40,783 nt of DNA, taken from positions 1 through 40,783 of the IMG/VR virus record IMGVR_UViG_3300025298_000093; one strand, given 5' to 3'. The notes under the pieces were generated by a model. The model ran no database searches. It was not told where the DNA came from and worked only from the letters and a program-made list of their open reading frames with translations. This document shows, in pieces, positions 1 to 40,783 of this stretch. The DNA comes from a virus. Positions within the stretch are counted from its first letter, which is position 1; each line of letters begins with the position of its first letter. The position numbers were made by a program, and so were the translations under genes.

Positions 1-424
1 CCGCCATGCTGCTCGGGGGCGCGGGCCACAAAACTTCGGCGGGAAAACCTGATTGCTGGGTTACGTCTCGAAGCTCCTGCCGATAGCGAAGCAAGCCCTG
101 ATAGTCCTCCTCGGAAAGCGCCGTCGCGCCGCCCGAGCTCTGCTGATCGCGATGTCGAGTTACCGCCCAGTCCGTAGCTCTCAACAGCGCGTATCGCTGC
201 CAGCGCGACTCCACTTCCGTCGGCGCGGGAATCTCCGGAACAGTGAAATGCCAAGTTCCGCCCTCGTCCTGGTGAGCACTCCAGTTTTGCTCTGGCTGGG
301 GTTTCAGCTTGGCATTTACGGGAACCCAAACCCCGTAGTCGCCGAAGTAGAACTTGATATCGACCCCATCCTCTGTGTTGAAGAACTCGAAGATTCGACC
401 GTCTTGGATCCTTGCGTACTTCAT
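1..424 (-). CDS. Tail fibre assembly chaperone, partial (C terminus cut by window edge)
   Basis: Reading frame open from an ATG at 424 to the window edge, at least 141 codons. It begins MKYARIQDGRIFEFFNTEDG and continues with acidic and aromatic residues. The visible C-terminal part has the pattern RWQRYALLRATDWAVTRHRD followed by ALSEEDYQGLLRYRQELRD, typical of the helical end of phage tail-fibre assembly chaperones. Such proteins help fold or attach the distal fibre and lie directly downstream of the fibre gene. Here one base separates it from the stop of the fibre gene at 426. The family is inferred from pattern and position. Confidence 0.7.
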   Translation of the reverse strand, partial: MKYARIQDGRIFEFFNTEDGVDIKFYFGDYGVWVPVNAKLKPQPEQNWSAHQDEGGTWHFTVPEIPAPTEVESRWQRYALLRATDWAVTRHRDQQSSGGATALSEEDYQGLLRYRQELRDVTQQSGFPAEVLWPAPPSSMA

Positions 425-425
425 A

Positions 426-1334
426 TCAGCTGTACTCCCAGATGATTACTTTTCCATTTGCGCCGTTGCCACCAGGGCGTGCCGTTCCGCTGGAAACGGA
501 CAGCGCGCCGGAACCGCCCGCGCCCGGACTCGTCGCGGGGTTACCTGCAGACGTCGTGCTGACTACCGGATTGGCACCGCCGCCCAGCGCCGACACCCCG
601 CCGTACCCTGAGATGCCACTGCCCGCACTGCCGGCGAACCCGAAGCTACCGTTTCCGCCGCTTGCGTTCACGATAGAGCCACCCATCCCGGCTGCGCCGC
701 CTGGCCCATAACCTGCAAGGCCTGGGAAACTGGCAAAGACGCCTCCAGACGCGCCACCTTGACCGCCTGGAGCTGTAAGCGTTGCTCCGAAGCTTGTCGA
801 CGCGCCGTTGCCACCGGCAGCTGACGCAACCCCGACGCCGCCGGCACCGACCGTTACTGACATGCCGGAGAAGTCCTCTTTCAACAGACTCTTGAAGTAC
901 CCGCCGCCGCCACCACCACCACCGAAAGACACGGCCGCAGCACCTACAGTGGCCGATCCACCTCCCGCTCCGCCTCCGCCCACGCCTTCAACGACAATGT
1001 GCCGAGTGCCAGGCGTGGGGGTGTACGCCGCCGTGCCAGGCGCCGAAAACACCACCACGTTCAACAGGCGCCCCTGAACAGCCAGGAGAACGCCGTCTTC
1101 GCTCTCTGGCGTCAGGTCGAACTGATACCTTTGCGCGACGGCCTTGAGCTGGCGGAAGAGCCACGCGGCTTTCTCGTCGGACATCTGCTGCAGCTTGTTG
1201 AACTGCTCCACGGATGGAGGCGTTGCGCCAACGAAACTCCAGCCCGCCTGCCACTGGCTGTCGGTGATTCCCTCCACGGTGCCGTTTCGGGCCCACGGGA
1301 GTTCGAAGTGGTCAAAGAAGTTGACCTCTGCCAT
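426..1334 (-). CDS. Tail fibre protein with glycine-rich C-terminal domain
   Basis: A 302-residue protein last in the baseplate/fibre gene order, so probably the distal receptor-binding fibre. Residues 1 to about 105 are an ordinary mixed-sequence N-terminal domain that should attach to the baseplate. From about residue 110 the chain is dominated by Gly, Ala and Ser, with runs such as GVGGGGAGGG and FGGGGGGGGYF, and ends NGKVIIWEYS. This recalls the glycine-rich domains of T-even-like adhesins, which form polyglycine-II-type bundles with specificity loops. The glycine codons make long GGN runs that look like DNA repeats. The partner chaperone follows immediately. Receptor unknown. Confidence 0.82.
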   Translation of the reverse strand: MAEVNFFDHFELPWARNGTVEGITDSQWQAGWSFVGATPPSVEQFNKLQQMSDEKAAWLFRQLKAVAQRYQFDLTPESEDGVLLAVQGRLLNVVVFSAPGTAAYTPTPGTRHIVVEGVGGGGAGGGSATVGAAAVSFGGGGGGGGYFKSLLKEDFSGMSVTVGAGGVGVASAAGGNGASTSFGATLTAPGGQGGASGGVFASFPGLAGYGPGGAAGMGGSIVNASGGNGSFGFAGSAGSGISGYGGVSALGGGANPVVSTTSAGNPATSPGAGGSGALSVSSGTARPGGNGANGKVIIWEYS

Positions 1335-1352
1335 AGGTTGTGCTCCAAGTTG

Positions 1353-2015
1353 CTAAAGCTGATGGGCGAAGACACCGACGCCGAAGCCGTCAAAGCCCTG
1401 GTTGTTGAATCCGAACGGTCGCTCGGGAGAGGTTGTGATGGCTGATATTCCGACGCCGGCCGCTTTTGGCACCCAGCGTGCGGCGTTTGCCATCAGGGGA
1501 TTTCGCGTGCCTGCCGGCTGGCCAATCCAGATGCGGATCGCCGCCGTGCCGGCGTCCTCAACAATTACCCGCGGCGCCTCAAAGATCGTTCGCAGCGCAG
1601 CCACGATTTCAGGAGCAGTTCCCCGCCCGTTGTTGATCGCGATCTTCCAGCGCAGCAGCCGCCGATATTCGGCATCGCCCAACATGGTTGATCCTGACAG
1701 GTGATTCTCGTGGGAGCGGCGCAAGCGAGCCTGGCCGAACCCGCCGATTTCCGGCTGGGCTACAAAGCCGAAGAAGGTAGAAAACACAGCGTTGTCCAGC
1801 ACCCGTGACAGCCCGACGATCTCGCCGATGCCGTCCAGCTGGGCACCCTCTGCCGTGTCCAGCCAGCGGTCGCGGTGCATCCGCAGCAGCGCAAGCTGGA
1901 TGCCTTGCATAGGCTGAAGCAGCGCCCGCACCGTCGCCTCAAGCCTGGGCGAATCTTGAAACTGATCCGTCCAGTTCCCCCACCCCACGCTTGGGTGATC
2001 CTGCTGTAGATCCAT
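1353..2015 (-). CDS. DUF2612 baseplate protein
   Basis: A 220-residue protein between the baseplate J protein and the tail fibre, the place held by tail protein I (gpI) in P2-like phages. The N-terminal half carries the pattern LLQPMQGIQLALLRMHRDRW and then AEGAQLDGIGEIVGLSR, characteristic of DUF2612. It probably links the baseplate wedge to the fibre. The start ATG at 2015 overlaps the stop of the J gene (TGATG), which implies coupled translation. Function is inferred from position and family. Confidence 0.82.
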   Translation of the reverse strand: MDLQQDHPSVGWGNWTDQFQDSPRLEATVRALLQPMQGIQLALLRMHRDRWLDTAEGAQLDGIGEIVGLSRVLDNAVFSTFFGFVAQPEIGGFGQARLRRSHENHLSGSTMLGDAEYRRLLRWKIAINNGRGTAPEIVAALRTIFEAPRVIVEDAGTAAIRIWIGQPAGTRNPLMANAARWVPKAAGVGISAITTSPERPFGFNNQGFDGFGVGVFAHQL

Positions 2016-3472
2016 CAGGTCACCTCGATGCGTGAGAGGTCGAACCTCGCGACCTCAAAGTCCTGAACCAAGATGTTCTCGGACAGGAAGTCCGCGGGGC
2101 CAGGCTGGAAGGTGGGATCGTGTGACCATGCGAATCGTAGGTCTGCATGCCCGATACCGGGCGTCTGGTAGATCGCGCCGAAGTAGCGCTGCCATACGAC
2201 GTCGGCACCGATGCCCTGCTGCGCCCCGGCCGCCTTGATTGAAGCAGCAACGCGCTGCGCCCCGTCCACGGGGAAGATGGCCTCCGAGGCCGGCAGCTCG
2301 GTGATAGACACCTTGACCCAGACGTACAACGGGCCTGGCCGGTCGAAACGCACCACGTGGTAGGCCCCGTCGTCGCCCAGCACCTGTACCACGACTGCAC
2401 CGTGCGCCTGGATGCCGCCAGCCTTCACGCGATAGATGGCGTCGCCGATCTCTTGATCTAGACCGCCCTCAACCACGAAGTGCACGCTGTGCGGTGGGCG
2501 GCCCGCTGCGTCGGTGTAATCCGTGTCGTTCTCGAAAACCTTGATGGCAGAGACACCGGTCACCCGGTCGCGAATGTTCGGCTCAAGGCTGGGATGGGTC
2601 GCAGCGCCGAGCCGGAACAGCCCGGTCGGATACCTGGCCCGCAGCTCCGCGTCGCTCTCAACCAGGCGGCCAGCGATCGCTGCCTGAAGATTGGTCACAG
2701 AGGCCCATCCCTGGACCGCGCTCACGATGGTTGAGAGATCGCCAACAGCGGCGCCCTCGGCCAGTGGCCGGTCGGTCTGGAACAGGCCCGGCGAGCCCAC
2801 CCGATCCAGTGTGATGGGGCCACGGGCGATATCGACCGAGAAATCACGCCGGCCGTCGGACTGGACGCGCACCGAGGCACCGTCGCTGCTCACGGATAGC
2901 CCGGTGGTGCTGATCGCAGCGACAATTCCGGCGATGACCTCCGCAAGCGACGCAGTGGCATCCGACGTGTAGCTCAATTCCTGCCCGTCGATCACAACCG
3001 CGTACTCGGTTGTCGGCCGGGGGACCGGCGTCAGGGTGACGTCAGCGCATGCTGCGCGGCTGATGGTCACGTTGGCCGCCAGCACCCACAGCGACTGGGA
3101 CACCTGGTGCCGCACCGTCGACCCCGCCGGCACCAGCACGCCCTCGGTGCCGTAGCACAGCGCGTAGCACCGCGAGCGCTCCGCGTCCCGGCGCTGCACC
3201 CCCGTGAACGACACCGAGTTGTCGAGGTTGATACCCTCGGAAGAACCGGGGTACATGGCCCGGTAAACACCTTCGGCCAACTCCCACGCCGCTGCGTGGC
3301 GTTCGGCAAACGTGTCGATCAGGATGCCGAAGATGGAGTCCGGGCGGGTTTCGATATCGTCCGGGAGCCCGCCCCGGCGCAGGTTTGCGCGCAGGGCTGT
3401 GATGATCTCGGTTCGAATGTCGGCCAGTCGCGCGCGCGCGAAGCCAAGCGGGGTAACGCCAAAGCCGGACAT
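2015..3472 (-). CDS. Baseplate wedge protein, gpJ/gp47 family
   Basis: A 485-residue baseplate J-like protein that in contractile tails forms the wedge around the central hub and drives baseplate opening. Early residues show RANLRRGGLPDDIETRPDS and AEGVYRAMYPGSSEGINLDN, the typical J start in which the protein is anchored by a residue-rich helix. A middle repeat-like domain follows, and residues SDAELRARYP mark the conserved centre of the family. Length is normal for myophages of this group. It lies between gp25 and DUF2612, as in related baseplates. Confidence 0.9.
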   Translation of the reverse strand: MSGFGVTPLGFARARLADIRTEIITALRANLRRGGLPDDIETRPDSIFGILIDTFAERHAAAWELAEGVYRAMYPGSSEGINLDNSVSFTGVQRRDAERSRCYALCYGTEGVLVPAGSTVRHQVSQSLWVLAANVTISRAACADVTLTPVPRPTTEYAVVIDGQELSYTSDATASLAEVIAGIVAAISTTGLSVSSDGASVRVQSDGRRDFSVDIARGPITLDRVGSPGLFQTDRPLAEGAAVGDLSTIVSAVQGWASVTNLQAAIAGRLVESDAELRARYPTGLFRLGAATHPSLEPNIRDRVTGVSAIKVFENDTDYTDAAGRPPHSVHFVVEGGLDQEIGDAIYRVKAGGIQAHGAVVVQVLGDDGAYHVVRFDRPGPLYVWVKVSITELPASEAIFPVDGAQRVAASIKAAGAQQGIGADVVWQRYFGAIYQTPGIGHADLRFAWSHDPTFQPGPADFLSENILVQDFEVARFDLSRIEVT

Positions 3473-3474
3473 AG

Positions 3475-3834
3475 CTACTCCAGGGTAATGAGGTCCGTGA
3501 CCAGGCCTTCGCTGGTAGCGGCTTGAAAGTCGACCCGAAGCTGACGGGCCTCGCGGTCGATCTGGATATCCATCCGGGTTACCCGGAGAACCCCCGGCAC
3601 GGCGGTAATGCGCTGGCGCAGCACCGACTCAACTTCTGCGCGGTTGGGCCGCTTGACCAGGATCGACTCCAGGTAGGGCACGCCGAAGGTGACGTCGAGG
3701 AAGTACTCCCCCAGCCACGTCAGCAGCGTCACCTTGATCTGCTGGCGCACCCGCGCGGCCCCGTCCACCAGCACCACACACGTGCTGTCGAGCGCCAGGT
3801 CATGCCCGGCGTTGAGTTTCAGGTCGATACTCAC
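3475..3834 (-). CDS. Baseplate wedge protein, GPW/gp25 family
   Basis: A 119-residue protein of the gp25/GPW family, which starts sheath assembly on the baseplate. Seen in the sequence: RVRQQIKVTLLTWLGEYFLD followed by VTFGVPYLESI, the family core with a conserved glycine and aromatic residues. It begins with GTG at 3834, overlapping the stop of the spike gene by four bases. Normal length for the family and the expected neighbour of J. Confidence 0.88.
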   Translation of the reverse strand: MSIDLKLNAGHDLALDSTCVVLVDGAARVRQQIKVTLLTWLGEYFLDVTFGVPYLESILVKRPNRAEVESVLRQRITAVPGVLRVTRMDIQIDREARQLRVDFQAATSEGLVTDLITLE

Positions 3835-4466
3835 TGCTGCGGCTTCCCCGACATGCCCGAGCCAGGCATGACGCCAGTGGTCAGGTGGTTCATCAGGCTG
3901 ACGCCGCCGGCGACGACGTCGGCAGTCGCGTCAAGCTTTCCGTTCAACTTGACGTCCGCATCAATGGTCAGCCCCGACGGTGCAGTGATGCTGGCCGCGC
4001 CGGCGGCGGTGATAGCTACCTCCCCGCTCGGCGACATCGTGATACTGGCCTTGGCGAACGTCACAACCAGGTTGTCCGGGTCCGCCTGCTGCCGGCCCGG
4101 CCGGCATACCGGCGTTGCGAAGGCGTCGGATAAATCGAACATGCGCGGGTCGCCGGGTTCACCGTCCTGCCCGGACAGCCAGTTTTCCAACGCGCGCTCG
4201 CTGAAGTGGAGCACGACGGCATCGCCCGGCTTCAGAGGAACCGTAATCATGGCCTGGCCACCGCCGGCATCGCCGCACGGCCAGCAGATTGGGACGCTGA
4301 ATATCTGCGGCGCCGGAAGCGCCGCGCCCGAGCCTAGCTGCTTGGATAGAGCCGGCTGCACGACGGCCGTCACGCCGTCGTAGCTCACGATCTGCCCCGG
4401 CAGGCAGGTATGGACATCAGCCAGCTCCGTCGCAAATAGCCGCCGCATCTGTGTTGCATCGTTCAT
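3831..4466 (-). CDS. Membrane-puncturing spike, Gp138 / gpV-like
   Basis: A 211-residue spike protein. The N-terminal part has an OB-fold-like stretch (HTCLPGQIVSYDGVTAVVQP), a middle loop with SVPICWPCGDAG, and a C-terminal region of short alternating strands (SITMSPSGEVAITAAGAA) consistent with a trimeric beta-helix. The family pierces the outer membrane after sheath contraction. No histidine-x-histidine metal tip is obvious at the C terminus, which ends MSGKPQQ. It follows the hub gene with one base between them. Confidence 0.85.
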   Translation of the reverse strand: MNDATQMRRLFATELADVHTCLPGQIVSYDGVTAVVQPALSKQLGSGAALPAPQIFSVPICWPCGDAGGGQAMITVPLKPGDAVVLHFSERALENWLSGQDGEPGDPRMFDLSDAFATPVCRPGRQQADPDNLVVTFAKASITMSPSGEVAITAAGAASITAPSGLTIDADVKLNGKLDATADVVAGGVSLMNHLTTGVMPGSGMSGKPQQ

Positions 4467-4467
4467 C

Positions 4468-5337
4468 TCAAACCTCCACCAGGTGCAGTTCCGTAGACCA
4501 GTCGCCGCCTTGGTACTGGCCCTGGTGCTTCACGCTGAGCACGCGCCACAGGCCTTTCACATGGCGCCCATCCATCTGCACACGATCCCCGGGGTTGACC
4601 CACGGCAGGAGCAGAGACCGGACACGCCAGCCATCCCTGCGCTGCTTCTTCGACGGCTTCCCCTTCTTGCCACCTGCGTCGGTCTCCCGGCTACCCTCGC
4701 GCACCCGCTCGGGCGAGCCCAGAAGGCCGGACGCGGCGTTCAGCACAACCACACTTCGCTCGGTCACGCCGTTGGTGGCCACGACCTGCAGCGCTTCGTT
4801 CTGGACAGACCACTCCATGCCCGCACCGCGACAGAGCTTGTGCAGCGCGGCCCGCGCCGGCCCGTAGAAACTGAACCCGTGCTGCCACGTTCTGGGCGGT
4901 AGCGACTGCGGCATGTTCAGCACCAGGCCCATCTGCCGCGCCACGTCGGCGACGATGGCCTCAGAGCTGGCGCCAGCGCCGTAGCTGAGCGAAACGGCGC
5001 TATCTCGAATCTCGGCGTACCCGTCGGCCACGGCCAGCTCCGTAATCACGTCAGGAGCCTCGAAGCTGGTGAAGGAATCCACCACCGTTCCGCCCGCCAT
5101 GAGGATCGCCCCGCCTTCCTCTTCGTAGCCCGCGTAGAGGTACGCGCGCATGTCCGGGCGCTCCATGGCCGCACGGGTCGCCTCGGCCAGGTTGAACAGG
5201 CGGAACGTGTGGACGTTCGGCTCCTCCTCTCCATCCTTCTCCACATCGAATTCGATGTGTATAGGCGCTTCCACGACGATGCCCTGCCCGCCTGCCGGTC
5301 CAACCACCAGGCGGTAGACCCTTCGAAACCTTGCCAT
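4468..5337 (-). CDS. Baseplate hub protein (gp27/gpD-like)
   Basis: A 289-residue hub protein that should form the ring between tail tube and spike. The first 100 residues include HIEFDVEKDGEEEPNVHTFR and NLAEATRAAM, typical of the tube-like domain of hub proteins in this baseplate type. The C-terminal part has a basic loop (GGKKGKPSKKQRRDGWRVRS) and LLLPWVNPGDRVQMD, matching the second hub domain. Position between plug and spike agrees. Identification rests on pattern and gene order. Confidence 0.8.
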   Translation of the reverse strand: MARFRRVYRLVVGPAGGQGIVVEAPIHIEFDVEKDGEEEPNVHTFRLFNLAEATRAAMERPDMRAYLYAGYEEEGGAILMAGGTVVDSFTSFEAPDVITELAVADGYAEIRDSAVSLSYGAGASSEAIVADVARQMGLVLNMPQSLPPRTWQHGFSFYGPARAALHKLCRGAGMEWSVQNEALQVVATNGVTERSVVVLNAASGLLGSPERVREGSRETDAGGKKGKPSKKQRRDGWRVRSLLLPWVNPGDRVQMDGRHVKGLWRVLSVKHQGQYQGGDWSTELHLVEV

Positions 5338-5675
5338 CAGGCACCTCCGGTGGGGACTTGCATGTCTGCGGCCGTGACGTAGATCAGGGAAGCGGTGTCA
5401 TCAAGGAACCCTTGCCGACCTGCCTGCGCAGCCCTGTCCTTCATCAGGACCATGAGCTCCCCCGGGGGCAACCCGAGGTAGCGATATCGGTGCAGGAGCG
5501 GTGTGTTTGGCACCATCGCGATACCCGCTACCAGCGTCTCCTGGTTGTAGTTCTGCACCTCAAGTGCCCATCCCTCGGCCTCGCTGTTCCAGCTCAACCG
5601 TAGGAAGAACGTCTCCCCGTCCAGCGCGACCTCTAGAAGCTGGTCGTTCGCGTCTATCGTCACAATTTCAAACAT
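5337..5675 (-). CDS. Baseplate plug protein, DUF6983 family
   Basis: A 112-residue protein with LEVALDGETFFLRLSWN, a central EVQNYNQETLVAGIAM and then LHRYRYLGLPPGELMVL. This pattern of a small beta protein with a GLPPGEL motif matches the baseplate plug family found next to Dit-like and hub genes in myophages. It probably closes the baseplate channel or bridges hub and Dit. It ends where the hub begins, sharing one base. Confidence 0.8.
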   Translation of the reverse strand: MFEIVTIDANDQLLEVALDGETFFLRLSWNSEAEGWALEVQNYNQETLVAGIAMVPNTPLLHRYRYLGLPPGELMVLMKDRAAQAGRQGFLDDTASLIYVTAADMQVPTGGA

Positions 5676-5677
5676 GG

Positions 5678-6265
5678 CTACCCCTTTCCGGTGCCGCCCA
5701 CCACGTTGTTGACGTAGCGCGTCGCGTCGGCCTGACTGCCGCCGGCGACAGGTTTCGTTGAGGCCTTGCCGCCGCTTCGCCGGGAAGCGCCGGCCTTTCC
5801 CTTGGCTGGATTCTTGGCCCGATCCTCCGGCACAGCCTCGGTACGAAGCTCGGCCTTCGTGATTCGCCGGAAGTCGCAGTCGACCGTGAAGTGGTCACCC
5901 TCATTGGACCGACCGATGCGGCAGCGCTCCATCACCATGTCGCTGTAGGTGTCCAGCACCGTGGAGATCGTGATTGGCGCCCTGGCCTCATGCAGCTGGC
6001 GAAGCACCTCCTTCGCCTGGACCAGCTTCTGCCAGCCGCCCTCACCGAACAGCGTGATGTCGGCGGAGGTGACCTGTCCGGACAACGACAGCCGTTCTGC
6101 CTCATTGGCGATGTGGTCGGTGATGGTGCTGCCGTCCTCGACCGGATAGCTGCTCGCGTAGCTGTCCAGCACGGTGTCCTCACTGATAAGCGCGTCCAGC
6201 AGCAGCGCGCCGACAGCCGTGCGGGTGCCGAACGCCGAGCTGAACGTCAGCGACGTCGTTGTCAC
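5678..6265 (-). CDS. Dit-like baseplate/tail protein
   Basis: A 195-residue protein directly after the tape measure. Residues 1-140 form a mixed alpha/beta domain with DYASSYPVEDGS-like and FGEGGWQKLVQAKEVLRQL segments, as in Dit-like tail proteins of contractile phages. The last 45 residues are a basic, low-complexity tail (KNPAKGKAGASRRSGGKAS). It starts with GTG at 6265, chosen because a perfect AGGAGG lies just upstream (on the minus strand, at about 6271-6276). Confidence 0.75.
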   Translation of the reverse strand: MTTTSLTFSSAFGTRTAVGALLLDALISEDTVLDSYASSYPVEDGSTITDHIANEAERLSLSGQVTSADITLFGEGGWQKLVQAKEVLRQLHEARAPITISTVLDTYSDMVMERCRIGRSNEGDHFTVDCDFRRITKAELRTEAVPEDRAKNPAKGKAGASRRSGGKASTKPVAGGSQADATRYVNNVVGGTGKG

Positions 6266-6283
6266 TGCGACCTCCTGGGGTGC

Positions 6284-8425
6284 TTAGAAGCTCTCGACGG
6301 GGGTCGGGAGCTGGTACTGGAAGCCGCTCAGGGCTTTGCTTGTGCCGCGCTGCGCCGCTGCGCCATAGGCGGCCGGGTTAGCGCCGGCCGGCGCCGACAC
6401 TTGGACGGTGGCTGTGTTGGTGACGTTCTGGCTCACGGCGGGGCGCCCGGCGTTGACGACACTGCCGGCGTCCATGTTCTGCCAATTGCCCGGCTGCTTC
6501 CCGGTCGGTGCCTCGACCCTGAACCCTGAAAGTGCCCAATCCGGGATCAGGCCGGATACAAAGTCCCAGCCGGCCTTGAACTTGGTGGTGATCCAATCCC
6601 ATAGAGCGCCCACCCCGGACTTGATCCCGTCCCACATCTTGCCGGTAGAGACGACCAGCCATCCCAGCGCCGTGCCGATGGCCTCTCCCAGCCATACGAA
6701 GGCCTGCACGACGAGGCCAACAACTCCCATCACCAGGCGCAGGTTGGTGAGCATCAGCTCACCGAACATCCTCCCCATCGACGCTGCGCCATCCAGTTCC
6801 TGCGAGGTGCTGCGTACAGGGGCAATGAGCGCCAGGAACCAGTCCCAGATGGATTGAAGCCAACCGCCGATCACCTCAAATGCAGGAGCGAGCGGCTCGA
6901 GCGCCTTGGTGAGTTCAGCGAAGGCGGCTGTGCCGCCCTCTGACAGCGCGTCCCAGACGCCGCTGAAGAACGCCTTGATTGGCTGCCAGTACTTGTAAAC
7001 CAGTAGGCCGAGAGCAATTACTGCCGCGGCGATGACAGCGAGGGCGACGGCGCCGATGCCCCCAATGGCGGACATCGCCAGTCCGATGAAGCGCACCACG
7101 CGCAAGAACCGCAGCCCCCCTTTGCCCAACTTCGCGAAGGCCTGCGCCGTCTTCCCTTTCCCCATGCGGTCGAAGAACAACATCGCGACGCGGCCGGAAC
7201 GCGCTAGGAAGCTGAACATTTTGACCATCGGGCCGAAGACCTTGCCGATGACAGAACTCGCCACTATCGCTGCAAGCGCCGCGCCGATCTTGTCTATGTG
7301 CGAAACGGCTAGCTGTGCAACCTGATTGAAGCGCTCCGCCAACTTGTATCGCTCGTTCATCTCGCCTGCCCGGCGCACGAAGTTGTTTTTGATCTGTGCC
7401 CACGACCTGGAGAAGGTCATCGGAAGGCGCCCGAACTCCTTGTCGATCTGCTGCGTTTGCTGCAGCAGCCCAGCCGCGAGTGCCTTGGACGTGATCTTTC
7501 CTTCCTCTCCCAGCTTCTTCAGGTTGCCGACGGAGGTTCCCAGGGAATCAGCAATGGCCTTGGCTAGCCGCGGTGCCTGCTCCATGATCGAGTTCAGCTC
7601 TTCCCCTCGAAGCACGCCGGTATTCATCGCCTGCCCGAACTGGGTAAGCGCGGCGTCCTGCGAGGCCCCGGAACCACCGCCGATGGTCATGAGCTTGCTG
7701 ATGTTGTTAGACAGCAGCAGTGTCTGGTCGTTACTCAGGCCGAGCGATTCCCGGCCGCGCGCCATGGAAACGAAGGTGTCAGCCAAGGACGAGTACTGCT
7801 GGCCGGTGTCCTGCGCCGTGCGGTACAGGAACTCGACCGATCGGTCCCGGGTTGGCTCGTCAGCTGTCTGGAGGCCAACACGCGAGCGAGCACCGGCCCA
7901 TTCGTCGGCCGCGTCCATCATGGCTTTGCCACTCAGGCTTGCAACGGCGGTTTGTATCGCGCCCTGCATCATGCCGCCTCCGCGGCCAACGCTCGCACCG
8001 GCTTTGCCGGACTTACTCAGCTGCCGCTGCTTTGCCTCTACCCGGTCCATCTGGCGTAGGACCTCGCCGTAGCCCTGCCGAGCGCCTTGGCGCAGGCCGA
8101 TAGAGAACTCCCGCACCTCGTACTTCAACCGACCGAACCCTCGCAGCAAGCGGTTGGCGGGCTGGTTGGCCTGGCCGATGTTCGCCTGCAACACGCGGGC
8201 TTGCGCGGCAAGACTCTGCATGACCGGTGCCGCCGCCGAGACCGCGCTCCGCAGCTTCGCAGCTTCACCGGTGCCGCCGCCGAGCGCAGTGTTCAGGCGG
8301 CCTACGGCAACCTTCGCCACCGCGCTGACCTGCTTTTCGGCGGCCCGGTAGCCGTCTACGTACTTCTTGAGGTTGCCCTGCTGCAGCTCATAGCGCAGGA
8401 CAGTGACCAGCTCGCGCAGGGCCAT
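6284..8425 (-). CDS. Tape measure protein
   Basis: A 713-residue tape measure that sets tail length and is ejected ahead of the DNA. The N-terminal 150 residues are coiled and basic. The family domain follows with VGLQTADEPTRDRSVEFLYR, GGGSGASQDAALTQFGQAMN and VLRGEELNSIMEQAPRLAKA. A hydrophobic region near residues 440-480 (AMSAIGGIGAVALAVIAAAV) and more hydrophobic stretches after residue 540 may insert in the membrane. At about 1.5 angstrom per residue the tail would be near 105 nm, which is only an estimate. It starts four bases after the end of the chaperone's second frame. Confidence 0.93.
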   Translation of the reverse strand: MALRELVTVLRYELQQGNLKKYVDGYRAAEKQVSAVAKVAVGRLNTALGGGTGEAAKLRSAVSAAAPVMQSLAAQARVLQANIGQANQPANRLLRGFGRLKYEVREFSIGLRQGARQGYGEVLRQMDRVEAKQRQLSKSGKAGASVGRGGGMMQGAIQTAVASLSGKAMMDAADEWAGARSRVGLQTADEPTRDRSVEFLYRTAQDTGQQYSSLADTFVSMARGRESLGLSNDQTLLLSNNISKLMTIGGGSGASQDAALTQFGQAMNTGVLRGEELNSIMEQAPRLAKAIADSLGTSVGNLKKLGEEGKITSKALAAGLLQQTQQIDKEFGRLPMTFSRSWAQIKNNFVRRAGEMNERYKLAERFNQVAQLAVSHIDKIGAALAAIVASSVIGKVFGPMVKMFSFLARSGRVAMLFFDRMGKGKTAQAFAKLGKGGLRFLRVVRFIGLAMSAIGGIGAVALAVIAAAVIALGLLVYKYWQPIKAFFSGVWDALSEGGTAAFAELTKALEPLAPAFEVIGGWLQSIWDWFLALIAPVRSTSQELDGAASMGRMFGELMLTNLRLVMGVVGLVVQAFVWLGEAIGTALGWLVVSTGKMWDGIKSGVGALWDWITTKFKAGWDFVSGLIPDWALSGFRVEAPTGKQPGNWQNMDAGSVVNAGRPAVSQNVTNTATVQVSAPAGANPAAYGAAAQRGTSKALSGFQYQLPTPVESF

Positions 8426-8428
8426 TGG

Positions 8429-8668
8429 CTACTTCCCGTTTCGCTTGGTGCCCGCTGCCTCTGCCGCCTCTCGGGCGTCCAGCAGGGCGTTGAGGCGGAT
8501 TAGGTCCATGAGGTCAACCGTTCCCTGGTTGACCTCTGTCATGGTCACGACGCCGGCCAGGACCGGGCGGTAGATCAAGAACTCGCGCTGGAGGTCTGGG
8601 TCGAACCGCCCAACAGGCCGGCCAGGCTCTGACCCTGGCCCGACCCAAAGAGGCCGAGCCAGCGCCCC
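8429..8668 (-). CDS. Tail assembly chaperone, -1 frameshift extension (DUF6889-like)
   Basis: In the -1 frame relative to the tail assembly chaperone there is no stop from the slip site at 8668-8674 down to TAG at 8429-8431. This gives about 79 extra residues. Their conserved-looking part is RFDPDLQREFLIYRPVLAGV and then TVDLMDLIRLNALLDAREAA, which resembles the small second chaperone product found between chaperone and tape measure in related phages. A fused product would have about 212 residues, like lambda gpGT. An independent start at the ATG at 8542 would give only 37 residues. No strong ribosome binding site is seen there, which favours frameshifting. Confidence 0.65.
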   Translation of the reverse strand, partial: GALARPLWVGPGSEPGRPVGRFDPDLQREFLIYRPVLAGVVTMTEVNQGTVDLMDLIRLNALLDAREAAEAAGTKRNGK

Positions 8669-9066
8669 AAAGGGCCGGCGAAGTTCAGCTGGATGATGTG
8701 GAACAGCAGCTCCAAGATCTCCGCGAAGTCATCGAACGCCTCTTCCATGTGGCCCTTGGTGAGCTTGCGGGCATCCTTGCCCTGACGCTCGAAGGCGATC
8801 CGCTCAGGGTCGAAGAGGCGGTCACACCAGGCGTCCAGCGCCTTGCCGTCCAGCGATCCGGAGAACCCGCGCAGAGCGTCCATGATGGCCCTCTCCTCGA
8901 CTCCGCCACCATTGTCGGCGGGGTTTCCGGCCGCCGCCGCCAGTAGCGTCCCGAGGCTCGGCAGCAACTCCTTTTGCAGGTCACCGAAGATCCGGAGCTG
9001 GTCCCGGGGCGCAAAGGTGTTGATGTAGAACGTGCCGTTCCCGATCTGAACTTCCTTGCGGGCCAT
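8575..9066 (-). CDS. Tail assembly chaperone
   Basis: A 163-residue protein between tube and tape measure, where contractile and lambda-like tails encode the chaperone that coats the tape measure during assembly. It begins MARKEVQIGNGTFYINTFAP and has FGDLQKELLPSLGTLL and EEAFDDFAEILELLFHIIQL helices. The C-terminal 30 residues are Gly/Ser rich. The start ATG at 9066 overlaps the stop of the tube gene (TGATG). The slippery run near codon 132 and the open -1 frame beyond it suggest a longer frameshift product. Confidence 0.82.
   Translation of the reverse strand: MARKEVQIGNGTFYINTFAPRDQLRIFGDLQKELLPSLGTLLAAAAGNPADNGGGVEERAIMDALRGFSGSLDGKALDAWCDRLFDPERIAFERQGKDARKLTKGHMEEAFDDFAEILELLFHIIQLNFAGPLGRWLGLFGSGQGQSLAGLLGGSTQTSSASS
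8665..8674 (-). other. Candidate -1 ribosomal frameshift site CCCTTTGGGG
   Basis: On the minus strand the bases read CCCTTTGGGG with zero-frame codons GGC CCT TTG GGG. Two in-phase heptamers of the X XXY YYZ form overlap here: C CCT TTG and T TTG GGG. Slipping back one base joins the chaperone to the open frame ending at 8429. Such sites are standard in tail chaperone genes of lambda-like and many Myovirus tails. CCCTTTG is not among the most efficient known heptamers, so the exact slip point is uncertain. Confidence 0.5.
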
Positions 9067-9497
9067 CAGCGCGCGCCTCCGACATTGTAGGTTGCATCGT
9101 TGGACGTCTCGAACGTCCACTCACGGCTGCCGACAGCAGCGCCGAACTCGGAATTCGGCTTCTTCGTGATCCAGGTGCCGGCATCGGCGATCAATGACCG
9201 GCCGGTGAGGTCGGTCATCACGAAGGGTCGCGCGCCCTGCCCGTGAGAGGCCCGGTCAAAGTCGACGGCCGCCGAAAGCGCGTCGTTGCTCTTGCTGGTC
9301 TGCAGAAGGGTCACGGTGATCTGAAGCGACCGGTTCTGCGACATCGAACGCGCCTTCTCGCCGTTGGCGCCCACCACGGAGGTGATGCCATCCCCCATTT
9401 CCTCCACGGAAATGAAGGTGTCCTCGGCATAGCCGGTGATGATATGGGGCCCGAAGGTGAGGATCACCTGCGAGGAGTCATAGGCCTTGGTACTCAT
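9066..9497 (-). CDS. Tail tube protein, DUF3277 family
   Basis: A 143-residue tail tube subunit. It begins MSTKAYDSSQVILTFGPHII and contains SVVGANGEKARSMSQNRSLQ and TVTLLQTSKSNDALSAAVDF, all typical of DUF3277 tube proteins paired with DUF3383 sheaths. Subunits should stack as hexameric rings inside the sheath. It lies 11 bases after the sheath gene and is probably made in equal amounts. Confidence 0.9.
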   Translation of the reverse strand: MSTKAYDSSQVILTFGPHIITGYAEDTFISVEEMGDGITSVVGANGEKARSMSQNRSLQITVTLLQTSKSNDALSAAVDFDRASHGQGARPFVMTDLTGRSLIADAGTWITKKPNSEFGAAVGSREWTFETSNDATYNVGGAR

Positions 9498-9508
9498 GGG
9501 TTAGCCCC

Positions 9509-10591
9509 TCAAATGCTGTAGGAAAGGACGCCGGTGATTTCGGTCGTGTGGATGGCGCCGGCCAGGCGGGCGGTGAACTTGACGCCCTCCAGCAGACGGC
9601 GCGACTTGGCGCTGTCGGCGATCTCTGACAGGCTCGGATAGGTGATCCGGTAGGACTCCAGCACCGCGTCGCTGGAGTCGGTCTCCTTGGGCGCGATGCC
9701 GCCAGCAACCACGCCGGCGTCCAGTGCTGCGCGCAGGGCCGAGACGATCACCTGGATACCAGCGCTGGTGAAGGGAATCTTGCCGTCCGCCCGCGCCATG
9801 ACGTCCACCACGCCGGTCTGCACCCGATCCTTCAGCCAGTCGCGGAAACGGATGATGTCGATCCACTCTCCGCTGGCGACGGTCCCGTACTGGGTGAGGC
9901 CCAGGTTTCGGAACTGCTCGTAGCTGTTGGCATTCTTGCTGCGCAGGTTCTGCGACTCGCCTTCGCTCAGGCTGTCGGTTTGCACGCCGCTCAGGCGCAC
10001 GTTGGCCCAGGTCTCGCCGCCCGGGTTGTAGGTGAAGCGGTCGGCGGCCAGCGCAGCCTCCAGCCACTCGGTGTCGGCGTTGGCGTGATACCACAGCGCA
10101 GTGCGGTTGTAGTTGAACGCCTGGAGCTTGCTGGCGATGTCGGAGGTCCCCATCGTCAGGATGTCCGCATCGCCGCTGCTCACCAGCAGCAGCTTGTCGT
10201 TTGCCTCGATCCACGCGGCGGCTTCGAGGATGTCCTCCGCTTCGCGCGAAAGCAGGATCACGCCGTACCAGCCCGAGTTGGTGGCCTTGATGGCCACCAG
10301 CGCCTCGGTGATGGTTTCGGTGGGCACCCCATCTTCATCGACCGTCAGCCGGCCGATGTACACCTGGTTGATGGCCCGGGACTGCTGAAACACGGTCTGG
10401 ACGGCCTTGTAGACGTCGTCGGTCAGCTCGACGCCATGGTCCAGCAGCTCGTCGGCCGAAGTGACGAGAAAGACCCGCTGTGCCGACTCCGGCAGCGGGG
10501 CGAGGATCAGCAAATCGCTGAAGGACTGCTGGTTGATCGAAGTGGTCGCCAGCGAAATTTCGACCCTGGCGATGCGGTTGATGGATGCCAT
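9509..10591 (-). CDS. Contractile tail sheath protein, DUF3383 family
   Basis: A 360-residue sheath-like protein. It opens MASINRIARVEISLATTSIN and contains NQVYIGRLTVDEDGVPTETI, GWYGVILLSREAEDILEAAA and TMGTSDIASKLQAFNYNRTA, the pattern of DUF3383. This family is the contractile sheath in many Proteobacteria myophages. The C-terminal segment VKFTARLAGAIHTTEITGVL is the expected sheath-sheath contact arm. The start at 10591 has AGGAG about ten bases upstream. Its presence fixes the virion as contractile. Confidence 0.93.
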   Translation of the reverse strand: MASINRIARVEISLATTSINQQSFSDLLILAPLPESAQRVFLVTSADELLDHGVELTDDVYKAVQTVFQQSRAINQVYIGRLTVDEDGVPTETITEALVAIKATNSGWYGVILLSREAEDILEAAAWIEANDKLLLVSSGDADILTMGTSDIASKLQAFNYNRTALWYHANADTEWLEAALAADRFTYNPGGETWANVRLSGVQTDSLSEGESQNLRSKNANSYEQFRNLGLTQYGTVASGEWIDIIRFRDWLKDRVQTGVVDVMARADGKIPFTSAGIQVIVSALRAALDAGVVAGGIAPKETDSSDAVLESYRITYPSLSEIADSAKSRRLLEGVKFTARLAGAIHTTEITGVLSYSI

Positions 10592-10656
10592 TGCAGGTTT
10601 CTCCTGGGCATGGAAACGGACGCCGGTAGGCGCGGAAGGAGTTGCGATGTGTCGGG

Positions 10657-11166
10657 TCAGGGCGTGAACCCGGCCTCGAACGTGTCGACCAGGCTTCGGG
10701 CCTGGTCCTGCAGGGTCATTTCGCCCTGGACGGTATGGATGAAGCCGGCCTCTTCGTCATGCTGCTTGACGTACCGGATGCCGATGTCCATCAAGGCGCG
10801 AGGCTCATAGGTGGTCCCGTCCCGGAGGACCGGCACGTTCTGGACTGCGTCGACAGCGTAAACGGCGAGGTTGGCGGCGAAGGCGGCGGCGACCATGGCC
10901 GGCCCCTTGAGCCGCTGGCCCAGATCGTCCAGGGCATCGAAGGATCCCGGCCCGAAGCATTGCAGCTCCACAGTGGCATCGCGGTGCGCGGCGTAGGTCT
11001 GTACCCCGTCTTCGCTAAGCCCCGCCTCCAGCAGCGGCGCACGCGGCGCGGCGTCCACGCGGAGCGTGATGTACGGCAGCGCCGGCCGTGGGCCGTTCTG
11101 GTTGGCGAACACAACGGGCACCTGCGTGGCCTTGACCAGGAAGGCGCGGATGTCGTCCTCGATCAT
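10657..11166 (-). CDS. Tail terminator / neck protein, LIC_12616-like
   Basis: A 169-residue protein beginning MIEDDIRAFLVKATQVPVVF and ANQNGPRPALPYITLRVDAA, the signature of the LIC_12616-type neck proteins that lie just upstream of the sheath in this tail type. It should cap the tail and join it to the head connector. The start overlaps the preceding stop by four bases (ATGA). Family assignment is by pattern, role by position. Confidence 0.75.
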   Translation of the reverse strand: MIEDDIRAFLVKATQVPVVFANQNGPRPALPYITLRVDAAPRAPLLEAGLSEDGVQTYAAHRDATVELQCFGPGSFDALDDLGQRLKGPAMVAAAFAANLAVYAVDAVQNVPVLRDGTTYEPRALMDIGIRYVKQHDEEAGFIHTVQGEMTLQDQARSLVDTFEAGFTP

Positions 11167-11531
11167 GCGTCGCCTCCGGATTGCTGCTGTCTGACTGCCA
11201 GATACCGGTAGTGGTCCAGGCCGCGCATGCCGACATTCCAGTCGCTCTCGGCCGTGACCAGATATCGGTCGCCCCGGTAGATGATGACGTCGCCGTTCCG
11301 GGTGTCGCCCCCGGCAACCGCAAGGCGCGCGCGGGTGTAGACCCGAATTGCGGCCTCCACGCGCCGTCCCTCGGCGAGCGCCTGCAGCTTGTCGTAGTCC
11401 GCCTTGCTGGCCGGCTGGATGCTGGCGCGGAACGTCGTTTCCGTTTCTCCGCCTTCCACCCAGCGGCCCTTTACGAACTCGCCAGCGGCGCGGGTGATGC
11501 GCGGGTGGTTCCGTTCACCGAGCATCGCCAT
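11163..11531 (-). CDS. Head-tail joining (head closure) protein, putative
   Basis: A 122-residue protein in the neck cluster between the HK97 gp10-like protein and the tail terminator. It has FRASIQPASKADYDKLQALA followed by DTRNGDVIIYRGDRYLVTAE, the beta-barrel pattern of head closure/adaptor proteins of the gp16/gpFII kind. ATG at 11531 overlaps the previous stop (TGATG). No catalytic motif is expected. Confidence 0.65.
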   Translation of the reverse strand: MAMLGERNHPRITRAAGEFVKGRWVEGGETETTFRASIQPASKADYDKLQALAEGRRVEAAIRVYTRARLAVAGGDTRNGDVIIYRGDRYLVTAESDWNVGMRGLDHYRYLAVRQQQSGGDA

Positions 11532-11980
11532 CAGACCTTCTCCCAGCGAATAGCGTTGACCAGAACGCCCTGGTCAACCAGCGGGACGTCGCTACCCTTC
11601 CGGGCAACGGTTGTGGCGGCGTTCGCCACGGCCCAGCTCTTCGAGCCACGGACGTGGGCCTGCTGGTGCTGCTGGGCAAATTCGCCCAGCGTCGCCAAGG
11701 CCGCGTCCACTGGCGTGCCTTGCTCGACCTTGCCGGCCATGCGCTCCATCACTTCGCTCAAGACACGTTCGTTCTTCTGGGCAAAGTCGCGAATGAAGGG
11801 CCGAGCCGGAATGTCCGCTGTGCCCATTTCGTTGAAGATCGCGATATCGACCAGGCTGACGCCGTCCTGAGTGCCAGCGTCCGCCTGCACGCCGATCTTC
11901 ACCCCCCGCCCATCCAAGGCGTCGACTTGCCGCAGGTAGTTCTCCAGCCCGCCGTCGCTACACTTCGTGCGCGCCGCCAC
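11531..11980 (-). CDS. HK97 gp10-like neck protein
   Basis: A 149-residue protein with VKIGVQADAGTQ, SLVDIAIFNEMGTADIPARP and FIRDFAQKNERVLSEVMERM. The motif of a short beta hairpin, then NEMGT..IPARPFIR, then a helix is diagnostic of HK97 gp10-type tail/neck components. The start is GTG at 11980, with AGGA upstream and a one-base overlap with the TAG stop of the DUF4054 gene. Confidence 0.82.
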   Translation of the reverse strand: MAARTKCSDGGLENYLRQVDALDGRGVKIGVQADAGTQDGVSLVDIAIFNEMGTADIPARPFIRDFAQKNERVLSEVMERMAGKVEQGTPVDAALATLGEFAQQHQQAHVRGSKSWAVANAATTVARKGSDVPLVDQGVLVNAIRWEKV

Positions 11981-12372
11981 TACGTGATCCTCATGACAGG
12001 GCGACCGGTGGTGATCCCACCGAGACGCGCGCAGATAGTGTCCAGCGCCAGCCAGCGGGCGTAGAAGCCGGCCGGGTCACGTATCGCACCGGTGCCGGCA
12101 CCACTGCCGTCGATGTAGGTGCGGCTGAGGTCACCGTCGGTTTGGGATTTGACGCCCATGGGCACGACCTCGCCGCTATCGGCCGCCTCTTGCTGCTGCT
12201 GGCGGCCATAGAGCAGCCACGCGGCGTACCACGCGACCGCCTCGTTGGCCTTGGGCTCGGTGAGGCACTTGGGCCTGTAGGCCTCCGCCAGGGAGATTGC
12301 CTTGTCCTTGTCCTCACCCGAAGCGGTCAGGCCCGGCGCGATGAAGTCGAGAATCTCCCTGACGGTGGTCAT
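11980..12372 (-). CDS. Head-tail connector protein, DUF4054 family
   Basis: A 130-residue mostly helical protein: REILDFIAPGL, then AEAYRPKCLTEPKANEAVAW, YAAWLLYGRQ and a C-terminal PAGFYARWLALDTICARLGG. This is the DUF4054 layout, a gp6-like adaptor that binds under the portal. It follows the capsid genes, as expected, and is coupled to the next gene by overlap. Confidence 0.8.
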   Translation of the reverse strand: MTTVREILDFIAPGLTASGEDKDKAISLAEAYRPKCLTEPKANEAVAWYAAWLLYGRQQQQEAADSGEVVPMGVKSQTDGDLSRTYIDGSGAGTGAIRDPAGFYARWLALDTICARLGGITTGRPVMRIT

Positions 12373-12375
12373 GGC

Positions 12376-12681
12376 TCAGTCCTGCCCTGCGCCGTCGGCA
12401 CCGCCGGCCAGCTTCTCGGCTTCAGCGATGGCCTGCTTCAGCTTCTCTTCGCCCCAGTTGGCGCCAGCATTGGGCACGCCCAGCTCCTTCGCACGGGCGA
12501 CCAGTGCAGCCTTGTCGTTGCCGTCGCGCGTGCCGCCACCGGCATCGACCAGCTCCAGCACGCCGGCCTTGACCAGCTTCTGGCGGTTGGCGGTGGTCTC
12601 GGCCTCGAACTCGGCGCCAGGCGCATGCACCTTGCCGCCGTCCACATGGGCGGCTGCGGACTTGTTTCGATAAGTTGCCAT
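12376..12681 (-). CDS. Hypothetical head protein downstream of capsid
   Basis: A 101-residue charged protein starting MATYRNKSAAAHVDGGKVHA. The C-terminal half (LVARAKELGVPNAGANWGEE) resembles a small helix-extension-helix domain often found in head-region proteins. The ATG at 12681 overlaps the capsid stop (TGATG), so it is translated with the capsid. No enzyme motif is seen. Possibly a capsid decoration or neck accessory protein. Confidence 0.6.
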   Translation of the reverse strand: MATYRNKSAAAHVDGGKVHAPGAEFEAETTANRQKLVKAGVLELVDAGGGTRDGNDKAALVARAKELGVPNAGANWGEEKLKQAIAEAEKLAGGADGAGQD

Positions 12682-13634
12682 CACAGCACAGCCTTGGTGA
12701 AAGCGAGGGGGTAGAAGACCGACACGCCGGCCGAGCGCGCCATGCAGGGAACAACCAGCTCCAGGTTGCGTGCCTGGGCCGGCAGCTGGTTGAACTGCAT
12801 CGGCACGTCGTGGGTGATGTTCTCCTCTGCGAACTCGCCGCAGATGATGAGGTCGCCGCCTCCCGGGCCTGCGCCGGTCAGCTCCGCCATCTCTTTGAAG
12901 ACCAGGCCCGGATGCTTGTTCTGGAAGAACTTCGCCACAGTCAGCCCGTTGGAGTCAGGCAGGCGGCGGGAGGTGATGATCGACAGCGCCTCCACGCCCA
13001 TCGCCATCAGGTTCGGCGAGTGCACGCCCTTGGACTGCACCCGGACGCCGTTGTAGATCGCGTCCAGGTCGGCGAGCATGTCGTCCGGGTCACTGGTCAT
13101 AGACCAGTCGCCGGTGATGGTCGTGGTGCCGATGTTCGGATGGTTGGTGACGCCGTAGAGCCCATGGTCTGCATCACCGACCATGCCGATCTGGTTCAAC
13201 TTGATCTCGACGGCAAAACGCGCGGCGCCGGCCTTTCGGGTCGGGAGGTTCATGCCGGTTGCGTTGGAGGCGATCAGCTCGTTCACGTTGTAGCCGTAGC
13301 TGTCGCCGATGGTCTTGACACGAATGGTCTTCTCGACGCGGGCGACGTCGGCGCGCGGCAGATCGTCGGCGTAGTTGGCGATGATCTTGGCGATGCCGAC
13401 GGAATCGAACACCGAGTAGGTCACGGTTTCGGCCCACTCCGGCACGTCGCTGGACGGCGGGACCAGCTCCAGCCCCTTCATCGGGGGCAGCTTGCGGTCG
13501 TAGGTGCGGGCGCGGACATAGTCCAGCTGCTGCGCGGTAAAGATGCCGGCGTCCTGCCGAAGCAGGTTTGCGCCGGTGTTCTGCTGAAACTGCGCCACAG
13601 CAGTGACGTCAGCTTCGTCGTAATGAAGATGCAT
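12681..13634 (-). CDS. Major capsid protein, DUF2184 family
   Basis: A 317-residue capsid subunit of HK97 fold, DUF2184 type. It starts MHLHYDEADVTAVAQFQQNT at 13634, with AGGA eight bases upstream. A longer frame extends upstream, but it lacks a binding site and reads as noncoding hairpin sequence. Core segments include VFDSVGIAKIIANYADDLPR, DSYGYNVNELIASNATGMNL, DHGLYGVTNHPNIGTTTITG and the C-terminal RNLELVVPCMARSAGVSVFY. The subunit would be made into a prohead with the DUF2213 protein as scaffold. A 77-base gap with hairpins precedes it. Confidence 0.92.
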   Translation of the reverse strand: MHLHYDEADVTAVAQFQQNTGANLLRQDAGIFTAQQLDYVRARTYDRKLPPMKGLELVPPSSDVPEWAETVTYSVFDSVGIAKIIANYADDLPRADVARVEKTIRVKTIGDSYGYNVNELIASNATGMNLPTRKAGAARFAVEIKLNQIGMVGDADHGLYGVTNHPNIGTTTITGDWSMTSDPDDMLADLDAIYNGVRVQSKGVHSPNLMAMGVEALSIITSRRLPDSNGLTVAKFFQNKHPGLVFKEMAELTGAGPGGGDLIICGEFAEENITHDVPMQFNQLPAQARNLELVVPCMARSAGVSVFYPLAFTKAVL

Positions 13635-13655
13635 AGTGGATTCCTGATATGCGAA

Positions 13656-13706
13656 AGCCGCCCGGAGACGGCTTGGGAGGGAATGCGCTGGCCGCCTTGG
13701 GCGGCC
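13656..13706 (-). other. Hairpins in the capsid gene leader
   Basis: The gap between cement and capsid genes holds two inverted repeats: GGCCGCC/GGCGGCC with a three-base loop at 13690-13706, and AGCCG/CGGCT at 13656-13673. Neither is followed by a clean T run on the minus strand, so these are not convincing terminators. They may stabilise or process the capsid message. Confidence 0.4.
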
Positions 13707-13711
13707 GGCGG

Positions 13712-14158
13712 TTACGCGAACGGGTTGTGCAGTTCGACCAGCGCGACGTTGCTGGTCACGCCGGCCGGGTCGAAGACCGAGACCACACCGCTGCGGAACA
13801 CCGCGTTCGGCAGTTCCGTGCCGGCGTCGGACACACGCCCATCTGCATCGAAGTGGACCGGGCCGTCTTCGGTGACTGCGCCGCCGTCGGCGACCTGCGC
13901 CCATGCGTGACCGCGTGTCAGGGTCGACGCACTGTCGAACTGGAGATAGCCGCCACCGGTGATGGTGTGGGTATGCAAGCTGACGCCGCGCAGCTTCGCG
14001 CCGGCGCCCGGAACCAGCCGGCCATCAGCATCGGTGCCGGCGACCAGGCCGAAGCCAAGGCCGGCGGCGCCGACGGGGAACGATTCGACGCGGTCATTGC
14101 CGGCGTCGCCCTTCATGCCCGCAAAGGCGCGGGACTGGTAGTCCTCGTACATGGTCAC
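13712..14158 (-). CDS. Capsid cement (structural cement Gp24-like) protein
   Basis: A 148-residue small beta-rich protein: [60 protein letters not shown], and a C-terminal [20 protein letters not shown]. This pattern, placed between protease/scaffold and DUF2184 capsid genes, matches structural cement proteins that stabilise the expanded head. Its start overlaps the DUF2213 stop by four bases. Confidence 0.8.
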
Positions 14159-15222
14159 TCCTGGGTGGTTGCGCCGCTATTGCGGGCGATCATGCGCTCG
14201 CGCGCGGATTGGGCGTCCTGGCGGACGACGGGCTGGCCACCGGCAGGCTGCTGGCCGCCCAGCTCCTGCCGCTGCGTAGAGACTGCGTCCTGCCGCTGGC
14301 ACTTCTCGGCCACGGCCAGGTCATAGGCCGCCTCGATGTAGCCGTCCGACTTGCCGCTCAGGTCGAAGTTGTCGCCGCGCACCTTCTTGATGACCGCGCT
14401 GCGGATCTCCGTATCGCTGGCGTCCTGGTTGAACTGCGCGCCCAGCTTGGTGGCCGCGTCTTCCAGCTTGAGCCGTGCCTTTGCGGTTGCGGCGGCGTCT
14501 TGGCGAATGCGGTCGGCATTCGACTCAGCATCGCTCAGCCGGCTCTCGGCGGCATCAGCACGGGCGCGCTGCGTGTCTGCATCCGCCTGCGCGGCGTTGA
14601 GCGCGGTCTGCGCTGCCTCCAGCGCGTTGGCGATCTCGGGCGCGGCATCGTAGGAGATGCCGGAGTCCAGTCGTACCTTGACCATCGTCATGGTGTCTTC
14701 TTCCTCGGGGTTGTCGGCGTCTGCCGCGTCAAGATTGAGCCGAGCGTTTCCCGCTCGGCCACGGGGGACCAGGGCCAGGTGGTTGATCCTGATATTTCGC
14801 TGGACGGCGTCGTATCGCTCGCCGTTGATTTCGCCCGGGGTCTCGTCGATATCGAGGGTGTACCCCAAGCTCAGTTCCTTCTTGCCGGCCGCCACCGGCC
14901 CGGTGTCGTAGATCACGACGTCGCCGCGCGCGTCGTCACCGTCGCGTCTGCCTTCAGACAGCAGGGTGCCCACGGTGTGGACCTTAGCGTTGCTGGCGTT
15001 GACAAGGCCGGGGTGACCATCGGTGATTGGCTTGGCGCGGTAGCTAGCCAGCGAGTCAGCGTGGAAAACCTCCTCTGGCGGCCGGTACTCCCGACGCAGC
15101 CTTCCGTCGGGGCCTCTGTAGTCGAAGATGCCGCTGCGGGTCAGGACCGGTGTGTCCTGAATGAATCCCTCGACCGTCGTGGTCGCCTTTAGCTCCACCC
15201 GATCAAAGCGTTGTGCAGACAT
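14155..15222 (-). CDS. DUF2213 head maturation protease/scaffold fusion
   Basis: A 355-residue protein in two parts. Residues 1-165 have protease-like signatures of the U35/HK97 type: ITDGHPG with a candidate catalytic His, [13 protein letters not shown] with a candidate Ser, and [13 protein letters not shown]. Residues 175-355 are a coiled-coil, Ala/Asp/Arg-rich scaffold-like domain ([20 protein letters not shown]). It lies in the scaffold/protease slot between MuF and cement genes. The catalytic assignment is inferred by motif. An internal start at 14691 with a purine-rich upstream stretch could make the scaffold part alone. Confidence 0.82.
14685..14705 (-). promoter_or_regulatory. Possible internal ribosome binding site and start for a scaffold-only product
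   Basis: Inside the DUF2213 gene, ATG at 14691 (and a second at 14685) is preceded on the minus strand by GAGGAAGAAGACACC. This is at the exact junction between the protease-like and coiled-coil halves. Lambda C/Nu3 uses the same in-frame internal start logic. The purine run also encodes EEED, so it may be chance. Confidence 0.35.
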
Positions 15223-15231
15223 GCTGCCCTC

Positions 15232-16026
15232 CTAATGAACAATGAGCGCCGCCAGGTCATCCAGATCAGGTAGCACGCCCTCGGCGCTGCAGCGGCAGCG
15301 GATCGGCTGGCCGGGGTGACCGTCCTCCGGCGGCTCGTCCCAGCGGTAGGTCTTGCCCTCGCGCGCGACGTGCTCTTCGCGTTCCCTGCCGTCCAGGGAG
15401 CCGCGCCACCTGTATTCCTCGACACCGATGCTCTGCTGCCGCGCCTGGGTGATGCTGCCGTTGAGCTTGCCGATCTGGTCGCGCGCGATCAGCTCGGCCC
15501 GATACTTCGGCCCGTCATAGGTGGCGCGCACCAAGGCCGTCACCTCCCGCAAGCTGCGACCGGCCTGTACCGCCGCCGTTACCTTTCCGCGCAGCTGCCC
15601 GACGTACTGCACCGGGATGGATTTGATGAGCGCCATGTTCTCGGCCTCCCATACGCGCAACAGGTCCCGGAGCGCGGGCTCGGCGGTCAGCACGTTCACC
15701 CCGTAGGCTGAGCGCAGGACCGCGTGGAACTGCTGCTTATTGAACGCGACGGTCCGGCGGCCGAACTCGGCGACAATCGGCGCAAGGACCTGGTCCTGCA
15801 CTGGCGACAGCGAGGTGACGGCATCGAGGGCCTGCACCAGTTGCTCGTACCAGCTCTGGTCGATAGACGGGTCTGCGGCATCGGGTCGGTATCCCAGCGC
15901 ACGAACTGCGGCGGGCACCACGGCTGCAGCAACTTCCTCCGCAATGCCCGTCAAAACCCGCACGTAATCGCGCTCGACGCCCGCCGGATAGAGCCAGCGG
16001 CGCGGCTTGCGGGCAGGCCGGCTCAC
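15232..16026 (-). CDS. Phage head morphogenesis protein, MuF / SPP1 gp7 family
   Basis: A 264-residue minor head protein that in relatives sits inside the capsid near the portal and may be ejected with DNA. Seen: DLLRVWEAENMALIKSIPVQ, YVGQLRGKVTAAVQAGRSLR, ARDQIGKLNGSITQARQQSI, and the C-terminal GHPGQPIRCRCSAEGVL, which is the hallmark end of MuF proteins. Start overlaps the portal stop (ATGA). No toxin domain is fused to the C terminus. Confidence 0.88.
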   Translation of the reverse strand: MSRPARKPRRWLYPAGVERDYVRVLTGIAEEVAAAVVPAAVRALGYRPDAADPSIDQSWYEQLVQALDAVTSLSPVQDQVLAPIVAEFGRRTVAFNKQQFHAVLRSAYGVNVLTAEPALRDLLRVWEAENMALIKSIPVQYVGQLRGKVTAAVQAGRSLREVTALVRATYDGPKYRAELIARDQIGKLNGSITQARQQSIGVEEYRWRGSLDGREREEHVAREGKTYRWDEPPEDGHPGQPIRCRCSAEGVLPDLDDLAALIVH

Positions 16027-17297
16027 AGGTCACCCGCATAGCTCGCCGCGGTGCCCGGGGTATTGTCGTCCGGCACCAACCCGAACAGGCCGCGCTGCTG
16101 GAGGTAGGCCCTGCTCTCGTCCTCCGACAGCGCGCTGGTGCCGACGCTGGTCTGGACGGCCTCCGCTTCCGTCTTCAGCGCTTCCGCCCTGGTCTTCTCT
16201 GTGTCGGCGCGCTCCTTGTCGCTGAGCTGCTTGAGCGGCCTCCAGGCCACGCCCCAGTTATCCGGCGCCTTTCCGGCGAGCGATCGCTGCGCACAGATCA
16301 GAGCGATGACCCGTTCCAAGGCAGGCTGCATGCGCAGACTGCGCAGCTGCTCCACCAGGTTGTAGAAGCCCTCGAAGTCAGCGTCACCGGTGGAGTTCTG
16401 CCCGCCGGGCGAACGTCCGAACAGCAGGGTCACAGCAATGCCGGCCTCAGCCGACAGTGCAATTTGGAACTCCTGCAGCAGCGCATTCACGCCGCTGACG
16501 TTGGTGTCCTGGATGGAGTATTCGTCCTCGGCGTCGACCGCCACGGTATTGAGCACGCCCCGGGCCTGGTCGACCATCGCGACGCGCTTCTGCACCGCCA
16601 GTTCCTGATCGGCTTGGATGGCGTCGGCCAGGCCGACCATCTTGAAGACGCCCTGCTGTTTGCGCCGCAGGATCTCGCGGGCCAGGCCCACGGCCTCGGT
16701 GTAGTCCCGAATGCGGGCGAAGGACCGCGAAACAGCGGCCCGGCCGCGCCACGGGATGCTGTCACGCCTCATTGAGGCCGGCAGCGGCTCACCCGGGACC
16801 GGGATCAGGCGCGACTCATGGACCAGCACTTGGCTACCGGCACCGCGCACCGCCAGACGGTACAGCTCGGGCTGGCCGTAGTTGGTCAGGGCCGGGTCGT
16901 TGTAGCTGCGGTCGACGGACACGTCATTGACGTCGAACGCCCGCAGCTCCTCGATGTTGTCCAGCCGGTTCGGGTCCAGCGGGTCGCGGAGTGTTCCGCC
17001 GTCGGCGCCGATCAGCACCAGGCACCCCCCACCCTGTAGGCGCGACCACCGCGCGGCGTCGGCGAGCAGTGGCAGCACCTTAAGCCGGTCCAGCTCGGCG
17101 GCCACCACGCCATCGGTGTCGCCTGTGATGGAGACCCCGCCCTTCACCGCGCTGTCGGCGGGAAGGTCCACGATGCGTGCCGGCAGGCCGCCCTCGGCGT
17201 ACATAGCCGTATCCGACAGATTCGGCAGCGGCTGCGCCATGCGGGAACCCAGCACGGCATCGATGTAACCGTCCTGCTTGAACGTTGATTTGGTCAT
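16023..17297 (-). CDS. Portal protein, DUF1073 family
   Basis: A 424-residue portal forming the dodecameric DNA gate. Pattern: YAEGGLPARIVDLPADSAVK, ADAARWSRLQGGGCLVLIGA, FDVNDVSVDRSYNDPALTNY, and VTLLFGRSPGGQNSTGDADF, the conserved portal core with NSTGDADFEGFYN. The C terminus has a long KERADTEKTRAEALKTEAEA coiled helix as in portal stems. Some databases name this family after the anti-CBASS enzyme Acb1, but the paired H-x-T catalytic motifs of that enzyme are absent here. Overlaps both neighbours by four bases. Confidence 0.9.
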   Translation of the reverse strand: MTKSTFKQDGYIDAVLGSRMAQPLPNLSDTAMYAEGGLPARIVDLPADSAVKGGVSITGDTDGVVAAELDRLKVLPLLADAARWSRLQGGGCLVLIGADGGTLRDPLDPNRLDNIEELRAFDVNDVSVDRSYNDPALTNYGQPELYRLAVRGAGSQVLVHESRLIPVPGEPLPASMRRDSIPWRGRAAVSRSFARIRDYTEAVGLAREILRRKQQGVFKMVGLADAIQADQELAVQKRVAMVDQARGVLNTVAVDAEDEYSIQDTNVSGVNALLQEFQIALSAEAGIAVTLLFGRSPGGQNSTGDADFEGFYNLVEQLRSLRMQPALERVIALICAQRSLAGKAPDNWGVAWRPLKQLSDKERADTEKTRAEALKTEAEAVQTSVGTSALSEDESRAYLQQRGLFGLVPDDNTPGTAASYAGDL

Positions 17298-18682
17298 GTT
17301 GCCATTGCCAGGAAGCGGGCGAGCTTGTCGCTCTCGAGTTCAGCGAAGGCGCCTGCGGAGGCGTCGACCTGATCGTCATGTAGACCGGGCTGTTTGGACG
17401 GGAACGGCTCAAGCTCTGCGAAGTAGGCGCCGTTCCACGGCCCCTCCACCACGTCCACATTGCCTACCTGCCACTGCGCCGCGAACGGCTCGGCCCGGGT
17501 CCTTTTGTCGCCGGTTTCGCGGGTCGCGCTGGCGATCTGACCGGCCAGGTCGCTGACCATGCTCTCGGCTTGGGCCTTGCCGGCCTGCCCCGGGTCTTGC
17601 GGCACGACAACTCGAACACGCTTGCCGTCGAGCTTGGCCGTGTTCTGGATCAGCGTTCGGACGGCAGCGGCGCGCAGGCGCGCCCGGACCACGTCGGCCA
17701 CCACAAAGCGTCCGTCCCGCCGCTTGCCCATCAGGACGCCGACGGTCCAGTCGGGATCCGGGTTCGCTTCGCTGGGCTCGGTCGCTGCCAAGTCCCACTT
17801 GCGGACCCAGACAACCACATCGCTCGGACGAGCCGGGATGATGTTGACGTCCCCGCGCTTGAAGTAGCTACCGGCGGTCTTGCGCACCTTCCAGTTGCCG
17901 CCCAGCAGCCGCTCGCGTTCAACGCGAGACAGCGCCATCAGGTTCGCGAGGTATTCGGGGTTTGCCTCCAGCAGCTTCTTGTTGTCGTAGACGCTGGCGG
18001 CGATGAAGGTTGCAGACTTCACCAGCTCCTCCGGCGCGAGGCCGGCCACGGGCTGGAGGTTCGCCGCGGCGACCACCTTTGAGCGGGAACTGCCCCACAC
18101 CACCGCGTCGTTCACGACGGTGAAGTACCGGACCACGCCGTCCCGCTCAGGGATGGGTAGGCCGGTGTCCTGGTCTATCCACCAGGCAATGAACTCAGCC
18201 ACCCACGAATCGGCGTCCGGGTTGCAAGTCGCCCGCACGTAAGGCTTGACGCCTGACGTAGAGCGGTTACGACTGAGCATGTAGAAGAACTGCGCGCGCG
18301 TGAAGTGCGTCAGCTCGTCAAAGCAAATCAGCGGGATCTGCGACCCCTGCCACGCCAGCACGTCGGCGTCGTATTGCAGGTGGCGCATCTGCACCTGAGC
18401 GCCGGACGGGAACGTCCACTGCGCGTGGGGGGAGGTGCGAGGGTCGCCGCCCAAGAGCGGGTACAGCTTGGTCGATTCCGACCACAACCCGCCCGGCGCC
18501 GATATCTGGGTGCCGTTGCGGCGGAAGATGACCGACGAAAACTCGGCAATGCCGGTATGCCGCATCGTCTCCAGCAGCAGACCAAAGGTCTTGCCGCCGC
18601 CGGCAGCCCCACCGTAGATCGCGATATCGGCCGGCGTTGAAAGGAACCGCTCCTGCGGCCCTTCCTGCGGGCGCAGCATCAT
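17294..18682 (-). CDS. terL: Terminase large subunit
   Basis: A 462-residue packaging motor. Walker A GGAAGGGKT at residues 24-32, Walker B PLICFDELTHF near residues 115-125, and motif III RATCNPD. The C-terminal nuclease half has WDLAATE, VVPQDPGQAG and the final acidic motif HDDQVDASA, which should hold the metal ions. Length and order of motifs are normal for full-length TerL. It overlaps the terS stop by four bases, so both subunits are coupled. Confidence 0.95.
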   Translation of the reverse strand: MMLRPQEGPQERFLSTPADIAIYGGAAGGGKTFGLLLETMRHTGIAEFSSVIFRRNGTQISAPGGLWSESTKLYPLLGGDPRTSPHAQWTFPSGAQVQMRHLQYDADVLAWQGSQIPLICFDELTHFTRAQFFYMLSRNRSTSGVKPYVRATCNPDADSWVAEFIAWWIDQDTGLPIPERDGVVRYFTVVNDAVVWGSSRSKVVAAANLQPVAGLAPEELVKSATFIAASVYDNKKLLEANPEYLANLMALSRVERERLLGGNWKVRKTAGSYFKRGDVNIIPARPSDVVVWVRKWDLAATEPSEANPDPDWTVGVLMGKRRDGRFVVADVVRARLRAAAVRTLIQNTAKLDGKRVRVVVPQDPGQAGKAQAESMVSDLAGQIASATRETGDKRTRAEPFAAQWQVGNVDVVEGPWNGAYFAELEPFPSKQPGLHDDQVDASAGAFAELESDKLARFLAMAT

Positions 18683-19296
18683 CGCCCGTTGGCGGGCAGG
18701 TAGACCGCCACCCCGTTGGCCTGGGCCGGTGCCGGCTCCTTCCCGCCCTCGATTCCGTAGGCGTCGCGTTCCATGCCGACCAGCTTGGCGAGCGCGTCGG
18801 CCAGGTCCTTCATGGTCTTGGTGCGGCCCGGCAGACTGGTGACGCCGTGGTAGAGCGCCTTCAGCTTGTCCGGCGCATCCACCAGCTCGGCCAGATGCTC
18901 CACCAGGTCAATGTTCCCGGTCTGCGACTCAAGCTCTTCCAGCAGCGACATCGTTAAGGCGCGTGCCCGGGCAATGTCCTTGCGGTGGTTCAACCGGATA
19001 TCGGCGATGACCTGGGCCGAGGCCTCTACCAGTACCCGCTCGGATACCTTGGCCTCGTTGGATACCTCTTTGGATACCTGCTGCTTGGATACCAGCGCAT
19101 CGGCCTTAGCCCTGATCTTGGCCTGAAGGTCGCGGGTCCACCCATCACGCTTGGCGCGCTTGTTGATCGCCCCATGGGTGATCCCATGCTCTGTGGCGAT
19201 CTCGCGAACGGACAGTAGGCCGGCGCGATAGCTCGTCTCGATGCGCTCCCAGTCGATATCGGGCCGACCGGTCTTGTTGTCGGTCGGCTGTTCCAC
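18679..19296 (-). CDS. terS: Terminase small subunit
   Basis: A 205-residue protein with an N-terminal DNA-binding helix-turn-helix (RAGLLSVREIATEHGITHGA, then INKRAKRDGWTRDL), a central helical oligomerisation region, and a C-terminal tail that should bind TerL. The start is GTG at 19296, supported by AGGAAG seven bases upstream. A linker at residues 69-87 repeats Val-Ser, always written with the same codons. It recognises the packaging site, which may lie inside this gene. Confidence 0.88.
   Translation of the reverse strand: MEQPTDNKTGRPDIDWERIETSYRAGLLSVREIATEHGITHGAINKRAKRDGWTRDLQAKIRAKADALVSKQQVSKEVSNEAKVSERVLVEASAQVIADIRLNHRKDIARARALTMSLLEELESQTGNIDLVEHLAELVDAPDKLKALYHGVTSLPGRTKTMKDLADALAKLVGMERDAYGIEGGKEPAPAQANGVAVYLPANGR
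19042..19093 (-). repeat. Four direct GGTATCC repeats inside terS (candidate packaging site)
   Basis: On the minus strand the heptamer GGTATCC occurs at 19042-19048, 19060-19066, 19072-19078 and 19087-19093, spaced 18, 12 and 15 bases. All are in the same reading frame and encode Val-Ser with identical GTA TCC codons. Pac sites in several phages lie within terS and are made of such iterations. A protein-level cause is also possible. Confidence 0.4.
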
Positions 19297-19330
19297 TTGT
19301 TGCTTCCTGTATCTCTATGCCTAATCCAAG

Positions 19331-19618
19331 TCAGGCCACGGCGTAGACCCATGCGGGAAGACCTAGCCCTAGTACGGCCAGGGCGACTGCTCCGAGGCCC
19401 AACATCCATGACCGCCGCCGGTGAGACGCGCGCCCCCAAAGGCGATTCGCCATATATCCCCCGATGCAGGCTGGCAGAAGGCTTAAGGCGCCCCCGGTCC
19501 ACCAGAAGAATCCGTGGCCCACCAACATGTAGAGAACGTAGCCGCCGAATGCGAAGGTGAGCCATAGACCGATAACGGCACCCAGCAGCACATAGACTGC
19601 GACGCAGAGTTTTCTCAT
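19331..19618 (-). CDS. Small membrane protein, three hydrophobic segments
   Basis: A 95-residue protein with hydrophobic stretches at about residues 5-28 (VYVLLGAVIGLWLTFAFGGY), 32-55 (VGHGFFWWTGGALSLLPACI) and 72-93 (LGLGAVALAVLGLGLPAWVY). It lies between the spanins and terS. No recognised family. Position just after the lysis genes allows a role as an accessory holin or in envelope change, but this is inference. The ribosome binding site is weak. Confidence 0.55.
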   Translation of the reverse strand: MRKLCVAVYVLLGAVIGLWLTFAFGGYVLYMLVGHGFFWWTGGALSLLPACIGGYMANRLWGRASHRRRSWMLGLGAVALAVLGLGLPAWVYAVA

Positions 19619-19743
19619 GGTTTCGCTCAGGCCGGCGTGGGCCGACTACCTCCGGGCATTGGTAGCCCAGAGTAAGCGAAGGCTGCTGCGCCGAACGTAG
19701 GAATACCCCTATCTGGCTTAGATTAGGCGCGGGCGGTGCGGCC

Positions 19744-20256
19744 CTACTTGGCCGAGCCCTGATTGATCGCTTCCTCTACCACCTGGTAGCGGTCTACGGC
19801 TTCGTCTCGCTCGGACTGGGCGAGCTCGACGGCTCGTAGAACTCTTGCCGCACTTGCCCGGCGTAGTCGGTCTTGTTCCGCAGCTTCTGCGAAAGTGGCG
19901 GCACCGTCGGCCAGTCGCTGCGTTTCGCAACCTGCCCAGAGGTGGCGCAGCCGGCCAAGGTCAGAATCCCGGCCAGCAACAGCAGCCGACAGGCGCTTTT
20001 CGTAATCTGCATTGATCTGTTCCTCTCTGGCGTCGGCGGTGTCGCCGGCACGCTGTGCTGCCACAACCTGCTGGCGGTCGACCTGACGCAGCTCATGGGC
20101 TTGGGCGGCTTGGACCGTTGCGACGGCTGCCTGGCTGTTGGCATCCGCCAGCTCGGCGCGGTCACCTCGCCAGCTCCACCCTGCAAGGCCCATGAGGGCC
20201 GACCAGGCAATGAAGGCGAGTACCCCGCCAACGACGGAAACGGTGGTGCGGTTCAT
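19744..20256 (-). CDS. i-spanin (Rz-like)
   Basis: A 170-residue inner-membrane spanin subunit. One N-terminal membrane segment at about residues 6-28 (VVGGVLAFIAWSALMGLAGW) is followed by a long periplasmic coiled coil rich in Ala, Gln, Arg and Glu. It starts at the ATG of MNRTTVSVV at 20256, overlapping the endolysin stop (ATGA). The o-spanin is nested inside it in another frame. Together they fuse inner and outer membranes in the last lysis step. Confidence 0.85.
   Translation of the reverse strand: MNRTTVSVVGGVLAFIAWSALMGLAGWSWRGDRAELADANSQAAVATVQAAQAHELRQVDRQQVVAAQRAGDTADAREEQINADYEKRLSAAVAGRDSDLGRLRHLWAGCETQRLADGAATFAEAAEQDRLRRASAARVLRAVELAQSERDEAVDRYQVVEEAINQGSAK
19794..20012 (-). CDS. 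o-spanin lipoprotein (Rz1-like), nested in Rz
   Basis: A 72-residue lipoprotein wholly inside the Rz gene in a different frame. Signal peptide MQITKSACRLLLLAGILTLA is followed by the lipobox LAGC, so Cys22 should be lipidated. The mature part is short and proline-containing (WPTVPPLSQKL) as in Rz1. The ATG at 20012 has GAGAGGA nine bases upstream. The fully embedded architecture is that of lambda Rz/Rz1. Confidence 0.85.
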   Translation of the reverse strand: MQITKSACRLLLLAGILTLAGCATSGQVAKRSDWPTVPPLSQKLRNKTDYAGQVRQEFYEPSSSPSPSETKP

Positions 20257-20786
20257 GCGCCCTGCTCCTTCACGCACTTGGCGTGTCGCTGTAGCTGCCG
20301 CGTCCAAACACCTGGGCAGCGGGTGTTCCCCGGGGTGGAGCAGTCGAAGCCTGCCGCGCGCCGATACAGCAGCAGCGCATCGCAGGCCTGCCGATAGTTC
20401 CCCTGCAACAGGTGGCGCCTCATTGAGGAGCCGCGCCAGTTGGTGATGCCGAACTGCCCGGTGAAGTCCACATAGAGGTCGTACTCCCCCTGGGTGAGCA
20501 GCACGCCCGGCAACGAGTCCCTGAAACGGGTCTCTTCCTCGCTGTGGAGGTTCCGGGCCAGCTCAGCGGCACGGGTCCGGGTGATGGCTGGGTCCGCCAG
20601 CGTGACCGGCCGGCCGTCCTCGTACCTGGTGGAGCCGTGGCCGATGGTGGGAGCGTCGCCCTTGGTGGGGATCACCGGTTTCGCGGTGAAACCTTCGCTG
20701 GCGATCCAGGAGGCGAAGCCGGCCGCGCTCAGTGCCAAGCCGGCCACGGCCAGGCGCAGCGGTCCGGCCTTCTTGTCACTCGCCAT
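20253..20786 (-). CDS. Endolysin, GH24 lysozyme with SAR-type N terminus
   Basis: A 177-residue muramidase. Residues 9-30 are a weakly hydrophobic, Ala/Gly-rich segment without a cleavage site, as in signal-anchor-release endolysins. The catalytic region is EGFTAKPVIP then TKGDAPTIGHGST: Glu31, Asp44 and Thr47 fit the E-D-T triad of GH24. Spacing is longer than in T4 but as in related phage lysozymes of this subfamily. Later motifs YDLYVDFTGQFGITNWRGSS are typical. Start ATG 20786 lies inside the end of the holin gene. Confidence 0.9.
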   Translation of the reverse strand: MASDKKAGPLRLAVAGLALSAAGFASWIASEGFTAKPVIPTKGDAPTIGHGSTRYEDGRPVTLADPAITRTRAAELARNLHSEEETRFRDSLPGVLLTQGEYDLYVDFTGQFGITNWRGSSMRRHLLQGNYRQACDALLLYRRAAGFDCSTPGNTRCPGVWTRQLQRHAKCVKEQGA

Positions 20787-21006
20787 GCCGGTAGGTCTGC
20801 ATGCGGGCGAGGTGTTCGGCCGCCTCCCGCTGGTCCTTGCGGCGGCTGAAGTACCACTGCATCACCAAGCCAACCACTAGACCGACGATACCGGCCAGTG
20901 CAGCGAGGTCATTGGCGGACAGGCCGCCGAAGAAGGCCGCACTACCGCCCACGTAAGTTGCACCCTTGCCGATTGCGGCCAGGGTGGCGTCGGTCTGTTC
21001 GTTCAT
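20776..21006 (-). CDS. Holin, class II (pinholin-like)
   Basis: A 76-residue protein with two membrane segments: a small-residue-rich first one (GKGATYVGGSAAFFGGL, about 13-29) and a hydrophobic second one (LAALAGIVGLVVGLVMQWYF, about 33-52). A charged C terminus (SRRKDQREAAEHLARM) follows. The start at 21006 was chosen for its AAGGGA site. An in-frame ATG at 21060 would add 18 residues with net positive charge, which could give an antiholin form. Paired with a SAR-type endolysin, it probably triggers lysis by depolarising the membrane. Confidence 0.8.
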   Translation of the reverse strand: MNEQTDATLAAIGKGATYVGGSAAFFGGLSANDLAALAGIVGLVVGLVMQWYFSRRKDQREAAEHLARMQTYRHGE

Positions 21007-21060
21007 TGCGAATCCCTTTCGGGTGATAGGTGCCCGCCCCTCTACCGGAATATTCGCCAT

Positions 21061-21245
21061 GACCTGGTTGGTCCGGGGGGCTGCGGGCGTGGGTGGTGGA
21101 TGGGCCGGGGCTGAATTCCGGCATGACCCCTTAGCCGTTCGGTGCCGCTTACAAGGGGTCGGTATCGTGTAGAACTAGGTGGCCACACCTACACGGCACG
21201 CGATTGTGTCCCTGCGCATCAGCCTGCGCATTCCATCCGAAGTTG
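21061..21245 (-). other. Non-coding gap between holin and tRNA genes with two inverted repeats
   Basis: GACCCCTT at 21125-21132 pairs with AAGGGGTC at 21153-21160. A second nested hairpin has GTGT at 21167-21170 and AGGTG at 21177-21181 pairing with CACCT and ACAC at 21186-21194. No T run follows on the minus strand. The hairpins may process the tRNA transcript or form part of late control. No gene seen. Confidence 0.45.
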
Positions 21246-21319
21246 TGGAGCGGGCCATGGGGATCGAACCCACGTAGTCACCTTGGAAGGGTGATGCCTG
21301 ACCGTTCGGCCAAGCCCGC
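21246..21319 (-). tRNA. tRNA-Gly (anticodon TCC)
   Basis: A 74-base cloverleaf on the minus strand: acceptor GCGGGCT pairs with GGCCCGC, the anticodon stem TCACC/GGTGA carries loop CTTCCAA with anticodon TCC, and the T arm has TTCGATC. The discriminator is T, usual for bacterial tRNA-Gly, and CCA is encoded. It reads GGA, a codon that high-GC hosts use little. Four bases separate it from tRNA-Tyr upstream. Confidence 0.93.
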
Positions 21320-21323
21320 ATCA

Positions 21324-21408
21324 TGGTGGGGCGCCGTGGAGTCGAACCACGCGAGTCAAAGACACCGGATTTACAGTCCGGCCCAGCGCCCATCTGGCAA
21401 CTCGCCCC
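21324..21408 (-). tRNA. tRNA-Tyr (anticodon GTA)
   Basis: An 85-base class II tRNA. Acceptor GGGGCGA pairs with GCGCCCC (one A-G mismatch), anticodon loop CTGTAAA carries GTA, the long variable arm contains GTC/GAC as in bacterial tRNA-Tyr, the T loop is TTCGACT, and CCA is encoded. The D stem is weak (GCC/GGC) and position 8 is G, not T. It lies in the late transcript between the early genes and lysis genes. Confidence 0.9.
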
Positions 21409-21422
21409 GAAAACGAAAACGA

Positions 21423-21447
21423 CCCGCACGATGGCGGGGCCTTTTTT
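21423..21447. terminator. Bidirectional hairpin terminator before the tRNA/late genes
   Basis: CCCGC-ACGATG-GCGGG followed by CCTTTTTT on the plus strand; on the minus strand the same hairpin is followed by TCGTTTTCGTTTTC. It lies just after the stop of the GIY-YIG gene at 21458 and before tRNA-Tyr. It would end the early minus-strand transcript unless a Q-like antiterminator lets polymerase pass into the late genes. Confidence 0.7.
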
Positions 21448-21457
21448 GTGAGCCGCT

Positions 21458-21952
21458 TCAGATCCCGGCGGCTGCTCTCAGTGCCTTGGTTTTGCTGACC
21501 TTGCTTCGGTACTTGCGTTGGCGCTCGGTCTCAATCAGCCGCCTTACTGCATATGCCTTGCTCAAGTCGATTTCTTGCACCGACCAATCGCGGACAACCG
21601 CCATGTTGCACTCGATCGCCGCATTGAGCGCGGACTTATGAGCAGGTTCCGCCCAGTCGAACCGGAACCACTCTCCGCTGGAGGCGAAAGGCGACAGATC
21701 GCGGTGGACGGCCGCCTCGATCCGCTTGGCCTGGTCGCGACTCAAGCACTTCATCATGGCCGCCTTGCAAATCCTGATCGGACAGCCGGTCTGCACTTGG
21801 GTGACCCGAGAGTACGGGTCATCACTTACACCCACCTTCACGTACATCGGCCCGTCACCGTCCCGCGCCATGAACATGTAGACGTAGGTGCGTCCGGCGG
21901 CCCATCGGCCATTGCAATCGTACAATCCGTCAGCGCGCAAGTGAGCTCCCAT
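21458..21952 (-). CDS. GIY-YIG/MUG113-type protein
   Basis: About 164 residues from the ATG at 21952 (a GTG at 21994 would add 14). The segment YVYMFMARDGDGPMYVKVGV, SDDPYSRVTQVQTGCP, then a helix and GEWFRFDW fits the T5orf172/MUG113 branch of the GIY-YIG nuclease fold, with YVYMF and VKVGVS as the two short motifs and Arg in DPYSRV. The C terminus is basic (RQRKYRSKVSKTKALR). Probably a nuclease or nucleic-acid-binding protein; substrate unknown. It is last in the early minus-strand operon, before the terminator. Neither start has a clear ribosome binding site. Confidence 0.72.
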   Translation of the reverse strand: MGAHLRADGLYDCNGRWAAGRTYVYMFMARDGDGPMYVKVGVSDDPYSRVTQVQTGCPIRICKAAMMKCLSRDQAKRIEAAVHRDLSPFASSGEWFRFDWAEPAHKSALNAAIECNMAVVRDWSVQEIDLSKAYAVRRLIETERQRKYRSKVSKTKALRAAAGI

Positions 21953-22003
21953 TGTTCCAGTGTGACAACCGATATGTGGAGTCTGCAACTCCACAGTCGC
22001 GTT

Positions 22004-22705
22004 TCATGCGACCAGACGCTCCTCATTGCTCAACGCGCGAGAGAACTGCCGCGCCGCTACTTCGCTCGACCGGTGCAGCTCGGCAAGCACCCACTCGAAG
22101 ACGCCCTTCCACCGCTTGGGGTAATCGGACGGATCGCACCCCATCGCCAATGCCCGGCGCCGATCCGGGCGCGGCTCGATGCCAGTGCAACGGCATTCCG
22201 CGCAACCCTTGTCCTCAACCACCCCGGCACCGCGGCAATTCGCACAACGGTTGCCGCTGGCGAGCTCCAGCACCACCGCGTCCACCATTCGCTGCAGGTG
22301 CTGGTACGTGTTCTTGGGCCATGCATCGGCGCGGGCGCGCTCTACCGCCTCTTGGCGCTGATGCAGTGTCCGCCGCTGTACGTCGGACAGACCCCTCCGG
22401 CCCAGCGACACCACCGCCGTCACGAATTCCAGTTCGGCCTCGGCGTCAGCCAGCGCCCGGGCGCGGCGGGTGAACTCTGGACGGACCGCCGCCAGCACCG
22501 TCTCGGCCAGGTGAGCGCGGCGGCGGGCAGCGCCGTCGGGCCAGTAGACGGCCTCCATAACCTCGCGGCCAAGGCCAGGCGGCACCATGCCGAGGGCAGC
22601 GGCGATGTCTGAAGTCTGCAGCTCCGGCGTGCCGCCACCCTGCCCCACATCGAAGCGGACGGTCTGACAGTTGAGCCGGGCGAGCATTTCGCGGCGATCA
22701 GCCAT
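22004..22705 (-). CDS. Late gene antiterminator Q-like zinc protein
   Basis: A 233-residue protein with a C-terminal zinc knuckle CANCRGAGVVEDKGCAECRC (two C-x2-C pairs, DnaJ-like), flanked by helices (WPKNTYQHLQRMVDAVVLEL and RWKGVFEWVLAELHRSSEVA). In lambdoid phages the gene after the nin region and before lysis encodes Q, and Antiterm-type Q proteins carry such a zinc motif. Here it lies after RusA and before the tRNAs and lysis genes. The Q role is inferred from position plus motif. AGGAG lies ten bases before the start. Confidence 0.65.
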   Translation of the reverse strand: MADRREMLARLNCQTVRFDVGQGGGTPELQTSDIAAALGMVPPGLGREVMEAVYWPDGAARRRAHLAETVLAAVRPEFTRRARALADAEAELEFVTAVVSLGRRGLSDVQRRTLHQRQEAVERARADAWPKNTYQHLQRMVDAVVLELASGNRCANCRGAGVVEDKGCAECRCTGIEPRPDRRRALAMGCDPSDYPKRWKGVFEWVLAELHRSSEVAARQFSRALSNEERLVA

Positions 22706-22765
22706 GGACGGTATCTCCTGGTACGTGTTCGAGGATTGCTATGCCAGCGGGCCGGGTTCGCCAGG

Positions 22766-23131
22766 TCATTCGTCTGACGCTCCGCTCAGACGCACGACCA
22801 CCTGCCCGCCCTTGCGCACCTCGGTGCTGACCAGCGGATGGCTCACGAAGCGCTTGTCATCGATGCCCAAGGCGTCGGCGATGCCATCCCGGTACGGTTT
22901 GAACCGGGCGAGCATGTTGTCGTCGTCGGGCAGGCGCTTGGTCGGCGGGTGAAAGGTCACCCACAGGTGGATGCGGCCCTCGGGCGCCGTGCCCGGGCCC
23001 CAATCGGCCTGCATCGCCGAGAGGTAGCTGTAGGCCCGGGCCTTCTTCGCGGCCTTCGCCTTCCGGCTCCAGTGCACGCGAGCGTTCGGGGAGAGGTCCT
23101 TGTCCGGCCAGAACAGGATCAGTTCGTTCAT
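22766..23131 (-). CDS. rusA: Holliday junction resolvase, RusA family
   Basis: A 121-residue nuclease that cuts four-way DNA junctions as a dimer. Key region: [20 protein letters not shown], then [20 protein letters not shown]. The DDDN and the [12 protein letters not shown] acidic residues are the metal-binding aspartates of RusA. Start ATG 23131 overlaps the DUF1364 stop (ATGA). In the phage it would clear recombination or replication junctions before packaging. Confidence 0.93.
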
Positions 23132-23451
23132 GCCGCCACCCTGATCAGGCCCTGCTGCCAAAGCTGCAGCATCGTCCGCTCATGCGCGCGGAGCCAGATG
23201 TCCGCCTTTTCCTCGCGGTTGAAACGGCGCCCTTGGTCCAGCTCACGATGGCAGCTCCGGCACCCACTGGCGAAGAAGCAGTCGTGCGCCTTGAGCGCCC
23301 CGCCCTTCCCGTGCCGGCTCTGGTTACTGTGGCAGGGCTCGCCCGGGCCACCTTCGCAGATGCCGTCGATCTGAAGGGTGCACTCGATCTGGTAAGCCAG
23401 GTCCAGCAGCTGGCGATCACGGTAGTTGCCGTGCATCAGCACGCTCCCCAT
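23128..23451 (-). CDS. DUF1364 HNH-like nuclease-domain protein
   Basis: A 107-residue protein with [20 protein letters not shown] and Cys/His residues in [25 protein letters not shown] and [12 protein letters not shown]. This is the DUF1364 family, an HNH-like zinc fold common in the nin region of lambdoid prophages. The start at 23451 has GGAG six bases upstream. Cofactor and substrate unknown. It precedes and overlaps rusA. Confidence 0.85.
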
Positions 23452-23516
23452 ATGGTGCTCCGCGGACTTACCATACCGTCCAGAAGCCCGGATACACCCT
23501 TGCGCAAAGGATGCCC

Positions 23517-24185
23517 ATGAGTCGCGACACCGTAATTCTGATGCTGATGGCGTTCGGGTTTGGCACACTGCTGGCTTGGGGTTTGTTCTATCAACCCATC
23601 AGCATTGACAAGGAGGCCAGCGCACAGTGGCCAGCTTGGGTGCAAGCAATCGGCAGCTTGGTGGCCCTTGCAATCGCTATCGTCGTCCCGCTCGTTCTTC
23701 ACCTGCGTGAGCAGTCCGCCCAAGAGCAGCGAATAGCAATTGACCATACAGAGCGAGAACGACTGGCACGGATTCAGGCGAAAGCGGCTGCAGTGGCTGT
23801 ACTGCCAGTTGCAAGGGCTTTTATGGGAGCGCTGCATTCGATGGTGTCGCAGATGACGGATGCAGGTATCGAGCATTACAGCGACCTCACAGACGAAGAA
23901 TTGCGCCAAAACCTGGACCTCTTTCGTGGTTGCTCGTACCAACTCGCCAGCATGGGTCAAGCTGGGGAGCGCGCTCTGGACGCGATTGCATCCGTCGAGC
24001 GGCTTCTCCGCGCGTTGGAAGAATGGGAGTTCTACGAACGCCACACCTGGAACGGGGTGATTGACGACCCTGAACGGGGTTACTACGAAGTCTTCGAAAA
24101 GCCTCCACAGTTGCTGCCGATCGCGCGGCAAGGCATTGATCGCGTCAGCGCGTTCCTCCAGAGCGCCGATGCGATGTTCGATTAA
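23517..24185 (+). CDS. Antisense moron: two-membrane-segment protein with helical cytoplasmic domain
   Basis: A 222-residue protein encoded against the early operon in a 740-base gap between NinB and DUF1364. Membrane segments at about residues 5-25 (TVILMLMAFGFGTLLAWGLF) and 40-62 (WVQAIGSLVALAIAIVVPLV) are followed by a charged helical cytoplasmic domain. The start at 23517 was chosen because AAAGG lies six bases upstream; an ATG at 23511 abuts it. No known family is recognised. Opposite orientation suggests its own promoter and expression in the lysogen. Exclusion of other phages is a possible role by analogy only. Confidence 0.8.
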   Translation: MSRDTVILMLMAFGFGTLLAWGLFYQPISIDKEASAQWPAWVQAIGSLVALAIAIVVPLVLHLREQSAQEQRIAIDHTERERLARIQAKAAAVAVLPVARAFMGALHSMVSQMTDAGIEHYSDLTDEELRQNLDLFRGCSYQLASMGQAGERALDAIASVERLLRALEEWEFYERHTWNGVIDDPERGYYEVFEKPPQLLPIARQGIDRVSAFLQSADAMFD

Positions 24186-24190
24186 ACTCC

Positions 24191-24595
24191 TCATGCAGGC
24201 TCCACAAAGTCATGAGGGTTAAAGCCCAGTCCCACGAGGACTGTGTCCGACCACCTGACGGGCAAGGCATGCAGTCCCTGCTCTTCAGGACTGTCTCCGA
24301 TCTGCACCAGAACGGTGATGGCATCGCATGCCATGGACCTGGTGAGCTTCAGGCTCGATCCGCCGAGCATCACCATTCCCGGGGCGCCCTGCCCCCGGTC
24401 GATGGCGGGCATCAGGCGCCAGCCCAACATGGTTCCGGCGACCATGTGCCGCCAATCGTCCTTGGTCAGGCGCTGGCCGTGCCAGGCCAAGCCGGCGGCG
24501 AGGTCGCCGCAGATCGCGTTGAGCATGCGCTGCTGCTTGGGCGTCATCATCCCTTCGCCGCGCTGCTTCCAGTCTTCGGGCCGGATCGGGTTCAT
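24191..24595 (-). CDS. ninB: Recombination protein NinB
   Basis: A 134-residue NinB homologue. It contains RPEDWKQRGEG, RLTKDDWRHMVAGTMLGWRL, and VMLGGSSLKLTRSMACDAIT, then the C-terminal HALPVRWSDTV. Lambda NinB (Orf) binds single-stranded DNA and SSB and helps RecBCD-independent recombination. Start overlaps the stop of the nuclease gene (ATGA). It begins the nin-like block NinB, DUF1364, RusA, Q. Confidence 0.88.
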   Translation of the reverse strand: MNPIRPEDWKQRGEGMMTPKQQRMLNAICGDLAAGLAWHGQRLTKDDWRHMVAGTMLGWRLMPAIDRGQGAPGMVMLGGSSLKLTRSMACDAITVLVQIGDSPEEQGLHALPVRWSDTVLVGLGFNPHDFVEPA

Positions 24596-25389
24596 GCGGC
24601 CACCTGCAGTCGGCGACAACGCGCTGCGTCCACGATCTCCGCATAGGCTTCGGGATGCTGCTGGTCGAACGCGGGGATAGACCCGCGTGCCCAACGCCCT
24701 TCGCCGAGCTGCTGCAGCCAACCATCTGAGGCGCAGAACCGGCGCGGATCGATGCCGTGGGCGCGGACGCCCTTTGCAGTCGTGAAGCCATCCAACTCGA
24801 TGTCGGCCAGCACCTTCAACGCACCGATCTTCCAAGGCGTGAGGCGAAGTGGCGCCGGGACGCCTGCCGCGACCATTGGGACGATCTCAGGCAATTCGCA
24901 CCGGCGGGGGGGATTCCAATCAAACCACGCGGGCTGACTCCATTCCCGAAGCTCGCCGCCTTCTGTATCCCACGGCGCAGAGCTGCGCAAGTCGGCGTGG
25001 TAGATTTCGCGCCGGATCTGCTCGCCAGGTTGCGGCCGGTAGCGGTTGATGCAGCTGTCCGGCACAAGAACGTGGACGCCGAGGACGTCCAGCATCCGAG
25101 ATATTCCATGGCTCGCTTCCGTAGTGCATGGCACCAGCACGGCGCGGAAATCGGGTCCGCCGCAGTTGCTCCAGGCGTGCGGCAGGATCTGGTCGGCAAC
25201 CTTGGAGTTGAGTTGCAGCTTCGCCTCGATACCGAGCTGATGGCCGGTGGCCTTCCACACCGCGAGGATGTCGAAACCAGCAGTCTCGGGATAGATCTCC
25301 CAGCCGCCGGAGGCGGACAGGCATTCGATCAGCTTCTCGCACAATTTTGCCTCTGTCGGGTACAAAGCCTTGATCTCCTTCGACTTCAT
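24592..25389 (-). CDS. PD-(D/E)XK nuclease-fold protein
   Basis: A 265-residue protein. The N-terminal domain shows GWEIYPETAGFDILAVWKAT and GHQLGIEAKLQLN: Asp40 and E55-A-K57 give the D...ExK signature of restriction-endonuclease-like enzymes. The rest is unassigned and includes WSQPAWFDWNPPRRCELPEI and a winged-helix-like C terminus (PWKIGALKVLADIELDG, then GVRAHGIDPRRF). It starts at 25389 with AGGAGG upstream. It may act on phage or host DNA in replication, or on invading DNA. Function unknown. Confidence 0.72.
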   Translation of the reverse strand: MKSKEIKALYPTEAKLCEKLIECLSASGGWEIYPETAGFDILAVWKATGHQLGIEAKLQLNSKVADQILPHAWSNCGGPDFRAVLVPCTTEASHGISRMLDVLGVHVLVPDSCINRYRPQPGEQIRREIYHADLRSSAPWDTEGGELREWSQPAWFDWNPPRRCELPEIVPMVAAGVPAPLRLTPWKIGALKVLADIELDGFTTAKGVRAHGIDPRRFCASDGWLQQLGEGRWARGSIPAFDQQHPEAYAEIVDAARCRRLQVAA

Positions 25390-25577
25390 GCCGCCCTCCT
25401 TTTGATCTCGCTGTCTCGTTCGTCCCAGCCGCTGCGCCATGCGTTGCGCAGGGTGAGGCCACCGGGCCCCATTTCGTACAGGGGGGCTTCCTTGCGCTCC
25501 TTGCGCCGCTCACGCGCGTTTCGGCCCGCCTCGTAGGCGCGCGCCAGCTCGGCGCTGCTCTTGCCGTCAGGCTGCAT
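25386..25577 (-). CDS. RMF/CrpP-like small protein
   Basis: A 63-residue basic protein: AELARAYEAGRNARERRKER, then GPGGLTLRNAWRSGWDERDS. The AYEAGRNA...LRNAW..GW pattern is that of ribosome modulation factor-like proteins found in many proteobacterial prophages. RMF pairs ribosomes into inactive dimers; whether this copy binds ribosomes is unknown. Overlaps both neighbours. Confidence 0.7.
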   Translation of the reverse strand: MQPDGKSSAELARAYEAGRNARERRKERKEAPLYEMGPGGLTLRNAWRSGWDERDSEIKRRAA

Positions 25578-26244
25578 GGCGCAAATCCTCGGGCTGCTCG
25601 ACGGCTGCCGCCGGCTCTGCCCCCGGGGCCGTCGCCAGGGCGATGCCCAGCTCTCGGGCGATGTCGTCAAGATGCACGGCGACCTGGTCGCGAGTGGCCG
25701 GCGCGGCCTGCTGCTCTTCGTGCGCGATCAGCGCCTCGGGTGCCGAGGGAAGCTCGGCACCGCGCATGACCGCCTCCTTCGCCCGGCTGTAGGCGGCCTG
25801 CAGCAGCTTGTCCGCCTTGTCTGCGCTCGCCAGGCGGTAGCGGTGGCCGTCCAGGTACTGCCACACCAGCCGGGTGAAGCCGTCCTGCTTGCCGGTGTCG
25901 GCGCGCACGGCGTCCAGCAGCGGGATGCCCAGGCACATCATGCGGAACTGCGGCAGTGTCGGCGGCCACGGATCGGCGCAGGCGATGCATGCGGCGAGGC
26001 CGTCGGCGAGCTGCTGCCCGGTGAGTCCGGCCAGGCCCTTGCCCCACGTCTCGGCGGCGGCGCCATTCGGGTTCTCGCCGTAGCCGCTGGTCCACCGGTG
26101 CCCGTAGATTTCAGACAGGCGCACCCAGAGCGTCCGCATCGCCGTCGGTGAAGCCGGACGCGGAGGCGCGGGCGGCGTCAGCAGCTTCGCCCTCATAGGC
26201 GAGGCGTCGGACACGATCTGCAGCTGATTCCCGATGTGTTCCAT
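25567..26244 (-). CDS. Replication protein P-like (helicase loader)
   Basis: A 225-residue protein with LWVRLSEIYGHRWTSGYGEN, TWGKGLAGLTGQQLADGLAA, and PPTLPQFRMMCLGIPL. This pattern is that of phage replication P-like proteins, which bring the host helicase to the origin. It follows the YdaU-type protein, the usual partner. The start at 26244 (MEHIGNQLQIVS) was chosen over later ATGs at 26196 and 26139, although it overlaps the YdaU gene by 134 bases. Confidence 0.72.
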   Translation of the reverse strand: MEHIGNQLQIVSDASPMRAKLLTPPAPPRPASPTAMRTLWVRLSEIYGHRWTSGYGENPNGAAAETWGKGLAGLTGQQLADGLAACIACADPWPPTLPQFRMMCLGIPLLDAVRADTGKQDGFTRLVWQYLDGHRYRLASADKADKLLQAAYSRAKEAVMRGAELPSAPEALIAHEEQQAAPATRDQVAVHLDDIARELGIALATAPGAEPAAAVEQPEDLRHAA

Positions 26245-26950
26245 GTTTGGTTCCGTGATTCGTTGCGGGCGCTGCGGCGCCCTCGGCGTGGCGTGATCGG
26301 GCGGTGCTGATCGCCCAAGGGAACGGCTTGGCAACCGGCGGCCCCCTGCTTAGTCCTTCTCGCACCGTGTCGGCCAGCGCTTCCGGGGTGACCCCTTCGA
26401 CGAGCGCGGCGATCAGCGCCGGGTGGCTGGGGTTCGTCGTTGGACAGCCGGCGGCACGCATCAACTGGCAAGCGCGCCCCGCGTTGCTCGCGCCCTCAGA
26501 GATCTCTGGTGCTTGAGGTGATGTATCTGGAGTAAAGGTGGTGCTTGGTGATTGGTGAGCTTTCGATCCGGTTTTGCTTTCGAAACCCACAGGAAACCCG
26601 TTGGGTTCTTGGTGGGTTTCGTTCGGGTTCTTCTTCGAGGGACGCCCTCCTTTTCGCCCGTTCTCGCGCGCAGTGGCGATGCGACCGCGAGCCTTCTCCA
26701 GTTCCTCTTCCACACGTCCGTTAACCCAGAGGTTTCCGTCGAGTCGGAAGAACTCGGCCAGTACAACGTCCACCGCCGCGCGCTCCTCAGCAGACCGCGC
26801 TCGCGCAACGCGGTGCGCCTGATCCTCCGGGATACCGCACTCCGTGGCGTAGTAGCGGTCCAGGAGCAGCGTGTAGACGCCATGCTCCAGCAGGCTAAGG
26901 TGGCCCGTGTCCTTCGCGTAATCGCCCAGGTGGCGCTCGTAGTAGTTCAT
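26111..26950 (-). CDS. YdaU-type replication initiator (DUF1376)
   Basis: A 279-residue protein starting MNYYERHLGDYAKDTGHLSL and LEHGVYTLLLDRYYATECGI, the winged-helix domain of YdaU/DUF1376 proteins. A basic linker (ARENGRKGGRPSKKNPNETH) follows, then a low-complexity stretch and a C-terminal helical region. These proteins take the place of lambda O and open the origin. The DNA between 26450 and 26640 codes the linker and has lower GC than its surroundings, so it may hold the origin, as in lambda O. Confidence 0.85.
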   Translation of the reverse strand: MNYYERHLGDYAKDTGHLSLLEHGVYTLLLDRYYATECGIPEDQAHRVARARSAEERAAVDVVLAEFFRLDGNLWVNGRVEEELEKARGRIATARENGRKGGRPSKKNPNETHQEPNGFPVGFESKTGSKAHQSPSTTFTPDTSPQAPEISEGASNAGRACQLMRAAGCPTTNPSHPALIAALVEGVTPEALADTVREGLSRGPPVAKPFPWAISTARSRHAEGAAAPATNHGTKHGTHRESAADRVRRLAYEGEAADAARASASGFTDGDADALGAPV

Positions 26951-26951
26951 G

Positions 26952-27272
26952 TCACGCAGCCAGCGCCGTGTCCGCGTGCGGGTCAGCAAGCACCGGCAGC
27001 CAAGTCTGGCAGCGCCGGTCGCTGATACGACACTTGCGCGGGGCACCGTGTACGGCCAGGCCATCCGCCAGGATCTCCGGAAGGCGGCGCGCCACCATGT
27101 GGCGGTCTAGGCCGGCGGCGTCAGCCAGCTCCCGGCTGGTCATGCCCGGGAACTGGCGCACCAGCGCTGCGACCTGAGCGTGCTGCTGAGCCTGGGCGCC
27201 CGAGGCCACCAAGTCGTGCGCAGCTTCGTGGCTGGTGGAAGGATCGGTATTGCGAGCGGGCAGGCGCGTCAT
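26952..27272 (-). CDS. Winged-helix DNA-binding protein
   Basis: A 106-residue protein: MTRLPARNTDPSTSHEAAHD, then VRQFPGMTSRELADAAGLDR and HMVARRLPEILADGLAVHGA. The NTDP.TS.EAA start and the following winged helix are typical of small phage replication-region regulators. Start at 27272 with GAGGAGGA upstream. It ends one base before YdaU. It may bind the origin or early promoters. Confidence 0.75.
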   Translation of the reverse strand: MTRLPARNTDPSTSHEAAHDLVASGAQAQQHAQVAALVRQFPGMTSRELADAAGLDRHMVARRLPEILADGLAVHGAPRKCRISDRRCQTWLPVLADPHADTALAA

Positions 27273-27448
27273 TGCTCGGTCCTCCTCGCCCATGCGGCGT
27301 CGTTGTACGCCCGCATCGACAGCGGCTTGTGCCTGCCTGGCTGTGGCCGCTGAATCTTCCCGCCTGCCTTAAGGAACTCCTTCAAGCGGTCGTCCATCGT
27401 CTGGCGGTCCGCCTCTCTGGCTTTGATGTCGTTCTCGAAGGGGCTCAT
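27269..27448 (-). CDS. Small hypothetical early protein (59 residues)
   Basis: A short frame starting MSPFENDIKAREADRQTMDD and ending DAAWARRTEQ. Its ATG overlaps the stop of cII (ATGA) and its own stop overlaps the start of the winged-helix gene (ATGA), so it fits exactly into the coupled operon. The middle (LKEFLKAGGKIQR) recalls small proteins that precede replication genes in prophages. Function unknown. Confidence 0.72.
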   Translation of the reverse strand: MSPFENDIKAREADRQTMDDRLKEFLKAGGKIQRPQPGRHKPLSMRAYNDAAWARRTEQ

Positions 27449-27918
27449 GCCGCTGCCCGCCCCGCCGCCGCCTCTGCGCGTTGGCCGATCTGGGAAACGG
27501 CAGCGATCACCTGCATGACCGCGCGGGAGATTGCCTCCGATTCGTTATTCGTGATGTGGTTGTCCGCCATCGCCTTGGCGATCAGCTCGGCCAGGTTTCC
27601 TTTTGCCGCGATGGCAGCAAGCATGGCGCTCGTCACCGAGCCAGCTTCCGGAGCGTCCACACGCTGCGCCACAAAACCGTGCGTCGCTGCCAGGGCGTGC
27701 AGAATCCGATAGTCGCCGGTCAGCCCCATCAAACGGTCGGCCTCGCCGAGCGTCAGGTGATGTGTGCTGGTGTTCGGGTTGACCTTGCTGTTCAGCACTG
27801 CCTCCGACATCGCCACTCGCTCCCCGTCCTTGTTCAGCCGCGTGAGGCGCTCGGCGAGCGGTCCGGCTCCCCCCGGGTAGTGGTGGACGGTGTCGTATGC
27901 GGCATCAAGTACGTTCAT
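27445..27918 (-). CDS. Phage regulatory protein CII (CP76 family)
   Basis: A 157-residue CII-type regulator. It begins MNVLDAAYDTVHHYPGGAGP and has RVAMSEAVLNSKVNPNTSTH then LTLGEADRLMGLTGDYRILH, the helix-turn-helix region of Phage_CP76 proteins. A C-terminal helix region follows. In relatives it promotes lysogeny by activating cI and int. An upstream ATG at 28032 is in frame but adds an unrelated 38-residue leader, so 27918 is preferred. It is the second gene of the Cro operon. Confidence 0.85.
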   Translation of the reverse strand: MNVLDAAYDTVHHYPGGAGPLAERLTRLNKDGERVAMSEAVLNSKVNPNTSTHHLTLGEADRLMGLTGDYRILHALAATHGFVAQRVDAPEAGSVTSAMLAAIAAKGNLAELIAKAMADNHITNNESEAISRAVMQVIAAVSQIGQRAEAAAGRAAA

Positions 27919-28192
27919 GGTCGGGGTCTCGAAAACGTGGTTCGGCTGGCGTCTGCGGCGCACCATCTGCGCCATGGATACGAACAACTCATGGAAGGGC
28001 GCCGGAGCCGGCGTGGTGTCGCTGATCCGCATGTGCGGAAAGCCCTTCGTGCTTCGGCGGATAGATGGAAAGATCAAAGTCCGCCCCCTCCCCCTGCCCG
28101 ATCTCGGCCCGGTCCCGGAGGGGGGCGGGCAGGTTCTATGGATGTGGCCGAGCCGGTGACGCGGATTGGCCGCGTCCGTAGCCACTGCGGTG
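27919..28192 (-). other. Cro-CII spacer, non-coding, with GC-rich inverted repeat
   Basis: 274 bases without a convincing gene. CCTGCCCG at 28093-28100 pairs with CGGGCAGG at 28126-28133. On the minus (transcribed) strand the right part is very G-rich (CGGGCAGGGGGAGGGGGCGG). This position holds tR1 and nutR in lambda, so a Rho- or structure-dependent terminator is possible. No T run is present. Confidence 0.4.
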
Positions 28193-28465
28193 TTACGCGG
28201 CGTGCTCCAACGGCTCGTCATCGTCATCATCTGCAGCCCCAGGCGCGGGACCGAAGACATCTGGGCGCAGGTCGCTGACGCTCACTTGACCGTTCGTCGC
28301 GCTGTCAATCCGGCGCGCGAGCACCGCAGAGGCGGACTTGTGGCCGAGCGAGATCTGATAGACGGTCGCCGGGCTGCACATGGCCTTGGCGGCGACTGCT
28401 GCGAACACTGGGCAGCCAAGCTTCCCGGTGCCCTTCTTGGCTTTGGCGTAGAGATTGAGGTTCAT
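28193..28465 (-). CDS. Cro-like repressor (YdaS type)
   Basis: A 90-residue DNA-binding protein: MNLNLYAKAKKGTGKLGCPV, then FAAVAAKAMCSPATVYQISL and GHKSASAVLARRIDSATNGQ. The single helix-turn-helix with S-P-A-T-V-Y-Q in the recognition helix resembles YdaS/Cro regulators. The C terminus is acidic (ADDDDDEPLEHAA). It is the first gene under the minus-strand promoter and should bind the operators between it and cI. The start ATG lies only about four bases from the predicted transcript start, so the message is nearly leaderless. Confidence 0.83.
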   Translation of the reverse strand: MNLNLYAKAKKGTGKLGCPVFAAVAAKAMCSPATVYQISLGHKSASAVLARRIDSATNGQVSVSDLRPDVFGPAPGAADDDDDEPLEHAA

Positions 28466-28475
28466 GGCGCCGTCG

Positions 28476-28504
28476 ACATTACCGTTTCGGTTATGCCGAG
28501 TCAA
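28476..28504 (-). promoter_or_regulatory. Early minus-strand promoter (PR-like) in front of cro
   Basis: On the minus strand TTGACT at 28504-28499 and TAATGT at 28481-28476 are separated by exactly 17 bases. Operator O1 fills the spacer and overlaps the -10 box, so repressor binding would block polymerase. The promoter's sequence closely matches the second early promoter at 30200-30228. Confidence 0.8.
28478..28494 (+). promoter_or_regulatory. Operator O1
   Basis: ATTACCGTTTCGGTTAT, near-palindrome with perfect ACCG-TTT-CGGT core, lying within the PR-like promoter. Probably bound by CI and Cro. Centre at 28486. Confidence 0.72.
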
Positions 28505-28519
28505 TACCGTTTAGGTCAT
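28503..28519 (+). promoter_or_regulatory. Operator O2
   Basis: AATACCGTTTAGGTCAT, the same palindrome with one mismatch in the right half-site. Centre at 28511, 25 bases from O1, next to the -35 of the cro promoter and the weak -35 of the cI promoter. Confidence 0.62.
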
Positions 28520-28535
28520 TTCCCGTAACGGTAAT
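28519..28535 (-). promoter_or_regulatory. Operator O3
   Basis: ATTACCGTTACGGGAAA on the minus strand, centre at 28527, 16 bases from O2. It overlaps the likely -10 box of cI (TAATGC, 28532-28537; -35 GTTTAG at 28509-28514, weak), so its binding would limit repressor synthesis, as lambda OR3 does. Confidence 0.58.
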
Positions 28536-28553
28536 GCACCCCAGACTTCTCCT

Positions 28554-29252
28554 ATGGACGCAAACGACGCAAGAACCCACCACCTGCGCTATCTGATCGC
28601 CGCTGCTGGCGGCCCCGCTGAGTGGACGAAAAAGTACGGCGGCACCCGGTGGACCCAGCCGCAAGTCAGCCAGTGGATATCGGACTCCAAGCCAAAAGGA
28701 ATCGGTAAGCGCTTGGCGCGTGACCTGGAAGAGGCCATGAACTTGCCGCTCGGCGCGCTTGATCGAATTGAGGCCAAAGACGACACGCTCAACACCACTC
28801 TTGTCTCACGCGACGAGATTCCCCCCGGCTATGTTCGCTTCCCCCTACTTCGGGGGTTCATCGGCGCAGGAGGCGGCGGTTACGTGCCTGACTATCCAGA
28901 GGTTGTTCGATACATCGACGTTGCAGAGGAATGGGCTGAGCGAAACATTCGAGCGCCGCGTCACGCGGTGAGGGTTATCACGGCGCGCGGCGATTCCATG
29001 ACCGGGGATATCAGCGACGGCGATGTTCTCTTCGTTGACGAACGCGTGCAGGCGTTCGATACCGACTCGATCTATGTCCTAAACTGGCAGGGTCGCCCGC
29101 TGGTGAAGCGACTACAGGCGAAGCGCGACGGTTCTGTGGTGATCCGCAGCACCAATCCCGCCTATGAGCCAGAGATCGTTCCCGCTGATGAAATCGACCA
29201 GCTTTACATCTCCGGCCGAGTACTAGCGGCATGGAGTTTCAGGAAGTTCTGA
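28554..29252 (+). CDS. CI-like prophage repressor with S24 peptidase domain
   Basis: A 232-residue repressor. The N-terminal domain has GGPAEWTKKYGGTRWTQPQV then SQWISDSKPKGIGKRLARDL, a helix-turn-helix. The C-terminal LexA-like domain shows FPLLRGFIGAGGGG as the likely cleavage region, VITARGDSMTGDISDGDV with the nucleophile Ser, and GRPLVKRLQ with the catalytic Lys. RecA-stimulated self-cleavage would induce the phage. It is transcribed away from cro across the operators. No Shine-Dalgarno sequence is seen and the predicted leader is about ten bases. Confidence 0.92.
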   Translation: MDANDARTHHLRYLIAAAGGPAEWTKKYGGTRWTQPQVSQWISDSKPKGIGKRLARDLEEAMNLPLGALDRIEAKDDTLNTTLVSRDEIPPGYVRFPLLRGFIGAGGGGYVPDYPEVVRYIDVAEEWAERNIRAPRHAVRVITARGDSMTGDISDGDVLFVDERVQAFDTDSIYVLNWQGRPLVKRLQAKRDGSVVIRSTNPAYEPEIVPADEIDQLYISGRVLAAWSFRKF

Positions 29253-29275
29253 GCGCAAAACAGGAGGTTTGAGAA

Positions 29276-30082
29276 TTGAGCATTGCCACCGTGGATTCAG
29301 GACCCACCAGGAAGGTGAGCGTCTTACTCGCCGTCGGGATCATCGTCGTCCCATTGGTCTTCGTCTGGTTCCTCCTTCGGAAAGGACACTCCACCTTATC
29401 GCGCGTCCTTGGGTTCACTTGGCTCTTCGCGATGTTGCTGCTCATGGCAGGCAAAAAAGAAGACAACCTCGCGCCATCTAGCCCCAGCGTAGCTCAGGTC
29501 GCAGTCGAGCCGACGAGCTCCCCTGCCCCTGCGCCGCATCGAGCTAAGATCGCCGAAGGCGCCATTTACGACATCGACCGCTCAACCGCTCCGAAGGCTT
29601 ATAAGGCATGGGGTAGCGAATGGGTGAAGAAGATCAACGCCATGCAACCCAAGGCCGCCGCTCTGATCGCGCAAACCGAGGAGTGCCAGGTGTTGGACAC
29701 GCTGGGACTTTCTGAGGACAAGAGCACGGTTCGTAAAGATCCGGTGTTCTTTGCCAACTGTAGCGAGGACGTGCGCGTCTACATATCAATGAAGGAGATC
29801 GAAGCTGGCGCTGTTCCCGTGTCTGAGAACGCAAAGCTTGCGGCAGTCGACGACAGTGATCTCCAGGCCCTTTGCAGCAACTACACCAAGTCCCTGATGA
29901 AGTACCCCTCCACCTATGACGAGAAGATCTTCTCTTCAGGCGTTCGACGTATGGGATGGGGCCGGGCGCGGGTCGAGATTGCCTATGAGGCTAAGAATGA
30001 CTTTGGAGGAAAGCTCCCGGGAAAGGCAATCTGCAGTGTTGAGGGCAGCAGTATTTCGATGCCTGAGCTAGCGAACCGCTAG
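29276..30082 (+). CDS. Lysogen-expressed membrane protein downstream of cI
   Basis: A 268-residue protein with a TTG start at 29276, supported by a perfect AGGAGG eight bases before it. Two membrane segments, about residues 15-35 (VLLAVGIIVVPLVFVWFLLR) and 42-59 (VLGFTWLFAMLLLMAG), precede a Pro/Ala linker and a soluble domain of about 180 residues with CSNYTKSLMKYPSTYDEKIF and KAICSVEG. It lies 23 bases after cI and before a terminator, so it is probably made in the lysogen. No family recognised; candidate conversion or exclusion gene. Confidence 0.82.
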   Translation: MSIATVDSGPTRKVSVLLAVGIIVVPLVFVWFLLRKGHSTLSRVLGFTWLFAMLLLMAGKKEDNLAPSSPSVAQVAVEPTSSPAPAPHRAKIAEGAIYDIDRSTAPKAYKAWGSEWVKKINAMQPKAAALIAQTEECQVLDTLGLSEDKSTVRKDPVFFANCSEDVRVYISMKEIEAGAVPVSENAKLAAVDDSDLQALCSNYTKSLMKYPSTYDEKIFSSGVRRMGWGRARVEIAYEAKNDFGGKLPGKAICSVEGSSISMPELANR

Positions 30083-30097
30083 CTACAAAGCCTCATC

Positions 30098-30125
30098 AAG
30101 GCCCCCGCTTGGGGGCCTTTTTTTT
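30098..30125 (+). terminator. Rho-independent terminator after the cI operon
   Basis: AAGGCCCCC-GCTT-GGGGGCC followed by eight T residues, 15 bases after the stop of the membrane protein gene. It separates the lysogenic transcript from the plus-strand early operon. Confidence 0.93.
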
Positions 30126-30184
30126 GCCCCACCGTTGTCGCCTCACCCTTATTTCTGAACACGTTCACTATCTTGCCGCTTCGA

Positions 30185-30201
30185 ATTACCATTTCGGTAT
30201 T
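30185..30201 (+). promoter_or_regulatory. Operator O4
   Basis: ATTACCATTTCGGTATT, one mismatch in the left half-site, centre at 30193. It overlaps the start of the -35 box of the plus-strand early promoter and is 25 bases from O5, the same spacing as O1-O2. Confidence 0.65.
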
Positions 30202-30228
30202 GCCATTGCATAACCGTTTCGGTAATGT
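30200..30228 (+). promoter_or_regulatory. Early plus-strand promoter (PL-like)
   Basis: TTGCCA at 30200-30205, a 17-base spacer, and TAATGT at 30223-30228. Operator O5 occupies the spacer. It drives the small genes, recT, exonuclease and distal genes. The predicted transcript start near 30235 leaves a leader of about 45 bases before the first ATG at 30280. Confidence 0.8.
30210..30226 (+). promoter_or_regulatory. Operator O5
   Basis: ATAACCGTTTCGGTAAT, perfect ACCG-TTT-CGGT core, centre at 30218. Overlaps the -10 box of the plus-strand early promoter. It is the reverse complement of O1. Confidence 0.72.
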
Positions 30229-30279
30229 AGCCCCATCGCCCCACGACACCCTCATACGAGGCGGGGCCGGAGGACCGAA

Positions 30280-30663
30280 ATGGCAACCGCCTACGACAAC
30301 TGGAAGCAGACCGCCCCGGACGACCGCAGCGACGACGACCGCGTGCCCGAGACGGTGGAAGCGCTGCGCGCCGACCCGGCTATGGTCCGCGAGGCGGACG
30401 AATGGGCTTGGGGCGATCAGAGCGCCGAACACTACAACGGCGTCGAGTCGGCACTGGCCGACCTCCACGACGTCGAGCCGGCCAAGCTGCTCGGGTCGGA
30501 CCTTCTCGCACGCCTGTACCGCCTTGCGAAGGTCCACGGCGACGCTCGCACCGAACGCCTGACGCACATGGCACAGGCCCGGGTGGCGCAGCAGGACGCT
30601 GAGGCAGCGGAGATCGCGGCAAGCCGTGCGTGCATGGCCTTTGATCAGAGCCTCGCCGCATGA
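30280..30663 (+). CDS. Hypothetical early protein, first gene of plus-strand operon
   Basis: A 127-residue acidic, helical protein starting MATAYDNWKQTAPDDRSDDD. It has GVESALADLHDVEPAKLLGS and LTHMAQARVAQQDAEAAEIA. GGAGGACCGAA lies before the ATG. First gene after the repressor-controlled promoter, a place where lambdoid phages often encode host takeover or anti-defence proteins. No family recognised. Confidence 0.8.
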   Translation: MATAYDNWKQTAPDDRSDDDRVPETVEALRADPAMVREADEWAWGDQSAEHYNGVESALADLHDVEPAKLLGSDLLARLYRLAKVHGDARTERLTHMAQARVAQQDAEAAEIAASRACMAFDQSLAA

Positions 30664-30872
30664 GCGCCCAGGTCCTCTCCTTCCCGATCCAGACCAACAC
30701 CCAGAAGTACCAGCTGCAGAGCCTCCGCGCTGTCGCCGCTCGGTCTGGCCTGGACGTCAAAGCAACCGAGCGCGAATTCGTCGCCGCCGGCTGCACCAAG
30801 GAAGCCCAGAACCGCATCTGGGAGCGCGCGCGCCGCCTGCGCATGGCAGTCAATACAGGGAGTGAAGCATGA
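30660..30872 (+). CDS. Hypothetical early protein (70 residues)
   Basis: Starts MSAQVLSFPIQTNTQKYQLQ and has a basic helical remainder (TKEAQNRIWERARRLRMAVN). ATGA overlap with the previous gene. The charge suggests nucleic-acid contact, but no domain is recognised. Confidence 0.68.
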   Translation: MSAQVLSFPIQTNTQKYQLQSLRAVAARSGLDVKATEREFVAAGCTKEAQNRIWERARRLRMAVNTGSEA

Positions 30873-31009
30873 AGAGTGAGCAGTTCAACTCAAGGCGCGA
30901 ACGGATGATCGATGCAGGTCTGATCCTGGTGATCGCATCCTGCCCCTTCGCCTTGGGCGTCATCGCCTGCCTGATCGCGCACGACTTTGCGCCGGCGGTG
31001 CTGGCATGA
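30869..31009 (+). CDS. Small single-pass membrane protein (46 residues)
   Basis: Short frame MKSEQFNSRRERMIDAGLIL followed by VIASCPFALGVIACLIAHDF: a charged N terminus and one membrane segment. ATGA overlaps at both ends (30869-30872 and 31006-31009) place it firmly in the operon. Function unknown; similar small membrane proteins occur in early regions of many phages. Confidence 0.68.
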   Translation: MKSEQFNSRRERMIDAGLILVIASCPFALGVIACLIAHDFAPAVLA

Positions 31010-31224
31010 GCCGTCGTCGCAGCAAACCGCTCCCGCCGGAGCTGATGGAAGAGCTTAACGACGTGCATACGGCAGCGGCGGACAAGCCTGACGGCGCGTG
31101 GTGGGCGATGTTGGAAGACACGGTGACCAACTACAACTACCGCACCGGCCATGGCTACGACCCGAACGACACCGTTCACAAGTGGGTTCGCACGTCGGGG
31201 CATTTCGAAATGGTGCGCGCATGA
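31006..31224 (+). CDS. Hypothetical early protein (72 residues)
   Basis: A small soluble protein starting MSRRRSKPLPPELMEELNDV with aromatic residues in GAWWAMLEDTVTNYNYRTGH. Coupled by four-base overlaps to both neighbours. No family recognised. Confidence 0.65.
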   Translation: MSRRRSKPLPPELMEELNDVHTAAADKPDGAWWAMLEDTVTNYNYRTGHGYDPNDTVHKWVRTSGHFEMVRA

Positions 31225-31493
31225 AGAGCCATCCAGTCGAACTCTTGGCCCCAGCGTTCATTTCCGTGCTGCTGGCCGGCCTTTGCCTTGGCGTCGCCGC
31301 TCACGCGGTCCACCGGAACGCGGCATCAATCGTGCTGGTCGGCGCCATCGGCACCCTCTTCTTCGGCTACCGCGCCCTTGTCGAGGCGTACCAGGCATGG
31401 CGGCCGTTTGTAACCGGCCTGCAGCGTCGCCGGGAGCTTCGCCAAGCGGCTGCCCTGACCCGAATCAACACCCCCAAGGACGACGCACGATGA
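31221..31493 (+). CDS. Small membrane protein, two hydrophobic segments
   Basis: A 90-residue protein from the ATG at 31221. Segments LLAPAFISVLLAGLCLGVAA and ASIVLVGAIGTLFFGYRALV are followed by a basic helical tail (QRRRELRQAAALTRI). Coupled to both neighbours. It could change the host membrane during early infection; this is inference. Confidence 0.68.
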   Translation: MKSHPVELLAPAFISVLLAGLCLGVAAHAVHRNAASIVLVGAIGTLFFGYRALVEAYQAWRPFVTGLQRRRELRQAAALTRINTPKDDAR

Positions 31494-31786
31494 ACACCGC
31501 AGTAGCCACTCAGCAGCAGAGCATTGCCCTGCACCCCGTCGACTCCGCGCAGATTCATAGCATCGGCCACGACCCAGACACCAACACCCTGGTCATCTGC
31601 TTCAAGCGTGGCACTGGCGCTGCCCGTGGCCCGGGAGCGATCTACCACTACGGCAACTTCACTGCCGAGGAATTCCAGGCGTTCAAACAGGCGGAATCAC
31701 TGGGCAAGCACTTCAAGGCCTGGATCAAGCCGTTCGCCGACAAGTACCCGTATCGCAACGTCACCGAGCAGCTGCAGGCGGCGTGA
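31490..31786 (+). CDS. KTSC domain protein
   Basis: A 98-residue protein with VDSAQIHSIGHDPDTNTLVI, CFKRGTGAARGPGAIYHYGN and KHFKAWIKPFADKYPYRNV. This is the KTSC fold, named after the C-terminal end of some lysyl-tRNA synthetases and common as a stand-alone phage protein. The V.S..I..I.YD-like start and the Y.Y..V end are the conserved parts. Role in phages unknown. The next 330 bases hold a tRNA-like RNA element. Confidence 0.82.
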   Translation: MNTAVATQQQSIALHPVDSAQIHSIGHDPDTNTLVICFKRGTGAARGPGAIYHYGNFTAEEFQAFKQAESLGKHFKAWIKPFADKYPYRNVTEQLQAA

Positions 31787-32116
31787 CCGACCACGGAGAG
31801 GAATGCGCAGGCTGATGCGCAGCGAGATGGAATGCCGCAGTTCAAGGGCGCGGCTGCCATAGGTGGTAATGACGGGGCGCTTCGGCATAACCGTCTAGGC
31901 GCTGGATCAGTGCCACCCAGCAAGCCGGAGATCAGCACCGGCCCTCTCCACCAGTAAATCGCGGGTTCGATTCCCGCTAGGTGGCGACGTTGTGGTCAAG
32001 ACGAGATGCGGTTCGATTCCGTGATTGGGCCTTGGAAGCCAAAGCCCGCGTGGTCCCGGCGATACGGGACACCCCATTCCTTCAACGCCGGCCGTGCCGG
32101 CCGGAGATCCATCGAC
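31787..32116 (+). other. Structured leader upstream of recT, no gene
   Basis: 330 bases with no credible coding frame. Contents: a tRNA-like fold at 31911-31986, a second T-arm mimic at 32007-32023, a hairpin GTCCCG-GCGATA-CGGGAC at 32053-32070, and GC-rich repeats CCGGC/GCCGG before the recT binding site (GGAGAT, 32103-32108). A 19-codon frame at 31803-31862 is too short to support. Confidence 0.6.
31911..31986 (+). ncRNA. tRNA-like element without D arm
   Basis: A 76-base unit. TGCCACC at 31911-31917 pairs with GGTGGCG at 31980-31986 as an acceptor-like stem of seven pairs. GCCGG/CCGGC at 31924-31942 makes a hairpin with a nine-base loop. GCGGG-TTCGATT-CCCGC at 31961-31977 is a canonical T arm with the invariant T, T, C, G and A. 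A D arm and a normal anticodon loop are absent and there is no CCA. It may be a decayed tRNA or a functional tRNA mimic in the recT leader. Confidence 0.4.
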
Positions 32117-32938
32117 ATGAACGTTCCAGCCGTCCAGCAGCCGCAGCAGAACGCGCTTGCCACGCAGCCGCGCCAGCAGTTCGACCTCAGCCCACAGACC
32201 TTCGAGCAGGCCCTGACCTTCTGCGACTACCTCGCCGACAGCGACCTGGTGCCCAAGGACTTCAAGGGAAAGCCGGCAAACTGCCTGATTGCCATGCAGT
32301 GGGGCGCGGAGCTGGGCCTGAAGCCGCTCCAGGCTCTGCTGAACCTCGCGATCATCAACGGTCGCCCCGCGCTGTGGGGTGACGCGGTGATCGCCCTGGT
32401 GCGCAGCTCGCCCCTGTGCGAGTACATCACCGAATCGGACGACGGCGGCACGGCCGTGTGCCGGGTGAAGCGCCGCGGCGAATCCGAAGAGGTCCGCATC
32501 TTCAGCATGGAGGACGCGAAGGCGGCCGGTCTCGCCGGCAAGGCCGGCCCGTGGACCCAGTACCCGAAGCGCATGCGCCAGATGCGCGCCCGAGCCTTTG
32601 CCCTGCGCGACGTATTCCCCGACGTGCTGCGCGGCATGCCGATCGCTGAAGAGGTGATGGATATCCCGGCAGGGTCTGACCAGCCCCGCACGACGACCGT
32701 CGTCACCGCCGACAAGGCGCTGCCGCTCTACTCGGAAGCGGACTTCGCAGAGAACCTTCCGAAGTGGTGGGACATCATCGCCAGCGGCAAGAAGTCCGCC
32801 GAGGACCTGATCGCGACGCTTCAGACCAAGGCCCGCTTCACGGCCGAGCAGCTGAAGAAAATCCGCAACCCGCCGACCGACGTTACCCAGGGTGATGCGG
32901 AGAACGACGACACCACCCAGACCAGCGTGGAGAACTGA
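32117..32938 (+). CDS. recT: RecT-family single-strand annealing protein
   Basis: A 273-residue recombinase. Seen: DLSPQTFEQALTFCDYLADS, MQWGAELGLKPLQALLNLAI, NGRPALWGDAVIALVRSSPL and AGPWTQYPKRMRQMRARAFA then LRDVFPDVLRGM, all RecT core. The C-terminal 90 residues are less conserved and acidic. Start ATG 32117 with GGAGAT upstream. It works with the exonuclease encoded two bases later in annealing-type recombination and replication. Confidence 0.93.
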   Translation: MNVPAVQQPQQNALATQPRQQFDLSPQTFEQALTFCDYLADSDLVPKDFKGKPANCLIAMQWGAELGLKPLQALLNLAIINGRPALWGDAVIALVRSSPLCEYITESDDGGTAVCRVKRRGESEEVRIFSMEDAKAAGLAGKAGPWTQYPKRMRQMRARAFALRDVFPDVLRGMPIAEEVMDIPAGSDQPRTTTVVTADKALPLYSEADFAENLPKWWDIIASGKKSAEDLIATLQTKARFTAEQLKKIRNPPTDVTQGDAENDDTTQTSVEN

Positions 32939-32940
32939 AC

Positions 32941-34632
32941 ATGAAGACCGTGAGCCTGATCCAGGGGACGCCGGAGTGGCATGCCCACCGTGCGCAGCAC
33001 TTCAATGCCAGCGATGCGCCGGCTATGCTCGGCGTGTCCACCAACCACAGCCGTAGCGATCTGATCCGTGAGCTGGCGGCGGGCGTGCCGCGCGAGTTCA
33101 GCGACTTTGTGCAGGATCGGGTGATCGCTCCCGGCCACGAATACGAGGCCCTGGCCCGCACCGTCGCCGAGCGCATCGTCGGCGAGGACCTTTACCCGGT
33201 CACGGGCGTTACCGACAGATATTCGGCAAGTTTCGACGGCCTGACCTTGCTGGAAGACATCGCGTGGGAGCACAAGCGCCTCAATGAGACGTTGCGCGAG
33301 GCCATGTTCGACGGCTGCACCGGCAGCGATCTGCCGCTCATGTACCAGGTGCAGATGGAGCATCAGGCCATGGTGTCGAGCTGCGAGCGCGTGTTCTTCA
33401 TGGCTTCCGAATGGGAACGCGTGGGCGACGAGTGGCGGATGGTCGAGGAGCGGCACTGCTGGTACACGCCAAACCCGGAGCTGCGCGCACGCATCATCGC
33501 CGGCTGGGCCCAACTGGAGGCGGACGTGTCTGCCTTCGAACCGGCTGCGCCTGCCGAACCTGCGGCGGCCGGCCGCGCCCCGGAGCAGCTGCCGGCCCTC
33601 CGCATCGAGGTGACCGGCATGGTCACGGCCTCGAACCTTGCCGAGTGGAAGGAGCGCGCGATTGCGGTGTTCCAGGGCATCAGCCAGGACCTGGTCACCG
33701 ATCAGGACTTTGCCGACGCCGAGAAGACCGTGAAGTGGTGCAGCGATATCGAAAGCCAGCTGGCCGGCGCCAAGCAGCATGCCCTGAGCCAGACCGAAAG
33801 CATCGACCTGCTGTTCCGCACCATCGATGACATCAGCGAGCAGGCCCGAGCAACCCGCCTGGCGCTGGACAAGCTGGTCACGAAGCGGAAGGAGGAGCGC
33901 CGCACCGAGATTGGCAACAACGCCCGCCGCGCGGTGCAGGACCACGTCCGGGCCATCAATGAAACGCTGGGCGAGCACGCACTGCCGATGCCGGCGACGC
34001 TGATTCCGGACCTGCAGGCGGCCATGAAGGGGAAGCGGTCCCTCACCAGCATGCAGGACGCGGTCGACACGGTGGCCACGAACGCCAAGATCAGCGCCAG
34101 CCAGACCGCAGAGCGAGTGCGGGCCAACATCGCGATTCTGGCCGAACACGCCGAGAATGCTGCCCTGTTCGCCGACCGCGTGCAGCTGTGTGCCGAGAAA
34201 GCGCCGGACGATCTGCGGAACCTGGTCGCGGCGCGCATCGGGGCACATCAGCAGGCCGAGGATGCAAAGCAGGCCGCCGCGCTGGCCGCAGAGGCCGCGC
34301 AGGCAGGGCAACACACCGCAGCCGCGGCACCGGCTCAGGCACCTGCAGTAGCCCTGTCCGCGTCCCCTGCCCGTGTCTCGGCAGCCGCTCCGGAGCAAGT
34401 GGCGGCGCCCACACCGAGCAGCGGCCAAGTGCTGAAGCTGGGCGACATCAACGCCCGCATCAGCCCGCTGACCATTTCGGCCGACGGCCTGCGTCAACTC
34501 GGCTTCGAGCCGGTCAGCACCGAGCGCGGCGCCAAGCTCTTCGCCGCCGACGATCTGCCGGCCATATGCGCGCGCCTGGTGAACGTCCTGCAGGCCGCAG
34601 CTGCCGGCGGCAGCTATCCCCTCGCCGCCTGA
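32941..34632 (+). CDS. YqaJ-type exonuclease with long C-terminal extension
   Basis: A 563-residue protein. Residues 1-190 are a YqaJ/lambda-Exo nuclease: LIQGTPEWHAHRAQHFNASD, GHEYEALARTVAERI, ASFDGLTLLEDIAWEHKRLN with the metal-binding Asp and the E-x-K, then YQVQMEHQAM. Residues 220-440 are coiled and helical (AKQHALSQTESIDLLFRTID). The end (VLKLGDINARISPLTISADG) is a separate small domain that occurs in other phage proteins, preceded by a Pro/Ala linker. The family is usually about 200-320 residues, so this is a fusion. It should resect double-strand ends for RecT. Confidence 0.88.
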   Translation: MKTVSLIQGTPEWHAHRAQHFNASDAPAMLGVSTNHSRSDLIRELAAGVPREFSDFVQDRVIAPGHEYEALARTVAERIVGEDLYPVTGVTDRYSASFDGLTLLEDIAWEHKRLNETLREAMFDGCTGSDLPLMYQVQMEHQAMVSSCERVFFMASEWERVGDEWRMVEERHCWYTPNPELRARIIAGWAQLEADVSAFEPAAPAEPAAAGRAPEQLPALRIEVTGMVTASNLAEWKERAIAVFQGISQDLVTDQDFADAEKTVKWCSDIESQLAGAKQHALSQTESIDLLFRTIDDISEQARATRLALDKLVTKRKEERRTEIGNNARRAVQDHVRAINETLGEHALPMPATLIPDLQAAMKGKRSLTSMQDAVDTVATNAKISASQTAERVRANIAILAEHAENAALFADRVQLCAEKAPDDLRNLVAARIGAHQQAEDAKQAAALAAEAAQAGQHTAAAAPAQAPAVALSASPARVSAAAPEQVAAPTPSSGQVLKLGDINARISPLTISADGLRQLGFEPVSTERGAKLFAADDLPAICARLVNVLQAAAAGGSYPLAA

Positions 34633-34730
34633 ACCATCCATCCCCTGCCCTGCGTGCGCGTCCTCTCCTAGAACGCAGGGAACCCGCGCCGGCCGGGCTC
34701 AACGCCGGCATCCATCCCACGGAGTCCAGC

Positions 34731-34916
34731 ATGCACAACCAGCTCGACATCTTCGACCACGACCCCGCGCTGCTGGCAGCCAAGCACCGCGAGGCCGCGC
34801 AGTTCGCGCTCACCGCTGGCGATCAGGCCTTCTTCACCGCCCAGGAGCGCTACGACCACCTCACCGCCGAGGCCGAGCGCCTGGAGCGGCTGGCAGCGAT
34901 GCAGGTGGCCGCATGA
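34731..34916 (+). CDS. Hypothetical small helical protein (61 residues)
   Basis: Starts MHNQLDIFDHDPALLAAKHR and consists of helices rich in Ala, Glu and Arg (YDHLTAEAERLERLAAMQ). GGAG lies before the ATG. Coupled by overlap to the next gene. The 98 bases before it (34633-34730) show no feature. Confidence 0.65.
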   Translation: MHNQLDIFDHDPALLAAKHREAAQFALTAGDQAFFTAQERYDHLTAEAERLERLAAMQVAA

Positions 34917-35158
34917 GCAGGAACGTCAAGGTCGGCCCCTACCGGTTCGTGGCCGCTTCGAACCTGCGCTCCGGCCATGCCCGCGCCGCCCAGTACGCCC
35001 ACGTCATCGAGGGAAAGCTGGTCAGCACCGCGCAGATCGCCCAGCGCATCGGAATCTCGCACGGCGCCGCCTATGAGCGCGCCAGGCGCGGCCCCTTCCC
35101 TCTCACCTGGTCGAGCCTGAAGCAGGCGCAGCTCAGCACCATCACGGAGCAGGCATGA
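34913..35158 (+). CDS. Hypothetical HTH-like protein (81 residues)
   Basis: Starts MSRNVKVGPYRFVAASNLRS. VSTAQIAQRIGISHGAAYER, then ARRGPFPLTWSSL, has the spacing of a helix-turn-helix. ATGA overlaps at both ends. It may be a small DNA-binding regulator; no family assigned. Confidence 0.65.
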   Translation: MSRNVKVGPYRFVAASNLRSGHARAAQYAHVIEGKLVSTAQIAQRIGISHGAAYERARRGPFPLTWSSLKQAQLSTITEQA

Positions 35159-36234
35159 ACACCAAGATCAGTGATGCGGTTGAGGCCGCGATGTCCGCCT
35201 TCAACGGATATGAAGGCATGCTGTCAGTGCGGATGCGCGCGGCCCTCGAAGCCGCCTTGCCCCACCTCGCCGCCGATGCGGTGCCGGTGGCGTTCTGCAG
35301 GGACGGTGTGCTCTTCTGGCACGGCGACCATGCGGCACATTGCGGCGAGAACTATGACCTGTTCGCCCACCCCCAGCCCGCAGACCTGAACGACGGGGGC
35401 GGAGACGAGCGGCCGCGGTTTGAGGCCTATCGCGGAGGTGACCTCGAACGTGATGCGCAGGGTTACTACATGAGCGCCCGCACCGCTCGGGACTGGGCTA
35501 TGTGGCAAGCCGCACTCTCCGTCCGCCCGCCGGTGGGTGTAGACCTGCGCGGACAGGTCCGCAACTTGATCCAGCATGCAGAAGCTTCCCCTGATTCTCT
35601 GGCGGCGCTGATTGGGCTGGGTGTAATCGCCGACCCTGACGTAACGCGCTTGGCCGCACTGCTGGTCCACCAGCCGGTGGGGCGGGAGCCTGTCGGATAC
35701 ACCCGCGCAGAAGCGTGGTGCGACCCGATGCCGACCATTTCCGTAGAGGAATACCTTGGTCTGCGCAAGCAGGGGATGGGCGACAGCTTCCGCCCCTACT
35801 ACTTCGCCCCGCCCGCACAAGCGGCGGGGGACGAAGAGCGCGCCGAAATGTTCCGAAAGGGATGGGAGGCTGGAAGTACCGCGCAGGGCATCGACCTGGG
35901 GCAGGTTCGCGAGATCCGGATTCCGGCGCGCAACAAGCTCGATCCGATCAGCGTCTTCGTGCAGGACCAGGCGCCGGGCCGTGGCCGCATCGTTGTCACC
36001 TGCTATGGCAACGCGTGGCAGGGCTTCTGGGGCGCGATGGGCGACCGCACAGTGATGGAGTTCGTCGCGCAGTGCGATGCGCAGTACGTCGCCGGCAGTA
36101 TGTTGCAGGGGAGGCAGATGCGGGTCGCGAAGAATGAGCGCGATTACGCCGAGCGCATCGCCGCTGAGGTGATCTCCGAGTTTCGCGCCCTGATGGACAG
36201 CCAGCGCGATGCAGGTGCGGGGGTGGATAAGTGA
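35155..36234 (+). CDS. Hypothetical multi-part phage protein
   Basis: A 359-residue protein made of short modules often shuffled among phages: MLSVRMRAALEAALPHLA, PVAFCRDGVLFWHGDHA, RDAQGYYMSARTARDWAMWQ, PVGYTRAEAWCDPMPTISVE, and a C-terminal RGRIVVTCYGNAWQGFWGAM domain with AQCDAQYVAGSM. The C-terminal part resembles a domain seen at the end of other phage early proteins. Function unknown. Overlaps its neighbours. Confidence 0.7.
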   Translation: MNTKISDAVEAAMSAFNGYEGMLSVRMRAALEAALPHLAADAVPVAFCRDGVLFWHGDHAAHCGENYDLFAHPQPADLNDGGGDERPRFEAYRGGDLERDAQGYYMSARTARDWAMWQAALSVRPPVGVDLRGQVRNLIQHAEASPDSLAALIGLGVIADPDVTRLAALLVHQPVGREPVGYTRAEAWCDPMPTISVEEYLGLRKQGMGDSFRPYYFAPPAQAAGDEERAEMFRKGWEAGSTAQGIDLGQVREIRIPARNKLDPISVFVQDQAPGRGRIVVTCYGNAWQGFWGAMGDRTVMEFVAQCDAQYVAGSMLQGRQMRVAKNERDYAERIAAEVISEFRALMDSQRDAGAGVDK

Positions 36235-36461
36235 TTCGGCGAATCCTGTGTGCACTGGTAGGCCACAAACCACCCGTCTATGCGCCAAAGGGTTGGTATT
36301 CCCCTGGCGAACAGTATGGCGTGGTTACTCGGCGCGAGATGGATGGGATAGGCAGCTTGCATGTGGTCAATGCATCCGAGTGCCCGCGATGCGGTGAGAA
36401 TTTCGTGCTGTGCCGTACACACGTCGATAAGGGTATGTTCAAGGAGCCGACCAATGACTGA
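36231..36461 (+). CDS. DUF1660-like small zinc-ribbon protein
   Basis: A 76-residue protein with a GTG start at 36231, after GGGGGTGG. It begins MIRRILCALVGHKPPVYAPK and has ASECPRCGENFVLCRTHVD. A hydrophobic N terminus followed by a C-x2-C knuckle is the layout of DUF1660-like phage proteins. GTGA overlap with the previous gene. Role unknown. Confidence 0.68.
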   Translation: MIRRILCALVGHKPPVYAPKGWYSPGEQYGVVTRREMDGIGSLHVVNASECPRCGENFVLCRTHVDKGMFKEPTND

Positions 36462-36990
36462 CATCGAACAGGCCCGCGAGCTGCTGGCAGAAGAGTTTGA
36501 CCGGGACGAAGTTACGGCCGCAGCCGCGCGCCGCCTTCGCGCTTACAACGAAACGGCCGTTGAGTCAGCAGCATTGCGGGCCATAGCCGCCGTATTGCGG
36601 TCCGCTCTGGAGGGGTGCGACCCCTTCACCCCGAGTTGGCCCTGCGGCCTGCAGCAGGATCGTGTGTATCAGCTACCCTGCGACGACAAGGGGCGCAGTA
36701 ATGCCAACTGGCTGCAGGTCTACGTTGCCCAGGACAGCGACGTGCACGTGATGATGCAGGACTGGGAAGACATCCTTGAAAAAGGCAGCTCGCCCAACCC
36801 GCTTCCAACGCTCAGGGTTCGCACCTACTTCGGCGGCGGCCGCAACCATCGGACCCATCAGGCCCTGCTGTGGCTTGCGCAGGCAATTCGCCTGGACATG
36901 GAAGAAAGGGCGACCTCCCCCACCCTGGCCAACGTCACCCCGCCGAGCGATCTGCGTACCTGCTTGCCGAAGGATTCGAAACGTGCGTGA
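36454..36990 (+). CDS. Hypothetical early protein (178 residues)
   Basis: From ATG 36454: MTDIEQARELLAEEFDRDEV, helical N terminus, then a beta-rich middle (ANWLQVYVAQDSDVHVMMQD) and THQALLWLAQAIRLDMEERA. The first segment resembles domains shared among phage early proteins. Overlaps the previous gene by eight bases and the next short frame by four. No function assigned. Confidence 0.65.
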   Translation: MTDIEQARELLAEEFDRDEVTAAAARRLRAYNETAVESAALRAIAAVLRSALEGCDPFTPSWPCGLQQDRVYQLPCDDKGRSNANWLQVYVAQDSDVHVMMQDWEDILEKGSSPNPLPTLRVRTYFGGGRNHRTHQALLWLAQAIRLDMEERATSPTLANVTPPSDLRTCLPKDSKRA

Positions 36991-37067
36991 GACCCATCCG
37001 GATCGCCATGGCAATGACTCTTGCGGCTTGCCCCAGTCTTCGAGATCGGGTTGGGGCTGGTGCGTAG
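36987..37067 (+). pseudogene. Truncated lipoprotein remnant (26 codons)
   Basis: GTG at 36987 overlaps the previous stop (GTGA). It encodes MRPIRIAMAMTLAACPSLRD and ends at TAG 37065. The start is a lipoprotein signal with lipobox LAAC, but the mature part is only 12 residues. The antisense gene begins its 3' end three bases later, so this may be the stump of a gene cut by insertion of that moron. Confidence 0.4.
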
Positions 37068-37069
37068 TT

Positions 37070-37873
37070 CTAAATCTGATCCCTCAACGCTTGCAGGGCG
37101 GCGAGAGCTTGCTCGGGCGGATCCTGGGACACGGAACCAGTGATCGCTTCATTCTCCTGGTAGTAGTTAGCGAGAGCGTTGATCGCACGATCCATGACCT
37201 CCATCAGTTCGAATCCAAACGCAAGTCGCCCTTTGGCAATTTGGACTCTCGTTTCAGGTCTCAAAGCGACAAGCACGCCCGCATCTTCCATCGGGGCGCC
37301 GTTAAAGAACTGCCATGTAGTCAATACCGTCAGAAGAAGAAACGCGTCGTCATCCCCGAAGCCATCCAGTCGATCCGCATACGCCTGAATCAGCACCAGC
37401 TCGCCAAGCGGCTTAAAGTCAGAAAAGCGATGTATCGCCGCGCTAGCTCCGACCCCAAATGGCCTGGGATCCCAATCGAGCAGTTTGCTCGCGAGCAGAC
37501 GTCTGGCGTAGGAAAGCTCCCGCGAAAAGGCGAACGCAAGCCGCATTGTGGAAAGCTCTCGGCCACGCGCTGCTATGTCCCACTCGCGCTGCTGTACGAG
37601 CTCAGCTGTCTCACGTTCAGACAGGACAGCGGCCTGAGCGTGGCTGAGCTGCCGATGCGCCGTCACCAAGGCGACGACCACAGCGCCAAACGTGACGATG
37701 GCAGAAGCCCATCCGGCCGCCTCCGCAGTCCACAGGCTCGGCACTCCGTGCACCGCTACGGCGAAGGCCGCGCCGCAACCGAACGAAACAACTGTCAGGC
37801 CAAGGATGCGGCCACGCAGCCAAGTCGATATGTCCATCTCTACCCCCATCCCTCTTGGAGCCGATTCTGCCAT
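37070..37873 (-). CDS. Antisense moron: second two-membrane-segment protein with helical domain
   Basis: A 267-residue protein encoded against the plus-strand operon. Membrane segments at about residues 22-43 (GRILGLTVVSFGCGAAFAVA) and 52-75 (AAGWASAIVTFGAVVVALVT) precede a charged helical cytoplasmic domain with a long coiled start (LSERETAELVQQREWD). The start at 37873 has GAGGGG nine bases upstream; ATG 37837 is a possible alternative. Layout equals that of the antisense gene at 23517. No recognised family. Its orientation suggests independent expression in the lysogen. Confidence 0.8.
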   Translation of the reverse strand: MAESAPRGMGVEMDISTWLRGRILGLTVVSFGCGAAFAVAVHGVPSLWTAEAAGWASAIVTFGAVVVALVTAHRQLSHAQAAVLSERETAELVQQREWDIAARGRELSTMRLAFAFSRELSYARRLLASKLLDWDPRPFGVGASAAIHRFSDFKPLGELVLIQAYADRLDGFGDDDAFLLLTVLTTWQFFNGAPMEDAGVLVALRPETRVQIAKGRLAFGFELMEVMDRAINALANYYQENEAITGSVSQDPPEQALAALQALRDQI

Positions 37874-37917
37874 GAACTGCTGCCCCTCTAACCGCTTCTC
37901 CCAGCCGGAGAACGTCC

Positions 37918-38481
37918 GTGGCTGACGGTTCCCGCTCTTTCAACTTCCCCATGCCCCAGCGTTCCCGCCTGCGGCCTGGCGAGATTGTGGTCGACCTGTT
38001 CGCCGGCGGCGGTGGCGCCAGCCAGGCGATCAAGGATGCCTTGGGCATTGATCCTGCTCTCGCGTACAACCACGACGAGCAGGCCATTGGCATGCACGCC
38101 GCGAATCACCCCTTCACGATCCACCACCGAGAGGACGTGTGGCACGCGGACCCGCGCGTGGACGTCGCCGGGCGGCCGGTGGGCTGGCTCCATTTCAGCT
38201 CAGACTGCACGCACTTCTCGCAAGCTAAGGGCGGTCAACCGCGAAGCCGCAAGATCCGGGCGTTGTCCTGGGTAGGCCTGAAGTGGATAGGCCAGCTCAT
38301 GGCGGGCGACAAGCGGGACGGAACAAATACAGCTCCCCGTATCGTGTCCATGGAAAACGTCTGGCAGATCCTGACCTGGGGACCGCTGGTGGCTAAGCGC
38401 TGCAAGGCGACCGGCCGAGTGGTCAAGATGGACGGAACCGTTGCAGCTCGCGGCGAACGCGTGCCTGTTGAGCACCACTGA
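37918..38481 (+). pseudogene. DNA cytosine methyltransferase, N-terminal half only
   Basis: A 187-residue frame with GTG start (GGAG upstream). It has motif I VVDLFAGGGGASQAI for SAM binding, the motif IV region SSDCTHFSQAKGGQPRSR (DC in place of the usual PC) and the motif VI region PRIVSMENVWQI. It then stops at VPVEHH. Full phage enzymes of this type run to several hundred residues with motif VIII, a target-recognition domain and motifs IX-X, all missing here. Likely a deletion product and not an active enzyme alone. The next gene follows with TGATG overlap. Confidence 0.75.
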
Positions 38482-38669
38482 TGGACGCAATCGCCCAGGC
38501 CAAGCATACGGCGCGGGTGCTGATCAGCGAGGCGCGCGTACGCCGGGTCGGCAACGGTCACGGGTTCTGGTGCTTCTTCTACAGCGCACAGTCCGCGCGT
38601 CTCCGCGCGGCAGCGCTCCCCCGGGCGGCGCAGCCCGCCCTCCCCATTCAACCGGAGCTGTTCGCATGA
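38481..38669 (+). CDS. Hypothetical small protein (62 residues)
   Basis: Starts MDAIAQAKHTARVLISEARV, then VRRVGNGHGFWCFFYSAQSA and a Pro/Ala end. The ATG shares one base with the previous stop. It lies between the truncated methyltransferase and the DUF4224 gene. No function recognised. Confidence 0.62.
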   Translation: MDAIAQAKHTARVLISEARVRRVGNGHGFWCFFYSAQSARLRAAALPRAAQPALPIQPELFA

Positions 38670-38878
38670 TCCAGCCAGACCCGTTCATGTCCCGGGACGA
38701 TATCCGGGCATTCACCCGGACGCCGTTCAAGGCGCGGCAGGCGAAGTTCCTGCGCGAGAACGGCATCCGGCACTATCTGGACGCCCACGGCTGGCCCGTG
38801 GTGCTCTGGGCGAGCGTGGGCGACGTAGCGGCGGAAACTGCTGTGGCCACCTGGACGCCGAACAAGGCGGCTGCGTGA
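38666..38878 (+). CDS. DUF4224 protein, possible excisionase
   Basis: A 70-residue protein: MIQPDPFMSRDDIRAFTRTP, then FKARQAKFLRENGIRHYLDA and HGWPVVLWAS. This matches the small DUF4224 family, a winged-helix-like protein that lies just before integrase genes. Its place suggests it sets the direction of recombination. ATGA overlap with the previous gene and one-base overlap with the integrase ATG. Confidence 0.78.
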   Translation: MIQPDPFMSRDDIRAFTRTPFKARQAKFLRENGIRHYLDAHGWPVVLWASVGDVAAETAVATWTPNKAAA

Positions 38879-39909
38879 TGGGAAGGAAGCCGAGCAAGCC
38901 GGGGGCAATCCCCCGGTTCCGTAAGCGACGCCAGAAGTCCGGCATCGTGTACTACTACCACGACGCCGGCATTGGACTGGACGGCAAGCGCAAGGAGACG
39001 CCGCTGGGCAGCGACTACGGCCTGGCCATCCGCGCGTGGGCAGAGCTGGAGCATGCCGGCGCGTTGCCGGCTGGCGCAGCACTGACGTTCAAGCAGGTAG
39101 CTGAGCGCTACCGCGTGGAGGTGATCCCTACGAAGGCCGCCGGCACCCAGAAGGTGAACATGCGCGAGATCGACAGCTTGGTGCGGTTCTTCGACGACCC
39201 GCCCTGCCCACTGGACGCGATCCGGCCTATGCACGTGCGCAAGTACATGGATTGGCGGAAGGACGCGAAGGTCAGCGCGAACCGGGAGAAGGCGCTGCTG
39301 TCGCATATCTGGAACTGGGCGCGCGACCGCGGCTACACCGACCTGCCGAACCCCTGCGCCGGTATCAAGAGGAACCGGGAGCATGGGCGCGACGTGTACG
39401 TGGACGACGCCACCTTTGCCGCCGTGTACGCCGCCGCCGACCCCCTGCTACGCGATGCCCTGGACCTCGCATACCTGACCGGCCAGCGGCCGGCCGACGT
39501 GCACCTGATGGATCAGAGGCATATCCGCGACGGCGTGCTGTCGTTCCGGCAGCGGAAGACGAAATACCCCATCGAGATGGTGATAACGGGCGAGCTGAAG
39601 GTGCTGATCGATCGGTTGCTGGCGAAGAAGACCGGGCCTCTGCACAGCACGCGGCTGCTGGTGGACGACGACCAGTTGCCGGTCGGGCGCGACGCGCTGC
39701 GCTACCGGTTCGACAAGGCGCGGGCCGCCGCGGGCGTGGCGAAGGGCGATTTCCAGTTCCGCGACCTGCGCGCGAAGGCCGGCACGGACAAGGCGGATTC
39801 AGCGGGAGACATTCGGAAAGCGCAGCTGCAGCTGGGCCACGGTTCGGTGACGACAACGGAGATTTATGTGCGGCGAAGGAAGGGGGCGAAGACAACGCCG
39901 ACGCGATAA
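38878..39909 (+). CDS. int: Tyrosine integrase
   Basis: A 343-residue site-specific recombinase. The N-terminal arm-binding part is basic (PRFRKRRQKSG), the core-binding part follows, and the catalytic part has TGQRPADVHL with Arg I, RQRKTKYP with the beta-strand Lys, FQFRDLRAKA with Arg II (where the usual His is Arg), LGHGSVTTTEIY with His and the nucleophile Tyr. GTG at 38875 or ATG at 38878 could start it; ATG is preferred. It ends 60 bases from tRNA-Lys, its likely target. Confidence 0.92.
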   Translation: MGRKPSKPGAIPRFRKRRQKSGIVYYYHDAGIGLDGKRKETPLGSDYGLAIRAWAELEHAGALPAGAALTFKQVAERYRVEVIPTKAAGTQKVNMREIDSLVRFFDDPPCPLDAIRPMHVRKYMDWRKDAKVSANREKALLSHIWNWARDRGYTDLPNPCAGIKRNREHGRDVYVDDATFAAVYAAADPLLRDALDLAYLTGQRPADVHLMDQRHIRDGVLSFRQRKTKYPIEMVITGELKVLIDRLLAKKTGPLHSTRLLVDDDQLPVGRDALRYRFDKARAAAGVAKGDFQFRDLRAKAGTDKADSAGDIRKAQLQLGHGSVTTTEIYVRRRKGAKTTPTR

Positions 39910-39968
39910 TTGCGTAGCGGTCCGGATATTGCGGAGCGGCGTTGCACCGCTGAAACCCTTGTCGCAAT

Positions 39969-39995
39969 TGGTGGGCCGTGATGGATTCGAACCAT
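39969..39995 (-). other. Inferred att core at the tRNA-Lys 3' end
   Basis: The integrase gene faces the 3' half of tRNA-Lys and the tRNA is intact, so the phage probably carries a copy of the tRNA end. The exact crossover cannot be set without the other att site, which lies outside the window to the left. Confidence 0.5.
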
Positions 39996-40044
39996 CGACC
40001 AAAAGATTAAAAGTCTTCTGCTCTACCGACTGAGCTAACGGCCC
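39969..40044 (-). tRNA. tRNA-Lys (anticodon TTT)
   Basis: A 76-base cloverleaf: acceptor GGGCCGT/ACGGCCC, D arm with AGCTCAGTCGGTAGAGC, anticodon loop CTTTTAA, T arm with TTCGAAT, discriminator A and encoded CCA. It is the host gene used as the integration target. Confidence 0.97.
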
Positions 40045-40052
40045 ATTGCATG

Positions 40053-40071
40053 CCCCGACTTCGCGTCGGGG
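40053..40071 (-). other. Hairpin between queC and tRNA-Lys
   Basis: CCCCGAC-TTCGC-GTCGGGG, a seven-pair stem, lies after queC and just before tRNA-Lys in the transcribed direction. No T run follows on the minus strand, so it may be a processing hairpin rather than a terminator. Confidence 0.5.
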
Positions 40072-40117
40072 GTGCGCATTCTAACCCATCTTGCGGCGCA
40101 GGCGAAGCCCGGCGCGA

Positions 40118-40783
40118 TCAGACGTAGCGGGTCGGGTCCGGCACGCCGGCGTCGGCGAAGCCCTGGGCGCGCAGGCGGCAGGCGTCGCAGTGGCCGCAGG
40201 CCGCGCCGGTGGCGTCGGCGTTGTAGCAGGACACCGTCAGGCCGAAGTCCACGCCCAGGCGCACGCCTTCACGGACGATGTCGGCCTTGCTCAGGAACTG
40301 CAGCGGCGCGTGCACCTGGATGCCCGCCCCTTCCACGCCGGCCTTGGTGGCCAGGTTGGCGAGGGTCTGGAAGGCGCTGATGAACTCGGGGCGGCAATCG
40401 GGGTAGCCGGAATAGTCCACGGCGTTGACCCCGCAGAAGATGTCGTTGGCGCCCAGCACTTCGGCCCAGCCCAAGGCCACCGACAGCATGATGGTGTTGC
40501 GTGCCGGCACGTAGGTGACCGGAATGCCGTCACCGCCGGCTTCGGGCACGTCGATGTCGTCGGTCAGCGCCGAGCCGCCGATGCTGCGCAGGTCGACGTT
40601 GACCGTCTTGTGCGCCACCGCGCCCAGCGCCTTGGCCACGGCTGCGGCGGCGTCGAGTTCAGAGGTATGGCGCTGGCCGTAGCTGACGCTCAATGCGTGC
40701 ACGGCGAAGCCCTGCTCGCGGGCGATGGCGACAACAGCGGCGGAATCCATGCCGCCGGACAGGAGGACAACTGCGTTCTTCAT
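40118..40783 (-). CDS. queC: 7-cyano-7-deazaguanine synthase QueC
   Basis: A 221-residue complete enzyme; its ATG ends the window. It turns 7-carboxy-7-deazaguanine into preQ0 with ATP and ammonia in queuosine synthesis. Seen: N-terminal PP-loop [11 protein letters not shown], then [48 protein letters not shown], and the zinc site C-x9-CGHCDAC near the C terminus. It is the first host gene beyond the prophage and does not overlap it. Confidence 0.98.

Follow-up and report, generated by a model that had tools for sequence, protein, structure and literature searches.

The window, that is, the whole stretch of 40,783 nucleotides that we analyzed, is an entire viral record of 40.8 kb. On its plus strand, a KTSC-domain gene ends at 31786 and is followed by a 330-base gap, by recT (start at 32117), and by recE. 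A preliminary description of this DNA had named two T arms in the gap, 46 bases apart and each with every consensus base of a T loop, and we confirmed both inside it, at 31961-31977 and 32007-32023. The same description had noted that the tRNA-like unit has neither an anticodon loop nor CCA, and neither ARAGORN nor Rfam calls a tRNA there. The gap holds two adjoining structured RNAs, elements A and B, followed by a small hairpin, element C (Table 1). Element B, which contains both T arms, is about 98 nt long, has the order T1-Pc-D1-T2-D2-AAA-Pc, and lies on the recT strand, 68 nt ahead of the start of that gene, with its limit moving to 32070 when hairpin C is counted. A complete tRNA-Lys is present at 39969-40044 on the minus strand, near the end of the record and behind early genes, and is possibly an integration site or host flank.

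Table 1. Structured RNA features in the window
Feature	Position	Strand	Sequence	Observation
Element A, structured RNA abutting element B	31795..31949	+		Fold recovered in 121 of 133 distinct copies; P1 helix in 64 different versions
Element A, P1	31795-31801 with 31943-31949	+	GGAGAGG/CCTCTCC	Outer helix
Element A, P2	31804-31821	+	TGCGCA-GGCTGA-TGCGCA	Hairpin
Element A, P3	31924-31942	+	GCCGG-AGATCAGCA-CCGGC	Hairpin after the variable domain
Element B, putative RNA domain with one or probably two permuted tRNA elbows	31952..32049	+		86 bits; 42 covarying copies
T arm 1 (T1)	31961..31977	+	GCGGG-TTCGATT-CCCGC	4 of 5 pairs change on both sides; 98% of cells paired
Closing helix Pc, 5' strand	31983..31985	+	GGC	Partner 32044-32046
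D1 mini-hairpin	31990..31999	+	TTG-TGGT-CAA	Stem covaries; D-loop-like GG at 31994-31995
T arm 2 (T2)	32008..32022	+	GCGG-TTCGATT-CCGT	Near-invariant; compensatory changes in divergent copies; TGCGG-TTCGATT-CCGTG with outermost letters (32007-32023)
D2 hairpin	32028..32040	+	GGC..TGG..GCC	Five covarying pairs; D-loop-like GG at 32034-32035
Closing helix Pc, 3' strand	32044..32046	+	GCC	Partner 31983-31985
Element C hairpin	32053..32070	+	GTCCCG-GCGATA-CGGGAC	Recurs at the same short distance behind element B
Element A, second copy	21098..21238	-		7 nt behind the phage's own tRNA-Gly

Copies of element B were collected with a pattern scan and a scan for T2 only and were then scored with a covariance model, R1, which set true copies apart from pairs of ordinary tRNAs. 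The window, itself one of the 22 seed sequences of R1, scores 86 bits (E of about 1e-20). The fold is shared by 42 distinct copies (alignment A5), mainly on viral contigs and mostly of metagenomic origin, with scores of 46 to 105 bits and divergent copies down to 38 bits. Exactly one copy per genome was present in each of the 25 records tested. A search of 369 genomes of one class returned one clear copy, in a prophage of S. rhizophila (L083, the same as L016), and five weak matches; blastn with the leader or with element B found zero INPHARED phages and one plasmid.

In A5, 92.7% of the cells are paired and both sides have changed in 17 of the 20 pairs; the outer pair of Pc occurs as GC, UA, CG, AU, and GU. 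Compensatory cells numbered 149 compared with 39.5 in shuffles, and none of 500 shuffles reached any of the measures, where the counts lean towards the model to which A5 was fitted and related sequences inflate the shuffle tests. The covariation score was 0.503, compared with at most 0.089 when the structure was slid, and a structure-free ranking of covariation (alignment A4) gave top column pairs that belong nearly all to T1, Pc, D1, and D2. The slid controls and the double-changed pairs lie far beyond what such bias would give. The fold of element B is shown by comparative sequence analysis. When the window copy is folded by minimum free energy, a T1-T2 duplex is preferred over this fold, and single-copy folding z scores were ordinary, so the case for the fold rests on covariation and not on energy. 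The duplex is disfavored given that T1 covaries with its own 3' strand and T2 is almost constant. We also considered a coding reading, in which an ATG at 32006, in the region of T arm 2, opens a frame joined to recT; this was ruled out, given that locus L007 is frame-shifted there and other leaders have no ATG.

These compensatory changes are the opposite of the outcome that the preliminary description had named as speaking against a maintained tRNA-like RNA, and its view that the element is not a product of tRNA decay is upheld. Prophages often integrate in tRNA genes, and the T-arm sequences resemble tRNA 3' ends, as would be expected if decayed tRNA genes or att-site fragments had been kept by chance. 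Against this stand the compensatory changes, which affect every helix as well as a tertiary pair, the fixed architecture across phages, and the single copy per genome; we regard this origin as already refuted by the covariation and as extremely improbable.

A tertiary pair in tRNA joins the D-loop base G19 to the T-loop base C56. The bases of element B at the equivalent places, 31968 in T1 (C56) and 31995 in D1 (G19, the second G of its UGGU loop), covary in the manner of that pair: they are C-G in 36, U-A in 4, and U-G in 2 of the 42 copies and are unpaired in none, and in copy L350 a T1 loop of UUUGAUU occurs together with a D1 loop of UGAU. An unbiased elbow scan of viral contigs, with U fixed at 56 and D1 left free, recovered six distinct copies, four with A and two with G at position 19; C56 with A19 was absent from the viral collection when the same linker pattern was used. 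The association between positions 56 and 19 has a Fisher p of 1.3e-4, where some of the U56 copies are related and so represent fewer events than sequences. Given the C56/G19 covariation, it is very probable that T1 and D1 together make up an elbow of the tRNA type whose order is permuted, with T before D; the two marks of an elbow mimic, a T loop docked by a D-loop GG and a G19-C56 pair, were found for T1-D1 by covariation only. D2 carries GG in most copies and has lost it in some divergent ones, the T2 loop is almost invariant, and we found no informative swap between T2 and D2. A second elbow is likely, given that most copies have an NGGN loop in D2 as in D1 and that D2 stands behind T2 as D1 does behind T1, and we infer that D2 docks on T2. 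The earlier statement that a D arm is missing thus holds for a standard D arm and not for the two GG-loop mini-hairpins that follow the T arms.

Element A is very widespread in phages of gamma- and betaproteobacteria and covaries. An exact 20-mer of it occurs in at least 119 stretches in viral contigs, and at least 5 pairs of P1 are formed in 120 of 121 outer helices compared with 36 with swapped partners. Its variable domain ranges from 23 to about 250 nt across copies. The P2 and P3 loops are complementary (GCTGAT/ATCAGC), which is not independent evidence, given that the loop letters were part of the search. No Rfam 15 family matched element A at gathering score. A stretch that includes an enterobacterial copy has matches in 540 of 5,426 E. 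coli genomes, with no annotated feature at the sites among the matches listed. Element A itself has a tRNA-like topology: an outer stem encloses a D-like and a T-like hairpin, whose loops are complementary, and a hypervariable domain lies in the middle. The variable domain sometimes holds T arms or a tRNA-like stretch (core positions L205:7022, L222:3952, L129:9082, L200:2333, and L023:5808), as if it were a cassette holder. In the enterobacterial phage loci L166, L134, L122, and L151, further T-arm units with long outer stems (for example, AGAGCAT...GTGCTCT) lie directly before element A. The outer strand of element A could alternatively pair with an upstream CCACAAC.

The boundary between the two elements bears on the architecture proposed in the preliminary description, which had treated 31911-32023 as one unit; this interval cuts across elements A and B, and the single hairpin assigned to its 76-base tRNA-like part is helix P3 of element A. 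The proposed seven-pair acceptor stem can be written (31911-31917 with 31980-31986, one G-T pair) and is not a feature of element B. Its 5' strand belongs to element A, where it is part of the variable domain, and is absent from other recT leaders, and across the 42 copies the best upstream strand is at chance level (mean run of 6.0 compared with 6.1 for swapped upstream sequences, with 244 of 300 swaps reaching the observed value). Neither T arm has a 7-bp acceptor helix stacked on it, which together with the chance-level stem leaves the suggested targeting by RNase P through such a stem unsupported. Modification by TrmA or TruB is plausible, since both T loops fit the consensus.

The genomic context of element B is varied. 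Many copies have no tRNA close by and many others lie inside phage tRNA clusters; wherever tRNAs were found near, element B is on the same strand as the adjacent tRNAs, and at L255, L262, and L315 it lies within a few nucleotides of a tRNA 3' end. In the window and in related recT leaders, it starts right behind element A. Further copies follow ssb-like genes or lie within long noncoding stretches, as on the Aromatoleum plasmid NC_006823. The 1.5-kb noncoding stretch that carries it there (L424:2652-4198) is unannotated and contains several units closed by long stems, with element B and hairpin C at its end. Hairpin C follows many copies with a loop of GAAAGA, CGTAA, or a GCGATA-like sequence and with differing stems. 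At many loci, elements A and B are followed by small hairpins whose loops are of the GAAAGA, CGTAA, AGACGTAA, or GCGATA type; these are perhaps boxB-like or processing elements.

Given that element B directly adjoins element A and tRNAs on their 3' side, we considered that it could be a tRNA-type processing signal: by attracting RNase P or another tRNA maturation enzyme, it would help to excise its neighbors from a polycistronic phage RNA. Elbows are recognized by RNase P (PMC4810234), which would suit such a role. A conserved acceptor-like helix or NCCA is missing from the copies, the 5' strand proposed for such a helix is the chance-level one described above, and many copies stand away from any tRNA; we consider this role improbable.

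A second possibility is that element B acts in cis as a leader of recT, as the preliminary description suggested when it placed a regulator in front of recombination genes, with the tRNA-like fold enhancing or switching translation or transcription of the recT-recE operon. Its position shortly before recT on the same strand, repeated in related recT leaders, would fit this role, and a start codon also follows some other copies at a short distance. Among the recT relatives fetched, two T-arm-like hairpins precede recT at nine viral loci and in the S. rhizophila prophage; in the recT leader of L023, both lie within the variable domain of the neighboring element. The T1-T2 duplex and the local hairpins could serve as the two states of a switch, and tRNA-like leaders raised translation 2- to 6.3-fold in a study of the yjdF riboswitch (PMC9142559). 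On the other hand, most copies outside the lineage of the window lack both recT and a gene start shortly downstream, many are in tRNA clusters, and the closest recT relatives (87 to 91% identity) have neither T-arm hairpins nor such a leader. A regulator specific to recT is disfavored by these varied contexts, including ssb-like genes and a plasmid, and by the absence of element B from the closest relatives; we consider a cis-acting recT leader rather unlikely.

A co-transcribed, stand-alone RNA that works through elbow-binding factors would fit better than a recT switch, given that copies lie directly behind tRNAs in clusters and also occur without recT, and that the closest recT relatives do not carry element B. 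Its action in trans is favored by this stand-alone occurrence, by the single copy per genome, and by the neighborhood of tRNA clusters. Our best explanation, which we hold to be fairly probable, is that element B is a permuted elbow domain, probably a tandem pair, that forms part of a co-transcribed stable RNA acting in trans. The two T arms would be halves of a compact domain with the fold of a circularly permuted tRNA elbow, probably two in tandem, with T1 docked by the GG of D1, as the covariation supports, T2 presumably docked by the GG of D2, and helix Pc closing D1, T2, and D2 into a single junction. Judging from strand and position, element B would be transcribed with its neighbors, namely element A, tRNAs, and early genes, and would most likely be released by processing as a stable small RNA or RNA domain. 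Elbow-binding factors of the host or the phage could then be presented with an elbow that has neither acceptor nor anticodon. Candidate partners include TrmA, TruB, and PNPase-type nucleases as with YrlA, for which element B may serve as a decoy or a tether. A more specific reading, which we put forward only tentatively, is that of a class of phage RNAs with two permuted elbows in tandem, borne alongside element A in arrays of structured RNAs that lack annotation, that would act in trans during infection to occupy or redirect host tRNA-binding machinery, whether for modification, quality control, or tRNA-cutting defense.

Elbow mimicry is rare among noncoding RNAs, and here the tRNA tertiary pair can be read from covariation alone. 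That many phages have kept this single-copy RNA, in tRNA clusters as well as elsewhere, points to a shared target within the host tRNA machinery. Together, elements A and B show that even in well-studied phage groups, intergenic regions still contain conserved RNA families overlooked by Rfam and gene callers; we found no earlier description of element B or of the element A core in the open-access literature. No Rfam 15 family matches element B at gathering score, and the near-matches in the leader (Plastid-ycf2 on the minus strand, tRNA-Sec, the glutamine riboswitch, and rydB) fall far below their gathering scores.

Among structured phage noncoding RNAs, the ornate GOLLD and ROOL RNAs are also found near tRNAs; they are hundreds of nucleotides long, whereas element B has about 100 nt. 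The M3 RNA of phi80 is a classic phage substrate of RNase P; considered as a relative of element B, it proved to be an annotated oop homologue and is unrelated. With tRNA itself (RF00005), element B shares the T-loop sequence and a tertiary pair of the G19-C56 type and differs in having no acceptor, anticodon arm, standard D arm, or CCA. The interdigitated double T-loop motif of T-box stem I, RNase P, and the L1 stalk, which recognizes tRNA elbows (PMC4810234), likewise places two T loops in one RNA; its T loops are two interlocked pentaloops, whereas in element B the T1 loop would be engaged by a D-like GG. The yjdF riboswitch, in an mRNA leader, forms a tRNA-like elbow between D-like and T-like loops (PMC9142559) and in this resembles element B before recT. 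It has the order D then T, a small-molecule ligand, and direct control of the next gene, whereas element B has the permuted order, is doubled, and in most cases has no fixed gene partner, and its varied contexts speak against a general control of the next gene of the yjdF type.

The nearest known system is YrlA (RF02553), whose Rfam model element B fails: the window scores 12.3 bits, over a T arm only, compared with a cutoff of 69, and YrlA in bacterial genomes scores 66 to 69 bits. We considered that element B could be a phage Y RNA of the YrlA type that tethers the Ro60 protein, given that YrlA is likewise modular and has its T arm before the D arm (PMC8394870). The score far below the cutoff, the two T arms, and the missing acceptor hairpin argue against this, as does the absence of a TROVE/Ro60 gene from all 30 records with element B (several of which are fragments; a positive control was detected), and we judge this identity very unlikely. 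The YrlA layout, with one T arm, an acceptor-type hairpin, and a full D arm inside a long basal stem, does not occur in element B, where two T arms are combined with a pair of tiny GG-loop hairpins and helix Pc. Both are modular, tRNA-mimicking noncoding RNAs with a T arm 5' of a D arm, and by analogy element B may work like YrlA.
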